Under the pieces are notes generated by a model, which saw only the letters and a list, made by a program, of their open reading frames with translations, was not told where the DNA came from and did no database searches. A program made the position numbers and the translations under genes. A stretch of DNA of 64,000 bases, taken from assembly GCF_002788215.1 (NCBI RefSeq), contig NZ_CP024845.1, positions 3,038,001 through 3,102,000 on the forward strand, in the 5' to 3' direction. Positions within the stretch are counted from its first letter, which is position 1, and each line of letters opens with the position of its first letter. This DNA is from Halohasta litchfieldiae (GTDB lineage Archaea > Halobacteriota > Halobacteria > Halobacteriales > Haloferacaceae). Shown here one piece after another: positions 1 through 64,000 of the stretch.

Positions 1-481
1 GATAGCGCTCGATGTCCTCGGTGATGACCGCTAACCCGGAAGTACTGTCGAAGACGACCCGGTCACAGGGGCTGTAGTTGCGGAGATGGTCCTCAATGTA
101 GGTCCCAGTAAACGGGGCATCGAAGCCGCGGTCGAGCCATTCATTGTCGTCCTGTGTCTGGAGTGTGTAGGTGTCGTTTTCCTCTATCGTCTCACCGCGC
201 CGTGCGTGAATTGTCGCATAACTGAGATTCTCGTGGTCGAGATCGAAATCGAATCCCGAAAACGCCCCGCGAAGTTCGTCGACCGTCTGTTCGGTACTCA
301 CGTAGAGACAGTTCTCGCCCGCGGCAAGTCCAGCCTGCAGAAACTGCATTCCAAGCGTCGATTTCCCGGTTCCCGGTCCACCCGTCACCAGTGTTGCCCT
401 GTCTCGTGGGAGCCCACCGCCCAACATCCCGTCGAGTACGTCGACGCCTGTCGAAGCAGGCTCTTCCGGCGTACGTTTCAT
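1..481 (-). CDS. RecA/KaiC-like ATPase domain protein (3' end outside window)
   Basis: The visible N-terminal 160 residues contain a P-loop GGPGTGKS at about residues 34-41, preceded by a GxxxLDxxLGGGLP-type lead-in that is typical of KaiC/RadA-like ATPases in archaea. Such proteins are soluble ATPases of usually unknown target, often tied to signalling or regulation. The start is the ATG at 481. A TATA-like element lies about 33 bases upstream, so the message is probably nearly leaderless. The C-terminal part, including Walker B and any second domain, lies beyond position 1, so single- and double-domain KaiC forms cannot be told apart. Confidence 0.85.
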   Translation of the reverse strand, partial: MKRTPEEPASTGVDVLDGMLGGGLPRDRATLVTGGPGTGKSTLGMQFLQAGLAAGENCLYVSTEQTVDELRGAFSGFDFDLDHENLSYATIHARRGETIEENDTYTLQTQDDNEWLDRGFDAPFTGTYIEDHLRNYSPCDRVVFDSTSGLAVITEDIERY

Positions 482-509
482 TTAGTTAATCACTGTTTAC
501 CAGAACTAT

Positions 510-519
510 CATATAAATA
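510..519 (-). promoter_or_regulatory. TATA-like promoter element of the KaiC-like gene
   Basis: Read on the minus strand this is an A/T-only ATTTATAT core, centred about 33 bases before the ATG at 481. That spacing suits a short-leader archaeal transcript. It is a pattern match only. Confidence 0.5.
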
Positions 520-595
520 CTTTCCATGTCTATCCCGATTAATCAACGACTACTCAACCGACAGTTTCGATTACCCCGCGGCCGTGGTCGGTATC

Positions 596-874
596 ATGAA
601 TGACGACGCCCGCGAGCGGGCGACCGATATCAAGGTAGAGTATCGAGAGACCGACGGTGAGCGTCGACTCAGCTTCGACCGAGAGGGTCGAACTGCAGTC
701 GTCGCCCAAAATATCGATGGCTATGCGATGGTCTCGGTTCGACCGACTGCTGATGGGACTGAACTCGAACGCTACTACGGGTTTGATATGGCACTCGACC
801 ACGCCGCGGAGCTACTGGGCGTCGACCCCGCTGGCCTTCCGATTCCGGACGCGGCCGCGGATATGGGGATGTAA
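596..874 (+). CDS. small acidic haloarchaeal protein of unknown function
   Basis: A 92-residue acidic soluble protein. The open frame extends further 5', but the upstream part overlaps the promoter and coding region of the divergent ATPase gene and reads as low-quality protein. I therefore take the ATG at 596. There is no signal peptide or membrane segment. The middle has an alternating beta-strand character (VAQNIDGYAMVSVRPT) and the C-terminal part looks helical. I do not recognise a characterised family. It stands alone, convergent with the phospholipid synthase gene just downstream. Confidence 0.7.
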   Translation: MNDDARERATDIKVEYRETDGERRLSFDREGRTAVVAQNIDGYAMVSVRPTADGTELERYYGFDMALDHAAELLGVDPAGLPIPDAAADMGM

Positions 875-881
875 AAGCGAG

Positions 882-1619
882 TTAGGCACCGCGGAACCGG
901 ATGCGGTCGCTGTCGAGACCGTCCTGCCAGTAGAATCGGGGGGCGAGGGTGAGATAGGCGAGTGCTAAAAACAGCAGTGCGAAAGCGAACACCCGACCGG
1001 AGGTGCCTGACAACAAGATCGCTGCTGTCTGGACCACACCCATCACCAGCGCGTCTTGGGCGTGGAGATCCGGATACGTAACTGTCGACACCATCAACAG
1101 GGCAAGCACGCCGACCAGTGGGACAAGAATCTCGGGAGACGTGTAGCCCGCAAGCACCGCTGAGGCGAGAATCGTCGCCGCCAGCGTCGTCTGGACGCCC
1201 TCGGTCTCCTTGCTGTCGACATCGTAGGCCGTGTACATTCCGAGTCGAGTGACGGCCATCGCCACGAACACCGCCGGGATGACGAACCCGGCACCGAACA
1301 CCAGCGGGTCGACGCCGAGTGCTGTGGGGTCGGCAGTGGGCATCCACTCCTCGATGACGACCGCGGCAACGACGATAGCCGGTGCCACCCCGAAGGAGGC
1401 CACGTCGGCCAGCGAGTCGAGATACGGGCCGACCGGTGTTCCACCGCGGTAGCGAGCGACGACGCCGTCGAGTGCGTCGGTCATCGCAGCAAGGAGGATG
1501 AGCCGCGCTGCGAGGTCGACGTTCACCAACGCGAGCGCAGCCGCTAAAAAGCCGAGTGCGGCGTTCGACACCGTCACGGCATCGGCAAGCCCCAGACGAC
1601 CGACGAACCGGGGTTTCAT
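882..1619 (-). CDS. pssA: CDP-alcohol phosphatidyltransferase, probable archaetidylserine synthase (PssA-like)
   Basis: A 245-residue integral membrane enzyme of the CDP-alcohol phosphatidyltransferase family. The signature D48-x2-D51-G52-x2-A55-R56 ... G64-x3-D68-x3-D72 holds the metal ions and the CDP-linked lipid. About seven hydrophobic segments follow. The overall fit is to the PssA branch, which makes archaetidylserine from CDP-archaeol and serine. Other CDP-alcohol transferases (inositol, glycerol) share the motif, so the acceptor is inferred. The ATG at 1619 follows a TATA-like element by about 33 bases. Confidence 0.85.
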   Translation of the reverse strand: MKPRFVGRLGLADAVTVSNAALGFLAAALALVNVDLAARLILLAAMTDALDGVVARYRGGTPVGPYLDSLADVASFGVAPAIVVAAVVIEEWMPTADPTALGVDPLVFGAGFVIPAVFVAMAVTRLGMYTAYDVDSKETEGVQTTLAATILASAVLAGYTSPEILVPLVGVLALLMVSTVTYPDLHAQDALVMGVVQTAAILLSGTSGRVFAFALLFLALAYLTLAPRFYWQDGLDSDRIRFRGA

Positions 1620-1648
1620 ACTACTCGGTCAGAGGGGAGCGGTTCACC

Positions 1649-1659
1649 CTTTTATATTC
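1649..1659 (-). promoter_or_regulatory. TATA-like promoter element of pssA-like gene
   Basis: On the minus strand the sequence reads AATATAAAAGG, centred about 33 bases before the ATG at 1619. It is the only A/T-rich run in this short intergenic stretch. Confidence 0.5.
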
Positions 1660-1716
1660 ACCGACTCGGTTCGGTCACTCGTTGACACGGCCAACGCATA
1701 CCCCGGAAACCGCACG

Positions 1717-1723
1717 TCTATAT
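1717..1723 (+). promoter_or_regulatory. TATA-like element of the halocyanin gene
   Basis: TCTATAT lies 27 bases upstream of the ATG at 1747, the spacing expected for a leaderless haloarchaeal transcript. Confidence 0.45.
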
Positions 1724-1746
1724 GCCGGTAGTGGCTACGAATACGT

Positions 1747-2175
1747 ATGCAGAAGGGCGTCTCCCGTCGGTCGTTTCTCGCCGTCGTTGGGTCGACAGCA
1801 ACCGCCGGGTTGACCGGCTGTCTCGGACTGTTCGAGCGTGAGCCGTTCGATATCGGCATGACCGCCACCGCGTTCAACCCACCGACGTTCAGTGTGCCAG
1901 TGGGAACGACTGTCGTCTGGAGGAACACCAGCACCCGAGGCCACACGGTCACCGCCTACGAGGGATCGCTCCCGGAGGGTGCCGCCTTTTTCGCAAGCGG
2001 CGGCTACGAGTCGGAGACAGCCGCCCGCGAAGCGTGGGAATCCGACGGCGAAGGGATCATCGCCACCACCAGCGGGACGTTCGAACACACGTTCGAGATT
2101 CCCGGCGACTACCCCTATGTCTGTCTCCCCCACGAAACGGGTGGGATGGTTGGTACCATCGAAGTCACTGAGTAG
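1747..2175 (+). CDS. halocyanin-type blue copper protein, Tat-exported lipoprotein
   Basis: A 142-residue type 1 copper protein. The N terminus has a twin arginine (R7, R8), a hydrophobic stretch and a lipobox ending at Cys25, so it should be exported folded through Tat and anchored by a lipid on the outer face of the membrane. The cupredoxin domain shows the usual ligands His66 (GHTV), Cys126, His129 and Met134. Halocyanins act as mobile one-electron carriers in haloarchaeal respiration. The gene is monocistronic, between divergent pssA and convergent rps3ae, so the redox partner is not indicated. Confidence 0.93.
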   Translation: MQKGVSRRSFLAVVGSTATAGLTGCLGLFEREPFDIGMTATAFNPPTFSVPVGTTVVWRNTSTRGHTVTAYEGSLPEGAAFFASGGYESETAAREAWESDGEGIIATTSGTFEHTFEIPGDYPYVCLPHETGGMVGTIEVTE

Positions 2176-2222
2176 CTGTCGCTCCCGAGTGTAGCAAAAG
2201 AAAAGCGGATTCTGCGTGGCAG

Positions 2223-2873
2223 TTATTCGTCTGCGACGTCGTCGGCAACGTCGTCTTCGTCGACGTCGACGGCGGTCGCTTCCTCTTCGGCCAGCTCTTC
2301 GGGGCGGGCTTCGAGTTCGAACTTCTGGATCTCCACGCGTCGCAGCGGATAGATCGTTTTGGCCTCGCCGTAGATCGCCGAGGAGAGTCGACCCTCGATG
2401 ACGCTGTCGCCCAGCTCTTCGAAGGTACGCTCTTTGGCGGCCTCTTTGACGAGATCGATCATCACGCGACGGATGGCGTGTTCCTGGCTGTTGTCGGCCT
2501 TCTTCGTGGTGAAGGCAACGGGCTGGATTTTCACACGGTAGTCGTCAGTGGTGACGACGGTGATCGTCGCGGAGGCCTTCGAGGCTCCGCGGCGGACGAG
2601 ACTCCGCAGGTAGTCCCGCGTGAGCTCGTGTTTGATGAACTCGGTGTACGCCGAGTCCGACCCCACGTCCGTGATTTTGAACGTGAGCTTGGTGTTGTTC
2701 GCGCCGGCGTCATTGTTGATGTCGCCGAGGGTGGTCTCAATCGTGCGACCGATGACCTGGTCTGGTTCTTCGGCAATGGTCGAGCCGATCTCTGCCCGGT
2801 CGAACTGCTCGGGGGCGAAGATGGTGTACCATCGCTTGCCTTGCTTCTGCTTGGTTACTGATCGTTCACTCAT
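2223..2873 (-). CDS. rps3ae: 30S ribosomal protein S3Ae (eS1)
   Basis: A 216-residue protein matching the archaeal/eukaryotic S3Ae (eS1) family from the KQKQGKRWYTIFAP region onward, with an acidic C-terminal tail typical of halophiles. It sits on the small ribosomal subunit near the mRNA exit. It is the last gene of the minus-strand run rps15, recJ-like, pcc1, rps3ae, and its ATG overlaps the end of pcc1 by 8 bases, which implies translational coupling. Confidence 0.97.
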   Translation of the reverse strand: MSERSVTKQKQGKRWYTIFAPEQFDRAEIGSTIAEEPDQVIGRTIETTLGDINNDAGANNTKLTFKITDVGSDSAYTEFIKHELTRDYLRSLVRRGASKASATITVVTTDDYRVKIQPVAFTTKKADNSQEHAIRRVMIDLVKEAAKERTFEELGDSVIEGRLSSAIYGEAKTIYPLRRVEIQKFELEARPEELAEEEATAVDVDEDDVADDVADE

Positions 2874-3192
2874 AATGTAGTGTATCGTCTGTCTGCGGTT
2901 GGTCGGCTGCTGTACTATCCCCGGCGTCGCGTGGGTCGTCGGCTGTCGACTCCGTGCCGACGGCCTCGATAACCGCTTGGGCGACGCTGAGATTCACGAC
3001 GTAGTCGTCGACTGTCGTCTGAAGTCCACCAGTTGTTTCCCGAGTGATGTCGGTCTGCACGGTCGATCCATCAACCGAGGTTGCCATCGAATCGGTGTTG
3101 TCCGGGCCGACCGCGGCCGCGACCCACTCGGCGTGAGTCGGGGTCGCGTGGTCGGTTCGGAGCGTTGCCGTTCGTGGCTGAGAGTCGGTCAT
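2866..3192 (-). CDS. pcc1: KEOPS complex subunit Pcc1
   Basis: A 108-residue protein whose first 80 residues follow the Pcc1 fold, including the DYVVNLSVAQAVIEA segment at its end. A disordered acidic tail of about 25 residues follows. Pcc1 dimerises and holds Kae1 in the KEOPS complex, which transfers threonylcarbamoyl to A37 of tRNA (t6A). The Sua5 protein that makes the threonylcarbamoyl-AMP donor is also in this window (59752-60408). The start overlaps the end of the recJ-like gene by 4 bases. Location between ribosomal protein genes fits the usual archaeal arrangement. Confidence 0.9.
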   Translation of the reverse strand: MTDSQPRTATLRTDHATPTHAEWVAAAVGPDNTDSMATSVDGSTVQTDITRETTGGLQTTVDDYVVNLSVAQAVIEAVGTESTADDPRDAGDSTAADQPQTDDTLHYE

Positions 3193-4421
3193 TGGATCGC
3201 CTCCCTGACTGCCGCGATGAGGTCGCCATCCGAAACATCGCCGTCGACCCTGAGGGTCGCTTGCGTCGGCGTCCCGCCGGCGGTGCCACCGAACTCGGTG
3301 GCGACCGAGGCGAGCGCGTCGGCGAGTCCCTGTGGGTCGTCGGCTGCAGCCGCGGCGGCTGCGTGCCGCTGGCCGTCGACTGCCTCGGCGGTCACGATGA
3401 GCGCAACCGGCTCCGGCGAGCGGAACCGTTGGGCGAGTCGGGCAACCGTCGAGAGGACCGCGGGCCGATCAGTGTCGACGCGGAGGACGAACACGCCCTC
3501 ATAGCGTCCCGTGATCGGCTCGTCGAGTGCGCTATGGACGGCACTCGCGTGGTCCCGCCAGACGTCGACTGCCTCTGCGGTGATGTCGGGTGCGCCAAGC
3601 GCGAGGCTGATCGCCAGCCCCGGCGTCTCGGCGGCGAGTGCCGACAGCACATCTGCGTAGCCGCCCAGCGTCGCGAACGGCCCGTTCGGCGTGGTGTACG
3701 GCCGCAGTACAGTTTCAACTGCCTCCGCGGCTTTCGGGGTCGACGTCTCGGCGGTCGACGTCTCAAGGGCGACGACTGAGGCCACTCGCGTGTGGTCCTC
3801 GTCGTCGAACTCGGTCGGCGCTGCCGGGAGATCGAGATCCGCCAGCAGTGCCTCGACGACGTCGGTATCAGCCGAAAACGGCGCCTCAACCAGCGTCGAG
3901 TGGGCCAGTCCGTCGGTGAGGTCCGCAGTTGGGACTCCCACGCCGGGTCGGCGTTCGACGAGGCCGGTCTGTTCGGCCGTCTCCAAGAGACTGCCGCTGC
4001 CGTCTGTGCCGGGCAGCGACCCCGACGCGATGACGCCCGCGAGGGCGAGCAGTGGGTCGGGGTCGACGCCGAGTTCGCGGCTGACTGCCGCCGCGACGAC
4101 GCTGGCCGGTCGACTGTCACCAGCTGGTGGCAGCGTGTGATCGGCCGCCTCGCCGCGTCCGGGTGTTACGAGGAGCGTGCGACTCTCGTCGTCGCCCTCC
4201 TCGGGTTCGGGATCGGTGGCGAGATCACCGGCCGGGTCCGCCGAGACGTGGGTCTGGAACGGCACACCGCGATTGCGGAGTGCGACCGCGAGCAGCCCAA
4301 CCGCGGCGAGCGAGTCGCCGTCGGCGTGGCCGTAGAGCCGGACGAACGGCGCGGTCGCTAGCTCGGCAGCCAGCGTTCCGGCGGCCTCGGGGTCGACGGG
4401 TTGGGTCTGTGTGTCCGACAT
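3189..4421 (-). CDS. RecJ-like DHH-superfamily protein, probably catalytically degenerate
   Basis: A 410-residue protein that resembles archaeal RecJ/Cdc45-like DHH proteins and occupies the place between rps15 and pcc1 where haloarchaea carry a gene annotated as recJ. Motif I is recognisable as H32-x-D34-x-D36. The expected DHH triad appears only as DHT within AADHTLPP. The later aspartate-containing motif reads GVIASGSLP. The C-terminal GGH of DHHA1 reads GGT. Active RecJ enzymes are 5'-3' single-strand nucleases using Mn2+, so the losses argue for a structural Cdc45-like role, which is an inference. It overlaps pcc1 by 4 bases. Confidence 0.75.
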   Translation of the reverse strand: MSDTQTQPVDPEAAGTLAAELATAPFVRLYGHADGDSLAAVGLLAVALRNRGVPFQTHVSADPAGDLATDPEPEEGDDESRTLLVTPGRGEAADHTLPPAGDSRPASVVAAAVSRELGVDPDPLLALAGVIASGSLPGTDGSGSLLETAEQTGLVERRPGVGVPTADLTDGLAHSTLVEAPFSADTDVVEALLADLDLPAAPTEFDDEDHTRVASVVALETSTAETSTPKAAEAVETVLRPYTTPNGPFATLGGYADVLSALAAETPGLAISLALGAPDITAEAVDVWRDHASAVHSALDEPITGRYEGVFVLRVDTDRPAVLSTVARLAQRFRSPEPVALIVTAEAVDGQRHAAAAAAADDPQGLADALASVATEFGGTAGGTPTQATLRVDGDVSDGDLIAAVREAIQ

Positions 4422-4482
4422 TGGATCGTTCGGTGGGTGGGTCGTTCGGGTTCGGGTATCTGGTGGTCAGGTGGTCAGTCGA

Positions 4483-4947
4483 TTACTCGAGGAGTTCGAC
4501 AGCGTTGTCGTAGCTGTATTTGAAGTCCTCGTCGAGCTCGTCGCCTCGGTAGTAGTTGACGAGGCGGCGAATCTTCGACTCCGTGTTCTGGAGTGCGCGT
4601 TTGTTCGAATGGTCTTGGCCGTTCTCGTCGACGTGCTCGCGGAGACCGATGGCGCGCTCCATGAGGTTCCGGAGGTCTTCCGGCAGCTCAGGGCTTGCAT
4701 CGTTGTCTTCGAGGATCTGGGTGACCTTCTTGCCAGTCGCGAGTTTGACGTTCGGAATCGGCGTCCCTTTGACGCCTTCGTCGCGCAGTTTCATGCCGAT
4801 GACGCTCGGGTCATGGCCTGCTTCGGCGAGTTCGACGACGCGGGCTTCGATTGCGTCACTCTCTACGTCACTCCACTCCGGGGGTTCGTCTGTCGCCGGG
4901 CGGTCCGATCCGGACGAGCCACGGCGACGGGTATGCATTCGTGCCAT
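4483..4947 (-). CDS. rps15: 30S ribosomal protein S15
   Basis: A 154-residue archaeal S15 (uS15) starting MARMHTRRRG at the ATG at 4947. The open frame extends 33 codons further upstream, but that part does not look like ribosomal protein. The C-terminal half contains the SKIRRLVNYYR RNA-binding helix typical of the family. It is the first gene of the rps15, recJ-like, pcc1, rps3ae operon, with 61 bases before the next start. No convincing TATA element is visible directly upstream. Confidence 0.97.
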   Translation of the reverse strand: MARMHTRRRGSSGSDRPATDEPPEWSDVESDAIEARVVELAEAGHDPSVIGMKLRDEGVKGTPIPNVKLATGKKVTQILEDNDASPELPEDLRNLMERAIGLREHVDENGQDHSNKRALQNTESKIRRLVNYYRGDELDEDFKYSYDNAVELLE

Positions 4948-5188
4948 TATTGAATTGGAACGGCACAGGCCGCAAAACGACGTGTCTGCCAGTCCCGCGG
5001 CAGGGTCGACCGTCGGGTCGACCGCCACCGGGGGCTGGCAGCGCACTGTCGCAATCCCAAGCCCCGAGGGGCGAGTCAGAGTTACGACTGTGCTGTTCCC
5101 AATGGTGTCTCCACGGTGTGGGCGTTAAGGGTTTTCTATTCCGTATGGGTGTGCCGTCGACTGACTCAGTGTCGACGAGTCGAAGGCC

Positions 5189-5197
5189 TTAATAAGA
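5189..5197 (+). promoter_or_regulatory. TATA-like promoter element of tRNA-Ala
   Basis: TTAATAAG lies about 33 bases before the mature 5' end of the tRNA at 5226, the usual distance for archaeal tRNA promoters. Confidence 0.5.
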
Positions 5198-5225
5198 GAA
5201 CCGGGAAAGCATTTGTTGCGAACGA

Positions 5226-5297
5226 GGGCTCGTAGATCAGTGGTAGATCACCCCCCTGGCACGGGGGAGGCCGCGGGTTCGAATCCCGCCGAGTCCA
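5226..5297 (+). tRNA. tRNA-Ala (anticodon GGC)
   Basis: The 72-base gene folds into a full cloverleaf. Acceptor strand GGGCTCG pairs with CGAGTCC (one G-U). The anticodon stem is CCCCC/GGGGG with loop CTGGCAC, giving anticodon GGC at 5258-5260. The T arm is GCGGG-TTCGAAT-CCCGC. The discriminator base is A5297 and CCA is not encoded. No intron is present. It reads GCC/GCU alanine codons. A T-rich stretch follows directly as a terminator. Confidence 0.97.
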
Positions 5298-5301
5298 TCC
5301 A

Positions 5302-5323
5302 GTTTTTCTGATTTGTTTTCTTC
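5302..5323 (+). terminator. T-rich terminator after tRNA-Ala
   Basis: Three T runs (five T, then three and four T) occur within 22 bases right after the tRNA 3' end. This matches the oligo-T termination signals of archaeal RNA polymerase. Confidence 0.5.
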
Positions 5324-5345
5324 TCAGAGAAACGCAATTACCGAT

Positions 5346-5834
5346 CTATTCGAACAACTGACGCGCATACCGATTGATCGGTGCGCCAAGCCAGTCCCGC
5401 TGTTCGGCAATCGTCTCAAATGCTTCCATTGCCTCGTCTTCAGTCAACACCTCTCGCTTGATTAACGCCCGAAGCACAATCGGTGACAGCGCGACCTCAC
5501 AGTCGACAAGCTCCTGCAACTCCGGCAATGCTCGGTAGTCATCAGTAATCAGAAACGCCGCCTCAGTCTCAGCGGCCGCCGCCACACAACTCGCCTCGCC
5601 GTCGTCGATCCGACTCGTAACGAAGGCCTCGCCCGTCGACTCCAGTACAGCCACCTGATCTTGCACCGACAGCACCTTGGCTGCACCCGCTCCGTGAACA
5701 TCATCATACGCGGCTGTGTCTTCGAGTTCCGACCACACTGCCTGTGTAGTGACGATTTCGTACTCCCCAAGAACAGAATCGAGAACACCACCAACGGCAA
5801 GAGAGATGAACGCGCTCGTATCAACAACGAGCAT
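5346..5834 (-). CDS. PIN-domain protein, probable VapC-like toxin
   Basis: A 162-residue PIN-domain protein with the acidic residues expected for the nuclease centre: D5 (VDTSAF), E36, E80 and D98/D99 (LITDDY). PIN toxins are Mg2+-dependent ribonucleases, usually cutting tRNA or rRNA. The gene is directly downstream of a ribbon-helix-helix gene, sharing one base (TAATG), which is the classic antitoxin-toxin layout. It could instead be a non-toxic PIN protein, since the RNA target is unknown. The C-terminal 40 residues after the PIN core are helical. Confidence 0.85.
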   Translation of the reverse strand: MLVVDTSAFISLAVGGVLDSVLGEYEIVTTQAVWSELEDTAAYDDVHGAGAAKVLSVQDQVAVLESTGEAFVTSRIDDGEASCVAAAAETEAAFLITDDYRALPELQELVDCEVALSPIVLRALIKREVLTEDEAMEAFETIAEQRDWLGAPINRYARQLFE

Positions 5835-6136
5835 TAGAGGTCTGCAAGCTTGTCAGCAAGCTTCTCACCGCGATCAAGCACGTCTTTCGAGGCTCTGACC
5901 GCCTCGGCATCCTGTCGACCAATCACAGCAACGAGCGTCTCGTACTCGATTTCCTCGGCCAGGAAGAGCTCAACCACAGCTTCCCGAAACTTCTCGTCGG
6001 ACTCCTTGTCGGCCAAATACTGCCGTAACGCCTCAATGACCACCTCAGTCCGATTTTTGTGCGTCACCTCCGCCGTAACGTCTGCCTGCGTGAGCAACTC
6101 CTCGGGGAGACGAAAGTTGACCCGTTTTGTACTCAT
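5834..6136 (-). CDS. ribbon-helix-helix antitoxin / repressor
   Basis: A 100-residue protein. The first 45 residues form a ribbon-helix-helix DNA-binding fold (KRVNFRLPEELL strand, then two helices), and the helical rest should neutralise the PIN partner encoded directly downstream. RHH antitoxins bind their own promoter as dimers. Three copies of TTGTAC/GTACAA surround the start codon (6125-6163), a likely autoregulatory operator. The ATG at 6136 is the only sensible start. Confidence 0.85.
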   Translation of the reverse strand: MSTKRVNFRLPEELLTQADVTAEVTHKNRTEVVIEALRQYLADKESDEKFREAVVELFLAEEIEYETLVAVIGRQDAEAVRASKDVLDRGEKLADKLADL

Positions 6137-6163
6137 AGTTGTACATACGTTGTGGGTACAAAA
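6125..6163 (-). promoter_or_regulatory. inverted-repeat operator of the RHH/PIN operon
   Basis: TTTTGTAC at 6125-6132 is the exact reverse complement of GTACAAAA at 6156-6163. A third TTGTAC lies between them at 6139-6144. The set brackets the antitoxin start codon (6134-6136). Multiple half-sites at regular distances fit cooperative binding of RHH dimers. No binding data are available. Confidence 0.55.
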
Positions 6164-6229
6164 TCAAAAGCGTGTTGGTGGGACGAGGGGCCTCTCTGTT
6201 TCACTCGACAGAAACACAGTAGCCAACGA

Positions 6230-6796
6230 TCAGTCGACGTCTTCGACCACAGCTGCCCCGGCTGCGTTTCGCATCACGCTCTCCAATCCTTTCCTCGCCG
6301 TTGCCTTCCGACTGTACCCCTCGCCGCTGTCGGCGATGATATTCCCGTTGTTGTGGACAAGCCGCCAACGCCACTCGTCGGCGCGATCCTGAAACAGTTC
6401 GAACGTGGCCTTGCTCGCTGGGGCTTCGATCCCGACGACCTCGTCTTCGACCGCTTCGCCGTCTGCCTCTACTTCATCCTCGGCAACTACGTCCGCGTCA
6501 TCCCCGACGTCCGCGTCGTCACTGTCGACGACCCCTTCCGACTTGCCGTCGACAAGTGGCCACTCCAACTCGACTTCCAGTTCGGCCTCGTCGTCCTCCT
6601 CGTACTCCATCTCAAGCTCGAAGGTGTCCGGCACAGTCACCGTCACTGCGTCATCGCCAGTGAGTTCGACCGTCCCGGCTGCGATCCCGTCGGCCAGTCG
6701 ACGGAGCGTCGCCGCACCAGTCTCGCGGCTCACAACGTGGTCGACCTCGTACTCCTCATCCTGCTCATCGTCATCCGGTCGATTTGAATCTGTCAT
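6230..6796 (-). CDS. amphi-Trp domain protein fused to HVO_2922/YegP-like domain
   Basis: A 188-residue very acidic protein. Residues about 15-80 match the amphi-Trp domain (LRRLADGI ... LEVELEWPL). Residues 85-125 are an Asp/Glu-rich linker. The last 60 residues carry an HVO_2922/YegP-like repeat (FELFQDRADEWRWRL, then NIIADSGEGY). The YegP-like unit is a small alpha/beta dimer of unknown function. I start at the ATG at 6796, because the 14 upstream codons look unrelated. Both domains are common in haloarchaea as separate proteins, so the fusion is the notable point. Confidence 0.8.
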   Translation of the reverse strand: MTDSNRPDDDEQDEEYEVDHVVSRETGAATLRRLADGIAAGTVELTGDDAVTVTVPDTFELEMEYEEDDEAELEVELEWPLVDGKSEGVVDSDDADVGDDADVVAEDEVEADGEAVEDEVVGIEAPASKATFELFQDRADEWRWRLVHNNGNIIADSGEGYSRKATARKGLESVMRNAAGAAVVEDVD

Positions 6797-6874
6797 AGTT
6801 GGTACTATGTGCCGTGCTGGGATAACTCCAAGTGACAATTCAGGGTTTCGTCGACCGCACTGTCTCCCAGTCGA

Positions 6875-7426
6875 CTACGCAGCCTCGTCCCACTCGCCAA
6901 TGAGTTCTGCTGTGTCGGTGATCTCGGCGGCGTAGACGCGCTCCAAGTAGTCGAGGCCTCGCTCGTGTTCCTCGGCGCTGAAAGCGTCGACACAGTCGGC
7001 GGGAACGACGATATCGTAGCCATTGAAAAAGCCGGTCGCCGAGGAGTGGCGGACACACATATTGGTGTGGAGACCGGTCATCACGAGTCGGTCGACGCCG
7101 AGACTTCGGAGGTGCTGATCGAGGCCCGTTTCGTAGAAGGCATCGTAAAACCGCTTCTCGAAGACGTGGTCTCCGGCCTTGGGTTCGAGATCCGGAATCA
7201 CCTCGGCACCCTCAGTTCCGCGCATCGCGTGTTCGCCCCAGACCTCTAGCTCGAAGTCCTCGGGTCGGTGAGCGTCGTTGGCGTAAATGACTGGAACGTC
7301 GTGTTCGCGGGCGGCTGGCAGCAGATCGTCTCGGAGCGTGGGAATGATGTTTTCGGCACGCTCGGCCGCGATTGCGCCAGTCACGAAGTCGTTGACCATG
7401 TCGAGAACGATGACTGCATCACTCAT
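6875..7426 (-). CDS. isochorismatase/nicotinamidase-family cysteine hydrolase
   Basis: A 183-residue cysteine hydrolase. The catalytic triad is D9, K91 and C124 (HTNMCVRHSS), and D51-x-H53 gives metal-site residues of the nicotinamidase type. These metal residues favour an amidase such as nicotinamidase, which converts nicotinamide to nicotinic acid in NAD salvage, over isochorismatase. The exact substrate remains open. The ATG at 7426 gives the family N terminus with strand 1 directly in front of D9; 14 further upstream codons are not needed. Confidence 0.85.
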   Translation of the reverse strand: MSDAVIVLDMVNDFVTGAIAAERAENIIPTLRDDLLPAAREHDVPVIYANDAHRPEDFELEVWGEHAMRGTEGAEVIPDLEPKAGDHVFEKRFYDAFYETGLDQHLRSLGVDRLVMTGLHTNMCVRHSSATGFFNGYDIVVPADCVDAFSAEEHERGLDYLERVYAAEITDTAELIGEWDEAA

Positions 7427-7719
7427 GCAGAGATGGTGGGTCGACCACAGCAAAGAGCTTCGGACCACCCGCTGAAAGAGCCATTCTCAGCGGAGAGTTT
7501 GAGTACCACGAACTACTCATGTGACTCCTAAACACACTGCCAAGACGGCATCGCAGCCAGTCGACCGCGTCCCATCACAAACCCCGACTGTCGACGACAA
7601 ACGATGGGGTAGCTGGCTATCATCCAGCGTATACAGAGAACAGACTGAGAGGCACCCAACGCCATCGCACATCGATTTGTGGTCAGCACTTAAGACATCG
7701 ATTCCCCGGACAGTAGCTG

Positions 7720-9552
7720 ATGACTGGACGATTTACACGACGGTCTGTGCTGCTGAGTCTCATGGCGGCGGCTGGCACAACACAGCTCCCGGCGACCGCA
7801 GCCCAAGAGTCGGAGGGACACGGCATCGAACAGGAGGGTGCAACGCTCACCCGGTTTGCAACTGGCCTTACTGGGGCCGAAATGACGGGCCTGTTTATTA
7901 CCGCCGAGGGCCAGTTTTTCTTCAACGTCCAGCACCCCGATACCGACGGCGACGACGAGGCCGACCCCGGAATCGTCGGCGCAGTCACCGGCGTCGACAT
8001 GAACCGGCTCCCGAAGGACTTCCCGAGCGTTCAGGTCCCGGAAGACGACGATGCCGAGGTCCGAACCGCAGTCGGCGACTACCAGCGGCTCGCCCGCGGC
8101 GGCGAGTCGACGGGCGATGGCGAGGAACTCGGCTCGGTCTACACTCCTGACGGTGAGTTCCTCGTCGGGCAGACTCACCCCGATTTTAACGGGTTTATTT
8201 CATCGAGCGAGGTCGACGGCGAGGGGTATCTGTTCACCAACTGGGAACACTGGCCGGGAACGATGAGTCGACTCCATCTCAGGCAGACCGGGCGAAACGG
8301 CCAGTGGGAAGTCTTGAACTCCGAGAACCTCGATTTCATCGATATCGAAGGAACGTGGCAGAACTGTTTTGGAACCGTCTCGCCGTGGGGAACGCCACTC
8401 ACCTCGGAGGAGAACTATCTCATCACCGACACCCCGGACTGGAACAATCCAGACTGGGATGACGATGAAGAACGGGAGAACGTCGACCGGCTCGCCCGTC
8501 ATCTCGGCCACGAGGAGGATGATGGAGAATTCACTGAAGCGTTCCCGAACCCCTACCGCTACGGCTACATCGTCGAACTAGAAGAGCCGGAACGAGAACC
8601 TCAGCCAGTCAAGCGGTTCGGACTCGGTCGGTCGGCCCACGAAAACGCGGTCGTGATGCCCGACCAGCGGACGGCCTACACCACCTCCGACGGCACCGGA
8701 CGCGGCTTCTACAAGTTCGTTGCCGACCAGCCGGGTGATCTTTCGGCAGGAACGCTGTATGCCGCCAAAGCAACGCAGCGTGGCCCAGACGGTGGCGACG
8801 TAGCGGCAGTCAGCTTTGGCTTGGAGTGGATCGAACTCGCTCACGCCACCGAGGAAGAAATCGAATCGTGGATCGCCGAGTACGACGACATCACCCAAGC
8901 CGACTACGAAGACGGTGAGACATCCTACATCACCGAGACAGAGATCGAAACGTGGGGCGATGGTGAGGCCCCTGACGACCGTGTTGCATTCCTCGAAACG
9001 ACCGCGGCCGCCGAAGCCAAAGGCGCAACGACCGAGTTCCGCAAAATGGAGGGCGTCAATATCCGCAGAAACGCCCAGCCGGGCGACTACATGTACGTCG
9101 GCATGTCGAACACCAACGAGACGATGAGCGACGACGAGGGCGACATCCAGATCGACGAGGAAGGTGGGGACTGGGGCGCAATGTACCGAATGGAACTCGA
9201 AGTCGACTACGATGTCAGCGAGATGGAACCCATCATCACCGGCGGTCCAGACGCAAATATCTGCGGTGGCTGCCCCTACGACGCCACCCCCCAGTCAAAC
9301 GACAAGGCCTGCCAGTCGTGTGCGTTCAACCCGACCCGAGACGAGGAAGACCGTGGTCGACTGGTCGGAACGATGAACCTCGCCAAATCGATGGCGATGA
9401 GCGGCCAGACCTCGCTTGATCCGGAAAACACGATTGCCGAACCCGACAACATCGTCGTCATGGACGACGGGCGGGTCGTCATTGGCGAAGACACGGGGAA
9501 CGAGGGCCACGACCACAACATGATCTGGATCTTCGATCCGGGCAACGCCTGA
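7720..9552 (+). CDS. PhoX-family (DUF839) phosphatase, Tat-exported
   Basis: A 610-residue beta-propeller protein of the PhoX/DUF839 family. The twin-arginine signal (R7, R8, then a hydrophobic run ending near ATAAQ) indicates export of the folded enzyme. C216 lies in NCFGTVSPWGTPLTSEE, the PhoX motif whose cysteine supports the Fe/Ca cofactor in characterised alkaline phosphatases. Unusually, residues 515-534 form a C-x2-C-x12-C-x2-C cluster that could hold zinc or iron-sulfur. The gene is monocistronic, with 293 bases of apparently non-coding DNA upstream and no PHO-type operator I can name. Confidence 0.88.
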   Translation: MTGRFTRRSVLLSLMAAAGTTQLPATAAQESEGHGIEQEGATLTRFATGLTGAEMTGLFITAEGQFFFNVQHPDTDGDDEADPGIVGAVTGVDMNRLPKDFPSVQVPEDDDAEVRTAVGDYQRLARGGESTGDGEELGSVYTPDGEFLVGQTHPDFNGFISSSEVDGEGYLFTNWEHWPGTMSRLHLRQTGRNGQWEVLNSENLDFIDIEGTWQNCFGTVSPWGTPLTSEENYLITDTPDWNNPDWDDDEERENVDRLARHLGHEEDDGEFTEAFPNPYRYGYIVELEEPEREPQPVKRFGLGRSAHENAVVMPDQRTAYTTSDGTGRGFYKFVADQPGDLSAGTLYAAKATQRGPDGGDVAAVSFGLEWIELAHATEEEIESWIAEYDDITQADYEDGETSYITETEIETWGDGEAPDDRVAFLETTAAAEAKGATTEFRKMEGVNIRRNAQPGDYMYVGMSNTNETMSDDEGDIQIDEEGGDWGAMYRMELEVDYDVSEMEPIITGGPDANICGGCPYDATPQSNDKACQSCAFNPTRDEEDRGRLVGTMNLAKSMAMSGQTSLDPENTIAEPDNIVVMDDGRVVIGEDTGNEGHDHNMIWIFDPGNA

Positions 9553-9620
9553 CAACCGAGAGCGACGCTCGATCAGTCCTTCTTCGTTATCCAAGCGAAG
9601 TTTCGCTACCACAAGCAAAA

Positions 9621-9628
9621 TTGTTTTA
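9621..9628 (+). promoter_or_regulatory. TATA-like element of the cobalamin operon
   Basis: TTGTTTTA lies 26-33 bases before the cbiT ATG at 9654, the spacing of a leaderless transcript. The inverted repeat that begins at 9628 touches its downstream edge. Confidence 0.5.
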
Positions 9629-9655
9629 TTGGCACGGTCAGTCGACAGTGCCAAT
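9628..9655 (+). promoter_or_regulatory. perfect inverted repeat over the cbiT start, candidate operator
   Basis: ATTGGCAC (9628-9635) and GTGCCAAT (9648-9655) are perfect 8-base inverted copies separated by 12 bases. They span the predicted transcription start and the first two bases of the cbiT start codon. A dimeric repressor bound here would block the whole cobalamin operon. The regulator is not encoded nearby in an obvious way. No cobalamin riboswitch fold is seen, and there is no leader long enough to hold one. Confidence 0.6.
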
Positions 9656-10241
9656 GCCACTTGCGCTGCCACACGACGCCAAGGCCGGACCGACCAAGTC
9701 GGAAGTACGGTCGGTACTGCTCGGTAAACTCGACCTGAGTGAGTCGGATCATTTCGCCGAGGTCGGCTCCTGTACCGGTGCAGTAACCATCGAGGCCGCC
9801 CGCCGGGCCGGTCGCGTGACCGCCCTCGAACGCAGGGCCAAACGCCTTGAAGTCACGAAAAAGAACCTCGCGGCCAACGAGGAGTCGGTCACTGCCGAGG
9901 TCGACCTCCGAAACGCCGAGGCCCCCGAGGGACTCCCCGACGATGCCGACGCCCTCTTTTTGGGTGGGAGCCGGAACTTCGAGGCCGTCTTGGATCACGC
10001 CGTCGACACCGAGGTCGACCGGATCGTGATGAACGTCTCGCGGCTGGAAGTCGCAGGCCGCGCCACGCAGGCGTTCCGCGACCGCGACATCTTGGAGGAG
10101 GTCGTCCAGTTTCAGGTGAGCCACGGCTACGAACTCGCCGGGGCGACGAGTTTCAACTCCGACAATCCAGTGTATATGCTCGTCGGCAGTGCAACAGAGG
10201 ACAGCGATGAAGGTGGCAAAAAGGCGGAGGCCACACAGTGA
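9654..10241 (+). CDS. cbiT: cobalt-precorrin C15 methyltransferase / decarboxylase CbiT
   Basis: A 195-residue class I methyltransferase of the CbiT family. It methylates C15 and decarboxylates the C12 acetate of cobalt-precorrin-6B/8 in the anaerobic B12 pathway. The SAM-binding loop is AEVGSCTGAVTIEAA at residues about 36-50, with Ser-Cys in place of the more usual Gly-Cys. I start at the ATG at 9654, which yields the MPLALPHDAKAGPTKSEVR lead of the family. This is the first gene of the operon. Its stop overlaps the GTG start of cbiL. The usual partner CbiE is not in this window. Confidence 0.92.
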   Translation: MPLALPHDAKAGPTKSEVRSVLLGKLDLSESDHFAEVGSCTGAVTIEAARRAGRVTALERRAKRLEVTKKNLAANEESVTAEVDLRNAEAPEGLPDDADALFLGGSRNFEAVLDHAVDTEVDRIVMNVSRLEVAGRATQAFRDRDILEEVVQFQVSHGYELAGATSFNSDNPVYMLVGSATEDSDEGGKKAEATQ

Positions 10242-10954
10242 CGCTGTACGGAATCGGCCTCGGTCCCGGCGAGGGTGATCTGGTGACCGTGCGAGGGAAA
10301 GAGATCCTCGACTCGGTCGACGTGGTCTACTCGCCCGGTCGACTCTCGCGGACGGTCGCACTGAAACACGTTGAGGAGTCCAAAATTGGGGACCTCGATT
10401 TCCCGATGACCCGCGACGAAGACAAACTCCGCACGGCATGGAAAGCCGCCGCCGAGGAAATCGCTCCGCAGGCCCGCGAGGGCGATGCGGCCTTTGTCAC
10501 CCTTGGCGATCCGAACATCTACTCGACGTTCGGCCATCTGCGCCGGACGCTGGATGCCTTCCATCCGGAAGTTGAGGTCGAAATTGTCCCCGGCGTCAGC
10601 GCGATGACCGCCTTCGCCACCGCGCTGGATGTCGAAATCGAAGCCGGGGCAGGCCTCTCGCTTCGGGAGGCCGCCAACGGCCACGCGCCGACTGGCCCGG
10701 ATCGGATGATCCTTTTTAAAGTGACTGACGCACCCGCGACCCACGAAGGGCTTGTCGAGGCTGGCTACGACGTGACCTACGGTCGACGGCTCTACATGAA
10801 GCAGGGTGAGACGATTATCACCGACGATCCAAGCGAGATCGACGAGCGCGACTACTACACCCTTGCGTATGCTGTCAAACGCGACCTCAACATAGAGCCA
10901 GCGACCGCGAAGTTCGCAGTCGACGAACACGACAGCGAGGAGGGCGAAGCATGA
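10238..10954 (+). CDS. cbiL: cobalt-factor II C20-methyltransferase CbiL
   Basis: A 238-residue tetrapyrrole methylase with GLGPGEGDL near the N terminus and the VPGVSAMTA SAM/substrate loop. CbiL methylates C20 of cobalt-factor II after cobalt insertion by CbiX. The start is GTG at 10238, overlapping the cbiT stop by 4 bases, and the stop overlaps the ATG of cbiF. The tight overlaps imply translational coupling through this part of the operon. Confidence 0.92.
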   Translation: MTLYGIGLGPGEGDLVTVRGKEILDSVDVVYSPGRLSRTVALKHVEESKIGDLDFPMTRDEDKLRTAWKAAAEEIAPQAREGDAAFVTLGDPNIYSTFGHLRRTLDAFHPEVEVEIVPGVSAMTAFATALDVEIEAGAGLSLREAANGHAPTGPDRMILFKVTDAPATHEGLVEAGYDVTYGRRLYMKQGETIITDDPSEIDERDYYTLAYAVKRDLNIEPATAKFAVDEHDSEEGEA

Positions 10955-11886
10955 GCGACGAGTCCGCGGCCGACTCCGGTGAGGAGACAGACCCGCAATC
11001 TGCCATCGATGCGCAAGGCGAGCGTCGACGGGCTGAACTCGATGACCGGATCTTCGACCACAACGCGGGCGACGAACAGGAGGGCATCCCCTTCGTGGGT
11101 GCCGGTCCCGGTGATCCACGACTCCTGACGGTCGCCGGAATGGAACTTCTCCAAGAGGCTGATCTGGTCGTCCATGCCGGCTCGCTGGTCAACAGCGAAC
11201 TGCTGGATGAGTACTGCGATCACGCCAAGACAGTCACCTCGATTGGAAAAGATCTCGAAGAGTTGATCCCGCTGATGCGGGACGCCCACCGAGAGGGCCG
11301 GAACGTCGTCCGACTCCACAGCGGCGATCCGGCGATCTACGGCGCGGCGCTCGAACAGATGGATGCCCTAGAGCATGAGGGAGTCTCAACCTACATCGTT
11401 CCGGGCGTCACCTCGGCGTTTGCGGCCAGCGCGTCGCTCCGGACCCAACTCACGCTCAACGAGGTCTCGAACCACGTCGCGTTCACCCGACCGCAGGGCA
11501 AGACTCTGACCGAAGAGGACGACCACATCAGCGAGTTCGTGGAGATGGGTGATGTGACCACCTGCATCTATCTCGGCACCCACGCCGTGGCCGACACGAT
11601 GGACCGACTCATCGAGGATGGCCACGACGAGGACATTCCGGTGGCTGTGGTCTATCACGCCTCGTGGCCCGACGAGGACATGATGATCGGGACGATTGGC
11701 ACGATTGGCGAGATCCTCGAAGAGGCGGGGCATCGGGCCTCGGCGATGGTCATTATCGGCGATGCCGTAACTGGGGCGGGCTACGAGCGATCCTTCCTCT
11801 ACGATGGCTGGGCGAATCGGGGCGACGACGGTGCGGAAGACGAGGAGTCGACGGCAGACGAAACCACGGAGACAACAACACAATGA
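10951..11886 (+). CDS. cbiF: cobalt-precorrin-4 C11-methyltransferase CbiF
   Basis: A 311-residue tetrapyrrole methylase. The catalytic core begins at about residue 47 (GAGPGDPRLLTV) after an acidic N-terminal extension. The HSGDPAIYGA and VPGVTSAFAA loops identify the C11-methyltransferase CbiF/CobM, which acts on cobalt-precorrin-4. The C-terminal 25 residues are a Glu/Thr-rich tail. It overlaps cbiL (ATGA) at its start and cbiG at its end. Confidence 0.93.
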   Translation: MSDESAADSGEETDPQSAIDAQGERRRAELDDRIFDHNAGDEQEGIPFVGAGPGDPRLLTVAGMELLQEADLVVHAGSLVNSELLDEYCDHAKTVTSIGKDLEELIPLMRDAHREGRNVVRLHSGDPAIYGAALEQMDALEHEGVSTYIVPGVTSAFAASASLRTQLTLNEVSNHVAFTRPQGKTLTEEDDHISEFVEMGDVTTCIYLGTHAVADTMDRLIEDGHDEDIPVAVVYHASWPDEDMMIGTIGTIGEILEEAGHRASAMVIIGDAVTGAGYERSFLYDGWANRGDDGAEDEESTADETTETTTQ

Positions 11887-12854
11887 GTACTGACAACGAC
11901 AGTTCTGACTCTGGCGGACACTGTAGCACAGCCGACAGCGACGGCGAGGTCGCCGAAGAGATCGCGATCATCTCCTTCAGCCGAAAGATGGAGACCGCCG
12001 AGGAGATCAAGGCTGAACTCGCCGACCGCTACGAGAAAATCGACATCATCGAGTACCACGGCGAGGTCTTCGACGACCACTGGGGCGAGTACGACTGCTT
12101 TATCGGCCTGATGGCCAGCGGGATCGCCATGCGGAAAACCGCCCACCTGCTCGACGACAAGTGGGACGACCCCGCCATCTGTGTCGTCGACGAAGCGCTC
12201 ACGTGGGCCATTCCGATCACCGGCGGCCATCACGGCGCGAATCAGGTCGCCCAAGACCTCGCCACGATGGGTGCGATCCCGGCGATGACCACAGCCTCCG
12301 AAGCAGCGGGCAAACAGGGCGTCGAGGCCCGCGCGAAGGCGATGGACTCCCACGTGGTGAATGGTCGGTCGACGATTCAGACCAACCTCGCGGTGCTCGA
12401 CGACAACCTTGGGCCAATCGCCCGACTCGACGGCCCGCAGGCCGTGCTGGTCGGCGATGATGTGACGGTTCTCAAACGAAACAAAGACGACGGCGTCGTC
12501 ATCGGGACTGGCAGCGTCTCGGGGGCGTCGGCTGAGTCGTTCATCGCGGCGTGGGAGACTGCGCTTGCGGAGACCGAGTACGGGTTCGAGGATGTCGACT
12601 TCGTTGCCACCGCGACCAGAAAGGAAGACGAGGAAGGCCTGTTGGAGGCCGCCGAAGAGTTGGATCTCGGCGTTGTTGCTTTCGACAAGGAAACGCTCCT
12701 CGAACACGAGGGGCCGACACCCTCCAGATCGAAGGAACTCATCGGCTGGCCCGGCGTCTCGGAGGCCTCGGCGATTGCCGGCGGCCGCGAGCAGGACCTC
12801 CTGCTCGAAAAAATCGGCTACGAAAACGAGGTGACGGTGGCGATCGGCCGATGA
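11883..12854 (+). CDS. cbiG: cobalt-precorrin-5A hydrolase CbiG
   Basis: A 323-residue CbiG, which opens the delta-lactone of cobalt-precorrin-5A and releases acetaldehyde, giving ring contraction in the anaerobic pathway. The N-terminal half carries the DCFIGLMASGIAMRK region of the CbiG N domain. The C-terminal domain ends in FVATATRKEDEEGLLEAA and GVSEASAIA. A 25-residue acidic leader with GGHC precedes the fold. The ATG at 11883 overlaps the cbiF stop. The longer open frame upstream is the cbiF gene read in another frame. Confidence 0.92.
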   Translation: MSTDNDSSDSGGHCSTADSDGEVAEEIAIISFSRKMETAEEIKAELADRYEKIDIIEYHGEVFDDHWGEYDCFIGLMASGIAMRKTAHLLDDKWDDPAICVVDEALTWAIPITGGHHGANQVAQDLATMGAIPAMTTASEAAGKQGVEARAKAMDSHVVNGRSTIQTNLAVLDDNLGPIARLDGPQAVLVGDDVTVLKRNKDDGVVIGTGSVSGASAESFIAAWETALAETEYGFEDVDFVATATRKEDEEGLLEAAEELDLGVVAFDKETLLEHEGPTPSRSKELIGWPGVSEASAIAGGREQDLLLEKIGYENEVTVAIGR

Positions 12855-13723
12855 GCAGCGAATCGACCGACAGCAGTACAGTCGACCAACCCGACGACCT
12901 CGGCACCCTCTCGGTCGTCGGCATCGGCCCAGGACTGCCCGACGACATGACCCAGCGCGCCAAACGAGTCATCGAGACCGCCGACTGCGTGATCGTCTCG
13001 GACCTCTATCAGGCGTTTCTCCGCGATGACGGCAGCCTGCCACCCAAAGACGAGGTCGACGACGATGGGTTCGTGACCCGCGACAACGGCCACCAACAGG
13101 AGATCATCCGGTCGACGATGGGTCGACAGATCGAACTCGCAAAAGTGGCCTTTGAGCGCGTCCGCGAGGGCGACGACGTGGCCCACGTCTCGGGCGGCGA
13201 TCCCTCAGTGTACGGCAAATCCGACCTGATTTTCAAGATGGCCGAGGAGGAAGACGCCACCGACGTTCCAATCGAGATCGTCCCCGGCATCACCGCCGCA
13301 CTCGGCGGCGGGGCGATGGTCGGCGCGCCGCTGTGCAACGATTTCTGTACGATCTCCTTATCCGATAAGTGGCGCGGCTGGGAGGAGATCGAACAGAAAC
13401 TGCGGGCCGCAGCGATCAGCGATTTCGTCATCGTTCTCTACAACTGCTGGCGAAACTACGAGAAGGCAGTCGACATCGTCCGTGAGGAGCGGACCGACGA
13501 TGCACTCGTCGCGATTGTCAACGACGCCGGGAGGAAAGACGCCGGGCGAAACGGTGAGGACCACTTTATTACGACACTCGGTGAGGCCACCGACCACGAC
13601 CAAAAGGTGTCTGGGATGGGGACATCGCTGATCATCGGCAACCACGAGACAGAGACGTGGAGCAACGACTACCGAACGTTCCTCGTCACCCCGCGCGGTG
13701 GGCGTGACGTCGAGAATTTCTAA
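12851..13723 (+). CDS. cbiH: precorrin-3B/cobalt-factor III C17-methyltransferase CbiH, copy 1
   Basis: A 290-residue tetrapyrrole methylase with GIGPGLPDDMTQRA, HVSGGDPSVYGK and VPGITAALGGGAMVGAP, the pattern of CbiH/CobJ C17-methyltransferases that also drive ring contraction. It ends with VTPRGGRDVENF. A second, diverged CbiH gene follows after 7 bases. The two copies differ clearly (CNDFCTISLSDKW here against VNDTVSISLSDHL there), so they may act on different intermediates or as a heterodimer, which is an inference. The start overlaps the cbiG stop (ATGA). Confidence 0.9.
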   Translation: MSSESTDSSTVDQPDDLGTLSVVGIGPGLPDDMTQRAKRVIETADCVIVSDLYQAFLRDDGSLPPKDEVDDDGFVTRDNGHQQEIIRSTMGRQIELAKVAFERVREGDDVAHVSGGDPSVYGKSDLIFKMAEEEDATDVPIEIVPGITAALGGGAMVGAPLCNDFCTISLSDKWRGWEEIEQKLRAAAISDFVIVLYNCWRNYEKAVDIVREERTDDALVAIVNDAGRKDAGRNGEDHFITTLGEATDHDQKVSGMGTSLIIGNHETETWSNDYRTFLVTPRGGRDVENF

Positions 13724-13730
13724 TTCAACC

Positions 13731-14645
13731 ATGAGTACGGACACAAACACGAATCAGACGGATGAATCGGCAAACGACGGATCAACTGGCGGCTGTACGG
13801 CCAAATCAGGGTCAACAAAAAAACAGTCGGTCGACGAGAAGATCGGCTCGACGGTCGACGATTTCGACGCCGAACCGGGGCAGTTGACGGCTGTGGGTCT
13901 CGGTCCCGGCCACCCAGAGGGGATGACCCAACGCGCACGTGCCGCGCTGCTGGATGCCGACCACATCGTCGGCTACACGACCTACATCGAACTCCTTCCG
14001 GAGGAGATCACCGAGGAGGCAGACGAACTGTACGATACGCCGATGTGTGGCGAGGTCTCACGAACCGAAGAGGCAATCGACCGCACGCTGGCGGGCCACG
14101 ACGTGGCGATCATCGGCAGCGGCGACCCCAACGTCTACGCGCTGTCTGGATTGGCGCTCGAAATCATCGAATCGAAGGGAGCCACGGCGTCGATGCTCAA
14201 TTACGAAGTCGTCCCCGGCGTCCCGGCTGCCCAGTCCTGTAGTGCGCTGCTCGGCGCGCCGCTTGTCAACGACACCGTTTCGATCTCGCTGTCCGATCAC
14301 TTGGTCCCGATGCCGGAGATCGAGTCCCGCCTCCATGCCGCCGCGGGTGAGAGTTTTACAATCGTTCTCTATAATCCATGGAGCCGGAAGCGCCGGGAGA
14401 ACTTCCAGAAGTGCTGTGAGATCCTGCTGGCTCACCGTGGCCCTGACACGCCGGTCGGCATCGTCCACGGCGCGGGCCGAGACGACGAGGAGGTCATGAT
14501 CACCACGCTGGACCAACTGGAGGAACTCGGAGAGAGCGAGATCATCGACATGACGACCACGATTCTGGTAGGCAACGAGGAGACCTACGTCTGGGACGAC
14601 CGGATGGTCACCCCGCGTGGCTACGAAACCAAATACGACTACTAA
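13731..14645 (+). CDS. cbiH: precorrin-3B/cobalt-factor III C17-methyltransferase CbiH, copy 2
   Basis: A 304-residue paralogue of the preceding gene. A low-complexity leader of about 45 residues rich in Asn, Thr and Ser precedes GLGPGHPEGMTQRARAA. IGSGDPNVYA and VPGVPAAQSCSALLGAPLVNDT are close to the classical CbiH/CobJ pattern, so this copy looks the more conventional C17-methyltransferase. It has its own ATG 7 bases after copy 1. Two cbiH copies in one operon are also known from other haloarchaea. The division of labour is not established. Confidence 0.9.
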   Translation: MSTDTNTNQTDESANDGSTGGCTAKSGSTKKQSVDEKIGSTVDDFDAEPGQLTAVGLGPGHPEGMTQRARAALLDADHIVGYTTYIELLPEEITEEADELYDTPMCGEVSRTEEAIDRTLAGHDVAIIGSGDPNVYALSGLALEIIESKGATASMLNYEVVPGVPAAQSCSALLGAPLVNDTVSISLSDHLVPMPEIESRLHAAAGESFTIVLYNPWSRKRRENFQKCCEILLAHRGPDTPVGIVHGAGRDDEEVMITTLDQLEELGESEIIDMTTTILVGNEETYVWDDRMVTPRGYETKYDY

Positions 14646-14646
14646 C

Positions 14647-14913
14647 ATGACTGCCTACGAAGTCACCCTCAACAAGGAGCCCTGTGACGGCATCTTCGCC
14701 TGTCTGACCCGCGATCCGCGGTTCGTCGAAGACGACGACGGACTGGCGACCATCGACCCCGACGGCGATCCGATCTACGACGGCGACGGCGAGGTCCGCG
14801 AGGAAAACGGCACCGTCATCGCCTCCTTCGACGACGAACGAATCGAGGAAGCCCGGCAGGCTGCGGCGGCCTGCCCCGTGAACGCAATCACCGTCGAGGA
14901 GGTCGACCAATGA
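14647..14913 (+). CDS. single-cluster ferredoxin of the cobalamin operon
   Basis: An 88-residue ferredoxin with C13-x5-C19 and C76-P. Three cysteines in a C-x5-C ... CP layout point to a [3Fe-4S] cluster, or a [4Fe-4S] cluster with one non-Cys ligand. The central insertion is acidic and Gly-rich. Within the operon it may supply electrons for ring contraction by CbiH (an Fe-S-dependent step in some bacteria) or for cobalt reduction. The ATG follows the cbiH stop by one base, and its end overlaps the next gene by 4 bases. Confidence 0.85.
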   Translation: MTAYEVTLNKEPCDGIFACLTRDPRFVEDDDGLATIDPDGDPIYDGDGEVREENGTVIASFDDERIEEARQAAAACPVNAITVEEVDQ

Positions 14914-15593
14914 GCATTGCCGTCCCCGACGATCTGCTGGCAGGCCACCCCTCGACGGCGTACTTTTGGGGTCGCGTGGCTGGCAACGGCGAGGTCGACC
15001 GCAATAGCCTCACTGTGACGACCAACGACGAGGCATCGGCCGAGACGATCAGCGAGATCGTCGGCAGCGAGGTCGACCACGACCGGAAAACCCGCGACTA
15101 CGCCCATAACACCGACATTAGCAAGACCGAAGACGAGTACACGGTGGAAGTGACGAGCGACGACCTCTTTGGAATGAGTGGCTCGCTCGGCTTGCCGGTC
15201 GACGGGCGCGGCAACTACCGGTTTGGAGCCTTCTCGGACTTCCGGCGTGATCTGCTTCGCGGCCTGCTGGAAGGCTGTGGAACGATCTGTTTCAAATCCT
15301 CCAGCGGGACTGTGGGTGTCTCGTTCGTCCACGATGACGCCGAGCTGCTCGAACTCGTCCAACAACTCATCGACGACTGCCCAGTCGACGCGCCCTACGG
15401 CGACCTCTCGGCGACCTCGTCGGGTGGCTACTGGTTCGGCGTCGACGACGACGTGGCTGCCGACTTCGGGATCTGGCTCTACGAAGGCACCGAGGATACG
15501 GGCCTGTTCGCGCCAAGTCGACGCCGGAAACTGGTGCAAAGTCTCGATCAAGCAACCGACGTCGAGTTCGACCGCTCACAGTTCGAACAATGA
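14910..15593 (+). CDS. cobalamin-operon protein with degenerate double LAGLIDADG fold
   Basis: A 227-residue soluble protein. Residues 17-29 (AYFWGRVAGNGEV) and 114-126 (DLLRGLLEGCGTI) align with the two LAGLIDADG helices of homing endonucleases. Each is followed by beta strands and helices in the right order, and the GIWLYEGTED segment matches the usual C-terminal part of each half. The catalytic acids at the end of each motif are replaced (Gly-Asn-Gly and Gly-Cys-Gly), so DNA cleavage is unlikely. It starts 4 bases inside the ferredoxin gene and overlaps cbiX, so it is a fixed member of the operon. A DNA- or RNA-binding regulatory role like WhiA is an inference. Confidence 0.75.
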   Translation: MSIAVPDDLLAGHPSTAYFWGRVAGNGEVDRNSLTVTTNDEASAETISEIVGSEVDHDRKTRDYAHNTDISKTEDEYTVEVTSDDLFGMSGSLGLPVDGRGNYRFGAFSDFRRDLLRGLLEGCGTICFKSSSGTVGVSFVHDDAELLELVQQLIDDCPVDAPYGDLSATSSGGYWFGVDDDVAADFGIWLYEGTEDTGLFAPSRRRKLVQSLDQATDVEFDRSQFEQ

Positions 15594-16816
15594 GTCAGGG
15601 CCAGCTTCGGAACGCCATCGATTCGGTCGACAATGAGGCCGTCCTGCTCGTGGGGCATGGCTCGCGCCGCGAGAAATCCAACGAGCAGGTCCGCGAGCTG
15701 GCGGCGATGCTCGAAGACCGACTGGAGATTCCGGTCGACGCCGCCTTTCTCGAACTGGCCGAGCCTGCGATTCCGGATGCTATCGAGGGGTTGGCTGCGA
15801 CTGTCGACTCGGTGACGGTCGTCCAGCTCTCGCTGTTCGCCGCGAGCCACGTCAAAAACGACGTGCCGGTCGCGGTCCAGCAGGCGCGGTCGGCCCACGA
15901 AACCGAGATCAAAAACGGCGCGCATCTCGGTATCCATCCCGCGATTGTCGACCTGCTGGATGATAGGGCAAAAGCGGTCGAAGAAGAGTTGGGCGTCGAC
16001 CGCGAGGAAGACGACGTGGCGGCGGTCGTCTGCGGTCGTGGATCGAGTGATCCGGATGCCAACGCCGACCTCCACAAACTCTCGCGGTTGCTGTACGAGG
16101 GCCGGGAGTTCTCGCACGTCGAAGCCTCGTTTATTGGGATCACCGAGCCGACGCTGGACGACTCGCTGTCGACCATCGCCAAACAGCGGCCCGACGCTAT
16201 CGTCGTGGTCCCCTACATGCTCGGCGACGGTGTGTTGACTGGGCGGATTCGGGAGTGGACTGACGACTTTGATGAGGAGTATCCCTACGTCGACGCCAGC
16301 TGTGGCGATCCGCTTGGGACCGACTCACGGCTGCTGGATGTGCTGGGTGATCGGTGGCAGGAGGCTCGGACCGACAGCGTCGAAATGTCGTGTGACACCT
16401 GCAAGTACAAGGTCGACCTCACCGGCTACGAGGAGGATACGGGCGGTGCGCGAGCGATGCTGCGGGCGCTCACCCAACAGGAGACTCACGCCGACCGGAG
16501 CGATGTCGACGATGATCCGCATACGCACGATGCGCCAGCAAAACACGTCGCCGTCTGTACGAACCAGACCTGCGCCGAAGACGGTGCGCCCGCGGTGCTC
16601 GAACGCCTCCGGCAGGAGGCACGGGACTCCGATGAATGCGATGCTCGGATTACGCGCTCGTCGTGTCTGGGGCGGTGTGGCGAAGGACCGATGGTCGCCG
16701 TCTACCCCGAGAACGTCTGGTATGGCGGCGTCCAAGCCGAAGACGCCGAACGCATCGTCTCGTCGCATCTCGACCGCGACCGCATCGTGAGCGATCTGGT
16801 CGACCAGACGCTTTAA
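15590..16816 (+). CDS. cbiX: sirohydrochlorin cobaltochelatase CbiX with C-terminal ferredoxin domain
   Basis: A 408-residue long-form CbiX that inserts Co2+ into sirohydrochlorin. Two chelatase half-domains cover residues about 15-260, with H23 in VGHGSR and a second His in SHVKNDVP as metal-site candidates. A MSCDTC motif (266-271) follows, the M-x-C-x2-C pattern known from redox-active CbiX. Next is a short His/Asp-rich stretch near 305 (PHTHDAPAKH). A thioredoxin-like [2Fe-2S] domain closes the protein, with C323, C328, C359 and C363. It overlaps the preceding gene by 4 bases. Confidence 0.93.
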   Translation: MSQGQLRNAIDSVDNEAVLLVGHGSRREKSNEQVRELAAMLEDRLEIPVDAAFLELAEPAIPDAIEGLAATVDSVTVVQLSLFAASHVKNDVPVAVQQARSAHETEIKNGAHLGIHPAIVDLLDDRAKAVEEELGVDREEDDVAAVVCGRGSSDPDANADLHKLSRLLYEGREFSHVEASFIGITEPTLDDSLSTIAKQRPDAIVVVPYMLGDGVLTGRIREWTDDFDEEYPYVDASCGDPLGTDSRLLDVLGDRWQEARTDSVEMSCDTCKYKVDLTGYEEDTGGARAMLRALTQQETHADRSDVDDDPHTHDAPAKHVAVCTNQTCAEDGAPAVLERLRQEARDSDECDARITRSSCLGRCGEGPMVAVYPENVWYGGVQAEDAERIVSSHLDRDRIVSDLVDQTL

Positions 16817-16841
16817 TCACACTGACCAACCACACACATCT

Positions 16842-17213
16842 ATGAGCTGTTACGAAATCGAAGCACTCCGACTCGGATTGATGAACGTCCTTGGAACCGA
16901 AGATCCCGCGGCCCGCGAACACGCCGAAACCGAACTTGAGGGCCACCTCACCGGCCCAATCGAGGCGCTGGCCGACGCCGACTCGCTGTCGGCAATCGAG
17001 CGCCATCTCGACGCCGCGCTAGTCGACCTCGAAGAGGAAGTCGCCACCACCTCCTCTGATGACCCCGAGTACAACTATCTCCGCGGTCGACTGGTCGCCG
17101 TCCGGGATGCCGAACGCGCGGTCCACCGCATCACCGCCCAAGGCGAAAGCGTTCTCTCGGGACTCGGCGAGGCACACGACGTGCTTCACGAGACGTTCCC
17201 AGTCGAAGACTGA
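16842..17213 (+). CDS. DUF3209-family protein of the cobalamin cluster
   Basis: A 123-residue soluble, almost fully helical protein starting MSCYEIEALRLGLMNVLG. I recognise it as the haloarchaeal DUF3209 family, of no known function, normally found beside cobalamin genes. The conserved N-terminal Cys-Tyr-Glu-Ile-Glu segment is the most specific feature. The gene starts 25 bases after cbiX. A weak CTTTAATC element about 30 bases before its ATG might give it an additional start. It is followed after 3 bases by the beta-propeller gene, so the pair are co-transcribed. Confidence 0.8.
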   Translation: MSCYEIEALRLGLMNVLGTEDPAAREHAETELEGHLTGPIEALADADSLSAIERHLDAALVDLEEEVATTSSDDPEYNYLRGRLVAVRDAERAVHRITAQGESVLSGLGEAHDVLHETFPVED

Positions 17214-17216
17214 GTC

Positions 17217-18437
17217 ATGGCCGACGCAACCGACGCGCTCCGAACGGTCGACCTCGGTGCAATCGAACCGGCCCGAAGCCGCCATATGTGGACCCGGTCG
17301 AGCCTCGCGCTCACCGACTCGCTGGCTGTCGTCGGCCAGTGGGACGGCACGATCACCGCGGTCGACCGCGAATCCCTCGACACTGTGTGGACGGTCGACC
17401 ACGTCGACAGCCCCGCCTCCCTGCTCGAATCCGACGACCAAATCATCGCGGCTGGTCGCGGCGAGACGGGGACCATCGCAGCCTACGACGCCAAAACAGG
17501 CGACCAACAGTGGTCGTATGCCACCGCCGACGACATCGGCGCACCGACGTCGGACCGCGTGTTCGAACAGCCCTACGTGGTCGACCTCGCGGTGGGTGAG
17601 GACCGACTGTTTGCGGCGGCCCGACGCTACGAACGCGACGGCAAGGACCGACGCTGGCACAGCGCGGTGTACGCCTTCGGTTCAGAGGGCACCGTCGACT
17701 GGCAGTACTCGGTCGACGCTTCACCAATCGCCCTCGCCCCCAATGCCGCGGGCGACCGCCTCGCGGTCGGCTACAACCGATGTATGGGCGACCACAACCA
17801 TGGCCTCGTCGTCCTCGACACAGCCAGTGGCCAACCGGCGTGGATGTGGGACCCCGGCACCGAAGGCGACCGCCGGGTCGGCGACGTATCCTACGACGGC
17901 GACTCGCTGGCGGTCACGAGCCACGGCGACAAACGGGGCTATCTGCTCGGACCGGGCGGTCGACAGCAGTGGCGCGTCGACCTCGCGGTCCCGACCGAAA
18001 TAGAAGACGAAACGCTGTATGCCTACCCGAACCACGTCCACGCCCACGATGGCCGCGTGGCCTTCCTAACTGGGAATACCTACCCGGAGGAGGGCCGCGA
18101 AACCGAGGGTCGACACCCGAACGAACACCGAATCGTGGGGGTCGACGCCGACGGTGCTGAGTTATGGGACGCCGACCTCGGAGGGTTCGTCCACGGCACG
18201 GCGGTCGACGGGGATCGAATCGTCATCCCCTGTGCCCAGAATTTCCGAACGCGCGATTCGTCGACGCATGCTCTGCGGGAGTTCAATCTCGCAGGCGGGC
18301 CAAAAGAGGCGACGACAGTCGACGGGATTTCGACTGCGGCGGCGGTCGACGGCGGCGCAGTGGCGATGGTCGAAGAGCCAATCGTCTACCACGACGAGGG
18401 CGAGAAACGCGGCTCGTACGCGTTGCATCTCGGATAA
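17217..18437 (+). CDS. cytoplasmic PQQ-like beta-propeller protein of the cobalamin cluster
   Basis: A 406-residue protein built of repeated strands with WTVDHV, WSYATADD, WQYSVDA, WMWDPG and WRVDLAV blades, the pattern of PQQ-like/BamB propellers. No signal peptide or membrane anchor is present, so it should stay in the cytoplasm, unlike true quinoprotein dehydrogenases. A Cys-Met-Gly-Asp-His-Asn-His group (residues 189-195) might bind a metal. Lying 3 bases after the DUF3209 gene at the end of the cobalamin operon, it may help handle cobalt or the corrin, but there is no direct evidence. Confidence 0.75.
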   Translation: MADATDALRTVDLGAIEPARSRHMWTRSSLALTDSLAVVGQWDGTITAVDRESLDTVWTVDHVDSPASLLESDDQIIAAGRGETGTIAAYDAKTGDQQWSYATADDIGAPTSDRVFEQPYVVDLAVGEDRLFAAARRYERDGKDRRWHSAVYAFGSEGTVDWQYSVDASPIALAPNAAGDRLAVGYNRCMGDHNHGLVVLDTASGQPAWMWDPGTEGDRRVGDVSYDGDSLAVTSHGDKRGYLLGPGGRQQWRVDLAVPTEIEDETLYAYPNHVHAHDGRVAFLTGNTYPEEGRETEGRHPNEHRIVGVDADGAELWDADLGGFVHGTAVDGDRIVIPCAQNFRTRDSSTHALREFNLAGGPKEATTVDGISTAAAVDGGAVAMVEEPIVYHDEGEKRGSYALHLG

Positions 18438-18455
18438 GGGACTGTTTTTCCGCAA

Positions 18456-19301
18456 CTACTCCGGTCGCTCTGTTGGGTTGATGTCGTGTGCGTGAACGAG
18501 TGGTAACCCACTGTCTGCGGCCGCCTCGAACTCGCCGTCGACGAAGGTCTTGATACACTCGTCGTCGTGGTCTGCGTGGCCGAGATACCACTCACCAACC
18601 TGCAGATGGAGGAGTACCTCGCAGTCCGTACAGTAGCGGTAGCCCGTCGACCCCTCGCCACCGTGGGCGGCCTGCCGGACACTCTTACAGAGTCGGTGTT
18701 TGCCCCACCATTGCTCGCAGTTCGGACAGCCATACACGTAGTTGAAATCCGACTGTCGACGCTCGTAGTAGGTCGAACACCGCCCCGGCAGTTCGAGGGG
18801 GTCGACCCACGCCCGAAAGGAGTCGCCGTGACCCGTCTCGATGGTGAACCCGGCGTCGACGGCCGTGTTCCGGCCACCGGTCGCGGGCCCGGTGTCGGCG
18901 TGGTCGCTGTGGCCCCCATCGGGGGTCGCAGTCGCACCGTCAGCCCGGAGTTCGATCCCCATCTCGCCGACGACTGCCCGCTCGCCACGATGTTGGTACT
19001 GCCAGGCGTGGACGAGTTCGTGGCGGATCGTCATCTTGCAGGCCGCGAACCCCGCTCGGTCGTAGGTGTGTTCGGTCAGTGTGATTGTCGCGCGGCCATC
19101 GCCGTCGTAGGAACACCGCCCGTGTCGACGCTTCGCGCGCGTCGAGGTCGACCACGTGATTTTGCTGAGGTCGACGCCGTCGAGCGGCCACTCCTCGCCG
19201 CAAACCACGGCCTCGCCGTACCCACGGGCCCGACGGGAGAGCTCGTGGTTGTCCCCCAGCGTCCCGACCGTATCGACTGCCCGACTGTCTGTGATTCGCA
19301 C
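18456..19301 (-). CDS. SprT-like zinc metalloprotease
   Basis: A 281-residue SprT-like protein. HELVH at 94-98 with H158 (GHGDSF) forms the metal site. A C-terminal zinc ribbon uses C192, C195, C224 and C227. A Gly/Ala/His-rich insertion (about 120-150) separates the two parts. SprT/Spartan proteins cut protein-DNA crosslinks in eukaryotes, but the archaeal members are untested. The start is GTG at 19301, chosen because a GTATATATG element lies 28 bases upstream, giving a leaderless message. It is convergent with the propeller gene. Confidence 0.85.
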   Translation of the reverse strand: MRITDSRAVDTVGTLGDNHELSRRARGYGEAVVCGEEWPLDGVDLSKITWSTSTRAKRRHGRCSYDGDGRATITLTEHTYDRAGFAACKMTIRHELVHAWQYQHRGERAVVGEMGIELRADGATATPDGGHSDHADTGPATGGRNTAVDAGFTIETGHGDSFRAWVDPLELPGRCSTYYERRQSDFNYVYGCPNCEQWWGKHRLCKSVRQAAHGGEGSTGYRYCTDCEVLLHLQVGEWYLGHADHDDECIKTFVDGEFEAAADSGLPLVHAHDINPTERPE

Positions 19302-19324
19302 TGGTTGGCGGTTGGTGAGCTCTC

Positions 19325-19333
19325 GTATATATG
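19325..19333 (-). promoter_or_regulatory. TATA-like element of the SprT-like gene
   Basis: A run of alternating A/T (GTATATATG on the plus strand) is centred 28 bases before the GTG at 19301. Confidence 0.5.
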
Positions 19334-19486
19334 TTCACGGGTGGCTCCTGATCGTAATTGTATGACCAGTGTTCACACAAGACTGTTACCCAGTTCATCA
19401 AAAATCGAACAGCCGTGAAAATGTCTTCGCTTAATGTGGTTGGAAGGACTTGATAAAACTAGGTAGATTCGTAGTCTGGGACATTT

Positions 19487-19560
19487 CACCCCCCTTCCTC
19501 CCCGAACGTGCTACGCCTTCCTACCTGTTCCCCCACGTTTCGGCCCTCCCCCCTTCCTAT
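19487..19560. repeat. pyrimidine-rich tract between SprT-like and TrmB genes
   Basis: On the plus strand this 74-base stretch is dominated by C and T, with runs of five and six C separated by TTCCT blocks. On the minus strand it is a polypurine tract lying right after the trmB-like stop codon. It is not a normal oligo-T terminator. It could be a structured 3' end or a triplex-prone element. Confidence 0.5.
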
Positions 19561-20352
19561 TTATTCTCCTGTGAACTCGCCCTGTGACATCAGTCGACGC
19601 GCGATCACGACCAGGCCGTTGCCGAACCCCTCGCCGTAGATCGCGTGTTCCTCGTTGGTCGACGGAAGGATCGTACTCACGAGGATCTTCGAGCGGTCGA
19701 CCAACAGCAGCCGACCGATAGCCGTCTCACCGGTATCTTGTTCCTCCTCTCGGAGCCACCCTAACCCCGAAACGAACGTGGTTGCCTCGGGGATCGACTC
19801 TTGGATCGCAGTTCGAATCAGTTCGGTCGGCGCGCCGATCAGCAGGTCGACGCTCCGGTTCATTTCGGTGAGATTGTCGACCAGCCGGTCGGTCAACAGC
19901 GACTCGTCGCCGACGACCAACACGATCTCGTTGGTGGCTTTGTCGAGCAGTTTGTTCGTCCGGCTTTCGATGGCCGTCGAACCGGTCAGTGCCCACACCT
20001 GCTGGATCGACGATTCATCGTGGTCTTCGACCATCTCCACATCGTCCAACGCAGCCTGGAGTCGGTCGACGCGACTTTCGTACTGACCGCGAAGCGTTTC
20101 GGTCGCCTCCGACATCGAGACGGCCCGGAACTTCTGGGGACTCGAATGCTGGATTTTGACCAACCCTTGGGCCTCTAAGATGCGAACCGCATCGTAGACG
20201 CGGGTTCGCGGCACGTCGGTCATCTCGCTGAGTTGCTTTGCGGTGCCCGTAGACAGCCGTGAGAGGCCGACGAAACAGCGGGCTTCGTACTCCTTGAGCC
20301 CGATCTGCTGGAGGACTTCGACAGCCTCGGTTACGTTTTCTAATGTGGACAT
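19561..20352 (-). CDS. TrmB-family transcriptional regulator 1
   Basis: A 263-residue regulator. Residues 12-80 form the TrmB winged helix (EYEARCFVGLSRLSTGTAKQLSEM, then VPRTRVYDAVRILE). A coiled helix follows, then a C-terminal domain like the effector region of short TrmB proteins, without a long sugar-binding module. TrmB proteins control sugar or central metabolism in archaea. It is divergent from a second TrmB gene (20720), with 367 bases of inverted-repeat-rich DNA between them, so the two may control each other. The effector is unknown. Confidence 0.88.
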   Translation of the reverse strand: MSTLENVTEAVEVLQQIGLKEYEARCFVGLSRLSTGTAKQLSEMTDVPRTRVYDAVRILEAQGLVKIQHSSPQKFRAVSMSEATETLRGQYESRVDRLQAALDDVEMVEDHDESSIQQVWALTGSTAIESRTNKLLDKATNEIVLVVGDESLLTDRLVDNLTEMNRSVDLLIGAPTELIRTAIQESIPEATTFVSGLGWLREEEQDTGETAIGRLLLVDRSKILVSTILPSTNEEHAIYGEGFGNGLVVIARRLMSQGEFTGE

Positions 20353-20482
20353 AAATCTATCTCTCCGGAGAACCCGGTCATGCAGTACACTCGGTGTCCC
20401 ACACTCATAGGTATTGTCACTCGATTCGTGAAATCAATTCCCAATTGAATGGTGATATCTGGACAAACAGACATTCAAAGAC

Positions 20483-20503
20483 TTTTCACGCAAATAGTGA
20501 AAA
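20483..20503. promoter_or_regulatory. perfect 7-7-7 inverted repeat, candidate TrmB operator 1
   Basis: TTTTCAC and GTGAAAA are perfect inverted copies with a 7-base spacer. A third half-site CGTGAAATC lies at 20427-20435. The 7-base spacing is shared with the adjacent repeat at 20509-20527. Confidence 0.55.
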
Positions 20504-20508
20504 TTTGT

Positions 20509-20527
20509 TGTGACGGCTACTGTCACA
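20509..20527. promoter_or_regulatory. perfect 6-7-6 inverted repeat, candidate TrmB operator 2
   Basis: TGTGAC and GTCACA are perfect inverted copies with a 7-base spacer, five bases after the first repeat. Both share the core TCAC/GTGA, so the same factor may bind side by side. Confidence 0.55.
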
Positions 20528-20567
20528 TACTGCGAATTCAACGCTGATATTTCTACGGAGCGAATAC

Positions 20568-20583
20568 TGCTTTTCTAAAAGCA
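20568..20583. repeat. perfect 7-2-7 inverted repeat upstream of TrmB gene 2
   Basis: TGCTTTT-CT-AAAAGCA is a near-continuous palindrome, 23 bases before the rightward TATA-like element. It could be a third regulatory site or, in RNA from the other strand, a short hairpin. Confidence 0.45.
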
Positions 20584-20719
20584 TTCACTCAGTTAATCAC
20601 AAAAGCAATATACCTACAGAGTCTAAGGAGGAGGAGACAATCACGATTGGCACAATCGCTACCGTCTGCCGTCTCACGCAGTCGTGGTCGACGGTAGCCA
20701 ACCGCTGTCAGCTCCTCGC

Positions 20720-21499
20720 ATGACTACTCACCGCACAGATCAGCACTCGACAGCCATCGAACAGCTCGAAGCGTTCAGACTCAGCACCTATGCGGCCCGA
20801 ACGTTTGTCGCGCTCTCCAGTCTCGGCTCCGGAACCGCCAAGGAGGTCAGTCAGGTTGCAGAGGTTCCGCGAACCCGCGTCTACGACGCCGTCGAGGAGT
20901 TGCGTGACCGGGGGCTGGTCGACATCCAGCAGTCCAGCCCACAGCGATTCATTGCGATCTCGGCCGAGACCACGCGCCGAAAGCTCGACCAAGATCTCCA
21001 ACAGCGCCTCACGAAGTTGACGACGGCGCTCGATCAGCTCGAAGCGGTCGACAATGGGTCCGAACAACGGGGTATCTGGACAGTCAGCGGCCAAGAAACC
21101 ATCGTCGACCGACTGCTGACGTTTCTCACCGAGGCCGACTCGGAGATCGTCTACGTCGCCGACGATGGGTTCCTCTCGGAGCGGCTCATCGATGGACTCT
21201 CGGCGGCCGTCGACCGCGGCATCTCGGTCAGCATCGGTGGGCTCTCGGCCGAGGCGATGGACCGCCTCCAGGCCGAGATCCCCGCGGTCGAACGACTCGA
21301 ACCCGCCGCCCAAGCCATTCCGATGGTCAGTCGGTTCCTGTTGGTCGACGGGAGTCGAACGCTGCTGAGCGTGCAGGTCGGCAACCCAACCCCGGATGCC
21401 GAGACGGCGATCTGGGGGGCTGGAGAAACGAACAAACTCGTCGTCATCCTCAAATCGATCTGTGGGGTTACCGCCGGAGCGACCGACGGGAGTCAGTAA
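20720..21499 (+). CDS. TrmB-family transcriptional regulator 2
   Basis: A 259-residue paralogue of the divergent TrmB gene, sharing the winged helix (FVALSSLGSGTAKEVSQVAEVPRTRVYDAVEEL) and the QQSSPQRF turn that closes it. The C-terminal domain is diverged but the same length. I prefer the ATG at 20720. A GTG 36 bases earlier is possible. The two genes probably arose by duplication and inversion. Their targets cannot be read from the local context beyond the shared control region. Confidence 0.85.
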   Translation: MTTHRTDQHSTAIEQLEAFRLSTYAARTFVALSSLGSGTAKEVSQVAEVPRTRVYDAVEELRDRGLVDIQQSSPQRFIAISAETTRRKLDQDLQQRLTKLTTALDQLEAVDNGSEQRGIWTVSGQETIVDRLLTFLTEADSEIVYVADDGFLSERLIDGLSAAVDRGISVSIGGLSAEAMDRLQAEIPAVERLEPAAQAIPMVSRFLLVDGSRTLLSVQVGNPTPDAETAIWGAGETNKLVVILKSICGVTAGATDGSQ

Positions 21500-21501
21500 C
21501 C

Positions 21502-21699
21502 CTACGCCACGACCTCGTAGCCGCTGTCTTCGATAGCCGAGGTGACGGTTCCTTCGTCGACATCGCCGTCGACTGTGACCGTTCCCGCCTCGTGGTCGGC
21601 CTCAACGCCCTGAATACCCTGTAACTCCGAGACCGCAGCCTCGACGTTTGATTCACAACCAGTACAGCTCATTCCAGTGACTGAGAATGTCGTACTCAT
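21502..21699 (-). CDS. heavy-metal-associated (CopZ-like) copper chaperone
   Basis: A 65-residue HMA-domain protein with GMSCTGC (C12, C15) and the beta-alpha-beta-beta-alpha-beta pattern of Atx1/CopZ chaperones. It binds Cu(I) and passes it to a P-type ATPase or cupredoxin. No ATPase is in the window. The halocyanin at 1747 would be one copper user, but the link is only by function. It is convergent with TrmB gene 2, separated by 2 bases. Confidence 0.9.
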   Translation of the reverse strand: MSTTFSVTGMSCTGCESNVEAAVSELQGIQGVEADHEAGTVTVDGDVDEGTVTSAIEDSGYEVVA

Positions 21700-21764
21700 A
21701 GATACCCACAGGCCCGCAAGCAGTATTGATCTGACGGTCAGAAACGGACGCGCGACGACCGGAC

Positions 21765-22541
21765 TCAGTCGACGCGCTCGGCGAACGCGAACTGCGGTTT
21801 GACGTCCGTGATCCGAATGTCGAGCGTCTCGCCGGTTTCGGCCCCGGAAACGAAGACGGTGAAATCCTCGACTTTAGCGATCCCGTCGCCTTCCTCGCCG
21901 ACGTCGACGATCTCGACTTCGAACTCGTCGTCGACGCCGAGGGGAGCAGTCAGACGGTGTTTGCCGATGAGATAGATTTCCGAGGAGCTATCGCGGGAGG
22001 CATCCGGGCTGCTCCGCTGGACGTACTGGAACTCCTCGGCGATTTCGTCCTGTAAATCGTCGAGATCCTGGCCTTGGAACACCTTCACCACGAAATCGCC
22101 GCCAGTGCCGAGATGTTCGCAGGCGACCTCGAAGGCCTGCCGGCCGAGATGGACCGACCGGGCGTGATCCAGCGAGTACTCGCCGGTCATGTTCGGGGCC
22201 ATATCCGAGATGACAACGTCCGCGCCATCCTCGCCGACCAGTTTGCGGAGTCGGTCTTTGGTCCGGTCGTCGGTCATGTCGCCTTTGATCGTCTCGACGG
22301 TGTCGTGGTCCTCCAGATCCCGAATGCGCTGGAAGTCGACGCCGATCACGGTGCCATCGTCGCCGACCTCTTCGGCGGCGACTTGGAGCCAGCCGCCGGG
22401 GGCTGCCCCAAGGTCGACGACGGTGTTGCCGGGGCCGAACAGGCCGACCTGCTGGTCGAGCTGTTTGAGTTTGAACGCCGACCGCGAGCGATACCCCTGC
22501 TGTTTGGCTCGGTTGTAGTATTTGTCTTTGCCGCTTCCCAT
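21765..22541 (-). CDS. rlmE: 23S rRNA (uridine-2'-O)-methyltransferase RlmE/RrmJ with TRAM domain
   Basis: A 258-residue protein. Residues 1-190 form the RrmJ/FtsJ methyltransferase (SRSAFKLKQLD, SAM loop VDLGAAPGGW at about 42-51, SDMAPNMTGE, and VKVFQG with the catalytic Lys). Residues 195-258 are a TRAM domain (VEIVDVGEEGDGIAKVEDFTVFV). It methylates the 2'-OH of U2552-type uridine in the A loop of 23S rRNA. The TRAM fusion is the haloarchaeal form and probably adds RNA affinity. Confidence 0.93.
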   Translation of the reverse strand: MGSGKDKYYNRAKQQGYRSRSAFKLKQLDQQVGLFGPGNTVVDLGAAPGGWLQVAAEEVGDDGTVIGVDFQRIRDLEDHDTVETIKGDMTDDRTKDRLRKLVGEDGADVVISDMAPNMTGEYSLDHARSVHLGRQAFEVACEHLGTGGDFVVKVFQGQDLDDLQDEIAEEFQYVQRSSPDASRDSSSEIYLIGKHRLTAPLGVDDEFEVEIVDVGEEGDGIAKVEDFTVFVSGAETGETLDIRITDVKPQFAFAERVD

Positions 22542-22583
22542 ATTGGATACTCCTCAGTGATCCGGCCGCCTAACCCTGCCGAT

Positions 22584-23012
22584 TTAGTCGACTCCCGCAA
22601 CCCGTCGAATTCCCCACAGTCGACCCTCACGCTCCTCGATTGCGAACCCACACGCCATATAAAAGGGTCGGACGCGCTCGTCGAACGTCGCCGACAGCGG
22701 TTGTGGGCCAGCCCACTCGGCGGCCGCCTCGATCAGCGACCGACCGATGCCCTGACCCCGACGTGTCGTGCTGACTGCAATCGCTGATATATAACTCGAG
22801 TCGGGCCACAGCACATCTTCAACTGCCTCCGCTGCACGTATAAGCGCGATTGCGCCGACCGGTCGACCAGCCGCCTCTGCGAGCAGTATACAGCCCCTAT
22901 CGCCGGTTAGTTGATCCCTAATCCGGTCGGCGTCGGTGTCGAGGAGCGCGCCATCGAACAGTCGCATGACGTCGACCAGATCCTCGGGGGCGGCGTGGCG
23001 GATCGAGGTCAC
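22584..23012 (-). CDS. GNAT-family N-acetyltransferase
   Basis: A 142-residue GNAT protein with the acetyl-CoA loop RRGQGIGRSLIEAA in motif A. It is of the short single-domain type. The substrate is not predictable. Its start overlaps the stop of the upstream peroxiredoxin-like gene by 4 bases, so the two are co-translated. Confidence 0.85.
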   Translation of the reverse strand: MTSIRHAAPEDLVDVMRLFDGALLDTDADRIRDQLTGDRGCILLAEAAGRPVGAIALIRAAEAVEDVLWPDSSYISAIAVSTTRRGQGIGRSLIEAAAEWAGPQPLSATFDERVRPFYMACGFAIEEREGRLWGIRRVAGVD

Positions 23013-23509
23013 GCGCTGGATTTGCGCTTGTGGTTGAGTTCCAGAATGAGTCCCTCGATTGTGGGCCGGTCGGACGGGGAGTTGCCGACATAGGAGTAGA
23101 CCAGCCGTGGCTCGTCACCCCGGAGGTCGATGATGACCGCCAGCGGCATCCGGCCCAGGAGATTGTGGAGCGAGCCGAGAAACCCGAACCGGACCGGTTG
23201 GCCGAACCGGTCGGCGACGGCGGTGTCGGGATCGGCGACGACCGGGAACGGGAGGTCGTAGTTGGTCGCCCACTCGGCGGCCCGCTCTTTGGACTCCGGC
23301 AGGACCGAGACGACGACGGTGTTTCGCTCGCGAAACTCATCGTAGCGGGCGGCGATATCCTGGACTTGGTTCCGACAGTTGCCACAAAGATAATCCCGCT
23401 GGAACAGCAGCACGACGAACTCCGCATCCAACCTGTCGAGCCGAAGCGGGTCCGGCCCGGCCCCGCCGTTCGGCAGTTCAATCGAGAGATCGGTCGGCTT
23501 CGAGTACAT
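23009..23509 (-). CDS. peroxiredoxin/AhpC-TSA-like thioredoxin-fold protein
   Basis: A 166-residue thioredoxin-fold protein of the AhpC/TSA type. Where true peroxiredoxins have PxxxTxxC, it has FQRDYLCGNCRNQV, giving a C42-x2-C45 pair that looks more like a dithiol oxidoreductase. The PFPVVADPDTAVADRFG segment is typical of the family. I start at the ATG at 23509 (MYSKPTDL). It is the first gene of a pair with the GNAT gene and lies 60 bases downstream of SAMP2 on the same strand. Confidence 0.8.
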   Translation of the reverse strand: MYSKPTDLSIELPNGGAGPDPLRLDRLDAEFVVLLFQRDYLCGNCRNQVQDIAARYDEFRERNTVVVSVLPESKERAAEWATNYDLPFPVVADPDTAVADRFGQPVRFGFLGSLHNLLGRMPLAVIIDLRGDEPRLVYSYVGNSPSDRPTIEGLILELNHKRKSSA

Positions 23510-23569
23510 ACCGAGCCTTCTGTCGCCGACTGACAAAAATACTCAGTTTGCCGACCTGCTCGCCGGTGG

Positions 23570-23770
23570 CTATCCACCCTTTATGAGTCGTAACACCTGC
23601 ACATGGTCGACCCCGACGGGCTGGTCTTCCGGAACCGGTGAGCCATCGACGAGCACCGAAACCTCCTGTGGACTTCGGTCGACCTCCCTGACCAGATCGG
23701 CGTAGGTAGCCGACTCGTCGACGGTCACCTCGCGGGAGCCTTCGCCGACGACGTCGACGGTAACGTTCAT
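23570..23770 (-). CDS. samp2: ubiquitin-like small archaeal modifier protein SAMP2
   Basis: A 66-residue beta-grasp protein ending in Lys-Gly-Gly, close in sequence to Haloferax SAMP2 (NVTVDVVGEGSREVTVDESA at the N terminus and VLRLIKGG at the end). SAMP2 is activated by the E1-like UbaA, is attached to protein lysines, and also delivers sulfur for 2-thiouridine in tRNA. The start is the ATG at 23770, 26 bases from a TTTTATTAAT element. It is divergent from rfcS, as I recall for Haloferax. Confidence 0.92.
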   Translation of the reverse strand: MNVTVDVVGEGSREVTVDESATYADLVREVDRSPQEVSVLVDGSPVPEDQPVGVDHVQVLRLIKGG

Positions 23771-23790
23771 ACGAGAGGGTAGGGCGATCA

Positions 23791-23800
23791 ATTAATAAAA
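23791..23800 (-). promoter_or_regulatory. TATA-like element of samp2
   Basis: On the minus strand the sequence is TTTTATTAAT, centred 26 bases before the samp2 ATG. The only sequence between it and the start is a purine/pyrimidine mix with no SD-like motif, so the message should be leaderless. Confidence 0.5.
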
Positions 23801-23864
23801 GCAGTCGGGTCCGGCCGTCGACTGGTCTCGGGGCGTTTATGAGCCATCGACTGCTTGCTTCGGT

Positions 23865-24854
23865 ATGAGCGACGTCGACGCCGAAAGCGACAGCGAGCCG
23901 GAGCCGGGACGGGAGATCTGGATCGAGAAATACCGCCCCCAGACGCTCGACGACATCAAGGGCCAAGACGACATCGTCGAGCGGCTCCAGAGCTACATCG
24001 ACCAGCGGGATCTGCCGCATCTGCTGTTCTCGGGCCGTGCTGGAATCGGCAAAACGACCGCCGCGACCGCCATCGCCCGCGAGGTCTACGGCGACGACTG
24101 GCGGGGGAATTTCCTCGAACTCAACGCCTCCGATCAGCGCGGAATCGACGTGGTTCGAGACCGCATCAAGAACTTCGCCCGCTCGTCGTTTGGCGGTCAC
24201 GACTACCGTATTATCTTTCTTGATGAGGCTGACTCGCTTACATCCGATGCACAGTCAGCGCTCCGCCGCACGATGGAGCAGTTCTCCGACAACACCCGGT
24301 TTATTCTCTCCTGTAACTACTCCTCGAAGATCATCGACCCGATCCAGTCGCGGTGTGCCGTCTTCCGCTACTCGCCGCTTTCGGACGAAGCAGTCGCCGC
24401 ACAGGTCGACGAGATCGCTGCCGCCGAGGGAATCGAAGTCACTGACGATGGCCGTGAGGCGCTGGTCTACGCCGCGGGCGGCGATATGCGCCGGGCGATC
24501 AACTCCCTGCAGGCCGCCGCAACCACCGGCGAGGTCGTCGACGAGGAAGCGGTCTATCTCATTACGTCGACGGCGCGCCCCGAAGAAATCGAGTCGATGG
24601 TGACCGACGCAATCGCCGGCGACTTCTCGAAATCCCGTGCCACACTCGACACGCTGCTCACCGACACCGGGATGGCTGGCGGCGATATTATCGACCAACT
24701 TCACCGGTCAGTGTGGGACTTTGATCTCTCGGAGCGTGATGCGGTGCGACTGATGGAGCGAATCGGCGAGACGGATTACCGGATTACCGAGGGTGCGAAC
24801 GAGCAGGTCCAGCTTGAGGCACTGCTGGCGTCGCTAGCGATGAACGAACAGTAG
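23865..24854 (+). CDS. rfcS: replication factor C small subunit
   Basis: A 329-residue clamp-loader ATPase. Walker A is GRAGIGKTT with K63, the DEAD-type Walker B is [10 protein letters not shown], and the SRC motif is in [10 protein letters not shown]-terminal oligomerisation domain follows. It loads the PCNA clamp with ATP at primer ends. No intein is present, although haloarchaeal rfcS genes sometimes carry one. A GTTTAT element about 28 bases before the ATG serves as promoter. Confidence 0.96.
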
Positions 24855-24877
24855 GCCGAACCGAGTAGGAGGGTTCC

Positions 24878-25822
24878 TCAGAGTTCGGGTTCAAGATAGA
24901 CGATTTTCACGCGGTCGTCGGTTGCTTTGAGTTCCGTCTCGATCTGGGTGATATCTTCGTCGATGTCACCGGTGATCAGCGATTTGTCGAAGCTCACCTC
25001 GGCAGTGACGAGTGCCTCGGCGGGGCCGACGAACATCGTTCGGAACCCGTCGACGTGCGTAACGCCTTCGTGGGCCGCGATAACGTCCCTGAGATCGGAT
25101 TCGACATCGGGATGGAGACTCTCACCGAGCAGGAGTCGTTTGTTCTCCCACGCGAGCGCGACGGCAAATCCCATCAGCATGAGACCGATCAGGAGCGCGG
25201 TTACCGCGTCGTAGATCGGGTTACCCGTGAGTTGGGTGAGGACGATTCCGACCAGTGCGAGGGCGGCTCCGAGCAGCGCGATGGTGTCTTCGGTGTAGGC
25301 CGTCAGCGTCGTCACGTCACTGGTCTTTTTAAATGCTTCCGGGATGCCGGACCAGCCGTAGTTCGTGATCTGTCGCTGGAGTTCGGCGTTGGCTTTGGCG
25401 AAAGCGTATAACTCGAAGCCGATGGCTCCGAGCAGGACAACGACGCTGACGTACCACGCCGGGAACGGACCGATTCCGAGGAGGGTTATCGGGTCGACGG
25501 TCACGGTGTGGGGATTGAGGATCGCTTCGTAACCGTGTTTGACCGACTCCCAGCCCGCGATGCCGAACAGCAGCACCGACACCAAAAAGCTGTAGAAGAA
25601 CTGTGCCTTGCCGTAGCCGAAGGGGTGGCTCTGGTCGGCCGCGCGGTCGCTGTACCGAATCCCAACCAAGAGGAACACCTGATTGCCGGTGTCCGAGATC
25701 GAATGGTAAACCTCCGACAACATGGAGGGGCTGCCGGTGAGCACGAAGGCGAAAAACTTGAGGATCGCAATCGCTCCGTTGGCGACGAGCGCGGCGAGGA
25801 CGACTGATTTACTGCCTGCCAT
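24878..25822 (-). CDS. cation diffusion facilitator (CDF) metal transporter
   Basis: A 314-residue CDF protein with six membrane segments and a cytoplasmic C-terminal domain. The metal site is partly changed: membrane segment 2 has SEVYHSISDTGNQ with His and Asp, and the second site reads AYTEDTIALLGA. CDF proteins export Zn2+, Mn2+ or Fe2+ in exchange for protons. The loop AELQRQITNYGWSGIPEAFKK is longer than in bacterial CDF. The metal is undetermined. It is monocistronic. Confidence 0.88.
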   Translation of the reverse strand: MAGSKSVVLAALVANGAIAILKFFAFVLTGSPSMLSEVYHSISDTGNQVFLLVGIRYSDRAADQSHPFGYGKAQFFYSFLVSVLLFGIAGWESVKHGYEAILNPHTVTVDPITLLGIGPFPAWYVSVVVLLGAIGFELYAFAKANAELQRQITNYGWSGIPEAFKKTSDVTTLTAYTEDTIALLGAALALVGIVLTQLTGNPIYDAVTALLIGLMLMGFAVALAWENKRLLLGESLHPDVESDLRDVIAAHEGVTHVDGFRTMFVGPAEALVTAEVSFDKSLITGDIDEDITQIETELKATDDRVKIVYLEPEL

Positions 25823-25955
25823 ATGTCATGGCTGACGTGTCTGCCGTTTAATGGTTCCGTCACCCTCTCGGCGTCGACCGAGTGGGTTCGTCCCACTGTC
25901 GACCGGTCCGTCCCGGAACAATAGTTTTCAGTAGTCAGACCCATAATGGTTGGAT

Positions 25956-26468
25956 ATGCTTACAATCGTCTCCGATACTCACAGCACCGATGGCCACCGT
26001 CTCCGCGGGCGCACGCTCAAAGCGGTTCGCACGGCCGACCTCGTCGTCCACGCTGGCGACTTCATGATCGACCCCGTCCTCGATGCCTTCGAGGACGAAT
26101 CGTCGACGTTCCGAGGCGTCTACGGCAACAACGATGACGAAGCGATCCGCTCGCGGCTCCCCAAAGCCCGAACTATCGAGTATGAGGGCGTCCGGTTCGC
26201 CGTAACCCACACGGTTCGCGGGGGGAACACGGCCCTGACACTGTTCGGCAAGGAACGCGAAGCCGATGCGGTCATCTTCGGCCACAGCCACCGCCCGACA
26301 GCTGAGTTGTCCGGCGAGCTCCCCCTTATCAATCCGGGGAGCCACGCCCAGCCGCGGGGCAATCGCCCGGCGCATGCCGAACTGGAGCCGGTTGCGGGTG
26401 GACTGCAGGGTCGACTCGTGACACCGGATGGCGAGGTGTTCAAACAGTTCGAGATCCAGCCGCGGTGA
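25956..26468 (+). CDS. YfcE/MJ0936-type metallophosphoesterase
   Basis: A 170-residue calcineurin-like phosphodiesterase. The metal ligands are D7 and H9 (SDTHS), HAGDF, GNND, THT and GHSH in the expected order. These enzymes hydrolyse phosphodiesters in vitro, and the natural substrate is not known. I use the ATG at 25956; a TTG six bases earlier is also in frame. Confidence 0.9.
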   Translation: MLTIVSDTHSTDGHRLRGRTLKAVRTADLVVHAGDFMIDPVLDAFEDESSTFRGVYGNNDDEAIRSRLPKARTIEYEGVRFAVTHTVRGGNTALTLFGKEREADAVIFGHSHRPTAELSGELPLINPGSHAQPRGNRPAHAELEPVAGGLQGRLVTPDGEVFKQFEIQPR

Positions 26469-26528
26469 GTTCGGATGCTGGCGTCGACACGTCGAAACGC
26501 CTTTCAACAGGCCGATAATACCCAATCT

Positions 26529-26672
26529 ATGGTTGTTTCGTTCTTCGACGATCCCGTGGTTATCGGGCTTATCGTCCTCTTGGTAGCGTTCGTCTTCTTC
26601 GGCTATCTGTTAATGCGTCGCACCGTGCTCGGGCTCCGTGAAGGGTACGAAGACGGCCAACGGCGGGAGTAA
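26529..26672 (+). CDS. 47-residue single-span membrane protein upstream of a phosphate permease
   Basis: The protein has a hydrophobic helix (residues about 8-27) followed by a basic/acidic cytoplasmic tail ending GYEDGQRRE. The ATG at 26529 is chosen because upstream codons do not look like protein. The stop is 27 bases before the PiT transporter, so it is probably its small partner or regulatory subunit. It belongs to no family I can name. Confidence 0.7.
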   Translation: MVVSFFDDPVVIGLIVLLVAFVFFGYLLMRRTVLGLREGYEDGQRRE

Positions 26673-26699
26673 GATGGCTACTGTTCTGGAGCACACACA

Positions 26700-27896
26700 A
26701 TGGTAGCAACTGGCACACTACTCACGTTCGGCGTTGCGGCCGCCGCCAGCCTGTTTATGGCGTGGGCCATCGGGGCCGGCTCCTCGGGCTCTACGCCGTT
26801 CGCCCCCGCGGTCGGTGCCAACGCGATCTCCGTCATGCGGGCCGGGCTGATCGTCGGCGTCCTCGGCTTCTTTGGAGCCGTCTTTCAGGGCGCGAACGTC
26901 ACCGAAGCAGTCGGCAGCGAACTCATCATCGGTGAGCCACTCACCGCGACCGCGGCGATTGTCGGGCTCATCACCGCCGCCGTGTTGGTCGCTATCGGCG
27001 TCTTCGCTGGCTACCCGATTGCGACCGCCTTTACGGTCACTGGCGCTATCGTCGGCGTCGGATTGGCGATGGGCGGCGCGCCCGCGTGGGCGAAGTATGC
27101 CGAGATCATGACGCTGTGGGTGCTGACGCCGTTTGTTGGCGGCGGCATCGCCTACGGCATCGCTCGCCTCCTCCGGGGCGACCGGTTCGACGAGGATTAT
27201 CTGATCGCGCTGTTGGGTGGCGTTATCGGCTTTATCATCGCTAACGTCGGCTTCGCATTCCTCGGCCCACCAGATGGCTCCGGTTCGATTGCCGGGACGC
27301 TCGGTGCAGGGTTGCCGCTTCCCACGGTGGCTGGCGTCGACGGCGGCCAGATAGTCGCCGCACTCGCCGTGGCGGCGCTGTCAGTTGCGGTGCTTTGGTT
27401 CGCGCTCAACCGGGACCGGACGGCCGGCCAGCGGCGGTTCCTGCTCGTGCTCGGTGGGCTCGTGGCGTTCTCGGCCGGCGGCAGTCAGGTCGGGCTGGCG
27501 ATTGGCCCGCTGGTGCCGTTGCTGGGTAGCGGTATCGAGATCCCACTGTGGGCTGTTCTTACCGGCGGTGGGTTCGGACTCCTGCTTGGCTCGTGGACCG
27601 GCGCGCCGCGAATGATCAAAGCACTGGCCCAAGACTACTCCGCGCTCGGCCCCCGGCGCTCAATCGCGGCGCTCATCCCCTCGTTCGCTATCGCCCAGAC
27701 GGCGGTCGCGTTCGGGATTCCGGTCTCGTTTAACGAGATCATCGTCAGCGCCATTGTTGGCAGCGGCTACGCCGCGGGGAACGCCGGGGTGAGTCGACGG
27801 AAAATGATCTACACCGTGCTCGCATGGGTCGGCTCGCTCGTGTTGTCGTTCGTGTTGGCCTACGGGATCTTCACGCTGATTACACTCGTTCGGTGA
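26700..27896 (+). CDS. PiT-family inorganic phosphate transporter
   Basis: A 398-residue membrane protein of the PiT (low-affinity phosphate) family, with two related halves containing GANAIS (near residue 40) and the matching region in the second half (GSGYAAGNAGVSRRK). Around ten membrane segments are visible. PiT carriers couple phosphate or sulfate uptake to H+ or Na+. The upstream 47-residue membrane protein is likely co-transcribed. An AbrB-PhoU regulator at 54570 could act on it, but that is inference. Confidence 0.88.
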   Translation: MVATGTLLTFGVAAAASLFMAWAIGAGSSGSTPFAPAVGANAISVMRAGLIVGVLGFFGAVFQGANVTEAVGSELIIGEPLTATAAIVGLITAAVLVAIGVFAGYPIATAFTVTGAIVGVGLAMGGAPAWAKYAEIMTLWVLTPFVGGGIAYGIARLLRGDRFDEDYLIALLGGVIGFIIANVGFAFLGPPDGSGSIAGTLGAGLPLPTVAGVDGGQIVAALAVAALSVAVLWFALNRDRTAGQRRFLLVLGGLVAFSAGGSQVGLAIGPLVPLLGSGIEIPLWAVLTGGGFGLLLGSWTGAPRMIKALAQDYSALGPRRSIAALIPSFAIAQTAVAFGIPVSFNEIIVSAIVGSGYAAGNAGVSRRKMIYTVLAWVGSLVLSFVLAYGIFTLITLVR

Positions 27897-28015
27897 TCGC
27901 ATCAACCAATAATCGAGCAGTATGATACCGAAAACAGACGCCAGTTAGTCCGTCCCTACGCTAGATAATCCGTCACTACGTTCTGTCGGAGTTCACGTCA
28001 GTCGACCGGAGTCAC

Positions 28016-29374
28016 TCACGTTAGTTCCGGCTCCTCGTCGACCTCTGTTTTAGGATACTCCGCAGTAACGGTGATCCGTGCTTTCAGGATTCGGGTGTTG
28101 TCGACCTCTTCGATCTCGATCTCGACGCCGTCGTACTCGAAGGTCTCGCCCTCCTCGACGAGTCGACCGGCTCGATTAAACACGAAGCCAGCGAGGGTTT
28201 CGAACTCCTCGCCCTCCGGCAGTTCGATATCCAGCGCATCGTTGACCTCGTGGATGTTGACCTCGCCGCGGACCAGCGTCGTCTGGTCGTCGAGTCGCTC
28301 GAATGGCTCTTCTTCGTCGCCTTCGAGAATATCGCCGACGATCTCCTCGACCATATCTTCGAGGGTGATGATCCCTTCAGTCGTCCCGAACTCGTCGAGG
28401 ACGATCACCATCTGGAGGCGGTTTTCCTGCATTTCGGCCAGCAGGTCGTCGGCGTTCTTCGACTCGGGGACGTGGAGCGTCGGCTGGACGACATCGCCGA
28501 GGTTACTGCCACCCTCGCTGTACTGGTGTTCTCGGACCAGATCTCGGATGTTGACGATGCCGATGATGTTGTCGAGGTTGCCGTCGTAGACGGGCACCCG
28601 AACGTGATCGTTGCTGATACAGACCTGAATCGCCTCCTCGACGGTCGACTCACGGGAGACCGCAGTCACGTCGAGTCGGGGCGTCATCACCTCCTTGGCA
28701 ATCGTCGAGTTGAACGTGAAAATGCGTTCGAGCATCTCGCGTTCCTCCTCCTCGATGACGCCCTCACGCTCACCGGTTTCGATGATGTCCTGAATCTCAT
28801 CGCGGGTGACGTAGGGTGATTCGATCTGCGAGGAACTGCCAAGCAGCTTGTTGATCACTCGTGTCAGATGGTCAAAGACGAATATCAGTGGAAAGAGGAG
28901 ATATTCGGAGAACTTCAGTGGCTTGGCGATCCGCAGGGCCCACGATTCGGTGTTTTCGACCGCGTAGGATTTCGGCGCGCTCTCGCCGAACAGCAGCACG
29001 ACGGCCGTAATTCCGAAGGTGGCCGCAAAGACAGCCTGACCTTGTGTGAGATAGAAGCCAAACAGTGTGGTTGCTATCGAGGACATCGCGATGTTGGCGA
29101 TGTTGTTGCCGACCAGAATCGTTACCAGCAATCGGTGGGGGTCATTTTTGAGCCCCTCGACCAGCTTTGAGTTTTTGATCCCCTCGTCGACCATCGAGTC
29201 GACCCGGTGTTGGGGCAGCGAGAAGAAAGCGATCTCCGACGACGAAAAAAACGCCGAGAGACCGATCAGGATGACGATGCCCACCACGCCTAAAATCGTG
29301 AGCGTCGATGTGTCGAAAGCCGGTAGCTGCAACGCCGAGAGCATAACAGAAGCATCTGCAAGCGATAAACCCAT
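28016..29374 (-). CDS. CNNM/HlyC-CorC-type membrane protein with CBS domains
   Basis: A 452-residue protein with an N-terminal DUF21/CNNM membrane domain (about residues 25-195), two CBS domains (EVMTPRLDVTAVSRES and then VVQPTLHVPESKNADD) and a C-terminal CorC_HlyC domain (EVNDALDIELPEGEEFETLAGFVFNRAG). Relatives export Mg2+ or affect Co2+/Mg2+ resistance. The CBS pair binds adenine nucleotides and senses energy state. A TTAAT element about 28 bases before the ATG at 29374 is the likely promoter. Confidence 0.92.
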   Translation of the reverse strand: MGLSLADASVMLSALQLPAFDTSTLTILGVVGIVILIGLSAFFSSSEIAFFSLPQHRVDSMVDEGIKNSKLVEGLKNDPHRLLVTILVGNNIANIAMSSIATTLFGFYLTQGQAVFAATFGITAVVLLFGESAPKSYAVENTESWALRIAKPLKFSEYLLFPLIFVFDHLTRVINKLLGSSSQIESPYVTRDEIQDIIETGEREGVIEEEEREMLERIFTFNSTIAKEVMTPRLDVTAVSRESTVEEAIQVCISNDHVRVPVYDGNLDNIIGIVNIRDLVREHQYSEGGSNLGDVVQPTLHVPESKNADDLLAEMQENRLQMVIVLDEFGTTEGIITLEDMVEEIVGDILEGDEEEPFERLDDQTTLVRGEVNIHEVNDALDIELPEGEEFETLAGFVFNRAGRLVEEGETFEYDGVEIEIEEVDNTRILKARITVTAEYPKTEVDEEPELT

Positions 29375-29452
29375 GTGCTGAATCGTTGCTCGGCCCGGAA
29401 ATTAAGCGTTGTCCTCCCGGCGCGTTGGGGTAGTCGTCTCCGAGCAAGCGGA

Positions 29453-29460
29453 GACATAAA
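29453..29460 (+). promoter_or_regulatory. TATA-like element of the small zinc protein
   Basis: ACATAAAG lies 26-33 bases before the ATG at 29486. Confidence 0.4.
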
Positions 29461-29485
29461 GACGGCCCAACTCATAGGCTCGCTA

Positions 29486-29707
29486 ATGGCAAAACGGCGC
29501 TGTGATGGCTGTGAGACGAAGGTAAAAATCGCCGGAGGGATCGGTGATTTTTGGAGTTTCGACTTCACGCCAACCGGCGGGATGATCCTCGAACTCGCCG
29601 ACGGCAGCGAGCATTTCCTCTGTATGGACTGCGTCGACAAGCTTCCCGACGACCACGATCCGGGAGCCGACGACGTGGCCGCACTGTCGACCGACACCGA
29701 GGAGTGA
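29486..29707 (+). CDS. small zinc-binding protein of unknown function
   Basis: A 73-residue protein with C6-x2-C9 near the N terminus and C-x2-C (CMDCVDKL) in the second half, a likely zinc ribbon. Between them lies an aromatic-rich GDFWSFDFTP strand. It is typical of the short zinc-finger proteins abundant in haloarchaea. I assign no function. It is followed by the FeS helicase gene 58 bases on. Confidence 0.75.
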   Translation: MAKRRCDGCETKVKIAGGIGDFWSFDFTPTGGMILELADGSEHFLCMDCVDKLPDDHDPGADDVAALSTDTEE

Positions 29708-29765
29708 GCAAACGTATCACACAGCCATCCGTACGTTTTTGACCGAGGCCGCCCCACCACCTGCC

Positions 29766-31538
29766 GTGAAGCCCTCGCGTATTTTGGCGGAGTTCCCCGC
29801 CCCCAGCTTCCGTGCGACCCAACAGGAGGCACTCACTGAGATCCGCGAGGCATTTGAATCCGACAACGACGTGGTGCTGATCCGCGCACCCACCGGCAGC
29901 GGCAAATCCCTCCTTGCCCGCTCGATCATGGGCTGTGCGCGGGATCTCCAGACCGCCAAACCCGCCGAAGTAACGGGGGCCTACTACACGACCCCGCAGG
30001 TCTCCCAACTCGATGACGTCGACGCCGACGACCTGCTGGACGACCTCGAAGTCATCCGCGGCAAAAGCAACTACAACTGTATTCTCCCCGGCGAACACGA
30101 CACGCCGGTCAATCAGGCCCCCTGCGCCCGGGAGAAGGGGTTTGACTGTACTGTCAAACATCGCTGTCCCTACTATTCGGACCGAGCTATCGCCTCCGGC
30201 CAGCCGATGGCCGCGATGACGCTGGCCTATTTTATGCAGACCGCCGGCTCCGACGTGTTCGGGATGCGCGACGTGGTCGTCATCGACGAGGCCCACGGGC
30301 TCGCCGAGTGGGCCGAAATGTACGCGACAATCGAGCTCTCGCCCCACCGTGTCCCAGTCTGGGACGATGTCGACATTCCCGACATCAACGGAGGCCACGA
30401 TCAGGTCGAGGTGGCGATTGGGTTCGCCGAGCGACTCTCGAACGTCTGTTCGGCCGCCAAAGACCAACTGACAAACGAACCGGAGCTAACGCCCGACGAG
30501 GTCGCCCGTCGGGACCGACTCGGCGAACTGGTCTCGGAACTCGACTGGTTCATGGAGGACTACCGGAGTCCAGACAGCCCGACGACGTGGGTCGTCGACC
30601 AGCCCGGCGGAGCGGGCACCGCGATTACAATCAAACCGCTCGATCCCGCCCGCTATCTGCATCACACGGTCTGGGACCGCGGCGAGAAGTTCGCGCTGCT
30701 GTCGGCAACCATACTCAACAAGGACGCCTTCTGTCGACAGGTCGGTCTCGATCCTGACCGCGTCGCGCTGGTGGACGTAGAGCACACGTTCCCAATCGAA
30801 AACAGGCCCTTGTACGACGTGACACAGGGGAAAATGACCTACGAACACCGCGACGACACGATCCCCAAAATCGCCCGCCTCATCGTTCGGCTGATGGCCC
30901 ACCATCCCGACGAGAAAGGGATCATTCACGCCCACTCGTATGCGATTGCCGAGCAGTTGGCCGAAACGCTCACCGAGTTCGGCGTCGGCCAGCGCGTGCG
31001 GGTCCATGACACGGAGAACAGAGATGCCGAACTCGACGCCTGGAAGGCCAGCAACGATCCGGAACTGTTCATCGCCGTCAAAATGGAGGAGGCCCTCGAC
31101 TTAAAAGGCGATCTGGCACGCTGGCAGGTACTGTGTAAAGCTCCGTATTTAAATACGAACGACTCACGGGTCGCCCAGCGGCTCGAAGACGGCCAGTGGG
31201 CGTGGTATCACCGGACCGCCCTCCGGACGGTGATTCAGGCCTGCGGGCGGGTCGTGCGCGCGCCGGATGATTACGGCGCGACCTATCTCGCGGATTCGAG
31301 TCTGCTTGACCTTTTTGAGCGCGCCGAGAGCGACACCCCGCCGTGGTTCAAACAGCAGGTCGACCGACTCTCGAAGCCGACCCTCCCAGAGTTCGATCCA
31401 CAGGCGGCGCTCGCTGGAATCAATGCGACAGCATCGCCCAGTCGTTCAGGAAAACAGACTACTGGACAGACACGAACTGAGTCCGACGCCGACCGTCGGA
31501 AGAACCATCCGCTGTCGGACGTCTGGGGCGACGGGTGA
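29766..31538 (+). CDS. XPD/DinG-like superfamily 2 helicase with 4Fe-4S domain
   Basis: A 590-residue ATP-dependent DNA helicase. It has Walker A APTGSGKS (K47), four cysteines C105, C120, C128 and C134 in the spacing of the XPD/Rad3 iron-sulfur domain, IDEAHGL as the DEAH box and QACGRVVRAPDD as motif VI. XPD relatives unwind DNA 5'-3' in repair. A TTG at 29739 would add nine residues. I prefer the GTG at 29766, because the family begins near KPSRILAEFPAPSFR. The C-terminal 50 residues are disordered. Confidence 0.88.
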   Translation: MKPSRILAEFPAPSFRATQQEALTEIREAFESDNDVVLIRAPTGSGKSLLARSIMGCARDLQTAKPAEVTGAYYTTPQVSQLDDVDADDLLDDLEVIRGKSNYNCILPGEHDTPVNQAPCAREKGFDCTVKHRCPYYSDRAIASGQPMAAMTLAYFMQTAGSDVFGMRDVVVIDEAHGLAEWAEMYATIELSPHRVPVWDDVDIPDINGGHDQVEVAIGFAERLSNVCSAAKDQLTNEPELTPDEVARRDRLGELVSELDWFMEDYRSPDSPTTWVVDQPGGAGTAITIKPLDPARYLHHTVWDRGEKFALLSATILNKDAFCRQVGLDPDRVALVDVEHTFPIENRPLYDVTQGKMTYEHRDDTIPKIARLIVRLMAHHPDEKGIIHAHSYAIAEQLAETLTEFGVGQRVRVHDTENRDAELDAWKASNDPELFIAVKMEEALDLKGDLARWQVLCKAPYLNTNDSRVAQRLEDGQWAWYHRTALRTVIQACGRVVRAPDDYGATYLADSSLLDLFERAESDTPPWFKQQVDRLSKPTLPEFDPQAALAGINATASPSRSGKQTTGQTRTESDADRRKNHPLSDVWGDG

Positions 31539-31553
31539 GACGGTGCAGTCGGC

Positions 31554-31637
31554 TTAAATGAGCACCGCGCCGTAGGCGAGCATCGAGCCAATCATCAGGA
31601 CTGTAAAGAAAATCGCCATGATCTGCTGTCGGTCCAT
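31554..31637 (-). CDS. 27-residue single-span membrane peptide
   Basis: MDRQQIMAIF starts a 27-residue peptide made mostly of one hydrophobic helix, with a polar N terminus and no C-terminal tail. Two points support it as a gene: a TAATATGT element centred 24 bases before the ATG at 31637, and codon use like the neighbours. It lies convergent with the helicase gene, 15 bases away. Its function is unknown; membrane microproteins often attach to larger complexes. Confidence 0.55.
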   Translation of the reverse strand: MDRQQIMAIFFTVLMIGSMLAYGAVLI

Positions 31638-31657
31638 ACAGCGGGTCGAACCTCGAA

Positions 31658-31665
31658 CATATTAG
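31658..31665 (-). promoter_or_regulatory. TATA-like element of the 27-residue gene
   Basis: On the minus strand this is TAATATGT, centred 24 bases before the ATG at 31637. It supports the tiny gene as real. Confidence 0.4.
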
Positions 31666-31804
31666 AGGTTATGACTCTCTGAGACGCTACCAGTACCGCC
31701 CAGACACAGATTGACAATCAACAACCTAAAATCCAAATTTACTTTTGTTTTTCACAGTTATAGCTAATTCTTACAAGTGGTGTGGCACTAAGACTCACAG
31801 AAGG

Positions 31805-31813
31805 TTTAGATAC
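31805..31813 (+). promoter_or_regulatory. TATA-like element of the 47-residue HTH gene
   Basis: TTTAGATAC is centred 25 bases before the ATG at 31834. The preceding 130 bases are AT-rich and without genes. Confidence 0.45.
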
Positions 31814-31833
31814 TTGGTGTCTGTATACAGAGT

Positions 31834-31977
31834 ATGGCAACGAACGGCCTCATGACCGCATTGACACTGTACCGCTGTGGAACCCTCACGTTCAAGCAGG
31901 CGGCAACCCGCGCTGGCCAGACCGACGACACCTTCGCCCGGACACTCGCCCAGTACGGCATCCCGGCCCACAACTGA
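31834..31977 (+). CDS. 47-residue protein with HTH-like repeat (haloarchaeal small protein)
   Basis: The protein reads like one compact helix-turn-helix unit: ALTLYRCGTLTFKQAATRAGQ followed by DDTFARTLAQYGIP. Similar short haloarchaeal proteins have this LYRxGTLTxxQAA pattern and no known role. It may bind DNA or act as an adaptor. It stands alone, 92 bases before the next gene. Confidence 0.65.
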   Translation: MATNGLMTALTLYRCGTLTFKQAATRAGQTDDTFARTLAQYGIPAHN

Positions 31978-32069
31978 GACTGGCTGCAGAAGCTAATTCT
32001 CGCAATTTGATACTAACAAGGAAACTATTAGTACCCCATGATACGTACTCACAAATGGAGGGGTGATCC

Positions 32070-32390
32070 ATGTCAACACATATCAAACGCCTGTGTGACA
32101 GTCTGGAGCTCCCACGTGCGGATGCGTGGGCAGCCCACGCGACTGTCGAAGGCTGGCTTCGCGCCGAATCAGCGCCCGACTCCGACACCAGTATCGACCG
32201 GCTGCGTGTCGGCTCGCGGCTCCTGTCACGGCTTGAAACGGACGGGCGGCTGACCCGAGATCAGCTCTCGCTGCTCGCTGACCTCTGTCAACAGCGGCTG
32301 GATGACGACACAGCCCCAGCTCGTGATCGTGAGTCGCTTGCCGCAGTCGTCGACCACGTCGAGTATACCCTCGATATGTGTTCGACCTAA
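32070..32390 (+). CDS. helical haloarchaeal protein of unknown function
   Basis: A 106-residue soluble, helix-rich protein (RLCDSLELPRADAWAAHATVEGWL at the start). Unlike most genes here it has a clear Shine-Dalgarno sequence, GGAGGGG, ending 6 bases before the ATG at 32070, so it is translated with a leader. The leader also holds TACTAA/TTAGTA as an inverted repeat. It is convergent with mcm. I recognise no characterised family. Confidence 0.75.
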   Translation: MSTHIKRLCDSLELPRADAWAAHATVEGWLRAESAPDSDTSIDRLRVGSRLLSRLETDGRLTRDQLSLLADLCQQRLDDDTAPARDRESLAAVVDHVEYTLDMCST

Positions 32391-32508
32391 GCTGGCACGG
32401 GATAGCCAGTGTCGACCGACCCCGACGACCTGACGACCTCAGGGGACCAACCACTGGGGTCGACAGCTCCGTGGTGGGGCTTTTTGATACTGAAAAGAAG
32501 CCTGCGAG

Positions 32509-35500
32509 CTATGTCGTCCGAAGGTGACCTTGGGTCGGTTCGTACAGTTCGCCTTTCCGGCGGAGGTTCTCGATTTCTTTTTCGGCTTTGGTGGCCTCCA
32601 TGCCGATCTCGCTAGCCCGTTCAAGCACTTCGTCGACCGGTGCGCCCTCCTCGAACTCGTCTTCGATCTCGGCGATCAGCTGCTTGATGTTCTTGATCCG
32701 GTCCCGTTGGGTTTTCGAGGTCCCCGTCTCGACCACGTCGGCATCGAACTGGCCAGTCTCGGGGTCGACACCGATATCCTTCAGACAGGAGCGAACGATA
32801 TCAACGGATCGGGTCGCGTCCTCCTCGTCGACGGTATCCGAGAGCCGTACCCGTGCGCTGGCCTCCGCCAGCCTGACGAGTGCCTCCAGCTTTCGGGCCG
32901 TGACCGGAATCGGCGCGTCCTCATCGGCCCCTTTCGAGCGCAGGTCGACGTAGAACTCCCGAATTGCGGCTTTGGCCTCGTCGGTCATCGTCGGGAAACA
33001 GGAGCGTTTGGCGTGGGCGATATACTTCCGAAGGAGTTCGGCGTCGATCTCGGGGGCGACCTGTTCGGTTACCTCGTCGACCTGCTCCTGGGTGAACTCC
33101 GAGGTCGGCACGTTGGCGCGTTGCGTGTTCAACTCACCCGCGTAGTTTGTCTTGAGGATGTGGTCGGCCAGCATGCCGTCGTGTTCGGGGTCGGGCTTGT
33201 CAGTAACCGTAAAGATGAGATCGAACCGCGAGACGAGTGCGGGTTCGAGATCGATCTGCTCGCCGATTGGTTCGTACTGGTCGAACCGGCCGTACTTCGG
33301 ATTCGCCGCGCCGAGCAGTGAACACCGAGATTTGAGCGTGGCGTTGATCCCTGCTTTCGAGATACTGATCTGTTGCTGCTCAAGAGCTTCATGCATAGCC
33401 GACCGGTCTTCCGGTCGCATTTTATCTAGCTCGTCAACCGCTGCGATCCCTTGGTCGGCCAACACGAGCGCACCGGCTTCGAGGGTCCACTGCTGGCCGT
33501 CGCCGAAGTCATCTCTTACAGCTGCCGCAGTAAGCCCGGCCGAACTGCTGCCCTTCCCGGAGGTGTACACCGATCTCGGGGCAATATTCTCGATATATGA
33601 TAGCATTTGGGAGTTGTGGGAGATGACGTTGTTCGTGAGGTAGTTGTGAGTTCCCTCGACTTCCAGATCGTAGACCCAGTCGTCGTCGGGGGTGACTGTC
33701 TCAATCGTCTCGATTTTCTCCCATCCAACGTCGCCATCAGCCAACTGTCGGAGCGCGTCAACATCTCGCGTGAGGCTGTCGACACCACCGTCAGAAGCAA
33801 TGACTGTCTGTTCAGCGGTTGTGTCTGTCATCGCATCTTCGAATGCAGATACGACGCGTGAGAGCGCGTCACGGCTTGGATTTCGTCGGTTTCGCTCATA
33901 ATGCTGATACGTGCTTCGTGGAAGGTTGCACGAAGCCTGTGGGAGCTCAAGCGCCTCCCGAATTCGTTTGAGCTCGGCCCCGATATTCGGCACTACATCG
34001 CGGTTTGTATTGCTTGCTGTACTACCGTGTTTCAGTGTAGCCTGTGTTTTCCGTTCCGTAACAAATCCGACCTCGTCGACGTACCGTTTGAATTGGTCTC
34101 CACTGATTCGGAGTCGGTAACTGCCGTTCTGTCGTTCTGCAAGCTGCGAAGAGATACCGAGCGAGAGCAGCAGGCTTCGGACGTTTGCCAACAGCTCACG
34201 ACTCATCGAGGCAACTGAAATCTCTCGTTGCGTCGCTGAAACGTGTCCTTCGCCCTCGATATACGCTTTGAGGAATGCGGCTTTGATTTCGACTGACGCG
34301 CTCTGAATTGCGGGTGGTACTCGCTGTGTGTCCGAGCCAGTGAGCAGTTTGCTGTCACAGTGCTCAAGGAAGCTTACGAACTCCCCTGACGAGCACATGA
34401 GTTCCTCGGCATCCTTTCCATCGTGTGGTTCTCGAATCGTAGTGTTCAATCCAAGATCCGAAAGCGTCTGTGTAGCATCGGCTAAGACTTTCTCGTCATT
34501 ATTTGTAATCGAGACGAAGCCAGTATTATCCTCGCGCTGCTCAACGTATCCCTCTGCGACAATGTATCCGAGCAAGCGGGCTAACTCGGGGGTCCATCTG
34601 TCCGGCAATGATAATTCGACTGCGTTGTATGACTGGGATGCTCGATACGTAGCTTCGAGTCCATCGGAACCGTCGCTTGGAATCGTCTGTGGAACTCCAA
34701 TAAAATCACCGACAGAAAGGTCTTCAGCACGGATTGGTGTGAACTGGGCGTTCTGCTGGACGAACAGCGGATGTGATGGAGTAACCGTTACTGATGACCC
34801 CGTCTGAGTCGTGATCCGGTACAATTGCTCGGGGGCCTCACGTTTCCAGACTTTCGTTGCGTGGCCAGTCCCGAGTGTCCCGTCCTGCTGGAGTGTCGGG
34901 ATCGTAATGTCGACTTCGTCCCACACACCGTCGTCGACCGGTTTTGGATCGTCCAAATTCGATTCGACAAGCTCCTCGATTTCCGTTTCCGAGCCGTCAG
35001 CGAGCGTAACCCGCGTCTCCCCGGAAACGCACTTACCAGTACCAGGGTCACCAATAAGCAGCATATGAAGATCGCCACGAATCCGAGAGCCATCGGGGAG
35101 GTTTTTCGTCACACCCGAAAACAACTGCAAAATCATCGCTAGTTTCTCTTCGTCGTAGCCGTAGATCGACGGTGCGACCGAGGCGACCATCTTCTCGTAG
35201 ATATCCGGTGAGTTCGAGAGTTCGATGATCTCGGTTTTGTCCTCCTGCGTGATGTCCATATCCTCGAACACCTCGTCCTCGATGGTGACCGAGACGCCGT
35301 CCATATAGAGGTCGAACAGCGAGGATTTGCCGTCGTTGCCGTCCATCTGCTCGATGTGGAGGACGCCGACAACGGTGACGTGGTCGCCCGCGGTGACTTT
35401 CCCGGTCACGTCGTCTTCGATATTGATATCGATGCTCTGTGGGGTTTCGCCCCCGCGGAGTCCTTCGGGACTCTCCTGAATGCGGAGTTTCTGGGCGTCG

Positions 35501-36030
35501 ACGAACTCCGACTGGTCGAAGTTGATCTTGAATGGGCCTTCGCGCTCGCAGCCCTGACAGTCGTGGGGTTCCTGGAAGTCGCCGTCCTCCTGTGGAATGT
35601 AGTTCATCGTCCCACAGCGCTGGCATTCGAACGCCGAATCCGTTATTTTGGGTCGGACATCGGTGGCTTTGCGGATGATTCCCTGTACGGAGACGAGTTT
35701 GCCGATGTGGTTGTCGTGGACCCGGATGCCGCGGATGTCCACGGAGTCTGGAAGGTTCTGTAGTCGGACGTGGGCGTTGCCGAGTTTGACGTCGGCGGGC
35801 AGATCGTAGAGTCGGAGGGCCTCCTCGGCGTACTCCTGGATCTGGTCGGGTTGGGAGAGATAGTCGTCGGCGAGATCGCGGTCGAACTGGTAGAGGTCGT
35901 CGTAGTCGACGTACAGCGAACGCTGTTCGTTGGGATACTTCTGGGCGAGCGTCCCGATGTCGTCGCGGTAGTAGTTACGGTAGAACTGAATAAACCGATC
36001 AGTGAGTTCCTGATTCCCTGCCTGAGCCAT
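32509..36030 (-). CDS. mcm: MCM replicative DNA helicase with an intein
   Basis: The ATG at 36030 starts MAQAGNQELTDRF. The precursor has 1173 residues: 333 N-terminal extein residues, a 473-residue intein, and 367 C-terminal extein residues. Splicing gives a 700-residue MCM, the normal archaeal length. Zinc-finger cysteines C136, C139, C158 and C161 are in the N domain. Walker A GDPGTGKS is formed only after splicing. LADQGIAAVDELDKM contains Walker B, and arginine-finger and sensor motifs follow. A C-terminal winged helix ends the protein. MCM forms the hexameric replicative helicase that unwinds 3'-5' ahead of the fork. Confidence 0.96.
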   Translation of the reverse strand: MAQAGNQELTDRFIQFYRNYYRDDIGTLAQKYPNEQRSLYVDYDDLYQFDRDLADDYLSQPDQIQEYAEEALRLYDLPADVKLGNAHVRLQNLPDSVDIRGIRVHDNHIGKLVSVQGIIRKATDVRPKITDSAFECQRCGTMNYIPQEDGDFQEPHDCQGCEREGPFKINFDQSEFVDAQKLRIQESPEGLRGGETPQSIDINIEDDVTGKVTAGDHVTVVGVLHIEQMDGNDGKSSLFDLYMDGVSVTIEDEVFEDMDITQEDKTEIIELSNSPDIYEKMVASVAPSIYGYDEEKLAMILQLFSGVTKNLPDGSRIRGDLHMLLIGDPGTGKCVSGETRVTLADGSETEIEELVESNLDDPKPVDDGVWDEVDITIPTLQQDGTLGTGHATKVWKREAPEQLYRITTQTGSSVTVTPSHPLFVQQNAQFTPIRAEDLSVGDFIGVPQTIPSDGSDGLEATYRASQSYNAVELSLPDRWTPELARLLGYIVAEGYVEQREDNTGFVSITNNDEKVLADATQTLSDLGLNTTIREPHDGKDAEELMCSSGEFVSFLEHCDSKLLTGSDTQRVPPAIQSASVEIKAAFLKAYIEGEGHVSATQREISVASMSRELLANVRSLLLSLGISSQLAERQNGSYRLRISGDQFKRYVDEVGFVTERKTQATLKHGSTASNTNRDVVPNIGAELKRIREALELPQASCNLPRSTYQHYERNRRNPSRDALSRVVSAFEDAMTDTTAEQTVIASDGGVDSLTRDVDALRQLADGDVGWEKIETIETVTPDDDWVYDLEVEGTHNYLTNNVISHNSQMLSYIENIAPRSVYTSGKGSSSAGLTAAAVRDDFGDGQQWTLEAGALVLADQGIAAVDELDKMRPEDRSAMHEALEQQQISISKAGINATLKSRCSLLGAANPKYGRFDQYEPIGEQIDLEPALVSRFDLIFTVTDKPDPEHDGMLADHILKTNYAGELNTQRANVPTSEFTQEQVDEVTEQVAPEIDAELLRKYIAHAKRSCFPTMTDEAKAAIREFYVDLRSKGADEDAPIPVTARKLEALVRLAEASARVRLSDTVDEEDATRSVDIVRSCLKDIGVDPETGQFDADVVETGTSKTQRDRIKNIKQLIAEIEDEFEEGAPVDEVLERASEIGMEATKAEKEIENLRRKGELYEPTQGHLRTT
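33613..35031 (-). other. intein in MCM, with LAGLIDADG endonuclease and an HTH segment
   Basis: The 473-residue intein lies between Lys333 and Ser807 of the MCM precursor. It begins CVSGETRV (block A), has TVTPSHPLFV (block B, Thr-x2-His) and ends VEGTHNYLTNNVISHN (blocks F and G) before extein Ser, so it should self-splice. Two LAGLIDADG helices, LARLLGYIVAEGYV and IKAAFLKAYIEGEGHV, show an intact-looking homing endonuclease. Between endonuclease and C-terminal splicing block lies an XRE-like helix-turn-helix (ELKRIREALELPQ, then STYQHYERNRRNPS). Homing would target the Walker A codons of intein-free mcm. Confidence 0.93.
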
Positions 36031-36114
36031 TGCAGAGCCGTAGGTCGTCCTCACCTATGAACTTCAGGATCATCGAACCGCGACAGCCAAGGAGTCCCCG
36101 AAACGACGCCTCGT

Positions 36115-36918
36115 ATGAGCGATTCGGCAACCGACGGCGACCGTGACAGCTACGAACTACTCGTTATCGGCGGCGGGGTCGCCGGACTCACCGCGGCGAC
36201 GTTCACCGCACGGGCAGGGCTCACCACGCTCGTCGTCGACCACGGCGAGTCGATCCTCCGCCGGAATGCCCATCTGGAGAATTTCCCCGGCTTCCCGGCC
36301 GGTGTCAATCCTCGACTGTTCGCCGATATGCTCCACGCGCAGGCGACACGCAACGGCGCGGGCTACCAGCAGGGTTTGGTGGATGGCCTCTTCGGGAGCC
36401 TCGACGAGGGGTTCGTCGCCACCGTTGGGGCGGTCGACGACGCAACCGAGCGCCGCGAGATCCACGCCGAGCGCGTACTGATTTCCTCGTGGAGCGACGT
36501 TTCGTATCTCGACGACCTCGGCGTCGACAGCCGCGATGCCGGGAGCAAGCAGTACATTGAGGACGACGGCCTCGGACGAACGAATATAAAAGGGATCTAC
36601 GCGGCGGGGCGGACTGCCGAACGCTACCACCAAGCGGTCATCGCGGCGGGCAACGGCGCGGAGGCCGCGATCACGCTGATCCACGACAGCGAGACGCCTT
36701 TTTATAACGACTGGGTCGTCCCCGAGGGCTATTTCACTGATCGTGGTCGGGAGGTCCCGCCGGGCTGCGAGGAGATCGATGCCGCCGAGCAGCAGGCCCG
36801 ACAGGCGGCTTCACGGGCGGCCATGCAGGAGTACTTCAGTGAAGTCCACGAGGAGCGTCAGCGCACCCATCCGAGTCTTGTTGAGGACGAGAAAGGGCGG
36901 GTCGACTGGGAGAAATAA
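36115..36918 (+). CDS. thioredoxin-reductase-like FAD flavoprotein without redox cysteines
   Basis: A 267-residue protein. The N-terminal FAD Rossmann motif GGGVAGLTAA and the C-terminal GIYAAGRTAERYHQAVIAAGNGAEAA match the thioredoxin reductase family. The NADPH domain and the CxxC pair are absent, so it cannot reduce thioredoxin in the usual way. A charged helical tail of 60 residues follows. It is divergent from mcm by 84 bases. Function unknown; an electron-transfer or FAD-sensing role is possible. Confidence 0.8.
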   Translation: MSDSATDGDRDSYELLVIGGGVAGLTAATFTARAGLTTLVVDHGESILRRNAHLENFPGFPAGVNPRLFADMLHAQATRNGAGYQQGLVDGLFGSLDEGFVATVGAVDDATERREIHAERVLISSWSDVSYLDDLGVDSRDAGSKQYIEDDGLGRTNIKGIYAAGRTAERYHQAVIAAGNGAEAAITLIHDSETPFYNDWVVPEGYFTDRGREVPPGCEEIDAAEQQARQAASRAAMQEYFSEVHEERQRTHPSLVEDEKGRVDWEK

Positions 36919-36921
36919 CAG

Positions 36922-37092
36922 TTACTCGTCTTCAAGCGCCGCGTAGATGTCGGCGTGACGGCGTCCATCCAGTTGCCCCATTTCGAGGGCGATCTCGCGG
37001 CGTTCTTTGTCACTGTCGGCCGACTGATACCGCTCGTAGAGCCGACGGACTTCTTCGTCGACCGCCGTCGAGGAATCGGTGCTGGACGCCAT
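36922..37092 (-). CDS. 56-residue helical protein downstream of doc
   Basis: A short charged, helical protein (DEEVRRLYERYQSADSDKERREIALEM). The ATG at 37092 gives 56 residues. Four more upstream codons are possible. It starts 30 bases after the Doc toxin stop on the same strand, and no promoter is visible between them, so it may be co-expressed. It is not like Phd antitoxins in sequence. I do not assign a function. Confidence 0.65.
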   Translation of the reverse strand: MASSTDSSTAVDEEVRRLYERYQSADSDKERREIALEMGQLDGRRHADIYAALEDE

Positions 37093-37122
37093 TAGTGGTC
37101 TCAACCTACTCGTTGTGTCGGT

Positions 37123-37581
37123 TTATGGGTTGCGGCGAGCACAGGCACGGAAGTAGATAACTGCTGTCTCAACGTCGACTGCGGCTTCATCGGTGGCGAA
37201 TCGATGGAGTAATGCCCGAATCTCATCGCCGTACTCGAACATATAGCCGTTCAGCATATAAAACACGACCACCGTTCGAAGTGCTGTTCGCTTATTGCCG
37301 TCGACGAAGGGATGATCCGCAACGAGGAGTCGCATCAGATGGACCGCTTTTTCATGAAGCGTTTCTGGGAGTTCGCCAAAGAACCCCTCCGAAACGTACT
37401 GAAGCGCAGATTCAATCGGTTTCTCTGATCGGACTCCTGATTCTGTCACATCGCCTTCCGCAACGATCTGTTCGTGGAGATCGAGGATCGTTTCGACAGA
37501 AGGATAGACGATGTTCTCAGTCACATACTGGACTTTCTCACGCGACTGGATAATCGTTTCTTCGACCGATGATGTAACCAA
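37123..37581 (-). CDS. doc: Doc-type (Fic-fold) toxin
   Basis: A 152-residue Doc protein with the Fic motif HPFVDGNKR at 90-98, where His90 is catalytic and the Asn/Lys/Arg bind the phosphate. Doc proteins phosphorylate EF-Tu in bacteria and stop translation. An archaeal target has not been shown. A TTG at 37581 is chosen, because TTATATTAC is centred 27 bases upstream and the fold starts nearby. The longer open frame to 37716 runs into the coaBC promoter. No Phd-type antitoxin precedes it, which is unusual. Confidence 0.8.
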   Translation of the reverse strand: MVTSSVEETIIQSREKVQYVTENIVYPSVETILDLHEQIVAEGDVTESGVRSEKPIESALQYVSEGFFGELPETLHEKAVHLMRLLVADHPFVDGNKRTALRTVVVFYMLNGYMFEYGDEIRALLHRFATDEAAVDVETAVIYFRACARRNP

Positions 37582-37603
37582 GCCGGAGTCCCCACTGGAC
37601 GAT

Positions 37604-37612
37604 GTAATATAA
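37604..37612 (-). promoter_or_regulatory. TATA-like element of doc
   Basis: On the minus strand this reads TTATATTAC, centred 27 bases before the TTG at 37581. It supports the short start of Doc. It lies about 50 bases from the opposite-facing coaBC promoter. Confidence 0.5.
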
Positions 37613-37660
37613 CCCCTACCAGTTCTGTATCGCCGCGGTACGCCACCGAAGCCCGAACGA

Positions 37661-37670
37661 CTATTTATAC
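37661..37670 (+). promoter_or_regulatory. TATA-like element of coaBC
   Basis: CTATTTATAC is centred about 26 bases before the ATG at 37692, giving a leaderless message. Confidence 0.5.
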
Positions 37671-37691
37671 GCCGCCCGTCAACTGAGATGA

Positions 37692-38876
37692 ATGCTTGAG
37701 GGGGTAAATGTCGCACTGGGCGTCACGGGAAGCATCGCCGCGGTCACAACCGTCGAACTCGCCCACGAACTCCGTCGACAGGGCGCATCGGTTCGCGCCG
37801 TGATGAGCCCCAGCGCCAGCGGCATCATCCACCCGTGGGCCGTCGAGTTCGCCACCAAACACGACGTTGTCACCGAAATCACGGGCCAAGTCGAACACGT
37901 CGACCTCTGTGGCCGCGACGGCTGGGCCGACGTGTTCCTGATCGCCCCCGCAACCGCCAATACCGTCGGCAAAATCGCGGGCGCGGTCGACGATACTCCC
38001 GTGACAACCACCGCGACCACCGCGCTCGGAGCCGGCGTGCCGGTCGTCATCGCCCCTGCAATGCACGAGCCGATGTACGACCATCCCGGCGTGCTGGATT
38101 CGATTGCTCGTGTCGAGGAGTGGGGCGTCGACTTCGTCGACCCCAGAATCGAGGAAGGCAAGGCCAAAATCGCCACTGAGGCGGCCATCGTCACCGGGGT
38201 CGCACGCGCGACAACCGAACAGAGCCTCGCTGGCAACCACGTCATCATTACCAGCGGCGCGACCAGCGAAGCAATCGATCCGATTCGGGTCCTGACGAAC
38301 CGGGCCTCGGGGTCGACTGGCCGAGCTATCGCTCGCGCGTGTCACGTTCGTGGTGCCGAGGTGACCCTCGTTCACGATGGCCCGGAGGTCCATTATGCCA
38401 ACACCGTCAGCGTCGAGAGCGCCGCCGAGATGCTGGCAGCAGTCGAGGGAGCCGCACCCGACGCCGACGCCCTGATCTCGGCGGCAGCGATTTCGGATTA
38501 CACAGTAAAAAAGGCCGACACCAAGCTCCGATCCGGCGAGCCGCGAACGCTCGACCTCGAACCCACGCCCAAGATCTTAGATTCGATCCGGCAGGCCCAC
38601 CCCAACCTGATGATGGTCGGGTTCAAGGCCGAAACCACGGGCAACGAGGAGGCGATGGTCGACCAAGCCGCCGCGCTCCGTGATCGCGTCGACCTCGCGT
38701 TCGTCGTCGCCAACGACGCCAGCGTGATGGGCAGCGAGGAGACACGGGCACTGCTGGTCGGTCCGGGAGCCGAGAGCCCGGCGGACTGCGAGACGGTCGA
38801 AGGGTCGAAACAGCAGCTGGGCGACCGGGTTGCCCGACAGCTCGCCGAACGACTCTCGGGGTCGACAGACGCGTAA
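37692..38876 (+). CDS. coaBC: bifunctional phosphopantothenoylcysteine decarboxylase / phosphopantothenate-cysteine ligase
   Basis: A 394-residue fusion. The N-terminal CoaC flavoprotein (residues 1-180) has VTGSIAAV, IAPATANTVGKIAG and APAMHEPMYDHP. The C-terminal CoaB ligase has TNRASGSTGRAIA, AAAISDYTV and the KPTP-like EPTPKILD segment. Together they convert phosphopantothenate and cysteine to phosphopantetheine for CoA. Haloarchaea use the CTP-dependent type. It is monocistronic, facing away from doc. Confidence 0.95.
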   Translation: MLEGVNVALGVTGSIAAVTTVELAHELRRQGASVRAVMSPSASGIIHPWAVEFATKHDVVTEITGQVEHVDLCGRDGWADVFLIAPATANTVGKIAGAVDDTPVTTTATTALGAGVPVVIAPAMHEPMYDHPGVLDSIARVEEWGVDFVDPRIEEGKAKIATEAAIVTGVARATTEQSLAGNHVIITSGATSEAIDPIRVLTNRASGSTGRAIARACHVRGAEVTLVHDGPEVHYANTVSVESAAEMLAAVEGAAPDADALISAAAISDYTVKKADTKLRSGEPRTLDLEPTPKILDSIRQAHPNLMMVGFKAETTGNEEAMVDQAAALRDRVDLAFVVANDASVMGSEETRALLVGPGAESPADCETVEGSKQQLGDRVARQLAERLSGSTDA

Positions 38877-38919
38877 TAATTCTCGGGGTCTGTATGTGGG
38901 GACACGCTGTTCCGAATTT

Positions 38920-39033
38920 CAGCCCAAGAATGCGCCGATTAAGAGCGGTAGTATAAAGATAGAACCGCCACAGCAGCCGAGATACAAATTGTTTTGAGGC
39001 GTCCGTTGTTTCGTAGGATTAAGAGACGCCATG
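38920..39033 (-). CDS. possible 37-residue membrane peptide
   Basis: A 37-codon frame encodes a polar N terminus (MASLNPTKQRTPQNN) and a hydrophobic helix that begins LYLGCCGGSIFI. Paired Cys-Cys-Gly-Gly before a membrane helix is a pattern seen in small membrane proteins. I see no clear TATA element, and the codons are more AT-rich than the neighbours, so support is weak. Confidence 0.35.
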
Positions 39034-39073
39034 ATATTCAGAGAACCCAACCGGCAGCCGAGGTGGGAGACAG

Positions 39074-40189
39074 ATGGCGGATAACGACGCCGAGCGGCTG
39101 CTTGTCCCCGTAAAGCGCTCCTCGACGCTCCGGCAGACAGTCGACTACGCGGTCCAACGGCTCCTCAACGCCGACACCGACGGCGAGTCGACGGTCCACT
39201 TCGTCTTTCTGGCGACGTGGCGAGCCGGTGATCCGGGCACCGACGCCGACAGCGCACGTGCCGAGGAGCTACTCGAACAGATCGAAATCTGGGTGCGCTA
39301 CGAGTGTGAGGAGGCCGACGTCGACCCCGAGACGGTGGCGGTCGAAACCACCCTCCTCGGCCTCGACGAGTACCTGTTTAGTCCCGAGGATTACGCCGCG
39401 CTCCTGACGGAGTACGCTGAGGACAATGGTCTGACCCGAGTCATCGTCGACCCGGAGTACCAGCTCGTCGGCCACACGACCCTGCTCCAACCGCTCGAAT
39501 TCGAACTCGAACAGACCGAACTCGTCGTCGAGGAAGCTCCCGTCGACCGACCCACACAGCGTGGGCGGCTGGTGAGTCGACCGAACACGGCGCGGTTCGT
39601 GACCCTGTTCGGCCTCTCGTTTCTGTTTTATCAGGTACTCGGCGGCTTCAGCGGCACGTTCGATCTCGTCACCGGCATCGCAACCGCCGGTGTCGTTGCG
39701 ATCACGCTGGATAGCGTGAGTTTTTATCGAGATCCGTCGCTGCGAGAGTCACCGAAACGAATGGTTCGCGGGCTGATTTATATCCCCTATCTGCTCTACG
39801 AGATCATCGTCTCGAATCTGGTGGTCGCCCGGGTCATCCTCGATCCACGGCTCGATATCGACCCGCGAATGACCAAAGTGCGCTTTTTCGTCGGCTCGGG
39901 GTTCCCGCTGACGACCCTCGCAAACAGCATTACGCTGACGCCGGGGACGCTGACGGTGACCGCCGTCGACCAAGAGCTGTACGTCCACTCGCTGGTTCCG
40001 TTCGCCCGTGAAGGGCTGTTCGACGGTGCGCTCGAACGCTGGGTCCGATTCGTCTTCTACGGCCGGGAGGCCGCCCGGTTCCCCTCGCCGCGAGAGCGCG
40101 GTGATACCGAGGTCCTTCAGGAGCCGACCGCCGTCGACCCGGCCGTGATGGGCGATGGCCACGAGCCACAGGGAGGTAACGACCAATGA
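39074..40189 (+). CDS. mrpE: Mrp antiporter subunit E fused to a UspA-like domain
   Basis: A 371-residue protein. Residues 1-170 look like a universal stress protein fold (LLVPVKRSSTLRQTVDYAVQRLL, then GLTRVIVDPEYQ). Residues 185-340 are the MrpE/MnhE membrane domain (FLFYQVLGG, YIPYLLYEIIVSNLVVARVIL, TPGTLTVTAV). Bacterial MrpE has only the second part, about 160 residues. It is the first gene of the nine-gene Mrp operon that expels Na+ in exchange for H+. The Usp domain may add nucleotide control. Confidence 0.88.
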   Translation: MADNDAERLLVPVKRSSTLRQTVDYAVQRLLNADTDGESTVHFVFLATWRAGDPGTDADSARAEELLEQIEIWVRYECEEADVDPETVAVETTLLGLDEYLFSPEDYAALLTEYAEDNGLTRVIVDPEYQLVGHTTLLQPLEFELEQTELVVEEAPVDRPTQRGRLVSRPNTARFVTLFGLSFLFYQVLGGFSGTFDLVTGIATAGVVAITLDSVSFYRDPSLRESPKRMVRGLIYIPYLLYEIIVSNLVVARVILDPRLDIDPRMTKVRFFVGSGFPLTTLANSITLTPGTLTVTAVDQELYVHSLVPFAREGLFDGALERWVRFVFYGREAARFPSPRERGDTEVLQEPTAVDPAVMGDGHEPQGGNDQ

Positions 40190-40491
40190 TGTTTGTCGAC
40201 ACCGCCGTCGTCACCGGGTTCAGTGTCGGTGACCTCCTGCTCGTCGCCACCGCGTTGTTCGTGACCCTCGCAGTGATGATGCTCTACCGTGCGATTTTGG
40301 GGCCGACCAACCAGGACCGCGTGCTTGCGGTCAACGTCCTTGGAACCAACACGGTCGTCATTCTTGCGCTGCTCGGTGCGGCGCTGGGCGAGCCGTGGTT
40401 TCTGGATATCGCGCTCGTCTACGCGCTGCTTAATTTCATGATGTCAATCGCAATCTCGAAGTTCACTGTCGAGCGAGGGGGAGTCATATGA
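40186..40491 (+). CDS. mrpF: Mrp antiporter subunit F
   Basis: A 101-residue membrane protein with three hydrophobic segments and the YRAILGPTNQDRVLAVN cytosolic loop that marks MrpF/PhaF. It is a small, required component of the Na+/H+ antiporter complex. Its start overlaps the mrpE stop by 4 bases and its end overlaps mrpG, so the genes are translationally coupled. Confidence 0.9.
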   Translation: MMFVDTAVVTGFSVGDLLLVATALFVTLAVMMLYRAILGPTNQDRVLAVNVLGTNTVVILALLGAALGEPWFLDIALVYALLNFMMSIAISKFTVERGGVI

Positions 40492-40808
40492 TCGAGCAAG
40501 TTCGGATCGGCCTCATCGTCGTTGCGATTGCGTTGGGGCTGTTTTTCACGTTTGTCTCGGCAACGGGCGTGATTCGGCTCCCGGACGTGTTCTCGCGGGC
40601 CCACACAGCATCGCAGGCCGATACCCTCGGCGCTGGCTTCGCGCTGGCCGCGGTCGCGCTGACGTTCGGCTGGGAGCCGGTGACCGTCAAGACGGTACTC
40701 CTGCTCGTATTCATTTTCGTGACGAACCCGACCGCGGCCCACGCCATCGCGCGTGCGGCGTACGAAGAGGGTATCGAGCCGTGGACCACGGGAGATGATC
40801 GCCGATGA
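40488..40808 (+). CDS. mrpG: Mrp antiporter subunit G
   Basis: A 106-residue three-span membrane protein with the MrpG pattern IRLPDVFSRAHTASQADTLGAG and FVTNPTAAHAIARAAY. It completes the E-F-G block of the antiporter. Four-base overlaps link it to mrpF and the next gene. Confidence 0.92.
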   Translation: MIEQVRIGLIVVAIALGLFFTFVSATGVIRLPDVFSRAHTASQADTLGAGFALAAVALTFGWEPVTVKTVLLLVFIFVTNPTAAHAIARAAYEEGIEPWTTGDDRR

Positions 40809-41389
40809 TTGGTCTCGACGCTCCGTCGACCGTGATCCAAAGCGTCGGCATTACGCCGGTAGAGCTCTCGCTTTTCGTCTTCGTACTGATTACCGCAGTA
40901 CTGACTGCGCTGTTCCGGGATGTCCTCGCGTCGATTGTCATCTTCGCGGCCTACAGCCTCGGGCTGGCGGTCGTCTACACCTTCTACCGCGCACCCGACG
41001 TGGGGCTGACCGAAGCCGCAATCGGGGCTGGCATAACGACCGTGTTCCTGCTGTTAACGATTGCCAAGACGACCCGACCACCGACCGACGACCTCTTCGA
41101 GTCGATTCACTGGCCAGCGGTCGCCGTCTGTGGGATCTTCGCGCTCGTTGTCGGGTCGACGCTGACTGCGTTCCCCGCAGTCGGCGATCCGAACTCGCCG
41201 ATCCTGACGAATCCGGACGTGACGGGCTACTACCTCGCAAACGCCTACGACGAAACGGGAGTCCACAATGCCGTCACCTCAGTGTTGGCGGCCTACCGTG
41301 GATTCGATACCTTCGGCGAGGCAATCGTCGTCTTCGCCGCAGGCGTCGCAAGCCTGCTCGTCCTCGGCCGGGAGGTGTTCACCGCATGA
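40805..41389 (+). CDS. Mrp subunit corresponding to the MrpA C-terminal part (DUF4040 type)
   Basis: A 194-residue membrane protein. Its middle FYRAPDVGLTEAAIGAGITTVFLL is the DUF4040/MbhD-like segment found near the C terminus of large bacterial MrpA. The remaining helices resemble the MbhE-like part (ENGVHNAVTSVL-type region: ETGVHNAVTSVLAAYRGFDTFGE in two pieces). Haloarchaea thus carry the MrpA tail as a separate gene. Overlaps of 4 bases join it to its neighbours. Confidence 0.85.
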   Translation: MIGLDAPSTVIQSVGITPVELSLFVFVLITAVLTALFRDVLASIVIFAAYSLGLAVVYTFYRAPDVGLTEAAIGAGITTVFLLLTIAKTTRPPTDDLFESIHWPAVAVCGIFALVVGSTLTAFPAVGDPNSPILTNPDVTGYYLANAYDETGVHNAVTSVLAAYRGFDTFGEAIVVFAAGVASLLVLGREVFTA

Positions 41390-42018
41390 GCGATGATTCA
41401 TCCAGTCGACCTGACGAGCGAACGGACGAGCGAACGGACGAGCGAACGGACGGTCGACTGGATCAAGACGGCGTCGCCCGTCAACGTTCGGCGTACTCCG
41501 AAAGTCAGGTCATCATGACGACCGTCAAAGTCGTTATTCCGTTCGTGATGACCTACGGGCTGTTCATCACCTTCCACGGTGCGGACTCGCCCGGTGGCGG
41601 CTTCCAGGGCGGAGCGATCATCGCCTCGGTCGTCCTGATGATCGCTTTCGCCTTCGGCATCGAGTCGACCCGTGAGTGGCTGGCCAACAGCACCGTTGTC
41701 GGCCTCGGCACGCTCGGTGTACTGCTGTTTGCGGCCATTGGCTTCGGGCCGGTACTGCTCGGCGAGAACTTCCTCGAATACACTGCCTACTACCCGGTGT
41801 TTGGGTCGACGCTCGGCCTCAAGGAGTACGAGTTCGTCAAATACGGGATGGAGGCCGTCGAAATCGTCGGCATCGCCTTCATCGTCTCGGGCATCATGAT
41901 GGGGCTGTTTTTCGTCCTCGCGGCGGGCTATACCCCGAGCGTCGACGATCTCGAACCGTCCAGCGAGCTCCGCGACGGTAGCGACACTGCCAGCACGGAG
42001 GGCCAAACCAATGACTAA
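41386..42018 (+). CDS. mrpB: Mrp antiporter subunit B (MnhB domain)
   Basis: A 210-residue membrane protein. After a hydrophilic N terminus with a three-fold DERT repeat, the MnhB domain has VIPFVMTYGLFITFHG, DSPGGGFQGGAIIA and four spans. The start overlaps the preceding gene (ATGA), and the end overlaps mrpC by 8 bases. The N-terminal repeat is coded by a 12-base tandem repeat and is not part of the conserved domain. Confidence 0.9.
   Translation: MSDDSSSRPDERTDERTDERTDGRLDQDGVARQRSAYSESQVIMTTVKVVIPFVMTYGLFITFHGADSPGGGFQGGAIIASVVLMIAFAFGIESTREWLANSTVVGLGTLGVLLFAAIGFGPVLLGENFLEYTAYYPVFGSTLGLKEYEFVKYGMEAVEIVGIAFIVSGIMMGLFFVLAAGYTPSVDDLEPSSELRDGSDTASTEGQTND
41413..41452 (+). repeat. 12-base tandem repeat in mrpB
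   Basis: The unit GACGAGCGAACG is repeated three times in perfect copies plus four bases, encoding Asp-Glu-Arg-Thr repeats in the disordered N terminus of MrpB. Copy number could change without frameshift. Confidence 0.8.
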
Positions 42019-42427
42019 TGTTGCGACACCGCTGATGACCGATTTCGCCGGGCTACTGACAACCGATCTCGTCGGGCTTGCGACGACTCGCCACGCCTAC
42101 GTGCTGTTCGTGCTGCTGTCGACGATTGGACTCTACATGCTCATCGCCAACGAAAACCTCGTGAAGAAGATTATCGGCCTCAATATGTTCCAGACTGGTA
42201 TCTTCCTGTTTTTCATTACGTCGGCCTACCGGGTCGGCGGGAAGGCACCGATTATTACCGATGGCGGCGGTCCCTACGTCAGCCCGCTGCCGCAGGTAAT
42301 CGTCCTGACGGCGATTGTCGTCGGCATCAGTCTGACCGCCGTCGGCCTCGCGCTGACGATCCGCCTTTATAAGGAGTACGGGACGCTCCGTGCCGATGCG
42401 CTGCGGGAGGTGATCGCCGATGAGTGA
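42011..42427 (+). CDS. mrpC: Mrp antiporter subunit C (NuoK-like)
   Basis: A 138-residue three-span protein with LIANENLVKKIIGLNMFQTGIFLFF and PLPQVIVLTAIVVGISLTAVGLAL, the MrpC/NuoK pattern. NuoK-type subunits carry membrane glutamates used in proton movement, and MrpC keeps a related arrangement. It overlaps mrpB by 8 bases and the following large subunit by 8 bases. Confidence 0.92.
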   Translation: MTNVATPLMTDFAGLLTTDLVGLATTRHAYVLFVLLSTIGLYMLIANENLVKKIIGLNMFQTGIFLFFITSAYRVGGKAPIITDGGGPYVSPLPQVIVLTAIVVGISLTAVGLALTIRLYKEYGTLRADALREVIADE

Positions 42428-43964
42428 CGTCCTGCTCGCACTGCTGGTGACGATTCCGCTCACACTTGCGGTGTTCCCGCTCCTGCTTGGACTTCGGTTC
42501 AAGAACGTCGGCTGGCCAATCGCACTGGCTGGCTCGCTGGCGGTAACCGGGATGTCGAGCCTGTTTGCCTGGGATATTTACAGCGCCGACACCGCGGCTG
42601 GCCAACGGTTGGTCCACGAGATGGCGGGCTACCCCGGCCCATACGGGATCGAACTCGTCGGCGATGGGCTCTCGGCGCTGATCACCCTCCTGATCGGTGT
42701 CATCTCGGTCGCGGTCCTGATCTACGGACGGACGACCGGCCCACAGACCAACGCCTTCTACAGCGGCTTCCTCCTGCTGATGGGTGGGCTACTCGGGATG
42801 GCGCTCACCGGCGACCTGTTCAACCTGTTCGTCTTTTTGGAAATCGTTGGCCTCATCACCTACGCGCTGGTCGCCAGCGGCGACAGCGGGATGGCCGCCT
42901 ACGGCGCACTCAAATACCTGTTCCTGGGAACTGTGGGCGCGTCGCTCTACCTGATCGGTGTCGGCTACATGCTCGTCGCCACGGGGACGCTGAACATGCT
43001 GGATCTCCAGTCGACGCTCGCCGGAAGCTACACCGATCCGCTCGTTCAGGCGTCCTTTGGCTTCATTCTCGTCGGTCTCCTGTTGAAGATCGCCGTCTTC
43101 CCGCTGCACACGTGGCAGCCCGACGCCTACACCTACGCGCCGGATACGGTGAGCGCCTACATTTCGGCGCTCGTCTCGACAACCGCCGCGTATGCACTGA
43201 TCCGGATCTCCTACGACGTGTTTACGGTCGACTTCTTTGTGGCCAACCCGTTGATCACCGACGCCGTCGTGCTCGTCGCTTCTATCAGTATCGTCGTCGG
43301 GAGTCTGCTGGCAGCGATGCAAACCGAGATCAAACGCGTGTTCGCCTACTCCTCGGTTGCCCAGTTCGGCATGATCGTCGTTGCCATCGGATTGAATAGC
43401 GAAACCGCGCTCTTCGGTGCGGTGATCCACCTCATCGGCCACGGTCTCATGAAGGCAACGCTGTTCATGGGCGCGGGGATTCTGTCGACCGCGTATGGTG
43501 CAACCACCATTGCGGAGTACGCTGGCCTCGCCAAGCGCGCACCGCTGACAGGCGGGGCGATGGCGGTCACCGGTCTCGCGCTGGTCGGGATTCCGCCATC
43601 GATTGGCCTGCTCGGCAAGTGGTTTATCGCCCTCGGCGCAATCGAACAGGGATCATGGGGCGTTGCGATTGTCATCTTCGTCAGCACGCTGCTGACGCTG
43701 GGCTACGTGGCCCAGATCATCGAGAAGCTCTACTTCAACGCGCCACGCGAAGCAGAGCCGACGGAAGCAGCCGAAAACGAGACCGTTGAGACCGCAGCAC
43801 TCAGTGATTCGCCGGTGGCCGACGGTGGTCGGGCGGCCAGTCCGGTTGCCACCGAGCGACTGGCAGTCGTCGTCGTGCTCGCCGTCTCCACGGTCGTGTT
43901 GTTCGCGTCGGTCGACCTGTTTGAGATACTGCTCGATCCCGTCCTCGGGAGGTTCTTCGCATGA
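42420..43964 (+). CDS. mrpD: Mrp antiporter large subunit, MrpD-like, copy 1
   Basis: A 514-residue proton-conducting membrane subunit (NuoM/N-like) with about 14 spans. LFVFLEIVGLITYALVASG contains the conserved membrane glutamate. LHTWQPDAYTYAPDTVSAYISA has the expected Lys-side helix context. IKRVFAYSSVAQFGMIV follows. It is one of three such paralogues in the operon and is the most like canonical MrpD. Confidence 0.92.
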   Translation: MSDVLLALLVTIPLTLAVFPLLLGLRFKNVGWPIALAGSLAVTGMSSLFAWDIYSADTAAGQRLVHEMAGYPGPYGIELVGDGLSALITLLIGVISVAVLIYGRTTGPQTNAFYSGFLLLMGGLLGMALTGDLFNLFVFLEIVGLITYALVASGDSGMAAYGALKYLFLGTVGASLYLIGVGYMLVATGTLNMLDLQSTLAGSYTDPLVQASFGFILVGLLLKIAVFPLHTWQPDAYTYAPDTVSAYISALVSTTAAYALIRISYDVFTVDFFVANPLITDAVVLVASISIVVGSLLAAMQTEIKRVFAYSSVAQFGMIVVAIGLNSETALFGAVIHLIGHGLMKATLFMGAGILSTAYGATTIAEYAGLAKRAPLTGGAMAVTGLALVGIPPSIGLLGKWFIALGAIEQGSWGVAIVIFVSTLLTLGYVAQIIEKLYFNAPREAEPTEAAENETVETAALSDSPVADGGRAASPVATERLAVVVVLAVSTVVLFASVDLFEILLDPVLGRFFA

Positions 43965-45679
43965 ACGAAATCACAGCTATTCGCCCACTCGCTGCCGTCG
44001 CCGTATCGTTCGTTGCCGCCGCGCTTATCCTCGCGTCGGGCCGCAGACCGAACCTCCGCGAGGCGTGGACGATCCTCGCCTCGGTTTCGATGTTCGGCAT
44101 CGTCGCCAGCATGGTACCCGGCGTCCTCGCCGGAGAAGTGTACGTTACCAATCTCGGGACGATCCTGCCGTACGTCGACTTCGTCCTTCGTGCGGACCCT
44201 CTCGGCGTCCTCTTCGCCTCACTCGCCAGCCTGCTGTGGGTCGTCACGAGTTTCTACAGTATTGGCTACATGCGTGGGCTCGACGAGGACAACCAGACGC
44301 GCTACTTCGCATCGTTCGCCATCTCGGTCGCCTCGGCGGTCGGGATCGCCTTTTCGGGTAACTTGCTGACGATCTTCATCTTCTACGAGGTACTGTCGGT
44401 GGCGACCTACCCACTGGTCGCCCACGACGAGACGCCAGAGGCCCGCGCCGCAGGCCGGAAATACCTCGCCTACACCTTCTTCGGTGGCGGTGTGTTGGTA
44501 CTCGCTGGGACCGTGATGGTCTACTGGCTCACGAGTATTGCCGGGCCCGCTGGGAGTGCAACGGTCGACTTCACGCCGGGCGGGATTGCCGCGCTCGCTA
44601 ACGCCGAGCCGACCGCCGCGTCACTGGCGTTCATTGTTCTCGCACTCGGCTTCGGTGTCAAAGCCGGACTGATGCCGCTCCACCAGTGGCTCCCGAGCGC
44701 GATGGTCGCGCCGACGCCGGTCTCCGGGCTGCTCCACGCGGTCGCCGTCGTCAAAAGCGGTGTGTTCGGCATTGCACGCGTCGTCCTCGACGTATTCGGT
44801 CCCGAGACGCTCTCGAATCTCGGCTCGAACCTCTTTGGCGACCTCGGCATCGCGTTCCCGCTTGCGGTCATCGCAGCGATCACCCTGACGGTCGCCAGCA
44901 TCATCGCTCTGCGGCAGGACAACCTCAAACGCAGGCTGGCCTACTCGACGATAAGCCAGCTTTCCTACATCGTCCTCGGACTCGCGCTACTGGAGGGCAA
45001 TGCCCTCATCGGTGGACTGCTCCACATCCCGGCCCACGCGTTCATGAAGCTCACTCTGTTCTTCTGTGCAGGGATCATCCACGTGGAGACCCATACCGAC
45101 GACATCAGCGATATGGCCGGGATCGGTCGACGGATGCCGCTGACGATGGTCGCCTTCGGGGTGGCCGCCGCCGGGATGGCCGGGATTCCGCTCGTAGCTG
45201 GCTTCGTCAGCAAGTGGTATATCGTCATTGGCGCGTTAGATGGCGGCAACGCGATCTTCGCGGCGGTACTGTTGGCCTCGGGAATACTCAACATTGCCTA
45301 CTTTTGGCCCATCGTCTACCAGGCGTTCTTTGAGTCTCCCGAGGACCACGACGAGAAACCGCTCATCGAAGGCCCATTCGGTGGACGAGAGGCAATGCGG
45401 GCCGACGGTGGCGATAGCCACGAGAGCGACGAGATTACAGAGCCAGAACACGTCGACCATCTCGACGAGCGCCATGGAGGAGAAGACCACCACGGCGGGC
45501 CGCCAGCGAGCGGCTGGGCCAAGAGCAACTGGCGCGGCGGCGAGAGTACATGGTTCATGCTGGGGCCAATCTTGACCGCAGCAGTGCTCTCGCTCCTGCT
45601 CGGGATCGTTCCGCACACAATCGTCTTCCTGCGGATCGTCGAGACGATTGTCGGTAATCTGCCGGGGGTGATGATCTGA
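43961..45679 (+). CDS. Mrp antiporter large subunit, copy 2
   Basis: A 572-residue NuoL/M/N-like subunit. IFIFYEVLSVATYPLVAHDE, MPLHQWLPSAMVAPTPVSGLLHAVAVVKSG and LKRRLAYSTISQLSYIV are the usual proton-path motifs. A His/Asp/Glu-rich loop of about 60 residues (near 475-540) sits before the last helices and does not occur in bacterial MrpD. It overlaps its neighbours by 4 bases and 1 base. The exact equivalent in Bacillus Mrp is uncertain, and it may share the role of the MrpA N-terminal part. Confidence 0.9.
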   Translation: MNEITAIRPLAAVAVSFVAAALILASGRRPNLREAWTILASVSMFGIVASMVPGVLAGEVYVTNLGTILPYVDFVLRADPLGVLFASLASLLWVVTSFYSIGYMRGLDEDNQTRYFASFAISVASAVGIAFSGNLLTIFIFYEVLSVATYPLVAHDETPEARAAGRKYLAYTFFGGGVLVLAGTVMVYWLTSIAGPAGSATVDFTPGGIAALANAEPTAASLAFIVLALGFGVKAGLMPLHQWLPSAMVAPTPVSGLLHAVAVVKSGVFGIARVVLDVFGPETLSNLGSNLFGDLGIAFPLAVIAAITLTVASIIALRQDNLKRRLAYSTISQLSYIVLGLALLEGNALIGGLLHIPAHAFMKLTLFFCAGIIHVETHTDDISDMAGIGRRMPLTMVAFGVAAAGMAGIPLVAGFVSKWYIVIGALDGGNAIFAAVLLASGILNIAYFWPIVYQAFFESPEDHDEKPLIEGPFGGREAMRADGGDSHESDEITEPEHVDHLDERHGGEDHHGGPPASGWAKSNWRGGESTWFMLGPILTAAVLSLLLGIVPHTIVFLRIVETIVGNLPGVMI

Positions 45680-47496
45680 TGACGACTGTACTGACGACCG
45701 CGTCAGCGGGCGCGCTGACGATGGTGCCGCCGGGAGTCGTCCTGTTGGCGGTTGCCATCCTCGTCGCACTGCTCCCGCGACGCGCTGGCCACGCCCTCGG
45801 CGTCGCCGCATCGGCGGTGACCCTCGCATGGGTGTGGACCATCCCGTCCGGAGCCTATCTCCAGACGCAGTTCCTCGGCTTTGAGGCCGTGCTGTTCAAC
45901 GTCGACGAGTTCTCGCGGCTGATGGGGATCATCTTCGCGCTGATCGGCATCGTCGCAGTGGGCTACTCGTATGCCAGCGAGGCCGAGTCGACCCAGACCG
46001 GCATCGCGCTGTCCTACGTAGCGACGAGCTTTGGCGCGGTCTTCGCCGGTGACTGGCTGACGCTCCTCTTCTTCTGGGAGCTGATGGCGGTCACCAGCAC
46101 GCTGTTAGTCTGGCATTACAAGGGGAAAGCGATCCGAGCAGGCTACCGGTATGCGATCTTCCACGGCATCGGCGGCACGCTGCTGATGGCCGCAATCTTG
46201 CAGACCTACGTCGACAAAGGCACCTTCCTGTTTGCCTCCGTGCCCGGCGGCCCGGAGATCGCTGGCATCACAGCCGGACTCCCGGCCGCGCTTGCGGCAA
46301 TCGGTATCGGCGTTAATGTCGGCTTTATCGGGCTCCACACGTGGTTACCGGATACCTACCCGCGGCCGCATATCGCCGCCAGCGTCTTCCTCTGTGTGTT
46401 CACCACGAAGACCGGCGTGTATGGCATGTATCGAGCGTTCCCGGAGGGAAGTCTCGCTATCGCCTACATGGGTGGCGGGATGGCCATCTTCGGCGCGACC
46501 TACGCGTTGTTCCAGAACGATATGCGTCGACTGCTCTCCTACCACATCCAGTCGCAGGTCGGTTACATGATCGCCGGGGTCGGTATCGGGACCGCGCTCT
46601 CCCAAGCAGGGGCCTTTGCCCACGTCTTTAACCACATCCTCTACAAGGGACTGCTGTTCATGACGGCGGGCGTCATCATCTACCGCACTGGCGAGGAGAA
46701 TCTCAAGAAACTCGGTGGGCTGGCCCGACAGATGCCGATTACCGCGGCTTCCTTCACGGTGGCCGCTCTCTCGATTGCTGGCTTCCCCTACTTCAACGGC
46801 TTCGTGAGCAAGGGAATCATCATTGACGGAGCCCACTACACCTTCGGGGAAGGGCCGCTTCCAATCGGGGAGTTCCACACGCTCGAATGGCTGTTGCTGC
46901 TCGGCGGGATCGGGACGTTCATGTCGTTCATCAAGTTCGGCTACTACGCCTTCTTCCACGGCGACTCCGGGTGGGAGGTCGAGGACGCCAACCGTGGGCA
47001 GTCCATGGCGATGGTAACTGTCGCGGTACTCTGTGTTTTCTACGGCGTCTCCGATGCCTCGCTTTTCGCACTGCTGCCGTTCGACGTTACAGATCCGGCC
47101 GTCGTCGACGAGGTGTACACGACCTACACCGTGCCTCACATCATCGAGGGTGTGATCCTCGGCGTCCTCGGACTGATCGGCTTCGCGCTGGTCAAAAAGC
47201 CGTTGTCGAAACTGGGTCGCGTACCCGATGTCGACGCGATCTACAATCCCGCGATGTTCTACGGTGGCCGCGGGCTGGTTGTGGGCGTCACCGAACTCTG
47301 GGCGGGCGTCGACCGCGTCGTCATGCGAACGATTGCCCGACTGAAACAGGCTGGGTCGAACCCACAGGCTGTCGTACAGCGGCTCGGAGTGGGTAGCCCA
47401 GAAAACCCGATCCCGCTCCGGGCGGGTATCGGGCGGAGCATCTTCGTGCTGACCGCGCTCGTCGCAGTCGCACTCACTGTGTTACTGCTGGTCTAA
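45679..47496 (+). CDS. Mrp antiporter large subunit, copy 3
   Basis: A 605-residue NuoL/M-like subunit with LLFFWELMAVTSTLLVWHY, VGFIGLHTWLPDTYPRPH, FLCVFTTKTGVYGMYR and MRRLLSYHIQSQVGYMIAG. The C-terminal 100 residues include a hydrophilic segment and a last helix. It closes the nine-gene Mrp operon, and a TTTTT stretch at about 47532 follows. Three antiporter-like subunits plus the separate MrpA tail could give several proton or sodium paths per complex. Confidence 0.9.
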   Translation: MTTVLTTASAGALTMVPPGVVLLAVAILVALLPRRAGHALGVAASAVTLAWVWTIPSGAYLQTQFLGFEAVLFNVDEFSRLMGIIFALIGIVAVGYSYASEAESTQTGIALSYVATSFGAVFAGDWLTLLFFWELMAVTSTLLVWHYKGKAIRAGYRYAIFHGIGGTLLMAAILQTYVDKGTFLFASVPGGPEIAGITAGLPAALAAIGIGVNVGFIGLHTWLPDTYPRPHIAASVFLCVFTTKTGVYGMYRAFPEGSLAIAYMGGGMAIFGATYALFQNDMRRLLSYHIQSQVGYMIAGVGIGTALSQAGAFAHVFNHILYKGLLFMTAGVIIYRTGEENLKKLGGLARQMPITAASFTVAALSIAGFPYFNGFVSKGIIIDGAHYTFGEGPLPIGEFHTLEWLLLLGGIGTFMSFIKFGYYAFFHGDSGWEVEDANRGQSMAMVTVAVLCVFYGVSDASLFALLPFDVTDPAVVDEVYTTYTVPHIIEGVILGVLGLIGFALVKKPLSKLGRVPDVDAIYNPAMFYGGRGLVVGVTELWAGVDRVVMRTIARLKQAGSNPQAVVQRLGVGSPENPIPLRAGIGRSIFVLTALVAVALTVLLLV

Positions 47497-47560
47497 GCGG
47501 TCGACGCCGTGGCCGTTCACCGATGGAAACGGTTTTTCAGCAGCCAATCCAACGCTCCGT

Positions 47561-48829
47561 ATGAGCCACCGAGTTATTGCGGATCTCTCGCCGGACGAGC
47601 GCGTCGCATTTTTCGAACGCGACGCCGGTATCGATGCCGTCCGAGGGGATGTCGAGGAGATCATCGACCGCGTTAGCACTGAGGGCGATGTTGCACTCCG
47701 CCAGCTGTCGGCCGAACACGACGATGTCGAGGTCGGCAACATTGACGTGACTGATCTCGCCGAGCGAGCACACGAGGAGGTCGACGACGAGATTCTCGAT
47801 GCGATTTCGACCGCAGCCGACAACATCCGTGAGTTCCACGAGCGACAGGTCCCAGACGACTGGCGCGAGGATTTCGACGGCCGGGAGTTAGGCCGTTGCT
47901 ACCGCCCGCTCGAAGGGGTCGGCGTCTACGCCCCCGGCGGCACCGCAGCCTACCCATCCAGCGTCCTGATGGGTGTCATCCCCGCGAAAATCGCAGGCGT
48001 CGACCACATCGCGGTCGCCACACCACCTGCCGATCCGATGAACCCCGTGACGCTCGCGGCGGCCCACGAAGCCGGCGCGGATCGAATCTATGCGGTCGGC
48101 GGCGCGCAGGCTGTCGGCGCGCTTGCCTACGGAACTGAGACCGTGAACGCGGTCGACAAGATCGTCGGTCCCGGAAACAAGTGGGTCACAGCAGCCAAGG
48201 CCGCCGTTCGGGGCGATGTCGAGATCGATTTCCTCGCCGGACCGAGCGAACTGCTCGTGGTCTGTGACGAGACCGCCGACCCGGAGTTCGTCGCCAGCGA
48301 CCTCATCGCACAGGCCGAACACGACCCCAACTCCTCGGTCGTCGCGGTGACTGCTGACGAGGGGACTGCCGCGGCAATCGGCGAGGAACTCAACCAGCAG
48401 GTCGACGACCGCGAGCGAAGCGAGACCATCGAGAAGGCACTGGCTAACGAGGCCAGCGGCGTCCTGCTGGCGCGGTCGATGTCCGAAGCAGTCCTCTTTG
48501 CTGAGGAGTATGCCGCCGAACACCTTTCGATTCAGGCTGACGACGACGAGGCCCTGCTCGACCGGATCGATTCGGCCGGCAGTGTCTTTTTGGGTCCGTA
48601 TACCCCGGTCGCCGCAGGCGATTATGCGTCCGGTACCAATCACGTACTGCCGACTAACGGCGGGGCCAAGCGGTTCGGTGGGCTCTCGGTCGACGCCTTC
48701 CTCCGGTCGACGACGGTCCAGCGACTCGACGAGGAGAGTTTGAGCGGTCTCTCGGAGACGATTACCACGCTCGCCGAAGCCGAGGGGCTGGAGGGCCACG
48801 CCGAGAGCGTCCGGCGGCGGTTCGAGTAG
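47561..48829 (+). CDS. hisD: histidinol dehydrogenase
   Basis: A 422-residue HisD, which oxidises histidinol to histidine in two NAD+-dependent steps. [22 protein letters not shown] is the family core, with [28 protein letters not shown] and [10 protein letters not shown] (active-site Glu-His) in order. No other histidine gene is nearby, which is common in haloarchaea. Confidence 0.96.
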
Positions 48830-48930
48830 TCAGTAGTCGTCGACTACCAGTGCCGACGCTCTCGGCACGGAACCGGTTCTGATTGCATCCCGTCGTCACA
48901 GTTAACAAGCTTGGAGAGAAAGACAATGGT

Positions 48931-49296
48931 ATGAGCACGGGAACCGTCGACGGCAGTTCGGAATCCGCAGTGGCGGTCTCTGAACTGGCCGCCGAGAAGG
49001 CGCTCGCGTTGATGGACAGCGAGGGAATGGATCGGGATATCGGTGGGCTCCGGCTGTTCGTCCAGCAGGGCGGCTGTGCGGGGCTCTCCTACGGGATGCG
49101 GTTCGACGACGAACCGGAAGACGACGACACGATCACGGTCCACCACGGGCTTCGTGTCTTCGTCGACCCCGCAAGTCTCGACTATATCGGCGGCAGTCGA
49201 CTCGAGTACGAAGACGGCCTGCAGGCCGCGGGATTCCACGTCGAAAACCCCAATGTCGTCTCCGAATGCGGCTGTGGCGAGAGTTTCCGGACGTAG
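48931..49296 (+). CDS. IscA/HesB-type iron-sulfur carrier
   Basis: A 121-residue A-type carrier. The three conserved cysteines are C49 (QQGGCAGLSYGM) and C113/C115 (ECGCGESF). It accepts Fe-S clusters from a scaffold and inserts them into apoproteins. The ATG at 48931 follows a TTAACAA element by about 28 bases. Clients in this window include ferredoxin, CbiX and the XPD-like helicase, though none is linked by operon. Confidence 0.93.
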   Translation: MSTGTVDGSSESAVAVSELAAEKALALMDSEGMDRDIGGLRLFVQQGGCAGLSYGMRFDDEPEDDDTITVHHGLRVFVDPASLDYIGGSRLEYEDGLQAAGFHVENPNVVSECGCGESFRT

Positions 49297-49333
49297 GGCC
49301 ACAGCTAAACCGTTTGCTGTTCTTTCTCCCGGC

Positions 49334-49579
49334 ATGGATCTCGAAGCGCTGACTGTCGAGTCGGAAGGCACTGTCTACGTCGACCGTGAGGATACCGAAC
49401 GCGGCTCCGAAGGCCCATTTTATGCAGTGTATACCACCGAGGCTGCGACCGACCGGTGGGGGTACTTCTGTAGTTCGTGTGAGAGCGTCGACAACGCGAT
49501 GGATACGATGGGGCGGATCGTCTGCAACGAGTGTCCAAACGTCCGCAAACCCGAAGAGTGGGACGCTGCCCACGAGTAG
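49334..49579 (+). CDS. DUF5816-like zinc-ribbon protein
   Basis: An 81-residue protein with two C-x2-C pairs (FCSSCES and CNECPNV), a zinc ribbon, and a C-terminal RKPEEWDAAHE. I recognise it as a short haloarchaeal family that I recall as DUF5816. No biochemical function is known. It starts 37 bases after iscA, so it may be co-transcribed. Confidence 0.75.
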   Translation: MDLEALTVESEGTVYVDREDTERGSEGPFYAVYTTEAATDRWGYFCSSCESVDNAMDTMGRIVCNECPNVRKPEEWDAAHE

Positions 49580-49649
49580 TCGACGGCTAACGGTAGTCTA
49601 GGGCATGTGTGACAAAGTTTATCATACAGGCTATCGTAGGCTCACGTGG

Positions 49650-50003
49650 ATGGCCCCTGTTACCATACCACCGACTGAAGAGGCCAGGACCGTGTTCCGA
49701 CGGCTCGGCTACGCTATTAGCGAGGAGGGTAGCGAGTTCGTCGCGGAACGAAAGTGGCGTCGCGTCCGTGTGACACCACTCTGTGCAGATGATGCCACCC
49801 AGCCAGATCCCGTACTCGGAGATGAATCCGAAACCGGGCTGCGGCTTCGGTGTTTCGTCACATGGATGCAGTGTACAGGGGAGTTACGTGAGTATCTGCG
49901 GACAACAAAACCGCCGTACGACTGGGCAATCATTGGGATCGAAGAAGACGACGACGCGGAGTTCGAAGTCGTCCACCCCGACAGTTCGCTGGCACCAGCG
50001 TAG
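49650..50003 (+). CDS. haloarchaeal protein of unknown function (DUF7116-like)
   Basis: A 117-residue soluble protein. The N-terminal [31 protein letters not shown] resembles a small RNA/DNA-interacting alpha/beta unit of a haloarchaeal family that I recall as DUF7116. The TTTATCAT element about 28 bases before the ATG at 49650 supports this start over a GTG/TTG-type start further upstream. Function unknown. Confidence 0.7.
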
Positions 50004-50086
50004 CGTCATCGGCCGGTTGGGCCGACTCTCTGGATACTGTCAGCGTCGGGTACTTTTTGAGGGTGTGCGTTGAACGGACTGCCGCA

Positions 50087-50287
50087 ATGGTACATAAGAA
50101 GGTAACACTGATCGGCAAGAGTCCCGAGAGCTTTGATCGCGCAGTCGACGACGCAATCGACCGCGCCCAAGATACCCTCGACAACGTCCACTGGATCGAA
50201 GTCGAGGAGCTGGGCGTCGAACTCGCAACCGTCGAGGATCGAGAGTATCAGGCGGAAGTGGAAGTCGCCTTCCAGCTCGAAGGGTAG
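50087..50287 (+). CDS. dodecin flavoprotein
   Basis: A 66-residue protein matching dodecin: [35 protein letters not shown] with the Trp that stacks on flavin, and [14 protein letters not shown]. Dodecin forms a hollow 12-mer that stores riboflavin or lumichrome and protects against light-driven damage. The ATG at 50087 is the family start. Confidence 0.95.
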
Positions 50288-50374
50288 CCTCACGGCCGGG
50301 TTCGTTTTTTCTGTTGGATCAATCGCTGGACGGAACGATAGCCTCTTTGCTCCCGCACGGCGAGTCGAAGCCAG

Positions 50375-50794
50375 ATGACGCTTGTCGTGGTTCCAGTCCG
50401 GTATCCGCTCTCGGCCCACTCAACGGCGACACTCGCCGAGGCGATCCGTATCAGCAACGACCGTGGGGCAGAGTTGTCAATACTCCACGTCGACCTCTAT
50501 CAGGACACCAATCACGTCAGTCGAACCGAACTCAAAACAGCGGTCGAACGTGAGTTCGGCGACCTCCAACAGGCCCGCTACGTTGTCCGGCGCGGGTTTC
50601 TGGTCGAGGAGACGATTCTCGAAGAGATCGCGGCCGAAAAGGCCGATGTCGTCGTCATTGGCTCCGGACAGGCCAGCCAATGGAAACGGATGGTCCGGAA
50701 ACTGCTTTCTGATCCGGATATCGGTGCCTACCTCCGAGAGAAACTCGACTGCACCGTGATCACGGTCGACGCCGACGGCCGCACTGACGAGTAG
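50375..50794 (+). CDS. universal stress protein UspA family
   Basis: A 139-residue Usp protein. VVPVRYPLSAHSTATLAEAI is the first strand and helix, and VVVIGSGQAS ... DCTVITVD is the C-terminal part. The ATP-binding G-2x-G-9x-G(S/T) is not intact, so it may be of the non-ATP-binding kind. It often responds to stress, but no control element is visible here. Confidence 0.87.
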   Translation: MTLVVVPVRYPLSAHSTATLAEAIRISNDRGAELSILHVDLYQDTNHVSRTELKTAVEREFGDLQQARYVVRRGFLVEETILEEIAAEKADVVVIGSGQASQWKRMVRKLLSDPDIGAYLREKLDCTVITVDADGRTDE

Positions 50795-50808
50795 CCTCCG
50801 TCTACCAG

Positions 50809-51960
50809 TTAAACACCGAACGTCGCCCGGAGCATGTCGCGGGTTCCGGGGCCGAGACCGACCGCAACTACTGCGACGAGCAGCAGGATCGCATACCGCG
50901 GACTCTCCTCAAACAGCTCATCGTTGAAGATCCACACGAGGAACGTTGCGGCAACCAGTTTGACCAGCAGGAACGGCCACGCATCACCAGTGACCGCAAG
51001 AATCGAGTCAGGGAGCAGCAGGCTCGTGTACTCGACGATAGCTGCGTTGACCGGATGTTTCGGGATGAGATTCGCTCCTGCGCCGAGTGCGGGCATCCAG
51101 TTGAGGCCGACGACGTTGGCCATCCCGTCGACCGCGTGGGCCCAGATGACGACAAAGCCGATAAAGCCGGTTCCGGCGTTGAGTTCCGGATAGCTGGTGC
51201 CGATGAGTTTCCACGTCAGCCACGCCGAAAGGGTCGCCCCGACGAGCGTCACGAGCAAGACCTGCGGATGGATCGTCGCGTATTCCGTGGTCGCGCCGAG
51301 ATACGTCAGATAGCCGAGCGAACCGACCAGCAGCGTGGTCCCGATCCCGGCAAGCGGATAGGCGTAGTCGTCGACGTAGCCACTCGATTCCAGACGAATG
51401 GCCACCAGCACGGCCACCAGCGTGAGGACGAACATCGTGAAATAGATGAACGGGCTGATGATTACGGCGCTCCACGGGAAGTCAATCAGTGGTTCAGCAC
51501 CGAACCGCATCGCCGAGATGCCCGCGTCTTCGATGGTCCGCAGGGCACCGCCCAACAGCATGAACGGGAACAGCGCGTAGAAGAACCGCCGGTCGGTCCC
51601 GATGTCGAGCCTGCGAAGCAGGAGGATCACGCCGAACAGCGTAAACAGCAACATGAGCATGTAGCCAATCTCCGAAACCAGCGTGTAGCCCGGGTAAGCG
51701 ACGATATGTCCGGCGGTCTCGGCTTGGGTACACGCACTGGCACTGCCGCCGAAGTCGACGGTCCCGCCGGAGCGGATCGCACAGTTCGCCCCGTTGCCGT
51801 CGGCGACGACCGGGCCCCAGAAGTACTGCCAGAGGAAGCGACCGTAGACGAGTTCTCGAAACAGCAGCGATCCGACGAGGAGGACAAGGGCGACCACGCT
51901 ACCCGTACCGATCCAGAGCCGTTCTGATGAGGTGTCGAGTCGCTCGGAGACTGCAGCCAT
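50809..51960 (-). CDS. DUF63-family membrane protein
   Basis: A 383-residue protein with about ten membrane segments. It belongs to the archaeal DUF63 family ([12 protein letters not shown] and [17 protein letters not shown] are its marks). Its function is unknown. A possible Cys pair in the first outside loop (about C61 and C77) may form a disulfide. It is convergent with the Usp gene. Confidence 0.85.
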
Positions 51961-52060
51961 TGGGTATCCGTGGGGCGGTCAGTAAATTGAGGGTTCCGGT
52001 CTCCTGTATTGCAGTCGCCCGACCGTCAGTCGACGCTGCTGGCCAGCGCTGTCGGCGAGG

Positions 52061-52870
52061 CTATTCGGCTGTACTGTCGACAACCGCATTGGTCGCCGCC
52101 TGCATCGCCTCGTGAACCTCGCCGTTAGAGATCACCATCCCCGTCGAATCGTGTTGCCATCGCTCGCCGTCGACGTCAGTCACGGTCCCTCCGGCCAGTC
52201 GAACCAGATGGACGCCAGCGACGCTGTCCCACGGATGGGCCTGCAGATCCGTGATCCCGCCCTCGATAGCGCCGTCGGCGACCAGTGCGAGGGTGGCCTG
52301 TGCGGAACCGAACCGCCGGAGGTCGTCGAACCGCGTGACGATCTCACGGGTCGCCGCGGCGTAGGCGTCCCGACTGTCGGTATCCCACCAGAGCATCGGC
52401 GCGACCGTCGACAGTTCCGGGTCGCTGGTCTCGTTCACGCTCAGCTCGGTGCCGTTCCGGTAGGCGGTCGACTCGTCAGCGGTGTAGCTGTCGCCGAGGG
52501 CGGGAAGCACGATTGCGGCCGCAACCGGCTCGCCGTCGACAACTGCCGCCACGGCGGTCCCCCAGATCCGAATCCCGTCGACGAAGTTGTTGGTGCCGTC
52601 GATTGGGTCGATGATCCAGACTGCGCCCTCGTCGGGCACCGTTTTTAACGCGTCTTCCTCTTCGCCGACGATGGTATCGTCGGGGTACGATTCCTCGATA
52701 ACCTCGATTACGCGCCGTTGGGCGGCGCGGTCGGCCTCGGTGACGAGATCAGTTGCTGAACGCTTGGTCTCGGAGGCAATCCCCGTCCGGAACTGCTCGT
52801 AGGCGAGTTCGGCTCCGGCGGTTGCGGCACGCTCGGCGACGACTGCCCGCGTATCGTCGGTATCAGTCAC
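52061..52870 (-). CDS. inositol monophosphatase-family phosphatase
   Basis: A 269-residue IMPase-family enzyme. The metal motifs are GEEED, DPIDGTNNF and WDSVAG. These enzymes hydrolyse inositol-1-phosphate, fructose-1,6-bisphosphate or PAP, and archaeal members are often dual IMPase/FBPase. The start is GTG at 52870; no ATG fits. The order of motifs is complete, so it should be active. Confidence 0.92.
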   Translation of the reverse strand: MTDTDDTRAVVAERAATAGAELAYEQFRTGIASETKRSATDLVTEADRAAQRRVIEVIEESYPDDTIVGEEEDALKTVPDEGAVWIIDPIDGTNNFVDGIRIWGTAVAAVVDGEPVAAAIVLPALGDSYTADESTAYRNGTELSVNETSDPELSTVAPMLWWDTDSRDAYAAATREIVTRFDDLRRFGSAQATLALVADGAIEGGITDLQAHPWDSVAGVHLVRLAGGTVTDVDGERWQHDSTGMVISNGEVHEAMQAATNAVVDSTAE

Positions 52871-52980
52871 ATGCCTACACTCTCTCGATGTGACCTATAA
52901 CCGTCGGTCGACGTGGTGGGTAGCCGACAATAAACCTGCAACATCTGCCATAATTTACTCAGTTCCGAATTGGAGTAAAT

Positions 52981-52989
52981 ACTTATACC
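52981..52989 (+). promoter_or_regulatory. TATA-like element of the 87-residue gene
   Basis: ACTTATACC is centred about 25 bases before the ATG at 53010, giving a leaderless start. Confidence 0.45.
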
Positions 52990-53009
52990 CATCTCCTGTA
53001 TAGCTGTGT

Positions 53010-53273
53010 ATGCAGCCAGAAGAAGCCGTCAAACAGATCCAGTGTGTCACCGATGCCTCGCTCGACCAAGAGGGAGTCCGAGTTGCACCGATGTACAGAC
53101 CGACGTTCCGCCGGGTCGCGGCGGAGGGAACTGGAGCGGACGTAAGCCGGCTCGCAGACCTGCTTACGGGAGAGATTCAGGCGGGTAACCGACCAGCACC
53201 TGAAAAGATCGATACTCTTGCTGCCAGCATCCTTCGCCGTCGACGCGCACTGACTGACGGCGGCCGAACGTAG
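53010..53273 (+). CDS. 87-residue protein of unknown function
   Basis: A soluble mostly helical protein (EEAVKQIQCVTDASLDQEG at the start, PAPEKIDTLAASILRRRRALTDG near the end). It has no motif I recognise. The TATA-like element at 52981 and a codon use like its neighbours support it as real. It could be a regulatory adaptor, but nothing proves that. Confidence 0.7.
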   Translation: MQPEEAVKQIQCVTDASLDQEGVRVAPMYRPTFRRVAAEGTGADVSRLADLLTGEIQAGNRPAPEKIDTLAASILRRRRALTDGGRT

Positions 53274-53377
53274 CATCGCTGACGTCACGGTGCGGTTGCA
53301 GTGCAGTCGCAGTGAGGGTCGTGGGACGACACTGTGCGGTCGCGGTGTTTTTCTTTCCACAAAACCGGTGTATAGCT

Positions 53378-54448
53378 ATGCGAATCGGTCTCGTCGTCAA
53401 TCCGATTGCCGGAATGGGTGGTCGTGTCGGTCTCAAAGGCACCGACGGGAAGGTGAGAGAAGCCCGCGACCGCGGTGCAACGCCGCGAGCCCCCGACCGC
53501 GCCCGCCGAGCACTCGACCGGCTGGCCGAGCTTGCGCCCGACACCGAACTCCTGACTGCCGGTGAGCCACTGGGCGACTCACTGGCTCGCGAGGCTGGCC
53601 TTGAGCCAACGGTTGTTTACAACCCAGCTGTCGACCGCGACACCGACGAAACGACGGTCGACGATACGAGCGCCGCGGTTGCAGCATGTATACGCGAAGC
53701 CGTCGACCTCGTGCTGTTCGTCGGTGGCGACGGTACCGCGGCCGACGTTGCCGAGGCACTCAGTAGGACCGAAATCCCGATGCTCGGCGTTCCGGCGGGC
53801 GTCAAAGTCTATTCTTCGGTGTTCGCCGTCTCGCCCGAGGACGCCGCCGACATCGTCGTCAGCTTCGACCGCACCGAGCGACGCGAAGTGATGGATATCG
53901 ACGAGGACGACTACCGCGAGGGGGAAGTCAACCCCGAACTGCGCGCGGTTGCATGGGTGCCGGTCACCGACGAGCTTCAGTCCTCGAAACAGCTCGGCGG
54001 CGGCACGGTCGACTCACTGGCCGCGGGGATCGCCGACAACATCGACCCCAATCGAACCTACGTGCTTGGGCCGGGGTCGACCGTGGGCGCGATCAAAGCG
54101 GCCCTCGGCTTCGAGGGGTCGCCCATCGGCGTCGACGTCTGGCGAGGTGGGGAGGTAGTGGCGTTGGATGCCAGCGAATCCGAAATCCTCGACTCCTTGG
54201 GCGAAGACAACGTCATCGTCGTCTCGCCGATTGGTGGGCAGGGATTCGTTTTCGGACGGGGGAATCCACAGCTCTCGCCCGCCGTCATCCGCCGCTGTGA
54301 CGTGGAGATTGTTGCCTCGCGCTCGAAGCTTGATGGACTTTCGGTGCTGCGCGTCGACACCGATGATCCCGAACTCGACGACGAACTGAGAGGATGGCGG
54401 AAGGTCCGCGTCGGCCGGTTCGAACGCCGCATGATGAAAATTGTGTAG
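53378..54448 (+). CDS. archaeal ATP-NAD kinase family protein
   Basis: A 356-residue protein. VNPIAGMGGRVGLKGTDG at the N terminus and FVGGDGTAADV (GGDGT of NAD/DAG kinases) identify the archaeal ATP-NAD kinase family. The second domain has GGGTVDSLAAGIAD and SPIGGQGFVFGRGNPQLSP. It probably phosphorylates NAD or another diol. Haloarchaea have a second, shorter NAD kinase, so the substrate of this type is open. ATG at 53378. Confidence 0.85.
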   Translation: MRIGLVVNPIAGMGGRVGLKGTDGKVREARDRGATPRAPDRARRALDRLAELAPDTELLTAGEPLGDSLAREAGLEPTVVYNPAVDRDTDETTVDDTSAAVAACIREAVDLVLFVGGDGTAADVAEALSRTEIPMLGVPAGVKVYSSVFAVSPEDAADIVVSFDRTERREVMDIDEDDYREGEVNPELRAVAWVPVTDELQSSKQLGGGTVDSLAAGIADNIDPNRTYVLGPGSTVGAIKAALGFEGSPIGVDVWRGGEVVALDASESEILDSLGEDNVIVVSPIGGQGFVFGRGNPQLSPAVIRRCDVEIVASRSKLDGLSVLRVDTDDPELDDELRGWRKVRVGRFERRMMKIV

Positions 54449-54538
54449 CCTGAGACACCCGTTTTGGTGGGAGACAATCACATACCGATATTCCGAGAAA
54501 TATGCATGTGTGTTGTAGTCATACCAAGAGTATAGACA

Positions 54539-54547
54539 AGATTAAGG
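54539..54547 (+). promoter_or_regulatory. TATA-like element of the AbrB-PhoU gene
   Basis: AGATTAAGG is centred 27 bases before the ATG at 54570. An AGGAGGT block directly abuts the ATG, but it is too close to work as a ribosome binding site. Confidence 0.45.
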
Positions 54548-54569
54548 AGATACGAAGCCGACAGGAGGT

Positions 54570-55601
54570 ATGGAAACGCGGAAGGTTCAGCGGTTGGGAC
54601 CCTCGACGCTGGCGATGACGTTGCCAGCCGAATGGGCCAAGGAACACAACGTCGAGAAGGGCGACGAGGTTTCGATTCGGATGGGTGGCAAAGGGACTCT
54701 CACGGTACTCCCTGAGTCAGCCAACACCGAGGAAAGCGAGGCGATCATCCACGCCGACAACCTCGATGCCGGGGCGCTCGAACGCGCCATCGTCGCCCAG
54801 TACGTCCTCGGTCGACGAGTGATCCACGTTCAAAAGGAAGACGGCGCGCTCGAATCCGAACATATCAACGCGGTATATAAGGCCGAAACCCAGCTGATGG
54901 GGCTCGGTGTGATCGAAGAAACGCCCGAATCCATTGCGATTCGGTGTTCGGTCGACCCCGAGGATTTCACCCTCGACAACCTCTTAGAGCGACTGGAAAA
55001 CACCGGGAGTACGATGCGCGGCGAGGGAATCAAAGCGCTGGCCCACGGGAACGAAGATCTCGCCCAGCGGGCGCTCAACCGGGAGCGACAGGCCAACAAG
55101 ATCTTCGTGCTACTCCTGCGTCTCATCTTCACTGCGCATCAGAACCCCAACCTCTGTCGAGCGGTCGGTCTCGACTCTAGCTTCCCACTGATCGGCTACC
55201 GCTCGGTGGCGAAGAATCTCGAACTCACCGCGGACAAAGCCGAGGATATCGCCGATATCGTGATGGATGCCGACAGCGAGGGGCTGGATGTCGACAGTTC
55301 GACGATGCGACGAATCAGGGAGTTCACCGATCAGGTCGACGAGCTGACCGTGCTCGCAGTCCGGGCGGTCGTCGAGCGGGATTACGATCTGACGATCAAA
55401 TGTCGGTACCTGTTTCAAGAGATCGCCGATCGCGAACAAGAGATCCTCGACGACCTTCCGGAACTATCGAACACGGAGCTGCTTCGGGTCCGCGAAGTGC
55501 TCGTCAGTCTCCAGCAGACCGCCGAGTATGCTGTCCGGAACGCCGAAATCGCGGCCAACCTCGCACTCGACGAGGAGTCCGAACACGTCGAAATCAGGTA
55601 A
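54570..55601 (+). CDS. SpoVT/AbrB-PhoU phosphate regulator
   Basis: A 343-residue protein. Residues 1-50 form an AbrB-type swapped-hairpin DNA-binding domain (KVQRLGPSTLAMTLPAEWAKEHNVEKGDEVSI). The rest holds two PhoU three-helix units (AQRALNRERQANKIFVLLLRLIF and then DQVDELTVLAVRAVVERDYD). Archaeal PhoU-AbrB fusions regulate phosphate transport genes. A PiT transporter is at 26700 and PhoX at 7720, but neither is adjacent. Confidence 0.9.
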   Translation: METRKVQRLGPSTLAMTLPAEWAKEHNVEKGDEVSIRMGGKGTLTVLPESANTEESEAIIHADNLDAGALERAIVAQYVLGRRVIHVQKEDGALESEHINAVYKAETQLMGLGVIEETPESIAIRCSVDPEDFTLDNLLERLENTGSTMRGEGIKALAHGNEDLAQRALNRERQANKIFVLLLRLIFTAHQNPNLCRAVGLDSSFPLIGYRSVAKNLELTADKAEDIADIVMDADSEGLDVDSSTMRRIREFTDQVDELTVLAVRAVVERDYDLTIKCRYLFQEIADREQEILDDLPELSNTELLRVREVLVSLQQTAEYAVRNAEIAANLALDEESEHVEIR

Positions 55602-55609
55602 CTGGGACG

Positions 55610-55620
55610 AATATATTAAG
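55610..55620 (+). promoter_or_regulatory. TATA-like element of the 60-residue membrane protein
   Basis: AATATATTAAG is centred 29 bases before the ATG at 55644. It overlaps no coding sequence and starts 9 bases after the preceding stop. Confidence 0.5.
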
Positions 55621-55643
55621 TAGGCACCGTCGAAGCACTCTGT

Positions 55644-55826
55644 ATGGAAACCGGATCAGTCGACTCCGACAAAGCAATCGGGATATCGATGGCCTTCGGC
55701 GTGCTCGCGGTTCTGGGCGCGCTGTTCATGGTTGGTGGCTCAACACAACGCATGCAGGCGTGGGCGTTTGCGGCTGCGATGGTCGCCGCCAGTCTCTGTG
55801 TGGTCGTCATTCATCTCTACGAGTAG
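55644..55826 (+). CDS. 60-residue two-span membrane protein
   Basis: A short protein with two hydrophobic helices (residues about 11-31 and 37-57) joined by a short Gly-Ser-Thr loop. The strong TATA-like element and leaderless spacing support it. It resembles a common haloarchaeal small membrane family of unknown function. Confidence 0.75.
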   Translation: METGSVDSDKAIGISMAFGVLAVLGALFMVGGSTQRMQAWAFAAAMVAASLCVVVIHLYE

Positions 55827-55880
55827 CAGACGTGTCGGGGGTGTGGGACGCAATTGTTAAGCCGCTCACAGCCCAATGGG

Positions 55881-56111
55881 ATGGCAATGACTAGCTACAC
55901 CGACGAGGAACAACGGATCGTCGCCTATCTCCGCGACAGCGTCTCCCGAGGCGAGCGATATTTCCGGGCCAAGACCATCGCCGAGGCCATCGGGCTCTCC
56001 TCGAAACAGGTCGGTGTACGGCTTCCGCGGCTGGCCGAAAAATCCGACGACGTTCAGATCGAGAAATGGAGTCGTGCCAAATCGACGACGTGGCGCGTCA
56101 CCCCCGAGTAA
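55881..56111 (+). CDS. winged-helix DNA-binding protein (DUF7123-like)
   Basis: A 76-residue protein. SYTDEEQRIVAYLRDSVSRGERYFRAKTIAEAIGLSSKQVG (in pieces) forms a winged-helix domain, ending IEKWSRAKSTTWRVTP, a haloarchaeal family I recall as DUF7123. It may be a transcription factor with no effector domain. The ATG may be 55881 or 55887. A TTGTTAAG-like element lies about 28 bases before the first. Confidence 0.8.
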   Translation: MAMTSYTDEEQRIVAYLRDSVSRGERYFRAKTIAEAIGLSSKQVGVRLPRLAEKSDDVQIEKWSRAKSTTWRVTPE

Positions 56112-56176
56112 CCCTCGCTCAGCGTCTCGGTGCCGCTTCCACGCCCTTTTTACCTACGCCATTCGACTCCTCACCA

Positions 56177-56605
56177 ATGACAGTCCGTGTCTCACGGAGC
56201 TTCGAGTTCGATGTGCCCGGCGAGCGAGTCTGGGAGTTTATCGCCGATCCCGAAAAACGAGCCGGCGCGATCAGCGTCGTCGACTCCTATGAACTCCGCG
56301 GGGAGAACCGAGCGATCTGGCAGGTCAAACTGCCGATTCCACTGATCAACTCCACGATCACGGTAAAAACCGAAGACGTGCTTCGAGAGCCACCCCACCG
56401 CGTCAAGTTCTCCGGGCGCTCGAAAGGGATGAATGTGACCGGCGAACACACGATCACCGACACCGACACCGGCTGTCGACTCACAAACGAGTTCGTCGTC
56501 GACGGGAAGCTCCCGGGCGTCGAGAAGTTCTTCAAACGAAACCTCGATACGGAAATTGACAACCTCGAAGACGCCCTGCGGGCCGATATCGCTGCCGACA
56601 ACTGA
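56177..56605 (+). CDS. SRPBCC (START/Bet v1-like) family protein
   Basis: A 142-residue SRPBCC-fold protein (VRVSRSFEFDVPGERVWEFIADPEKRAG, then NEFVVDGKLPGVEKFFKRNLDTEI). The fold forms a pocket for lipids or polyketides. It starts with ATG at 56177 and is followed after 2 bases by the carbon-nitrogen hydrolase, so the pair are co-transcribed. Confidence 0.85.
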   Translation: MTVRVSRSFEFDVPGERVWEFIADPEKRAGAISVVDSYELRGENRAIWQVKLPIPLINSTITVKTEDVLREPPHRVKFSGRSKGMNVTGEHTITDTDTGCRLTNEFVVDGKLPGVEKFFKRNLDTEIDNLEDALRADIAADN

Positions 56606-56607
56606 AC

Positions 56608-57423
56608 ATGAAACTCGCCCTCGCACAGCTACAGATCGAACCCGGCGCGGTCGAAGCAAATCTCTCGCGGGCCGCCGAGGCCGTCGCGGCTGCCGCCGCC
56701 GATGGCGCGGATCTGGTCGTCCTCCCCGAACAGTTCGTGGTCGGTTTTTTCGCGTTTGACGACTACCCAACCCACGCTGCAGGGCTCAATGAACCGATTT
56801 TCGACCGACTCGCCGAACTGGCCGTCGAGAATAGCGTGGGACTGGTCGCCGGAACGACGGTCGAAGATCTTGCGGCCAGTGCCGAAGCAGGCTACGACGT
56901 GCCAGCCGACAGTGGATATGCGAACACGGCCGTCTTTTTCGACCGCGACGGCGACCAGCGCGGCGTCTACCGGAAACACCACCTGTTCGGCTACGAGTCG
57001 GCCGAATCGGAGCTGTTGGTGCCCGGCGAGCGTCTCGATATTGTCGACTTCGAGGGACTGAAAGTAGGAATAACGACCTGCTACGATCTGCGGTTTCCCG
57101 AACTGTATCGGCGGCTGGTCGACCGCGGGGTAGAATTGATCGTCGTGCCGAGCGCGTGGCCCTACCCGCGGGTCGAACACTGGAAAACGCTCGGGCGGGC
57201 CCGAGCCATCGAGAACCTCTGTTATGTGGCGACTACTAACGGGTCCGGAACGTTCCCGGAGGCCGATTCGACGCTCTGTGGCCGGTCGACGGTCTACGAT
57301 CCATGGGGGACGACGATGGCCAGCGTGGGCGATGAGCCGACACGCCTCGCAGTCGAAGTCGACCCCCAGCGAGTCCAAGAGATTCGGGAGCGGTTTCCCG
57401 CCCTCGGTGACCGCCGGGACTGA
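56608..57423 (+). CDS. carbon-nitrogen hydrolase (nitrilase superfamily)
   Basis: A 271-residue hydrolase with the triad E41 (LPEQF), K123 (YRKHHLF) and C158 (TTCYDLRFPELY). The length and the RFPELYRRL region place it near omega-amidase/Nit-type enzymes, which hydrolyse alpha-ketoglutaramate or deaminated glutathione. The substrate is not proven. It is the second gene after the SRPBCC gene. Confidence 0.9.
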   Translation: MKLALAQLQIEPGAVEANLSRAAEAVAAAAADGADLVVLPEQFVVGFFAFDDYPTHAAGLNEPIFDRLAELAVENSVGLVAGTTVEDLAASAEAGYDVPADSGYANTAVFFDRDGDQRGVYRKHHLFGYESAESELLVPGERLDIVDFEGLKVGITTCYDLRFPELYRRLVDRGVELIVVPSAWPYPRVEHWKTLGRARAIENLCYVATTNGSGTFPEADSTLCGRSTVYDPWGTTMASVGDEPTRLAVEVDPQRVQEIRERFPALGDRRD

Positions 57424-57969
57424 GTTTCGAGGGCCGGAGGACGGTGCATTTATCAACGCCTGATACCAACGGTGAGGTGCCGACGCATCGACGCTTTTCT
57501 CGTCGCCGTCGGCAAGAACGCTGCCGCGCCCATCCCAGTCGCTTCAGTTCGGGTCTGGTCGGACCCGACAACGAGCCGAGGAGTCGGGGGCCACCTTGGC
57601 TCGTTTCTCGTTCAGTATGCTTGTGAGCTACTGCCGCGCCGGTCGACTGCTGGCAGTCGACGCAGCCTTCTATGGACGAACGGACACGTATTGAGCATAT
57701 ATATTGTTTAATGCACCCCACTACAGCTTATAACCTGAAGTATATGTACTGTTAGCTCTTACAACTGGATAAGTTGCCAACGGAGGTGAGGTCACGAATC
57801 AATCCACGCCATACATCAATGCCACCATCCTGATTCCCGCAGTTGCCACCTCAGCTTGGTACTACATCCAGTCCGAGAGGACGCGCGTTCGGAGGTGACG
57901 CCGTCTTCTCTTCACCCCACTCCTTCATTCCACCTCCGGCCCTTCTCAGTGTTACTCGGAGATTCCCTG
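57424..57969. other. 546-base intergenic region without a recognised gene
   Basis: GC-rich at its left end, then AT-rich around 57695-57750 with two promoter-like blocks (CATATATATTG near 57696 and TATATGTA near 57741). Downstream, 57773-57898 is open in one frame for 41 codons without a start codon and would encode a hydrophobic stretch (INATILIPAVATSAWYYIQ) with a basic end. The words GGAGGTGA and GTTGCCA recur. It could hold a small RNA, a decayed gene or a long control region. No tRNA-like fold is visible. Confidence 0.5.
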
Positions 57970-58254
57970 TTACCACCGAACCTCGAAGCCGTCTTCGGCT
58001 TCCGGCGATTCCATCGTGACCTCGACATCCTCGACGTTGGCGGCCGGACTCCCGGTGTGACACCAGTCGACCATCCTGTCGACGCTATCCTGATTGCCTT
58101 CGAAGACGGCCTCGACGCGACCATCCGAGCGGTTTGTCACCCAGCCGTCGACGCCCTCCTCGCGGGCAGCCTCGCGCGTGCTGGCTCGGTAGTAGACGCC
58201 CTGTACGCGGCCACTAACAAAGACGTGAGCACGAACGCGGTCGGAATCCGTCAT
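57970..58254 (-). CDS. acyP: acylphosphatase
   Basis: A 94-residue acylphosphatase with R23 (GRVQGVYYR) and N41 (VTNRSDGRVE), the two catalytic residues. It hydrolyses carboxyl-phosphates such as acetyl or carbamoyl phosphate. ATG at 58254, with an A/T-rich TATA-like element about 28 bases upstream. It is divergent from the GlmM-like gene. Confidence 0.94.
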   Translation of the reverse strand: MTDSDRVRAHVFVSGRVQGVYYRASTREAAREEGVDGWVTNRSDGRVEAVFEGNQDSVDRMVDWCHTGSPAANVEDVEVTMESPEAEDGFEVRW

Positions 58255-58277
58255 ATCACTGGGTTCGACTGCCGGAC

Positions 58278-58286
58278 AAATAAACG
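58278..58286 (-). promoter_or_regulatory. TATA-like element of acyP
   Basis: On the minus strand this is GTTTATTTG, centred 28 bases before the ATG at 58254. Confidence 0.45.
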
Positions 58287-58348
58287 CCATCACACGGTCG
58301 CTTCCGGTCGACCAGCGGTTTCAAACGTCAGGGTTCCAACGGTACCAC

Positions 58349-59734
58349 ATGGTTCAGTTTGGAACAGCGGGCATCCGGGGGAGCGTCGTCGACCGCGTCA
58401 CGCCAGCGGTCGCGCTGGCGGTTGGGCAGGCCGTCGGGCAGGTCGCAACCGAGTCGAAACCCAACGAGACGTCGCCGGAGGTCGTTATCGGCCGGGACGG
58501 CCGAACCAGTGGGCCCGCACTGGCGGCGGCCGCCGAAGCCGGTGTCGCCTCGGCGGGTGCGATACCGGTTCGGATCGGTGCGGTGCCAACGCCGACGCTG
58601 GCGTTTGCCTCCCAAGGTCGACACGGACTCATGGTCACCGCCTCGCACAATCCGCCGACCGACAACGGGATCAAATGTTTCGTCGACGGGTCGGAGTTCG
58701 ACAGCCAGCGAGAACAGAGGATCGAACAGTACGTCGACGAAGACGGCCCACCTGCCGACTGGGAGCAGTGGGAGTCGTCGGTCCGAAGCGACCTTTTGCC
58801 AACGTATCGAGAGGCCGTCGTCGACTACAGCCGCAGATACGGAGCCGACTGCGAGGGGGTTCGGATCGCGGTCGACTGTGGGACCGGCGTGGCGTCGAAC
58901 GCGACACCGGCGGTGCTCCGTGAACTCGGTGCGACCGCTATCGGCGTGAACGCGACCGTCGACGGCCATTTCCCGGCCCGGCCGAGCAAGCCAACCCCCG
59001 AGACGCTCTCGGAGTTCCGAACGCTGGTGGCCGACGGCGAGTTCGAGTTCGGCATCGCCCACGACGGTGACGGTGATCGAATCGTGATCGTCGACGAAGA
59101 CGGCGAAATCGTCCACGAGGACACGGTCCTCGCGATTCTCGCAGATCACTACACGCGACAGTATGTCGACGAACATGGCGACGAAGCCCCGACGCCGGTC
59201 GTCATCACGACACCGAACGCCTCGGGGCGGATCGATGAGCAGGTGACTGCTGCCGGTGGTCGCGTCGACCGGGTCCAACTGGGTGGCCTCCACGAGGGAA
59301 TCGCCGCCGCCGAAGCAGACGACAAACCGGTCGTCTTCGCCGCCGAGCCGTGGAAACATATTCATCCCCAGCTGGGTGGCTGGATCGACGGCGTCGCCAG
59401 CGCGGCGGTCATCTCGCGGCTGGTCGCCAAGCAGGGACTAGCCTCGCTTCGTGAGCCGATTACCGAACGTCCCTATCGCAAGGTGAGCGTCGACTGTCCT
59501 GACGAAATCAAGCCGGATGCGATGGCTCGGCTCGAAAACAGCCTCTCCGAACAGTTTCCGGATGCGACGGTCTCGCTGGATCACGGCGTTCGGCTCACCT
59601 TCGTCGATGACTCGTGGCTGCTGGTTCGACCCTCCGGAACCGAGCCCTACATTCGGCTCTACGCCGAAAGCGACGATGTCGACGCGGTCGTTGAGGCGGC
59701 AACAGGGGTAATAGAAACAGAAGTCGACGCCTAA
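58349..59734 (+). CDS. phosphohexomutase (GlmM/phosphomannomutase family)
   Basis: A 461-residue alpha-D-phosphohexomutase. S99 in TASHNP carries the phosphate, DGDGDR (239-244) binds Mg2+, and RPSGTEP (about 427-433) binds the substrate phosphate. The sugar-specificity loop reads AAEPWKHIHP at about 331-340, in place of the usual GGExSGH. It may act on glucosamine-, mannose- or glucose-phosphate, or on a less common sugar for the S-layer. The substrate is therefore uncertain. Confidence 0.88.
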   Translation: MVQFGTAGIRGSVVDRVTPAVALAVGQAVGQVATESKPNETSPEVVIGRDGRTSGPALAAAAEAGVASAGAIPVRIGAVPTPTLAFASQGRHGLMVTASHNPPTDNGIKCFVDGSEFDSQREQRIEQYVDEDGPPADWEQWESSVRSDLLPTYREAVVDYSRRYGADCEGVRIAVDCGTGVASNATPAVLRELGATAIGVNATVDGHFPARPSKPTPETLSEFRTLVADGEFEFGIAHDGDGDRIVIVDEDGEIVHEDTVLAILADHYTRQYVDEHGDEAPTPVVITTPNASGRIDEQVTAAGGRVDRVQLGGLHEGIAAAEADDKPVVFAAEPWKHIHPQLGGWIDGVASAAVISRLVAKQGLASLREPITERPYRKVSVDCPDEIKPDAMARLENSLSEQFPDATVSLDHGVRLTFVDDSWLLVRPSGTEPYIRLYAESDDVDAVVEAATGVIETEVDA

Positions 59735-59751
59735 CAGTAGTTAGATACTCC

Positions 59752-60408
59752 CTACGGCGTCTCGTCGGGCGATGAAAAGACATCGACCACCGCGTTTAGG
59801 TCCTCGACTGTGATATCGCCGTGGCGAAGAATAGTCGGCTCTGGACCACTGAGGTCGACAATCGTACTCGATTGGGTCGTTGCCTGAGCAGAGCCTTTGA
59901 GAATGTAGTCGACTCGATCACCGACCTGCTCGGTTGCGAGATCGAGGTCGACAAGTTGGTCGTCGGCCTGCCCGGTGAGATTTGCCGAGGTCATACAGAG
60001 CGGTTGGTCGACTGCTTTCGAGAGTGTGCGCCACGTCGGGTTACTGAGACAGGCCAGCGAGACGGTGTCGCCGCCAGCAACCACGCGTTCAGGGACGGCT
60101 TCGGTTTTCTCGACGATGAGATTGAGCGGACCGGGCCAAAACGCTTCGACGAGTGCGTCCATCTCGTCTCGGCGGTCGGTTGTTCCCCACCGGGTCCAGT
60201 CGTCGGGGTCACGGATGAACAGCGTCAGGGGGTCGACTGGCTCGCGGTTTTTGATCCGGAATGCGCGTTCGATGGCCGCCTCGTCCCACGGATCGAGCGT
60301 CAGTGCGAGGTTGGTGTCGCTCGGGGTGACGATGACGCCGCCCTCGCGGATGCTGTCGGCGGCGGTTTCGATCCCCTCCGGCGTCGACTCCAGCAGGTTG
60401 TCCTCCAT
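59752..60408 (-). CDS. sua5: threonylcarbamoyl-AMP synthase Sua5/YrdC
   Basis: A 218-residue YrdC-domain protein. IKNREPVDPLTLFI contains the conserved Lys/Arg pocket, and STIVDLSG is the C-terminal marker of the YrdC core. It makes threonylcarbamoyl-AMP from Thr, bicarbonate and ATP for t6A modification, supplying KEOPS (Pcc1 at 2866). The C-terminal Sua5-specific domain is absent, so it is of the short YrdC type. Confidence 0.9.
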   Translation of the reverse strand: MEDNLLESTPEGIETAADSIREGGVIVTPSDTNLALTLDPWDEAAIERAFRIKNREPVDPLTLFIRDPDDWTRWGTTDRRDEMDALVEAFWPGPLNLIVEKTEAVPERVVAGGDTVSLACLSNPTWRTLSKAVDQPLCMTSANLTGQADDQLVDLDLATEQVGDRVDYILKGSAQATTQSSTIVDLSGPEPTILRHGDITVEDLNAVVDVFSSPDETP

Positions 60409-60536
60409 TGTCTCCCAACTCTGTGTCGAATCGTCTTGTAGTTTGGTTGTCCGTTCGTCTCTTGTTAGATGGAAGCAATCGGGTCAGCCGCCTCGCAGTC
60501 GTGGGCGTCTCCGAGTCGGCACCGTGTCCAAACAAT

Positions 60537-60544
60537 CAATAAAA
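60537..60544 (+). promoter_or_regulatory. TATA-like element of azlC
   Basis: TCAATAAA is centred 23-27 bases before the ATG at 60564. Confidence 0.45.
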
Positions 60545-60563
60545 CCGACCTGACAGAGTACGT

Positions 60564-61331
60564 ATGGCGAAGGAAACCACCCACAGCGACGAGACGGCCC
60601 CGGAGGTGAACACAACGACCTCGGAGGTGAACGAGACGACTTCGGCGTCGACCACGTTTTCGGTCGCGGGTGCCCGCAAGGGGTTCATTGCCTGTGTCCC
60701 GGTCGCCCTCGGGGTTGCAGGCTATGGGGTGTTGTTCGGCGTGCTTGCCCGGCAGGCGGGGTTGAGCATCGCCGAGTCGACGCTGATGAGTGCCACCGTA
60801 GTGGCGGGGGCCGCCCAGGTAATCGCCATCGGGGTGTGGGACCAGCCGATCCCCGTGACTGCGGTCATCGGCACGGCGTTCATCGTGAACCTCAGATACC
60901 TGCTGATGGGCGCATCGCTGCGGCCGTGGTTCGAAGAGCTCTCGCCCCTCCAGGCCTACGGCAGCGTGTTCGTCATGGCCGACGAGAACTGGGCGCTCAC
61001 GATGCAGGAGCTCCGGTCGGGGAATCCGGCTGGCGCGTTCCTGCTGGGCTCGGGGATCGCGATCTGGGTGTTCTGGGTGCTTGCGACGGTGCTTGGAGCG
61101 GTAGCAGGCGGCGTGATCGACGATCCCGCGACCTACGGGCTCGACTTCATGCTGACTGCTGTGTTCATCATTATCGCGGTTGGCCTCTGGGAGGGACGGT
61201 CGGATCTGATCCCGTGGCTCGTCGCCGGTCTCGTCGCCGTCGGGACGGCACAGCTCCTCGGCGGTCAGTGGTACATCCTGTTCGGTGGTCTCGCGGGGGC
61301 AGCCGTGGAGATGATTCGGTATGACGATTGA
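60564..61331 (+). CDS. azlC: AzlC-family branched-chain amino acid permease
   Basis: A 255-residue membrane protein of the AzlC family. After a Thr/Glu-rich 30-residue N terminus come GYGVLFGVLARQAGLS, INATQL-like AGAAQVIAIGVW and NLRYLLMGASL. AzlC and AzlD together form an exporter of branched-chain amino acids. The stop overlaps the azlD start by 11 bases. Confidence 0.9.
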   Translation: MAKETTHSDETAPEVNTTTSEVNETTSASTTFSVAGARKGFIACVPVALGVAGYGVLFGVLARQAGLSIAESTLMSATVVAGAAQVIAIGVWDQPIPVTAVIGTAFIVNLRYLLMGASLRPWFEELSPLQAYGSVFVMADENWALTMQELRSGNPAGAFLLGSGIAIWVFWVLATVLGAVAGGVIDDPATYGLDFMLTAVFIIIAVGLWEGRSDLIPWLVAGLVAVGTAQLLGGQWYILFGGLAGAAVEMIRYDD

Positions 61332-61629
61332 GCTGAACCCCATCGTCGTCGCGGTTATTTTGGGAATGAGCGTCGCCACTTTCGTGACTAAAGCCGGAGG
61401 GCTGTGGCTGCTCGGCAAGGTCGACCTCTCACCACGGATCGAATCCGGACTCGAAATCCTGCCCGGAGCGATCATCGTCTCGATTGTCGCCCCCGAACTG
61501 ATCGGGGCCACGCTTTCGACCTGGCTCGCTGCCGGGGTCGTCCTCGTCGTTGCGTGGCGGACCGAGAGTATCACGCTCTCGCTGGCTGTCGGCATCGCTA
61601 CGGTTCTCGCACTCCGGACCGTGCTGTAG
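61321..61629 (+). CDS. azlD: AzlD-family branched-chain amino acid transport subunit
   Basis: A 102-residue four-span protein with ATFVTKAGGLWLLGK and LEILPGAIIVSIVAPEL, the AzlD pattern. It acts with AzlC in one complex. The 11-base overlap couples their translation. Confidence 0.9.
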   Translation: MTIELNPIVVAVILGMSVATFVTKAGGLWLLGKVDLSPRIESGLEILPGAIIVSIVAPELIGATLSTWLAAGVVLVVAWRTESITLSLAVGIATVLALRTVL

Positions 61630-61685
61630 TTCGGACCGTGTCGGGATCCGAATCGGTCGACCGAGTGGACGCGTCGTCGACCGAC

Positions 61686-62291
61686 TCAGGACGACTCTTC
61701 GAGATCCCCAAACACGAACTCGCTGCTGGAGCCGAGGGGATCGGTCGCCGTTTCGGTTCGAAGATCCTCGAAGCCAGCCTCGTGGAGTTGGTTGAGCGTC
61801 GACTCCCGCCCCGGCGCGGAGAAGAACATCTCTCCACCCATCCAGCCGCGGCGCACGGTCTGAAACCGGCCCGAGGATAGTGTCATTAGCAGCGTGCCGC
61901 CGGGTTTTAGTACGCGGGCAAACTCTCGGTAGAGTTCGGGATGGCGGTCTCGGGGGACGTGAAACACCGCATGGTAGGCCGTGATCCCGTCGACTGCATC
62001 CGTGGCCACCGGGAGGTGGCTCATCTCGCCCTGCAACAGTCGACTGTCGGGAACGGTTTCGGCGGCCAGCGAGAGACCACGGCGGGCGAAATCGAGGCCG
62101 ATACTTCCCGGCGGCAGATTGGCGAGCGTTCGCGCGCCGTCGCCACAGCCCAGATCGAGAACCAATGGTTCGGAGGGCAGGGCCGCCAGCAGGTCATCGA
62201 TCAGGTCTGCATCCGAACCATCCGGGTTGCGTCGCTCGGCATACGCCGTCGACAACGCCTCCCACGCCTGTCGTCGCTCATGGCGGTCCAT
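61686..62291 (-). CDS. class I SAM-dependent methyltransferase
   Basis: A 201-residue methyltransferase. VLDLGCGDGARTLANL is motif I, LPVATDAVDGITAYHAVFHV motif II/III, and VLKPGGTLLMTLSSG motif post-III. The FFSAPGRESTLNQLHEAGF segment resembles small-molecule or ubiquinone-type methyltransferases. The open frame continues upstream for hundreds of codons, but that part is antisense to the geranylgeranyl reductase gene. The ATG at 62291 is the likely start. Confidence 0.87.
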   Translation of the reverse strand: MDRHERRQAWEALSTAYAERRNPDGSDADLIDDLLAALPSEPLVLDLGCGDGARTLANLPPGSIGLDFARRGLSLAAETVPDSRLLQGEMSHLPVATDAVDGITAYHAVFHVPRDRHPELYREFARVLKPGGTLLMTLSSGRFQTVRRGWMGGEMFFSAPGRESTLNQLHEAGFEDLRTETATDPLGSSSEFVFGDLEESS

Positions 62292-62405
62292 ACCGAACAG
62301 AGGGCCGCCACAGCAATCAGTGTGTTCGCTACCAACTATGTGTTGCATACAAAGCGACTGATTTCGAGATAAAGAGTTTTCGCCACGGAGGTTGGATTTT
62401 GGCCA

Positions 62406-63776
62406 ATGACTACCTACGAGTACGATATCGCCGTTGTTGGCGCGGGGACATCGGGCTGTTATGCTGCGGCGACCGCCGCCAACGCTGGCCTCGATGTCGT
62501 CATCATCGAGCGGAAAGACGCCGAAGAGGCAGGCCACATCGCCTGCGGCGACGCCCTCAAAGGCGCTGACGCCTTCCCCGAGGCGATTCCGAAGTCCAAG
62601 ATCGAACCCTCCTTCACGAACACGGACGTCGACCACGGTCGCTTCGAGATCCCGAGCCACGACACGGTGCTCGAAATCCCAGTCCCTGGCGAACTCGCCG
62701 TGATTGATCGACTGAAGTACGGGAAACTCCTCATCGAAGGCGCCGAAGAGTCCGGCGTGGAGTTCCATTACGATACGGTCGTCCAAGACGTCACCCAAGC
62801 CGACGACGGCACCGTCACCGGCGTCACTGGGAAATCGAACGGCGAGGCCGTCGAATACGACGCCGAGGTCGTGATCGACGGGGGTGGCTCGCTCTCGTTG
62901 CTGCAGGACAAAGTCGACTTCGACGGGACCACGTTCGACACAAACGTCCAGTACTCCCAGTTCTGCTCGGCCTACCGAGAGATCGTGGAGGTCGAGGAGG
63001 ACGTCGAGTGGGACGATGCACTCGTCTTCAAGCCGACCAAGCGTGCGGCGGGCTATCTGTGGTACTTCCCGCGCACGTCGACAACGATCAACGCCGGCCT
63101 CGGTTTCCAGATGAACGAAGAACCGATGCAGATGATCGAGGACCTCAAAGAGGACCTCAAAGATCGCGAGGAGTTCGAGAACGGCGAGGTCACCGACAAA
63201 CTCGGCGCGGCCCTCCCAACCCGGCGCGTCTACGACTCGGCTGTGGCTCCCGGATACATGGCGGTCGGCGACGCTGCGGCCCACGTCAATCCGACCACCG
63301 GCGGCGGAATCGCTGGTGCGGCCTACGCCGGGAAGTACGCCGCCGAACAGGCCGTCGAGGCGATTGAGGCGGGCGACGTGAGCGAGGACGCCCTCTGGCA
63401 TTACAACGAGCGCGTGATGGACCACTTCGGCTCCCGGTATGCGGGCCTCGACGTCTACAATATTCTTTCGACCGCCGTCGACATCGACGACCTGATGGGC
63501 CTCTTGGCTGCGCTGCCGGGCGAAAAGCTGGCTGAGGCGTTGTATACGGGCAAAACGTCGATGGGGCCACTGCTGGCTGCTCGGACCGCCGTCGACAGCT
63601 TCGGCTACTGGCGGCAGATTCTGGACTTCTACAAGGTCAAACAGCTTGCAGAGAAGCTGATCAACCACTACGAGCGATATCCGTCGACGCCTGCGGCCCT
63701 CGAAGCATGGCAACGTCAGCGCGACGAACTGATGGACGAAATCTACGAGACGACCGGCGCTGAGCCGAAATACTAA
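62406..63776 (+). CDS. geranylgeranyl reductase-family flavoprotein
   Basis: A 456-residue FAD-dependent reductase. VVGAGTSGCYAAATAA is the FAD motif, and GDALKGADAFPEAIP and VGDAAAHVNPTTGGGIAGA mark the geranylgeranyl reductase family. Such enzymes saturate the isoprenoid chains of archaeal membrane lipids or the side chain of menaquinone. It lies divergent from the methyltransferase. Confidence 0.93.
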   Translation: MTTYEYDIAVVGAGTSGCYAAATAANAGLDVVIIERKDAEEAGHIACGDALKGADAFPEAIPKSKIEPSFTNTDVDHGRFEIPSHDTVLEIPVPGELAVIDRLKYGKLLIEGAEESGVEFHYDTVVQDVTQADDGTVTGVTGKSNGEAVEYDAEVVIDGGGSLSLLQDKVDFDGTTFDTNVQYSQFCSAYREIVEVEEDVEWDDALVFKPTKRAAGYLWYFPRTSTTINAGLGFQMNEEPMQMIEDLKEDLKDREEFENGEVTDKLGAALPTRRVYDSAVAPGYMAVGDAAAHVNPTTGGGIAGAAYAGKYAAEQAVEAIEAGDVSEDALWHYNERVMDHFGSRYAGLDVYNILSTAVDIDDLMGLLAALPGEKLAEALYTGKTSMGPLLAARTAVDSFGYWRQILDFYKVKQLAEKLINHYERYPSTPAALEAWQRQRDELMDEIYETTGAEPKY

Positions 63777-63784
63777 GCTGGAAA

Positions 63785-64000
63785 CTACTCTTCGTTCTCG
63801 TCGGCAGGATCGAACAGCCCTGCGACATCCTTCTCTTTCCGCCGTCGACGCTCGACCTGTGATGCTAATCTATTATAAACGATTCCGCGGTGTGTCGACT
63901 CGCCGACGAAGGTCGTGAGCAGGCTGATATACTCCGTCTGGCTCTCGTCTACTTCCTCGCGGGCGTACTCGATGGCATCGTGGATGACGCTGTCGTCGTA
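63785..64000 (-). CDS. unidentified gene, C-terminal 71 residues only
   Basis: The frame is open from the window edge to the TAG at 63785-63787. The visible part is charged and helical (HDAIEYAREEVDESQTEYIS, then VERRRRKEKDVAGLF) with an acidic end. It resembles no family I can name from this fragment. The start lies beyond 64000. Confidence 0.65.
   Translation of the reverse strand, partial: YDDSVIHDAIEYAREEVDESQTEYISLLTTFVGESTHRGIVYNRLASQVERRRRKEKDVAGLFDPADENEE

Follow-up and report, generated by a model that had tools for sequence, protein, structure and literature searches.

The cobalamin (B12) operon of the haloarchaeon Halohasta litchfieldiae encodes a protein of 227 amino acids that has the complete double-LAGLIDADG fold of a homing endonuclease, has replaced the residues with which such enzymes cleave DNA, is under purifying selection, and occupies one and the same operon slot, between a ferredoxin and the cobaltochelatase CbiX, in practically all of the B12-making Halobacteria. 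We tentatively favour, at a little below even chances, the reading that this protein works as a non-nucleolytic partner of that ferredoxin and of CbiX rather than as a regulator. The relevant features of the window, by which we mean the whole stretch of 64,000 nucleotides that was analysed, are the following.

9592 to 9628, forward strand: conserved tandem operator, CAA-N6-TT(T/G) / CTA-N3-CAA-N6-TTG-TTTTA, found upstream of cbiT with or without the LAGLIDADG gene.
9628 to 9655, forward strand: inverted repeat pointed out in an earlier note on this DNA; genuine, unconserved in sister species.
9654 to 14645, forward strand: core corrin-ring genes cbiT, cbiL, cbiF, cbiG, cbiH1 and cbiH2, in conserved order.
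14617 to 14913, forward strand: single-cluster 4Fe-4S ferredoxin (Fer4_15), overlapping the LAGLIDADG gene by 4 bp; its real start is possibly further in.
14910 to 15593, forward strand: double-LAGLIDADG protein, predicted to be cleavage-dead; orthologue of Haloferax volcanii HVO_B0055 by gene order.
14958 to 14996, forward strand: LAGLIDADG motif 1 (residues 17-29, AYFWGRVAGNGEV), catalytic position N26.
15249 to 15287, forward strand: LAGLIDADG motif 2 (residues 114-126, DLLRGLLEGCGTI), catalytic position C123, followed by C127 and K129.
15590 to 16816, forward strand: CbiX cobaltochelatase with a C-terminal thioredoxin-like [2Fe-2S] domain and a 4-bp overlap with the LAGLIDADG gene.
16842 to 17213, forward strand: DUF3209 protein, predicted to be all-helical, with a structural match to Thermus TTHB059 (2ehw).
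17217 to 18437, forward strand: PQQ-type beta-propeller protein of the same accessory module.

The reading frame and its 4-base overlaps are present as the earlier note had described them, both junctions being ATGA, with the ATG of the LAGLIDADG gene lying over the ferredoxin stop at 14913 and the ATG of CbiX (15590) over the LAGLIDADG stop. The AlphaFold2 model, built from an input of 38 haloarchaeal sequences (pLDDT 89, pTM 0.87), shows an alpha-beta-beta-alpha-beta-beta unit repeated twice, and the 50 PDB matches listed by Foldseek are all LAGLIDADG nucleases, maturases, inteins or WhiA (TMq 0.43-0.61), so that the double-LAGLIDADG fold first proposed from the motifs is borne out. The best of these listed matches is I-Tsp061I (E 4.9e-8) and the second best is the bacterial regulator WhiA (3hyi; E 9.9e-8, TMq 0.51), with the bI3 maturase, I-DmoI, I-SceI and inteins also among them, while TMq rose to 0.74 in a library of viral structures. 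PDB chains were matched by the fold search alone, as neither the single protein nor its profile found any of them by sequence, and the NCBIfam scans gave the protein no family name. In Pfam, the window protein on its own matches LAGLIDADG_3 under the cut-off (E 0.029). Of 38 members of its family, however, 23 do match LAGLIDADG_3 (best 2.5e-4), and it is the sole Pfam family that most of the 38 match. A standard of comparison lies in the same window, where the MCM helicase gene (32509 to 36054, reverse strand) contains an intein whose two LAGLIDADG motifs are intact, each with its catalytic Glu. The profile of the operon protein aligns with that intein endonuclease in register, motif 1 on motif 1 and motif 2 on motif 2 (E 4.6e-5, HHalign probability 69%), and its domain-1 hairpin is the shorter of the two. 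The protein shares fold and motif order with the haloarchaeal LAGLIDADG_3 intein endonucleases, and differs from them in being free-standing, without a splicing domain, more acidic, and in carrying Asn, Ser or Asp plus Cys where they carry their catalytic Glu pair.

The earlier note had read the catalytic acids as replaced, by Asn in the first motif and Cys in the second, and this holds well beyond the window. Among 99 sequences, position 26 is S in 64, D in 25, N in 8 and G in 1, position 123 is C in 97, S in 1 and T in 1, and no relative has both acids together, so no member of the family would be expected to cleave DNA by the LAGLIDADG mechanism; judged by these residues, the protein would be cleavage-dead throughout. 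Other positions are kept strictly, with C127, Y191, R204 and K207 invariant in 99/99 and H66 present in 98. The protein is under purifying selection, with dN/dS of 0.045-0.11 between close species, values similar to those of CbiX and CbiH2, and this low ratio points to selection for something other than cleavage. Its net charge of -12 per 100 residues, compared with -4 for the LAGLIDADG domains of haloarchaeal inteins, matches that of the enzymes of the operon, the values being those of whole proteins and not of surfaces; an acidic composition is general in halophiles.

The distribution of the gene is equally strict. It was found in 145 of 150 CbiG-positive and in 0 of 142 CbiG-negative genomes of Halobacteria (292 in total), its tree roughly parallels that of CbiG, and a phylum-wide search found no relatives outside the Halobacteria. 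The ferredoxin gene lies directly upstream in 70/70 loci and CbiX is the next gene downstream in 69 of these, the remaining one being a copy in a metagenome-assembled genome split in two pieces. This fixed slot, together with inheritance alongside CbiG, argues that the gene is not a passenger, as had been claimed from the overlaps, and the dead site, constant slot and purifying selection seen across the aligned haloarchaeal clusters likewise uphold its domestication within the operon. A passenger homing endonuclease or maturase, whether still active or inactivated only recently, would account for the fold and the two motifs, but with no member of 99 having both acids, Cys at the second site in 97, dN/dS as low as 0.05-0.11, and a gene that keeps its operon slot and is not inside any intron or intein, we consider it very nearly dismissed.

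Individual genomes depart from this arrangement. In a deep-branching and divergent one (G037, L114 5448-8454), the LAGLIDADG gene is flanked by two cation-efflux genes, with a rhodanese gene next to it, and is located on a separate contig from the cbi operon. In another (G065, L111 10703-11644), the LAGLIDADG gene is missing and its slot is filled by a second CbiX, whose C-terminal tail is His-rich and whose gene has the identical 4-bp overlap with the ferredoxin; this genome probably lost just the LAGLIDADG gene, after the accessory module described below had been gained. A third (G008, L118) has two CbiG copies. One of its clusters combines a highly divergent CbiG with a LAGLIDADG protein that contains a low-complexity insert, and no ferredoxin was detected in it.

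The four other CbiG-positive genomes without the gene (G020, G024, G137 and G274) keep cbiT-L-F-G-H1-H2-X and lack, jointly, the LAGLIDADG gene, the ferredoxin, DUF3209, the beta-propeller gene and the 2Fe-2S domain of CbiX. DUF3209 occurs in 148 of the 292 genomes, a set nearly identical to that of the LAGLIDADG gene, with a match only below the cut-off in G274. When the CbiG tree is rooted on 13 rows from the phylum's other families, the operons lacking the module lie at the base, outside the 28 rows of the module type (fork support 93/87, and 98/85 where G137, a long branch, joins), and from this basal position the module was probably gained later, and once. COX1 is present in 288 of the 292 genomes and missing in G020, G024, G102 and G137; the three of these that have CbiG (G020, G024 and G137) are all module-less, yet G274 is module-less with COX1 present. 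The association is real, with two or three lineages behind it, and a tie between the module and aerobic respiration is suggestive. The DUF3209 protein of the window has 34% identity to Thermus thermophilus TTHB059 (2ehw), and among the control genomes both DUF3209 and CbiG occur in Thermus, another aerobe, which is consistent with an aerobe-associated module without proving it.

These module-less operons also bear on a published question about the pathway. According to the main text of PMC8305020, HVO_B0052, B0053, B0055 and B0056 are the genes without assigned function in the Haloferax cobalamin cluster and offer themselves as obvious candidates to close the CbiD and CbiJ gaps, and HVO_B0055 is flanked there by HVO_B0056 (the gene after cbiH2) and HVO_B0054 (cbiX1), that is, it sits in the identical operon slot; that main text does not describe its LAGLIDADG nature. 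Following that proposal, the LAGLIDADG protein would fill one of two consecutive gaps, CbiD (EC 2.1.1.195) or CbiJ (EC 1.3.1.106), and the gaps themselves are real, since CbiD was found in 0 of 292 Halobacteria genomes and CbiJ in 0 of 16, the module-less ones included; the strict co-occurrence with CbiG and the synteny also speak for it. The present distribution opposes it, however, because G020, G024, G137 and G274 have the operon, CbiC included, with neither CbiD nor CbiJ and with none of the four unassigned genes, which therefore do not explain the gap in these genomes; G065, too, has the operon and no CbiD while lacking the gene, and as the module-less genomes are basal, the gap is older than the module. 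In addition, no SAM or NADPH site is known for the LAGLIDADG fold, and no sequence match to CbiD or CbiJ was found in Pfam or NCBIfam (38 members in Pfam), so we regard the gap-filling role as improbable. If the module-less genomes make B12, as their gene content suggests, the substitutes for CbiD and CbiJ must be encoded elsewhere. The module-less operons at L109, L110, L112 and L113, mostly from COX1-lacking genomes, keep both cbiH1 and cbiH2 and have no CbiD or CbiJ, and the divergent CbiH1 may be a candidate for the missing C1 methylation.

The earlier note had also proposed that the protein senses or regulates cobalamin synthesis, possibly by binding the inverted repeat at 9628-9655. That repeat has 12-nt arms (92%) and is absent at the same place in five relatives of the Halonotius group (L001-L004 and L067), so that it fails as a conserved target. 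Directly upstream of it lies a far better conserved element, a tandem palindromic operator of the form [MAA-N6-TTK]-N2-CTA-N3-[CAA-N6-TTG]TTTTA, recognisable before cbiT in all 42 upstream regions examined, unique in the window where none is expected by chance, and located some 25-45 bp upstream of the cbiT ATG, where it would overlap the likely TATA region and promoter. A second copy precedes cbiH1 where the cbiH1 part is a separate unit (L062, L064 and probably L005). A WhiA-like regulator, in which the dead endonuclease binds the operator DNA or the leader or operon mRNA and acts as a sensor of cobalt, corrinoid or redox state, would have a strongly conserved site at hand, repeated before the separate cbiH1 units, as well as conserved basic residues for contacting it, and some regulator is needed, since no riboswitch or other Rfam family, the cobalamin riboswitch included, was found in 9000-19000. 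The HEN domain of WhiA offers a precedent, as it uses its beta-sheet to bind an auxiliary DNA motif, which it releases on ATP (PMC11701221). Nevertheless, all 5 genomes whose operon is without the LAGLIDADG gene (L109-L113) retain the operator, so its binder is probably another protein. Two apparent signs to the contrary were set aside: the operators with and without the gene do differ (left half-site AAG instead of CAA or AAA in one clade of three, and a different centre), but this difference tracks phylogeny over very few lineages, and the altered operator of G065 (TTGATTTT), which could be taken for decay after gene loss, is not significant, given that other operators deviate at that place too.

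The comparison with WhiA cuts both ways. WhiA (DUF199) is likewise a domesticated, single-copy protein with a degenerate LAGLIDADG domain devoid of catalytic acids, and it stands as the nearest analogue, which is one part of the earlier proposal that survives. It belongs, however, to another domain of life, and most of its DNA binding is done by a C-terminal HTH (PMC3781837), whereas the operon protein has just 13 residues after the last long helix of its model, shows no HTH domain in Pfam and NCBIfam scans of the 38 members, and has no WhiA-family model among those same matches; it also resides in a metabolic operon. The absence of an HTH, an acidity like that of the operon enzymes, a domain-1 hairpin that is short beside that of the intein endonuclease, the lack of conservation of the repeat, a gene placed between two enzyme-type genes at all loci, and a gain together with Fe-S and DUF3209 genes all weigh against a regulator, which we hold to be a possible reading, though not our favoured one, with roughly a third of our confidence.

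The reading that we favour, partnership with ferredoxin and CbiX, draws on the co-occurrence with CbiG, the slot between these two genes in 70 loci, dN/dS values like those of CbiX, the joint absence of the module, the lack of COX1 in three of the four module-less genomes and their basal position in the CbiG tree, the contexts in G065 and G037 (one case each), the acidity, and the invariant residues. A LAGLIDADG_3-type endonuclease, of the kind common in haloarchaeal inteins, would have lost cleavage and, early in the ancestry of most of the B12-making haloarchaea, been captured a single time into the cobalt-early B12 operon, arriving within an accessory module made up of the 4Fe-4S ferredoxin, the LAGLIDADG protein, the 2Fe-2S extension of CbiX, DUF3209 and the beta-propeller protein. 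The protein would act at the protein level, co-translated and stoichiometric with the ferredoxin and CbiX, its putative direct partners. More speculatively as regards ligand and chemistry, it may aid cobalt insertion, or the redox handling or protection of early cobalt-corrinoids in oxygen-exposed cells, a link to oxygen that we infer from few independent lineages, and the former DNA saddle, with residues H66, C123/C127 and K129, may have been reused for the new role. Against this partnership it counts that, to our knowledge, every LAGLIDADG protein of known function acts on nucleic acid, and that the conserved basic K129, R204, R206 and K207 would suit nucleic acid. It also counts against it that the HEN domain of WhiA binds both DNA and ATP (PMC11701221).

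A further parallel may be sought in the cbi operon of Bacillus megaterium, which contains accessory Fe-S proteins and in which we know of no LAGLIDADG protein; it differs from the haloarchaeal operon in having CbiD and CbiJ. That operon, cbiWHXJCDETLFGA, belongs to an aerobe that uses the cobalt-early route (PMC8123684).

Domestication of LAGLIDADG proteins is rare, the familiar cases being WhiA and yeast HO; we know of none with a function outside nucleic acids, and our literature search found no paper joining LAGLIDADG and cobalamin biosynthesis. A third domesticated case, HTH-less and settled in a biosynthetic operon throughout the aerobic Halobacteria, offers a clean test of what the fold does without cleavage. 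That the fold has here left nucleic-acid biochemistry altogether, its DNA saddle now handling metal, Fe-S or corrinoids within a module that adapts an anaerobic-type B12 pathway to oxygen, is the boldest form of our proposal, and we consider it rather unlikely. The published question about CbiD and CbiJ is sharpened in turn, as the substitutes are to be sought outside the four unassigned genes, which probably make up an oxygen-linked accessory module. Both the role of the fold and the gap question are directly testable in the genetically tractable Haloferax volcanii. Most probably, this former endonuclease entered the B12 operon a single time, alongside genes that nearly all the oxygen-respiring, B12-making relatives of Halohasta possess and the strict anaerobes lack.

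Follow-up and report, generated by a model that had tools for sequence, protein, structure and literature searches.

The MCM-a (CDC21-a) intein, or intein A, interrupts the core haloarchaeal MCM helicase directly behind the Walker A lysine (PMC10643990, PMC3972481), and the VMA-b intein shares this Walker A position (PMC10643990). In Haloferax mediterranei, the MCM-a endonuclease was shown to cut its target and to home, and 19 of the 64 MCM-a inteins of Haloferacales were found to be devoid of a detectable endonuclease (PMC10643990). The position of the allele, its mobility and the loss of its endonuclease are thus already known from the portions of the literature available to us. In those same portions, the accounts of MCM-a (PMC10643990, PMC3972481, PMC4071816) group inteins by homing endonuclease (HEN) or by length only, so that inteins retaining a helix-turn-helix (HTH) without HEN are not set apart there. 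The terms "helix-turn-helix," "HTH" and "accessory" had no occurrence in the available text of PMC10643990, and neither did "helix" and "HTH" in that of PMC4071816.

HTH-like accessory domains were described for TliVMA and PI-TkoII, in which they lie between the endonuclease and the C-terminal splicing part (PMC8966425, available in part). According to the same source, TliVMA without its accessory domain bound DNA less well and no longer cleaved at an alternative site, and the isolated domain seemingly made no contribution to DNA affinity. By sequence, the solved splicing domains closest to the intein studied here are those of PabCDC21-1 and PhoCDC21-1 (PMC6801210; 6rpp, 6rpq), which share the P-loop site of archaeal MCM but are without endonuclease and, given their length of 164 and 168 residues, also without HTH. 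PabCDC21-2 is likewise a HEN-less intein, of 268 residues (PMC6801210).

The window analyzed here is a stretch of 64,000 nucleotides from Halohasta litchfieldiae. Its minus strand carries mcm, which encodes the core haloarchaeal MCM helicase together with an intein, as an open reading frame of 1181 aa from a GTG start (32509..36054). The product matched the Pfam families MCM (3.1e-85), MCM_OB, MCM_lid and MCM_WH_arc as well as the NCBIfam family minichrom_main_MCM (4.4e-224). The intein (33613..35031, minus strand) comprises 473 aa, is in frame and separates K from S in GDPGTGK^S, with exact edges at Cys1 (35031) and Asn473 (33613). The predicted mature MCM would measure 708 aa from the GTG or 700 aa from an ATG at 36030, in line with the 697 to 702 residues reported for core haloarchaeal MCMs (PMC3972481, available in part). 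In another genome of the same genus (G003), the site is empty, the peptide LLIGDPGTGKSQMLSYIENIA is identical and 50 of 63 bases are identical. The open frame, the exact edges, the family matches and this empty site confirmed the MCM intein that the initial annotation had placed at the Walker A site.

By its insertion directly after the Walker A lysine of a core MCM, the intein is a member of the published MCM-a (CDC21-a) allele and does not represent a new system. It shares with the published accounts, as available, the bond, the host gene, the LAGLIDADG endonuclease and the coexistence of large, bare and empty states. Sequence identity over the allele ranged from 44 to 87%, the highest value being that of the intein of the same-genus genome G001, and in a tree built of MCM-a inteins only, the window intein grouped with L004 and L005. 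The window genome also holds a second, distant intein-like match of 28 to 30% identity within a 1727-aa frame (G000:C1:1791286-1792425; L002, L003). Searching phage and plasmid collections with the intein returned 60 and 240 records, respectively, all below 60% identity and at about 23 to 25% among the matches listed; these were distant inteins or endonucleases, and the two collections gave no sign of an origin from a haloarchaeal plasmid or phage.

We then examined the parts of the intein, all of which lie on the minus strand. The whole intein matched the Pfam family Intein_splicing with an E value of 2.3e-26. Residues 1 to 116 (34684..35031) form the N-terminal splicing (Hint) part, with Cys1, block B TPSHPL and an NCBIfam intein_Nterm match at 1.5e-18; residues 430 to 473 (33613..33744) form the C-terminal splicing part (intein_Cterm, 6.1e-06), which ends in VISHN and is followed by the C-extein Ser. 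All sequence marks of a class 1 intein were thus present, namely, Cys1, the TxxH of block B (TPSHPL), SHN and Ser at position +1. S471, H472 and N473 were invariant in the aligned MCM-a inteins, as were the residues of the N-terminal block. The HEN extends over residues 149 to 339 (34015..34587), and LAGLIDADG_3 matched the intein in two stretches (Pfam, 1.7e-32). Its motif helices (residues 148 to 160 and 247 to 261) are present in the predicted structure and, judging by motif position, E160 and E261 would be the catalytic acids; they are conserved in 112 of 112 and in 110 of 112 HEN-bearing MCM-a inteins, respectively. The splicing blocks, both LAGLIDADG_3 stretches, these acids and the modeled helices all agree with the initial reading of two intact splicing ends and two intact LAGLIDADG helices.

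The GC content of the intein was 54.0%, compared to 58.6% for the exteins (GC3, 57.1% versus 74.6%), as expected from the lower GC noted initially. The claim that the intein lacks the acidic bias of its host had to be abandoned, since the two are equally acidic (pI 4.55 versus 4.50; net charge of -7.6 versus -8.6 per 100 residues). The HTH alone differs, being the sole non-acidic part of the intein (pI 8.2).

This HTH (HTH1; residues 347 to 400, 33832..33993) is located between the HEN and the C-terminal splicing part. It matched HTH_3 over residues 354 to 397 (E value of 3.5e-05; 24.2 bits, with a cut-off of 23), and 67 of 67 aligned homologues matched the same family at an E value of <= 0.01. 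A family profile of 14 rows retrieved XRE/C-type proteins from the PDB, the best being "DBP48" (1.1e-05), followed by "Regulatory protein C" (1.6e-04). The predicted structure placed helices at residues 351 to 360, 372 to 379 and 387 to 403, with a pLDDT of 93 to 95 per ten-residue block over residues 351 to 400. HTH1 thus shares the profile match and the helix order with XRE proteins (HTH_3, PF01381), substantiating the XRE-like HTH read at this place initially, but it is embedded in an intein and its turn is 4 residues shorter before the recognition helix, as seen in the two PDB alignments shown.

The linker that follows (residues 401 to 429, 33745..33831) is partly of low confidence (pLDDT of 62 to 63 at residues 401 to 420) and corresponds in the alignment to the place of a second HTH (HTH2) in the long form of the allele. 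Judging by insert length, there is room for a second HTH, of a more usual XRE type, in 45 of the 112 HEN-bearing inteins. In the predicted structure of the long-form intein L158 the second helix set is present, and a Foldseek search with this model returned intein endonucleases first. HTH1 ranks with the best-conserved stretches of the intein: R358, Y378, E379, P385 and F397 were each found in 112 of 112 HEN-bearing inteins. Residue 381 is G in 106 of these 112 and N in the window intein. The HTH profile also detected weaker HTHs, with E values from 2.5e-18 upward, in inteins at other mcm sites, e.g., in G039, a genome with an empty MCM-a site, and at least 185 of 391 genomes of the class had a profile match at an E value of <= 1e-8. 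In L186 (G146), compared with its congener L187, dN was 0.40 in the N-terminal splicing part and 0.51 in the HEN, versus 0.07 in HTH1 and 0.04 in HTH2; L186 appears to have arisen by recombination, with the breakpoint located between its endonuclease and its HTH.

The structure of the window intein was predicted with a mean pLDDT of 91.3 and a pTM of 0.90. Among the 1000 chains compared, the best solved match was the TliVMA intein 7qss (Z of 36.4, 2.7 A, 408 of 432 residues aligned), followed by 7qsu (Z of 36.3) and 2cw7 (Z of 35.7). TliVMA and PI-TkoII (7qss, 2cw7) share with the window intein the order of Hint domain, LAGLIDADG endonuclease, HTH-like domain and C-terminal splicing part; they differ from it in having only 24% and 21% identity to it and hyperthermophilic hosts. 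The 408 residues aligned by 7qss extend over model residues 1 to 473, whereas the shorter TliVMA construct 7qsu aligned 340 residues, and these counts suggest that the additional aligned residues represent the accessory domain. In a sequence search of the PDB (phmmer), the alignment with TliVMA ended near intein residue 321, before the HTH was reached, and the HTH-like domain of PI-TkoII likewise did not align with the window HTH, so that any homology of these domains would be supported by place and fold and not by sequence. By its place and its modeled fold, the window HTH is an HTH-like accessory domain of the TliVMA type, with a putative action on DNA.

We therefore consider it probable that this is a full-size MCM-a intein with self-splicing activity and LAGLIDADG homing, in which the HTH serves the endonuclease as an accessory domain for DNA binding. 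From its intact blocks, the splicing domain is predicted to remove the insert after translation and to ligate GDPGTGK with SQML, so that the Walker A motif is reconstituted; since the insertion sits in this motif, helicase activity would depend on splicing. By analogy with the MCM-a intein of Haloferax mediterranei, the LAGLIDADG domain would cut intein-free mcm at the same site, and repair would copy the intein in. The XRE-type HTH may help the endonuclease to hold or select its DNA, as its fold, its place and the TliVMA precedent suggest. The presence of the HTH in all HEN-bearing inteins, its non-acidic character, the best structural match to TliVMA and the 52 empty sites among 96 relatives speak for this explanation; the seeming absence of a gain in DNA affinity from the isolated TliVMA domain (PMC8966425, available in part) and the N at residue 381 speak against it. 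The earlier suggestion that the HTH may aid target recognition or control is upheld in part: it fits the published accessory-domain idea and, by analogy, the TliVMA deletion results in the available part of PMC8966425.

To place the window intein among its relatives, we took a census of the MCM-a site in 99 genomes. The MCM segment before the site was found in 97 of these, and 96 were resolved (G033 was not). The site was empty in 52 relatives and occupied in 44. Emptiness was judged from open-frame length (689 to 766 aa) in 32 cases, 4 of which were also confirmed by sequence (G003, G010, G011 and G021), and was read directly in the other 19 + 1. This distribution, with 44 occupied and 52 empty sites among 96 relatives, also shows, next to the lower GC, the separate descent of the intein put forward initially. 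In G075:C3 (L090), the mcm frame reaches 1136 aa despite an empty MCM-a site, and in the stretch read after the site no start of an intein was seen.

The 44 occupied sites comprised 26 inteins with HEN and HTH, 2 with HTH but without HEN (G070 and G095) and 16 without both, and none with HEN but without HTH. Fifteen of the 16 bare inteins are intact, with 173 to 209 residues, and that of G020 is frameshifted and was counted as bare. In the latter (L073, G020:C8:153000-154800), a HEN-less MCM-a intein, the reading frame is lost immediately ahead of the final splicing block, leaving an open frame of 563 aa, which reflects either real decay or an assembly error. In a wider set of 135 distinct MCM-a inteins, we counted 112 with HEN and HTH, 8 with HTH only, 15 with neither and 0 with HEN only; the 112 HEN-bearing inteins are a non-random sample, many of them having been retrieved with the whole intein as query, and the 99-genome census is the fair one. 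The HTH, described initially as a segment added to the window intein, is thus general in the allele (26 of 26 in the census and 112 of 112 in the wider set, with HTH1 completeness in the latter taken as passing a threshold of 40 positions), and this presence in all HEN-bearing MCM-a inteins ruled out a private addition of this genome. Absence of the HTH from all relatives, raised at the outset as the observation that would speak against its reading, is contradicted by every HEN-bearing relative examined. Two inteins were found in unexpected records. L115, a haloarchaeal-type mcm intein of 471 aa in a Mollicutes bacterium record, groups with Natrialbaceae-type inteins and is probably a mis-binned contig. 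L182, a long-form MCM-a intein of 531 aa and 44% identity on a Nanohalarchaeota MAG contig, represents either a transfer into that lineage or mis-binning.

At least 8 MCM-a inteins lack the HEN columns but have a complete HTH1: L066, L067, L075, L096, L097, L098, L199 and L200, with 306, 306, 268, 339, 315, 315, 321 and 321 residues, respectively. No LAGLIDADG family match was obtained in the 6 of them that were scanned. A remnant of 30 HEN residues is kept in L096, which indicates that these inteins result from losses of the endonuclease. The HTH-only label required 6 changes on the tree, and also 6 when only well-supported branches were kept (a quick tree method, with HTH1 and splicing columns taken together and the L097/L098 fork left open). 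Consistently, six different deletion joints were observed, and the nearest HEN-bearing relatives differ. Against a profile built from HEN-bearing inteins only, HTH1 of the HTH-only inteins scored 103.3 to 112.7 bits, compared with 92.5 to 121.7 bits (111.8 +/- 5.6) for HEN-bearing inteins. We did not find HTH-only MCM-a inteins in print, in a literature that largely excluded subscription papers and with term searches in the available text of PMC10643990 and PMC4071816; nor did we find, in the same largely subscription-free literature, a paper joining intein, HTH, endonuclease and splicing domain in archaea. At least 8 such inteins are not predicted by an HTH that purely helps the endonuclease, and the survival of the HTH after endonuclease loss may point to an added role.

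The HTH of HEN-less inteins could instead be a passive leftover, namely, a linker with a stable fold that has by chance escaped the deletions and is on its way out, an explanation that we hold to be possible, though on balance unlikely. The census contains 26 full, 2 HTH-only and 16 bare forms side by side, the pattern expected of a decay series, and HTH2 of L096, which has a single HTH_3 stretch and the HEN remnant, is degenerate. In triplet counts for HTH1, HEN-less versus HEN-bearing branches gave s14 n5 versus s6 n2 for L097, s11 n9 versus s2 n0 for L098 and s10 n5 versus s5 n1 for L066; this larger share of replacement on the HEN-less branches hints at partial relaxation. HTH1 of L097 is 78% identical to that of the nearest HEN-bearing relative, compared with 91 to 96% for the other parts of L097. 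However, a partly deleted HTH1 was found in none of the 135 distinct inteins, the HEN-less ones having either 54 positions or <=2, and the pair L097/L098 shows purifying selection on both HTHs.

L097 and L098 share one deletion joint and thus probably go back to a single deletion. Their dS adjacent to the joint (0.32 to 0.59) is not below that elsewhere (0.24 to 0.49), so that the deletion seems older than their split. In this pair, dN/dS was 0.143 for HTH1 and HTH2 together (bootstrap, 0.059 to 0.301) and 0.134 for the splicing domain (0.060 to 0.260), and a Fisher test of dN<dS gave P values of 2.7e-04 for HTH1 and 7.7e-05 for HTH2, which indicates purifying selection on both HTHs in this one informative pair. 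Among HEN-bearing pairs with a dS of 0.2 to 1, which are not independent, HTH1 had a median dN/dS of 0.334 over 305 pairs, and HTH2 had one of 0.449 over 76 pairs. Four single pairs of the same genus, formed among L185, L187, L189 and L157, gave 0.01 to 0.13 for HTH1; the medians being higher, the HEN-bearing comparison depends on the pairs chosen.

These data bear on a further, somewhat more doubtful explanation, namely, that the HTH acts apart from homing and, through binding to DNA (perhaps mcm) or to the splicing domain, tunes how mcm is expressed or spliced. Here the HTH might also be used by the endonuclease, yet it would be kept for its own sake. The similar dN/dS of HTHs and splicing domain after an apparently old deletion, the repeated occurrence of HTH-only inteins with complete HTH1 (six tree changes, six joints) and their HTH1 scores within the range of HEN-bearing inteins are in its favor. 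Moreover, the mcm open frames of G208 and G154, with 1052 and 1057 aa, are too short to include a further intein. It is weakened by the single informative pair, by the excess of HTH1 replacement on the L097, L098 and L066 branches, by the 3 replacement changes versus 1 silent change in HTH2 of L066/L067, by the decayed HTH2 of L096 and by K in place of E379 in L199. In addition, 16 census inteins have dropped both HEN and HTH, so that the HTH is not needed for splicing in those. Finally, although the single-sequence Pfam score was only 1.2 bits above the cut-off, a chance likeness of a helical linker to an HTH is virtually inconceivable and was ruled out by the homologue and PDB profile matches, together with the confident XRE-like helix order of the model.

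The accessory domain that helps the endonuclease remains our preferred reading of the HTH. A role apart from homing is a serious possibility, the passive leftover being about as likely. In its most far-reaching form, of which we are rather skeptical, the HTH would be an endonuclease-independent, putative DNA-binding module, an XRE-type regulator that outlives the HEN and is kept by selection, e.g., by binding mcm DNA and tying the splicing or expression of the helicase to the state of the DNA; the intein would then be partly domesticated, through the accessory domain and not through the splicing domain. The window intein itself is ordinary for haloarchaea. The natural HEN deletions that leave the HTH whole separate the function of the accessory domain from homing, and they open the published idea that accessory domains serve endonuclease targeting to a direct test in haloarchaea, for example in Haloferax. 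Should the HTH act alone, it would illustrate how a selfish element can acquire a function within the replication gene of its host.
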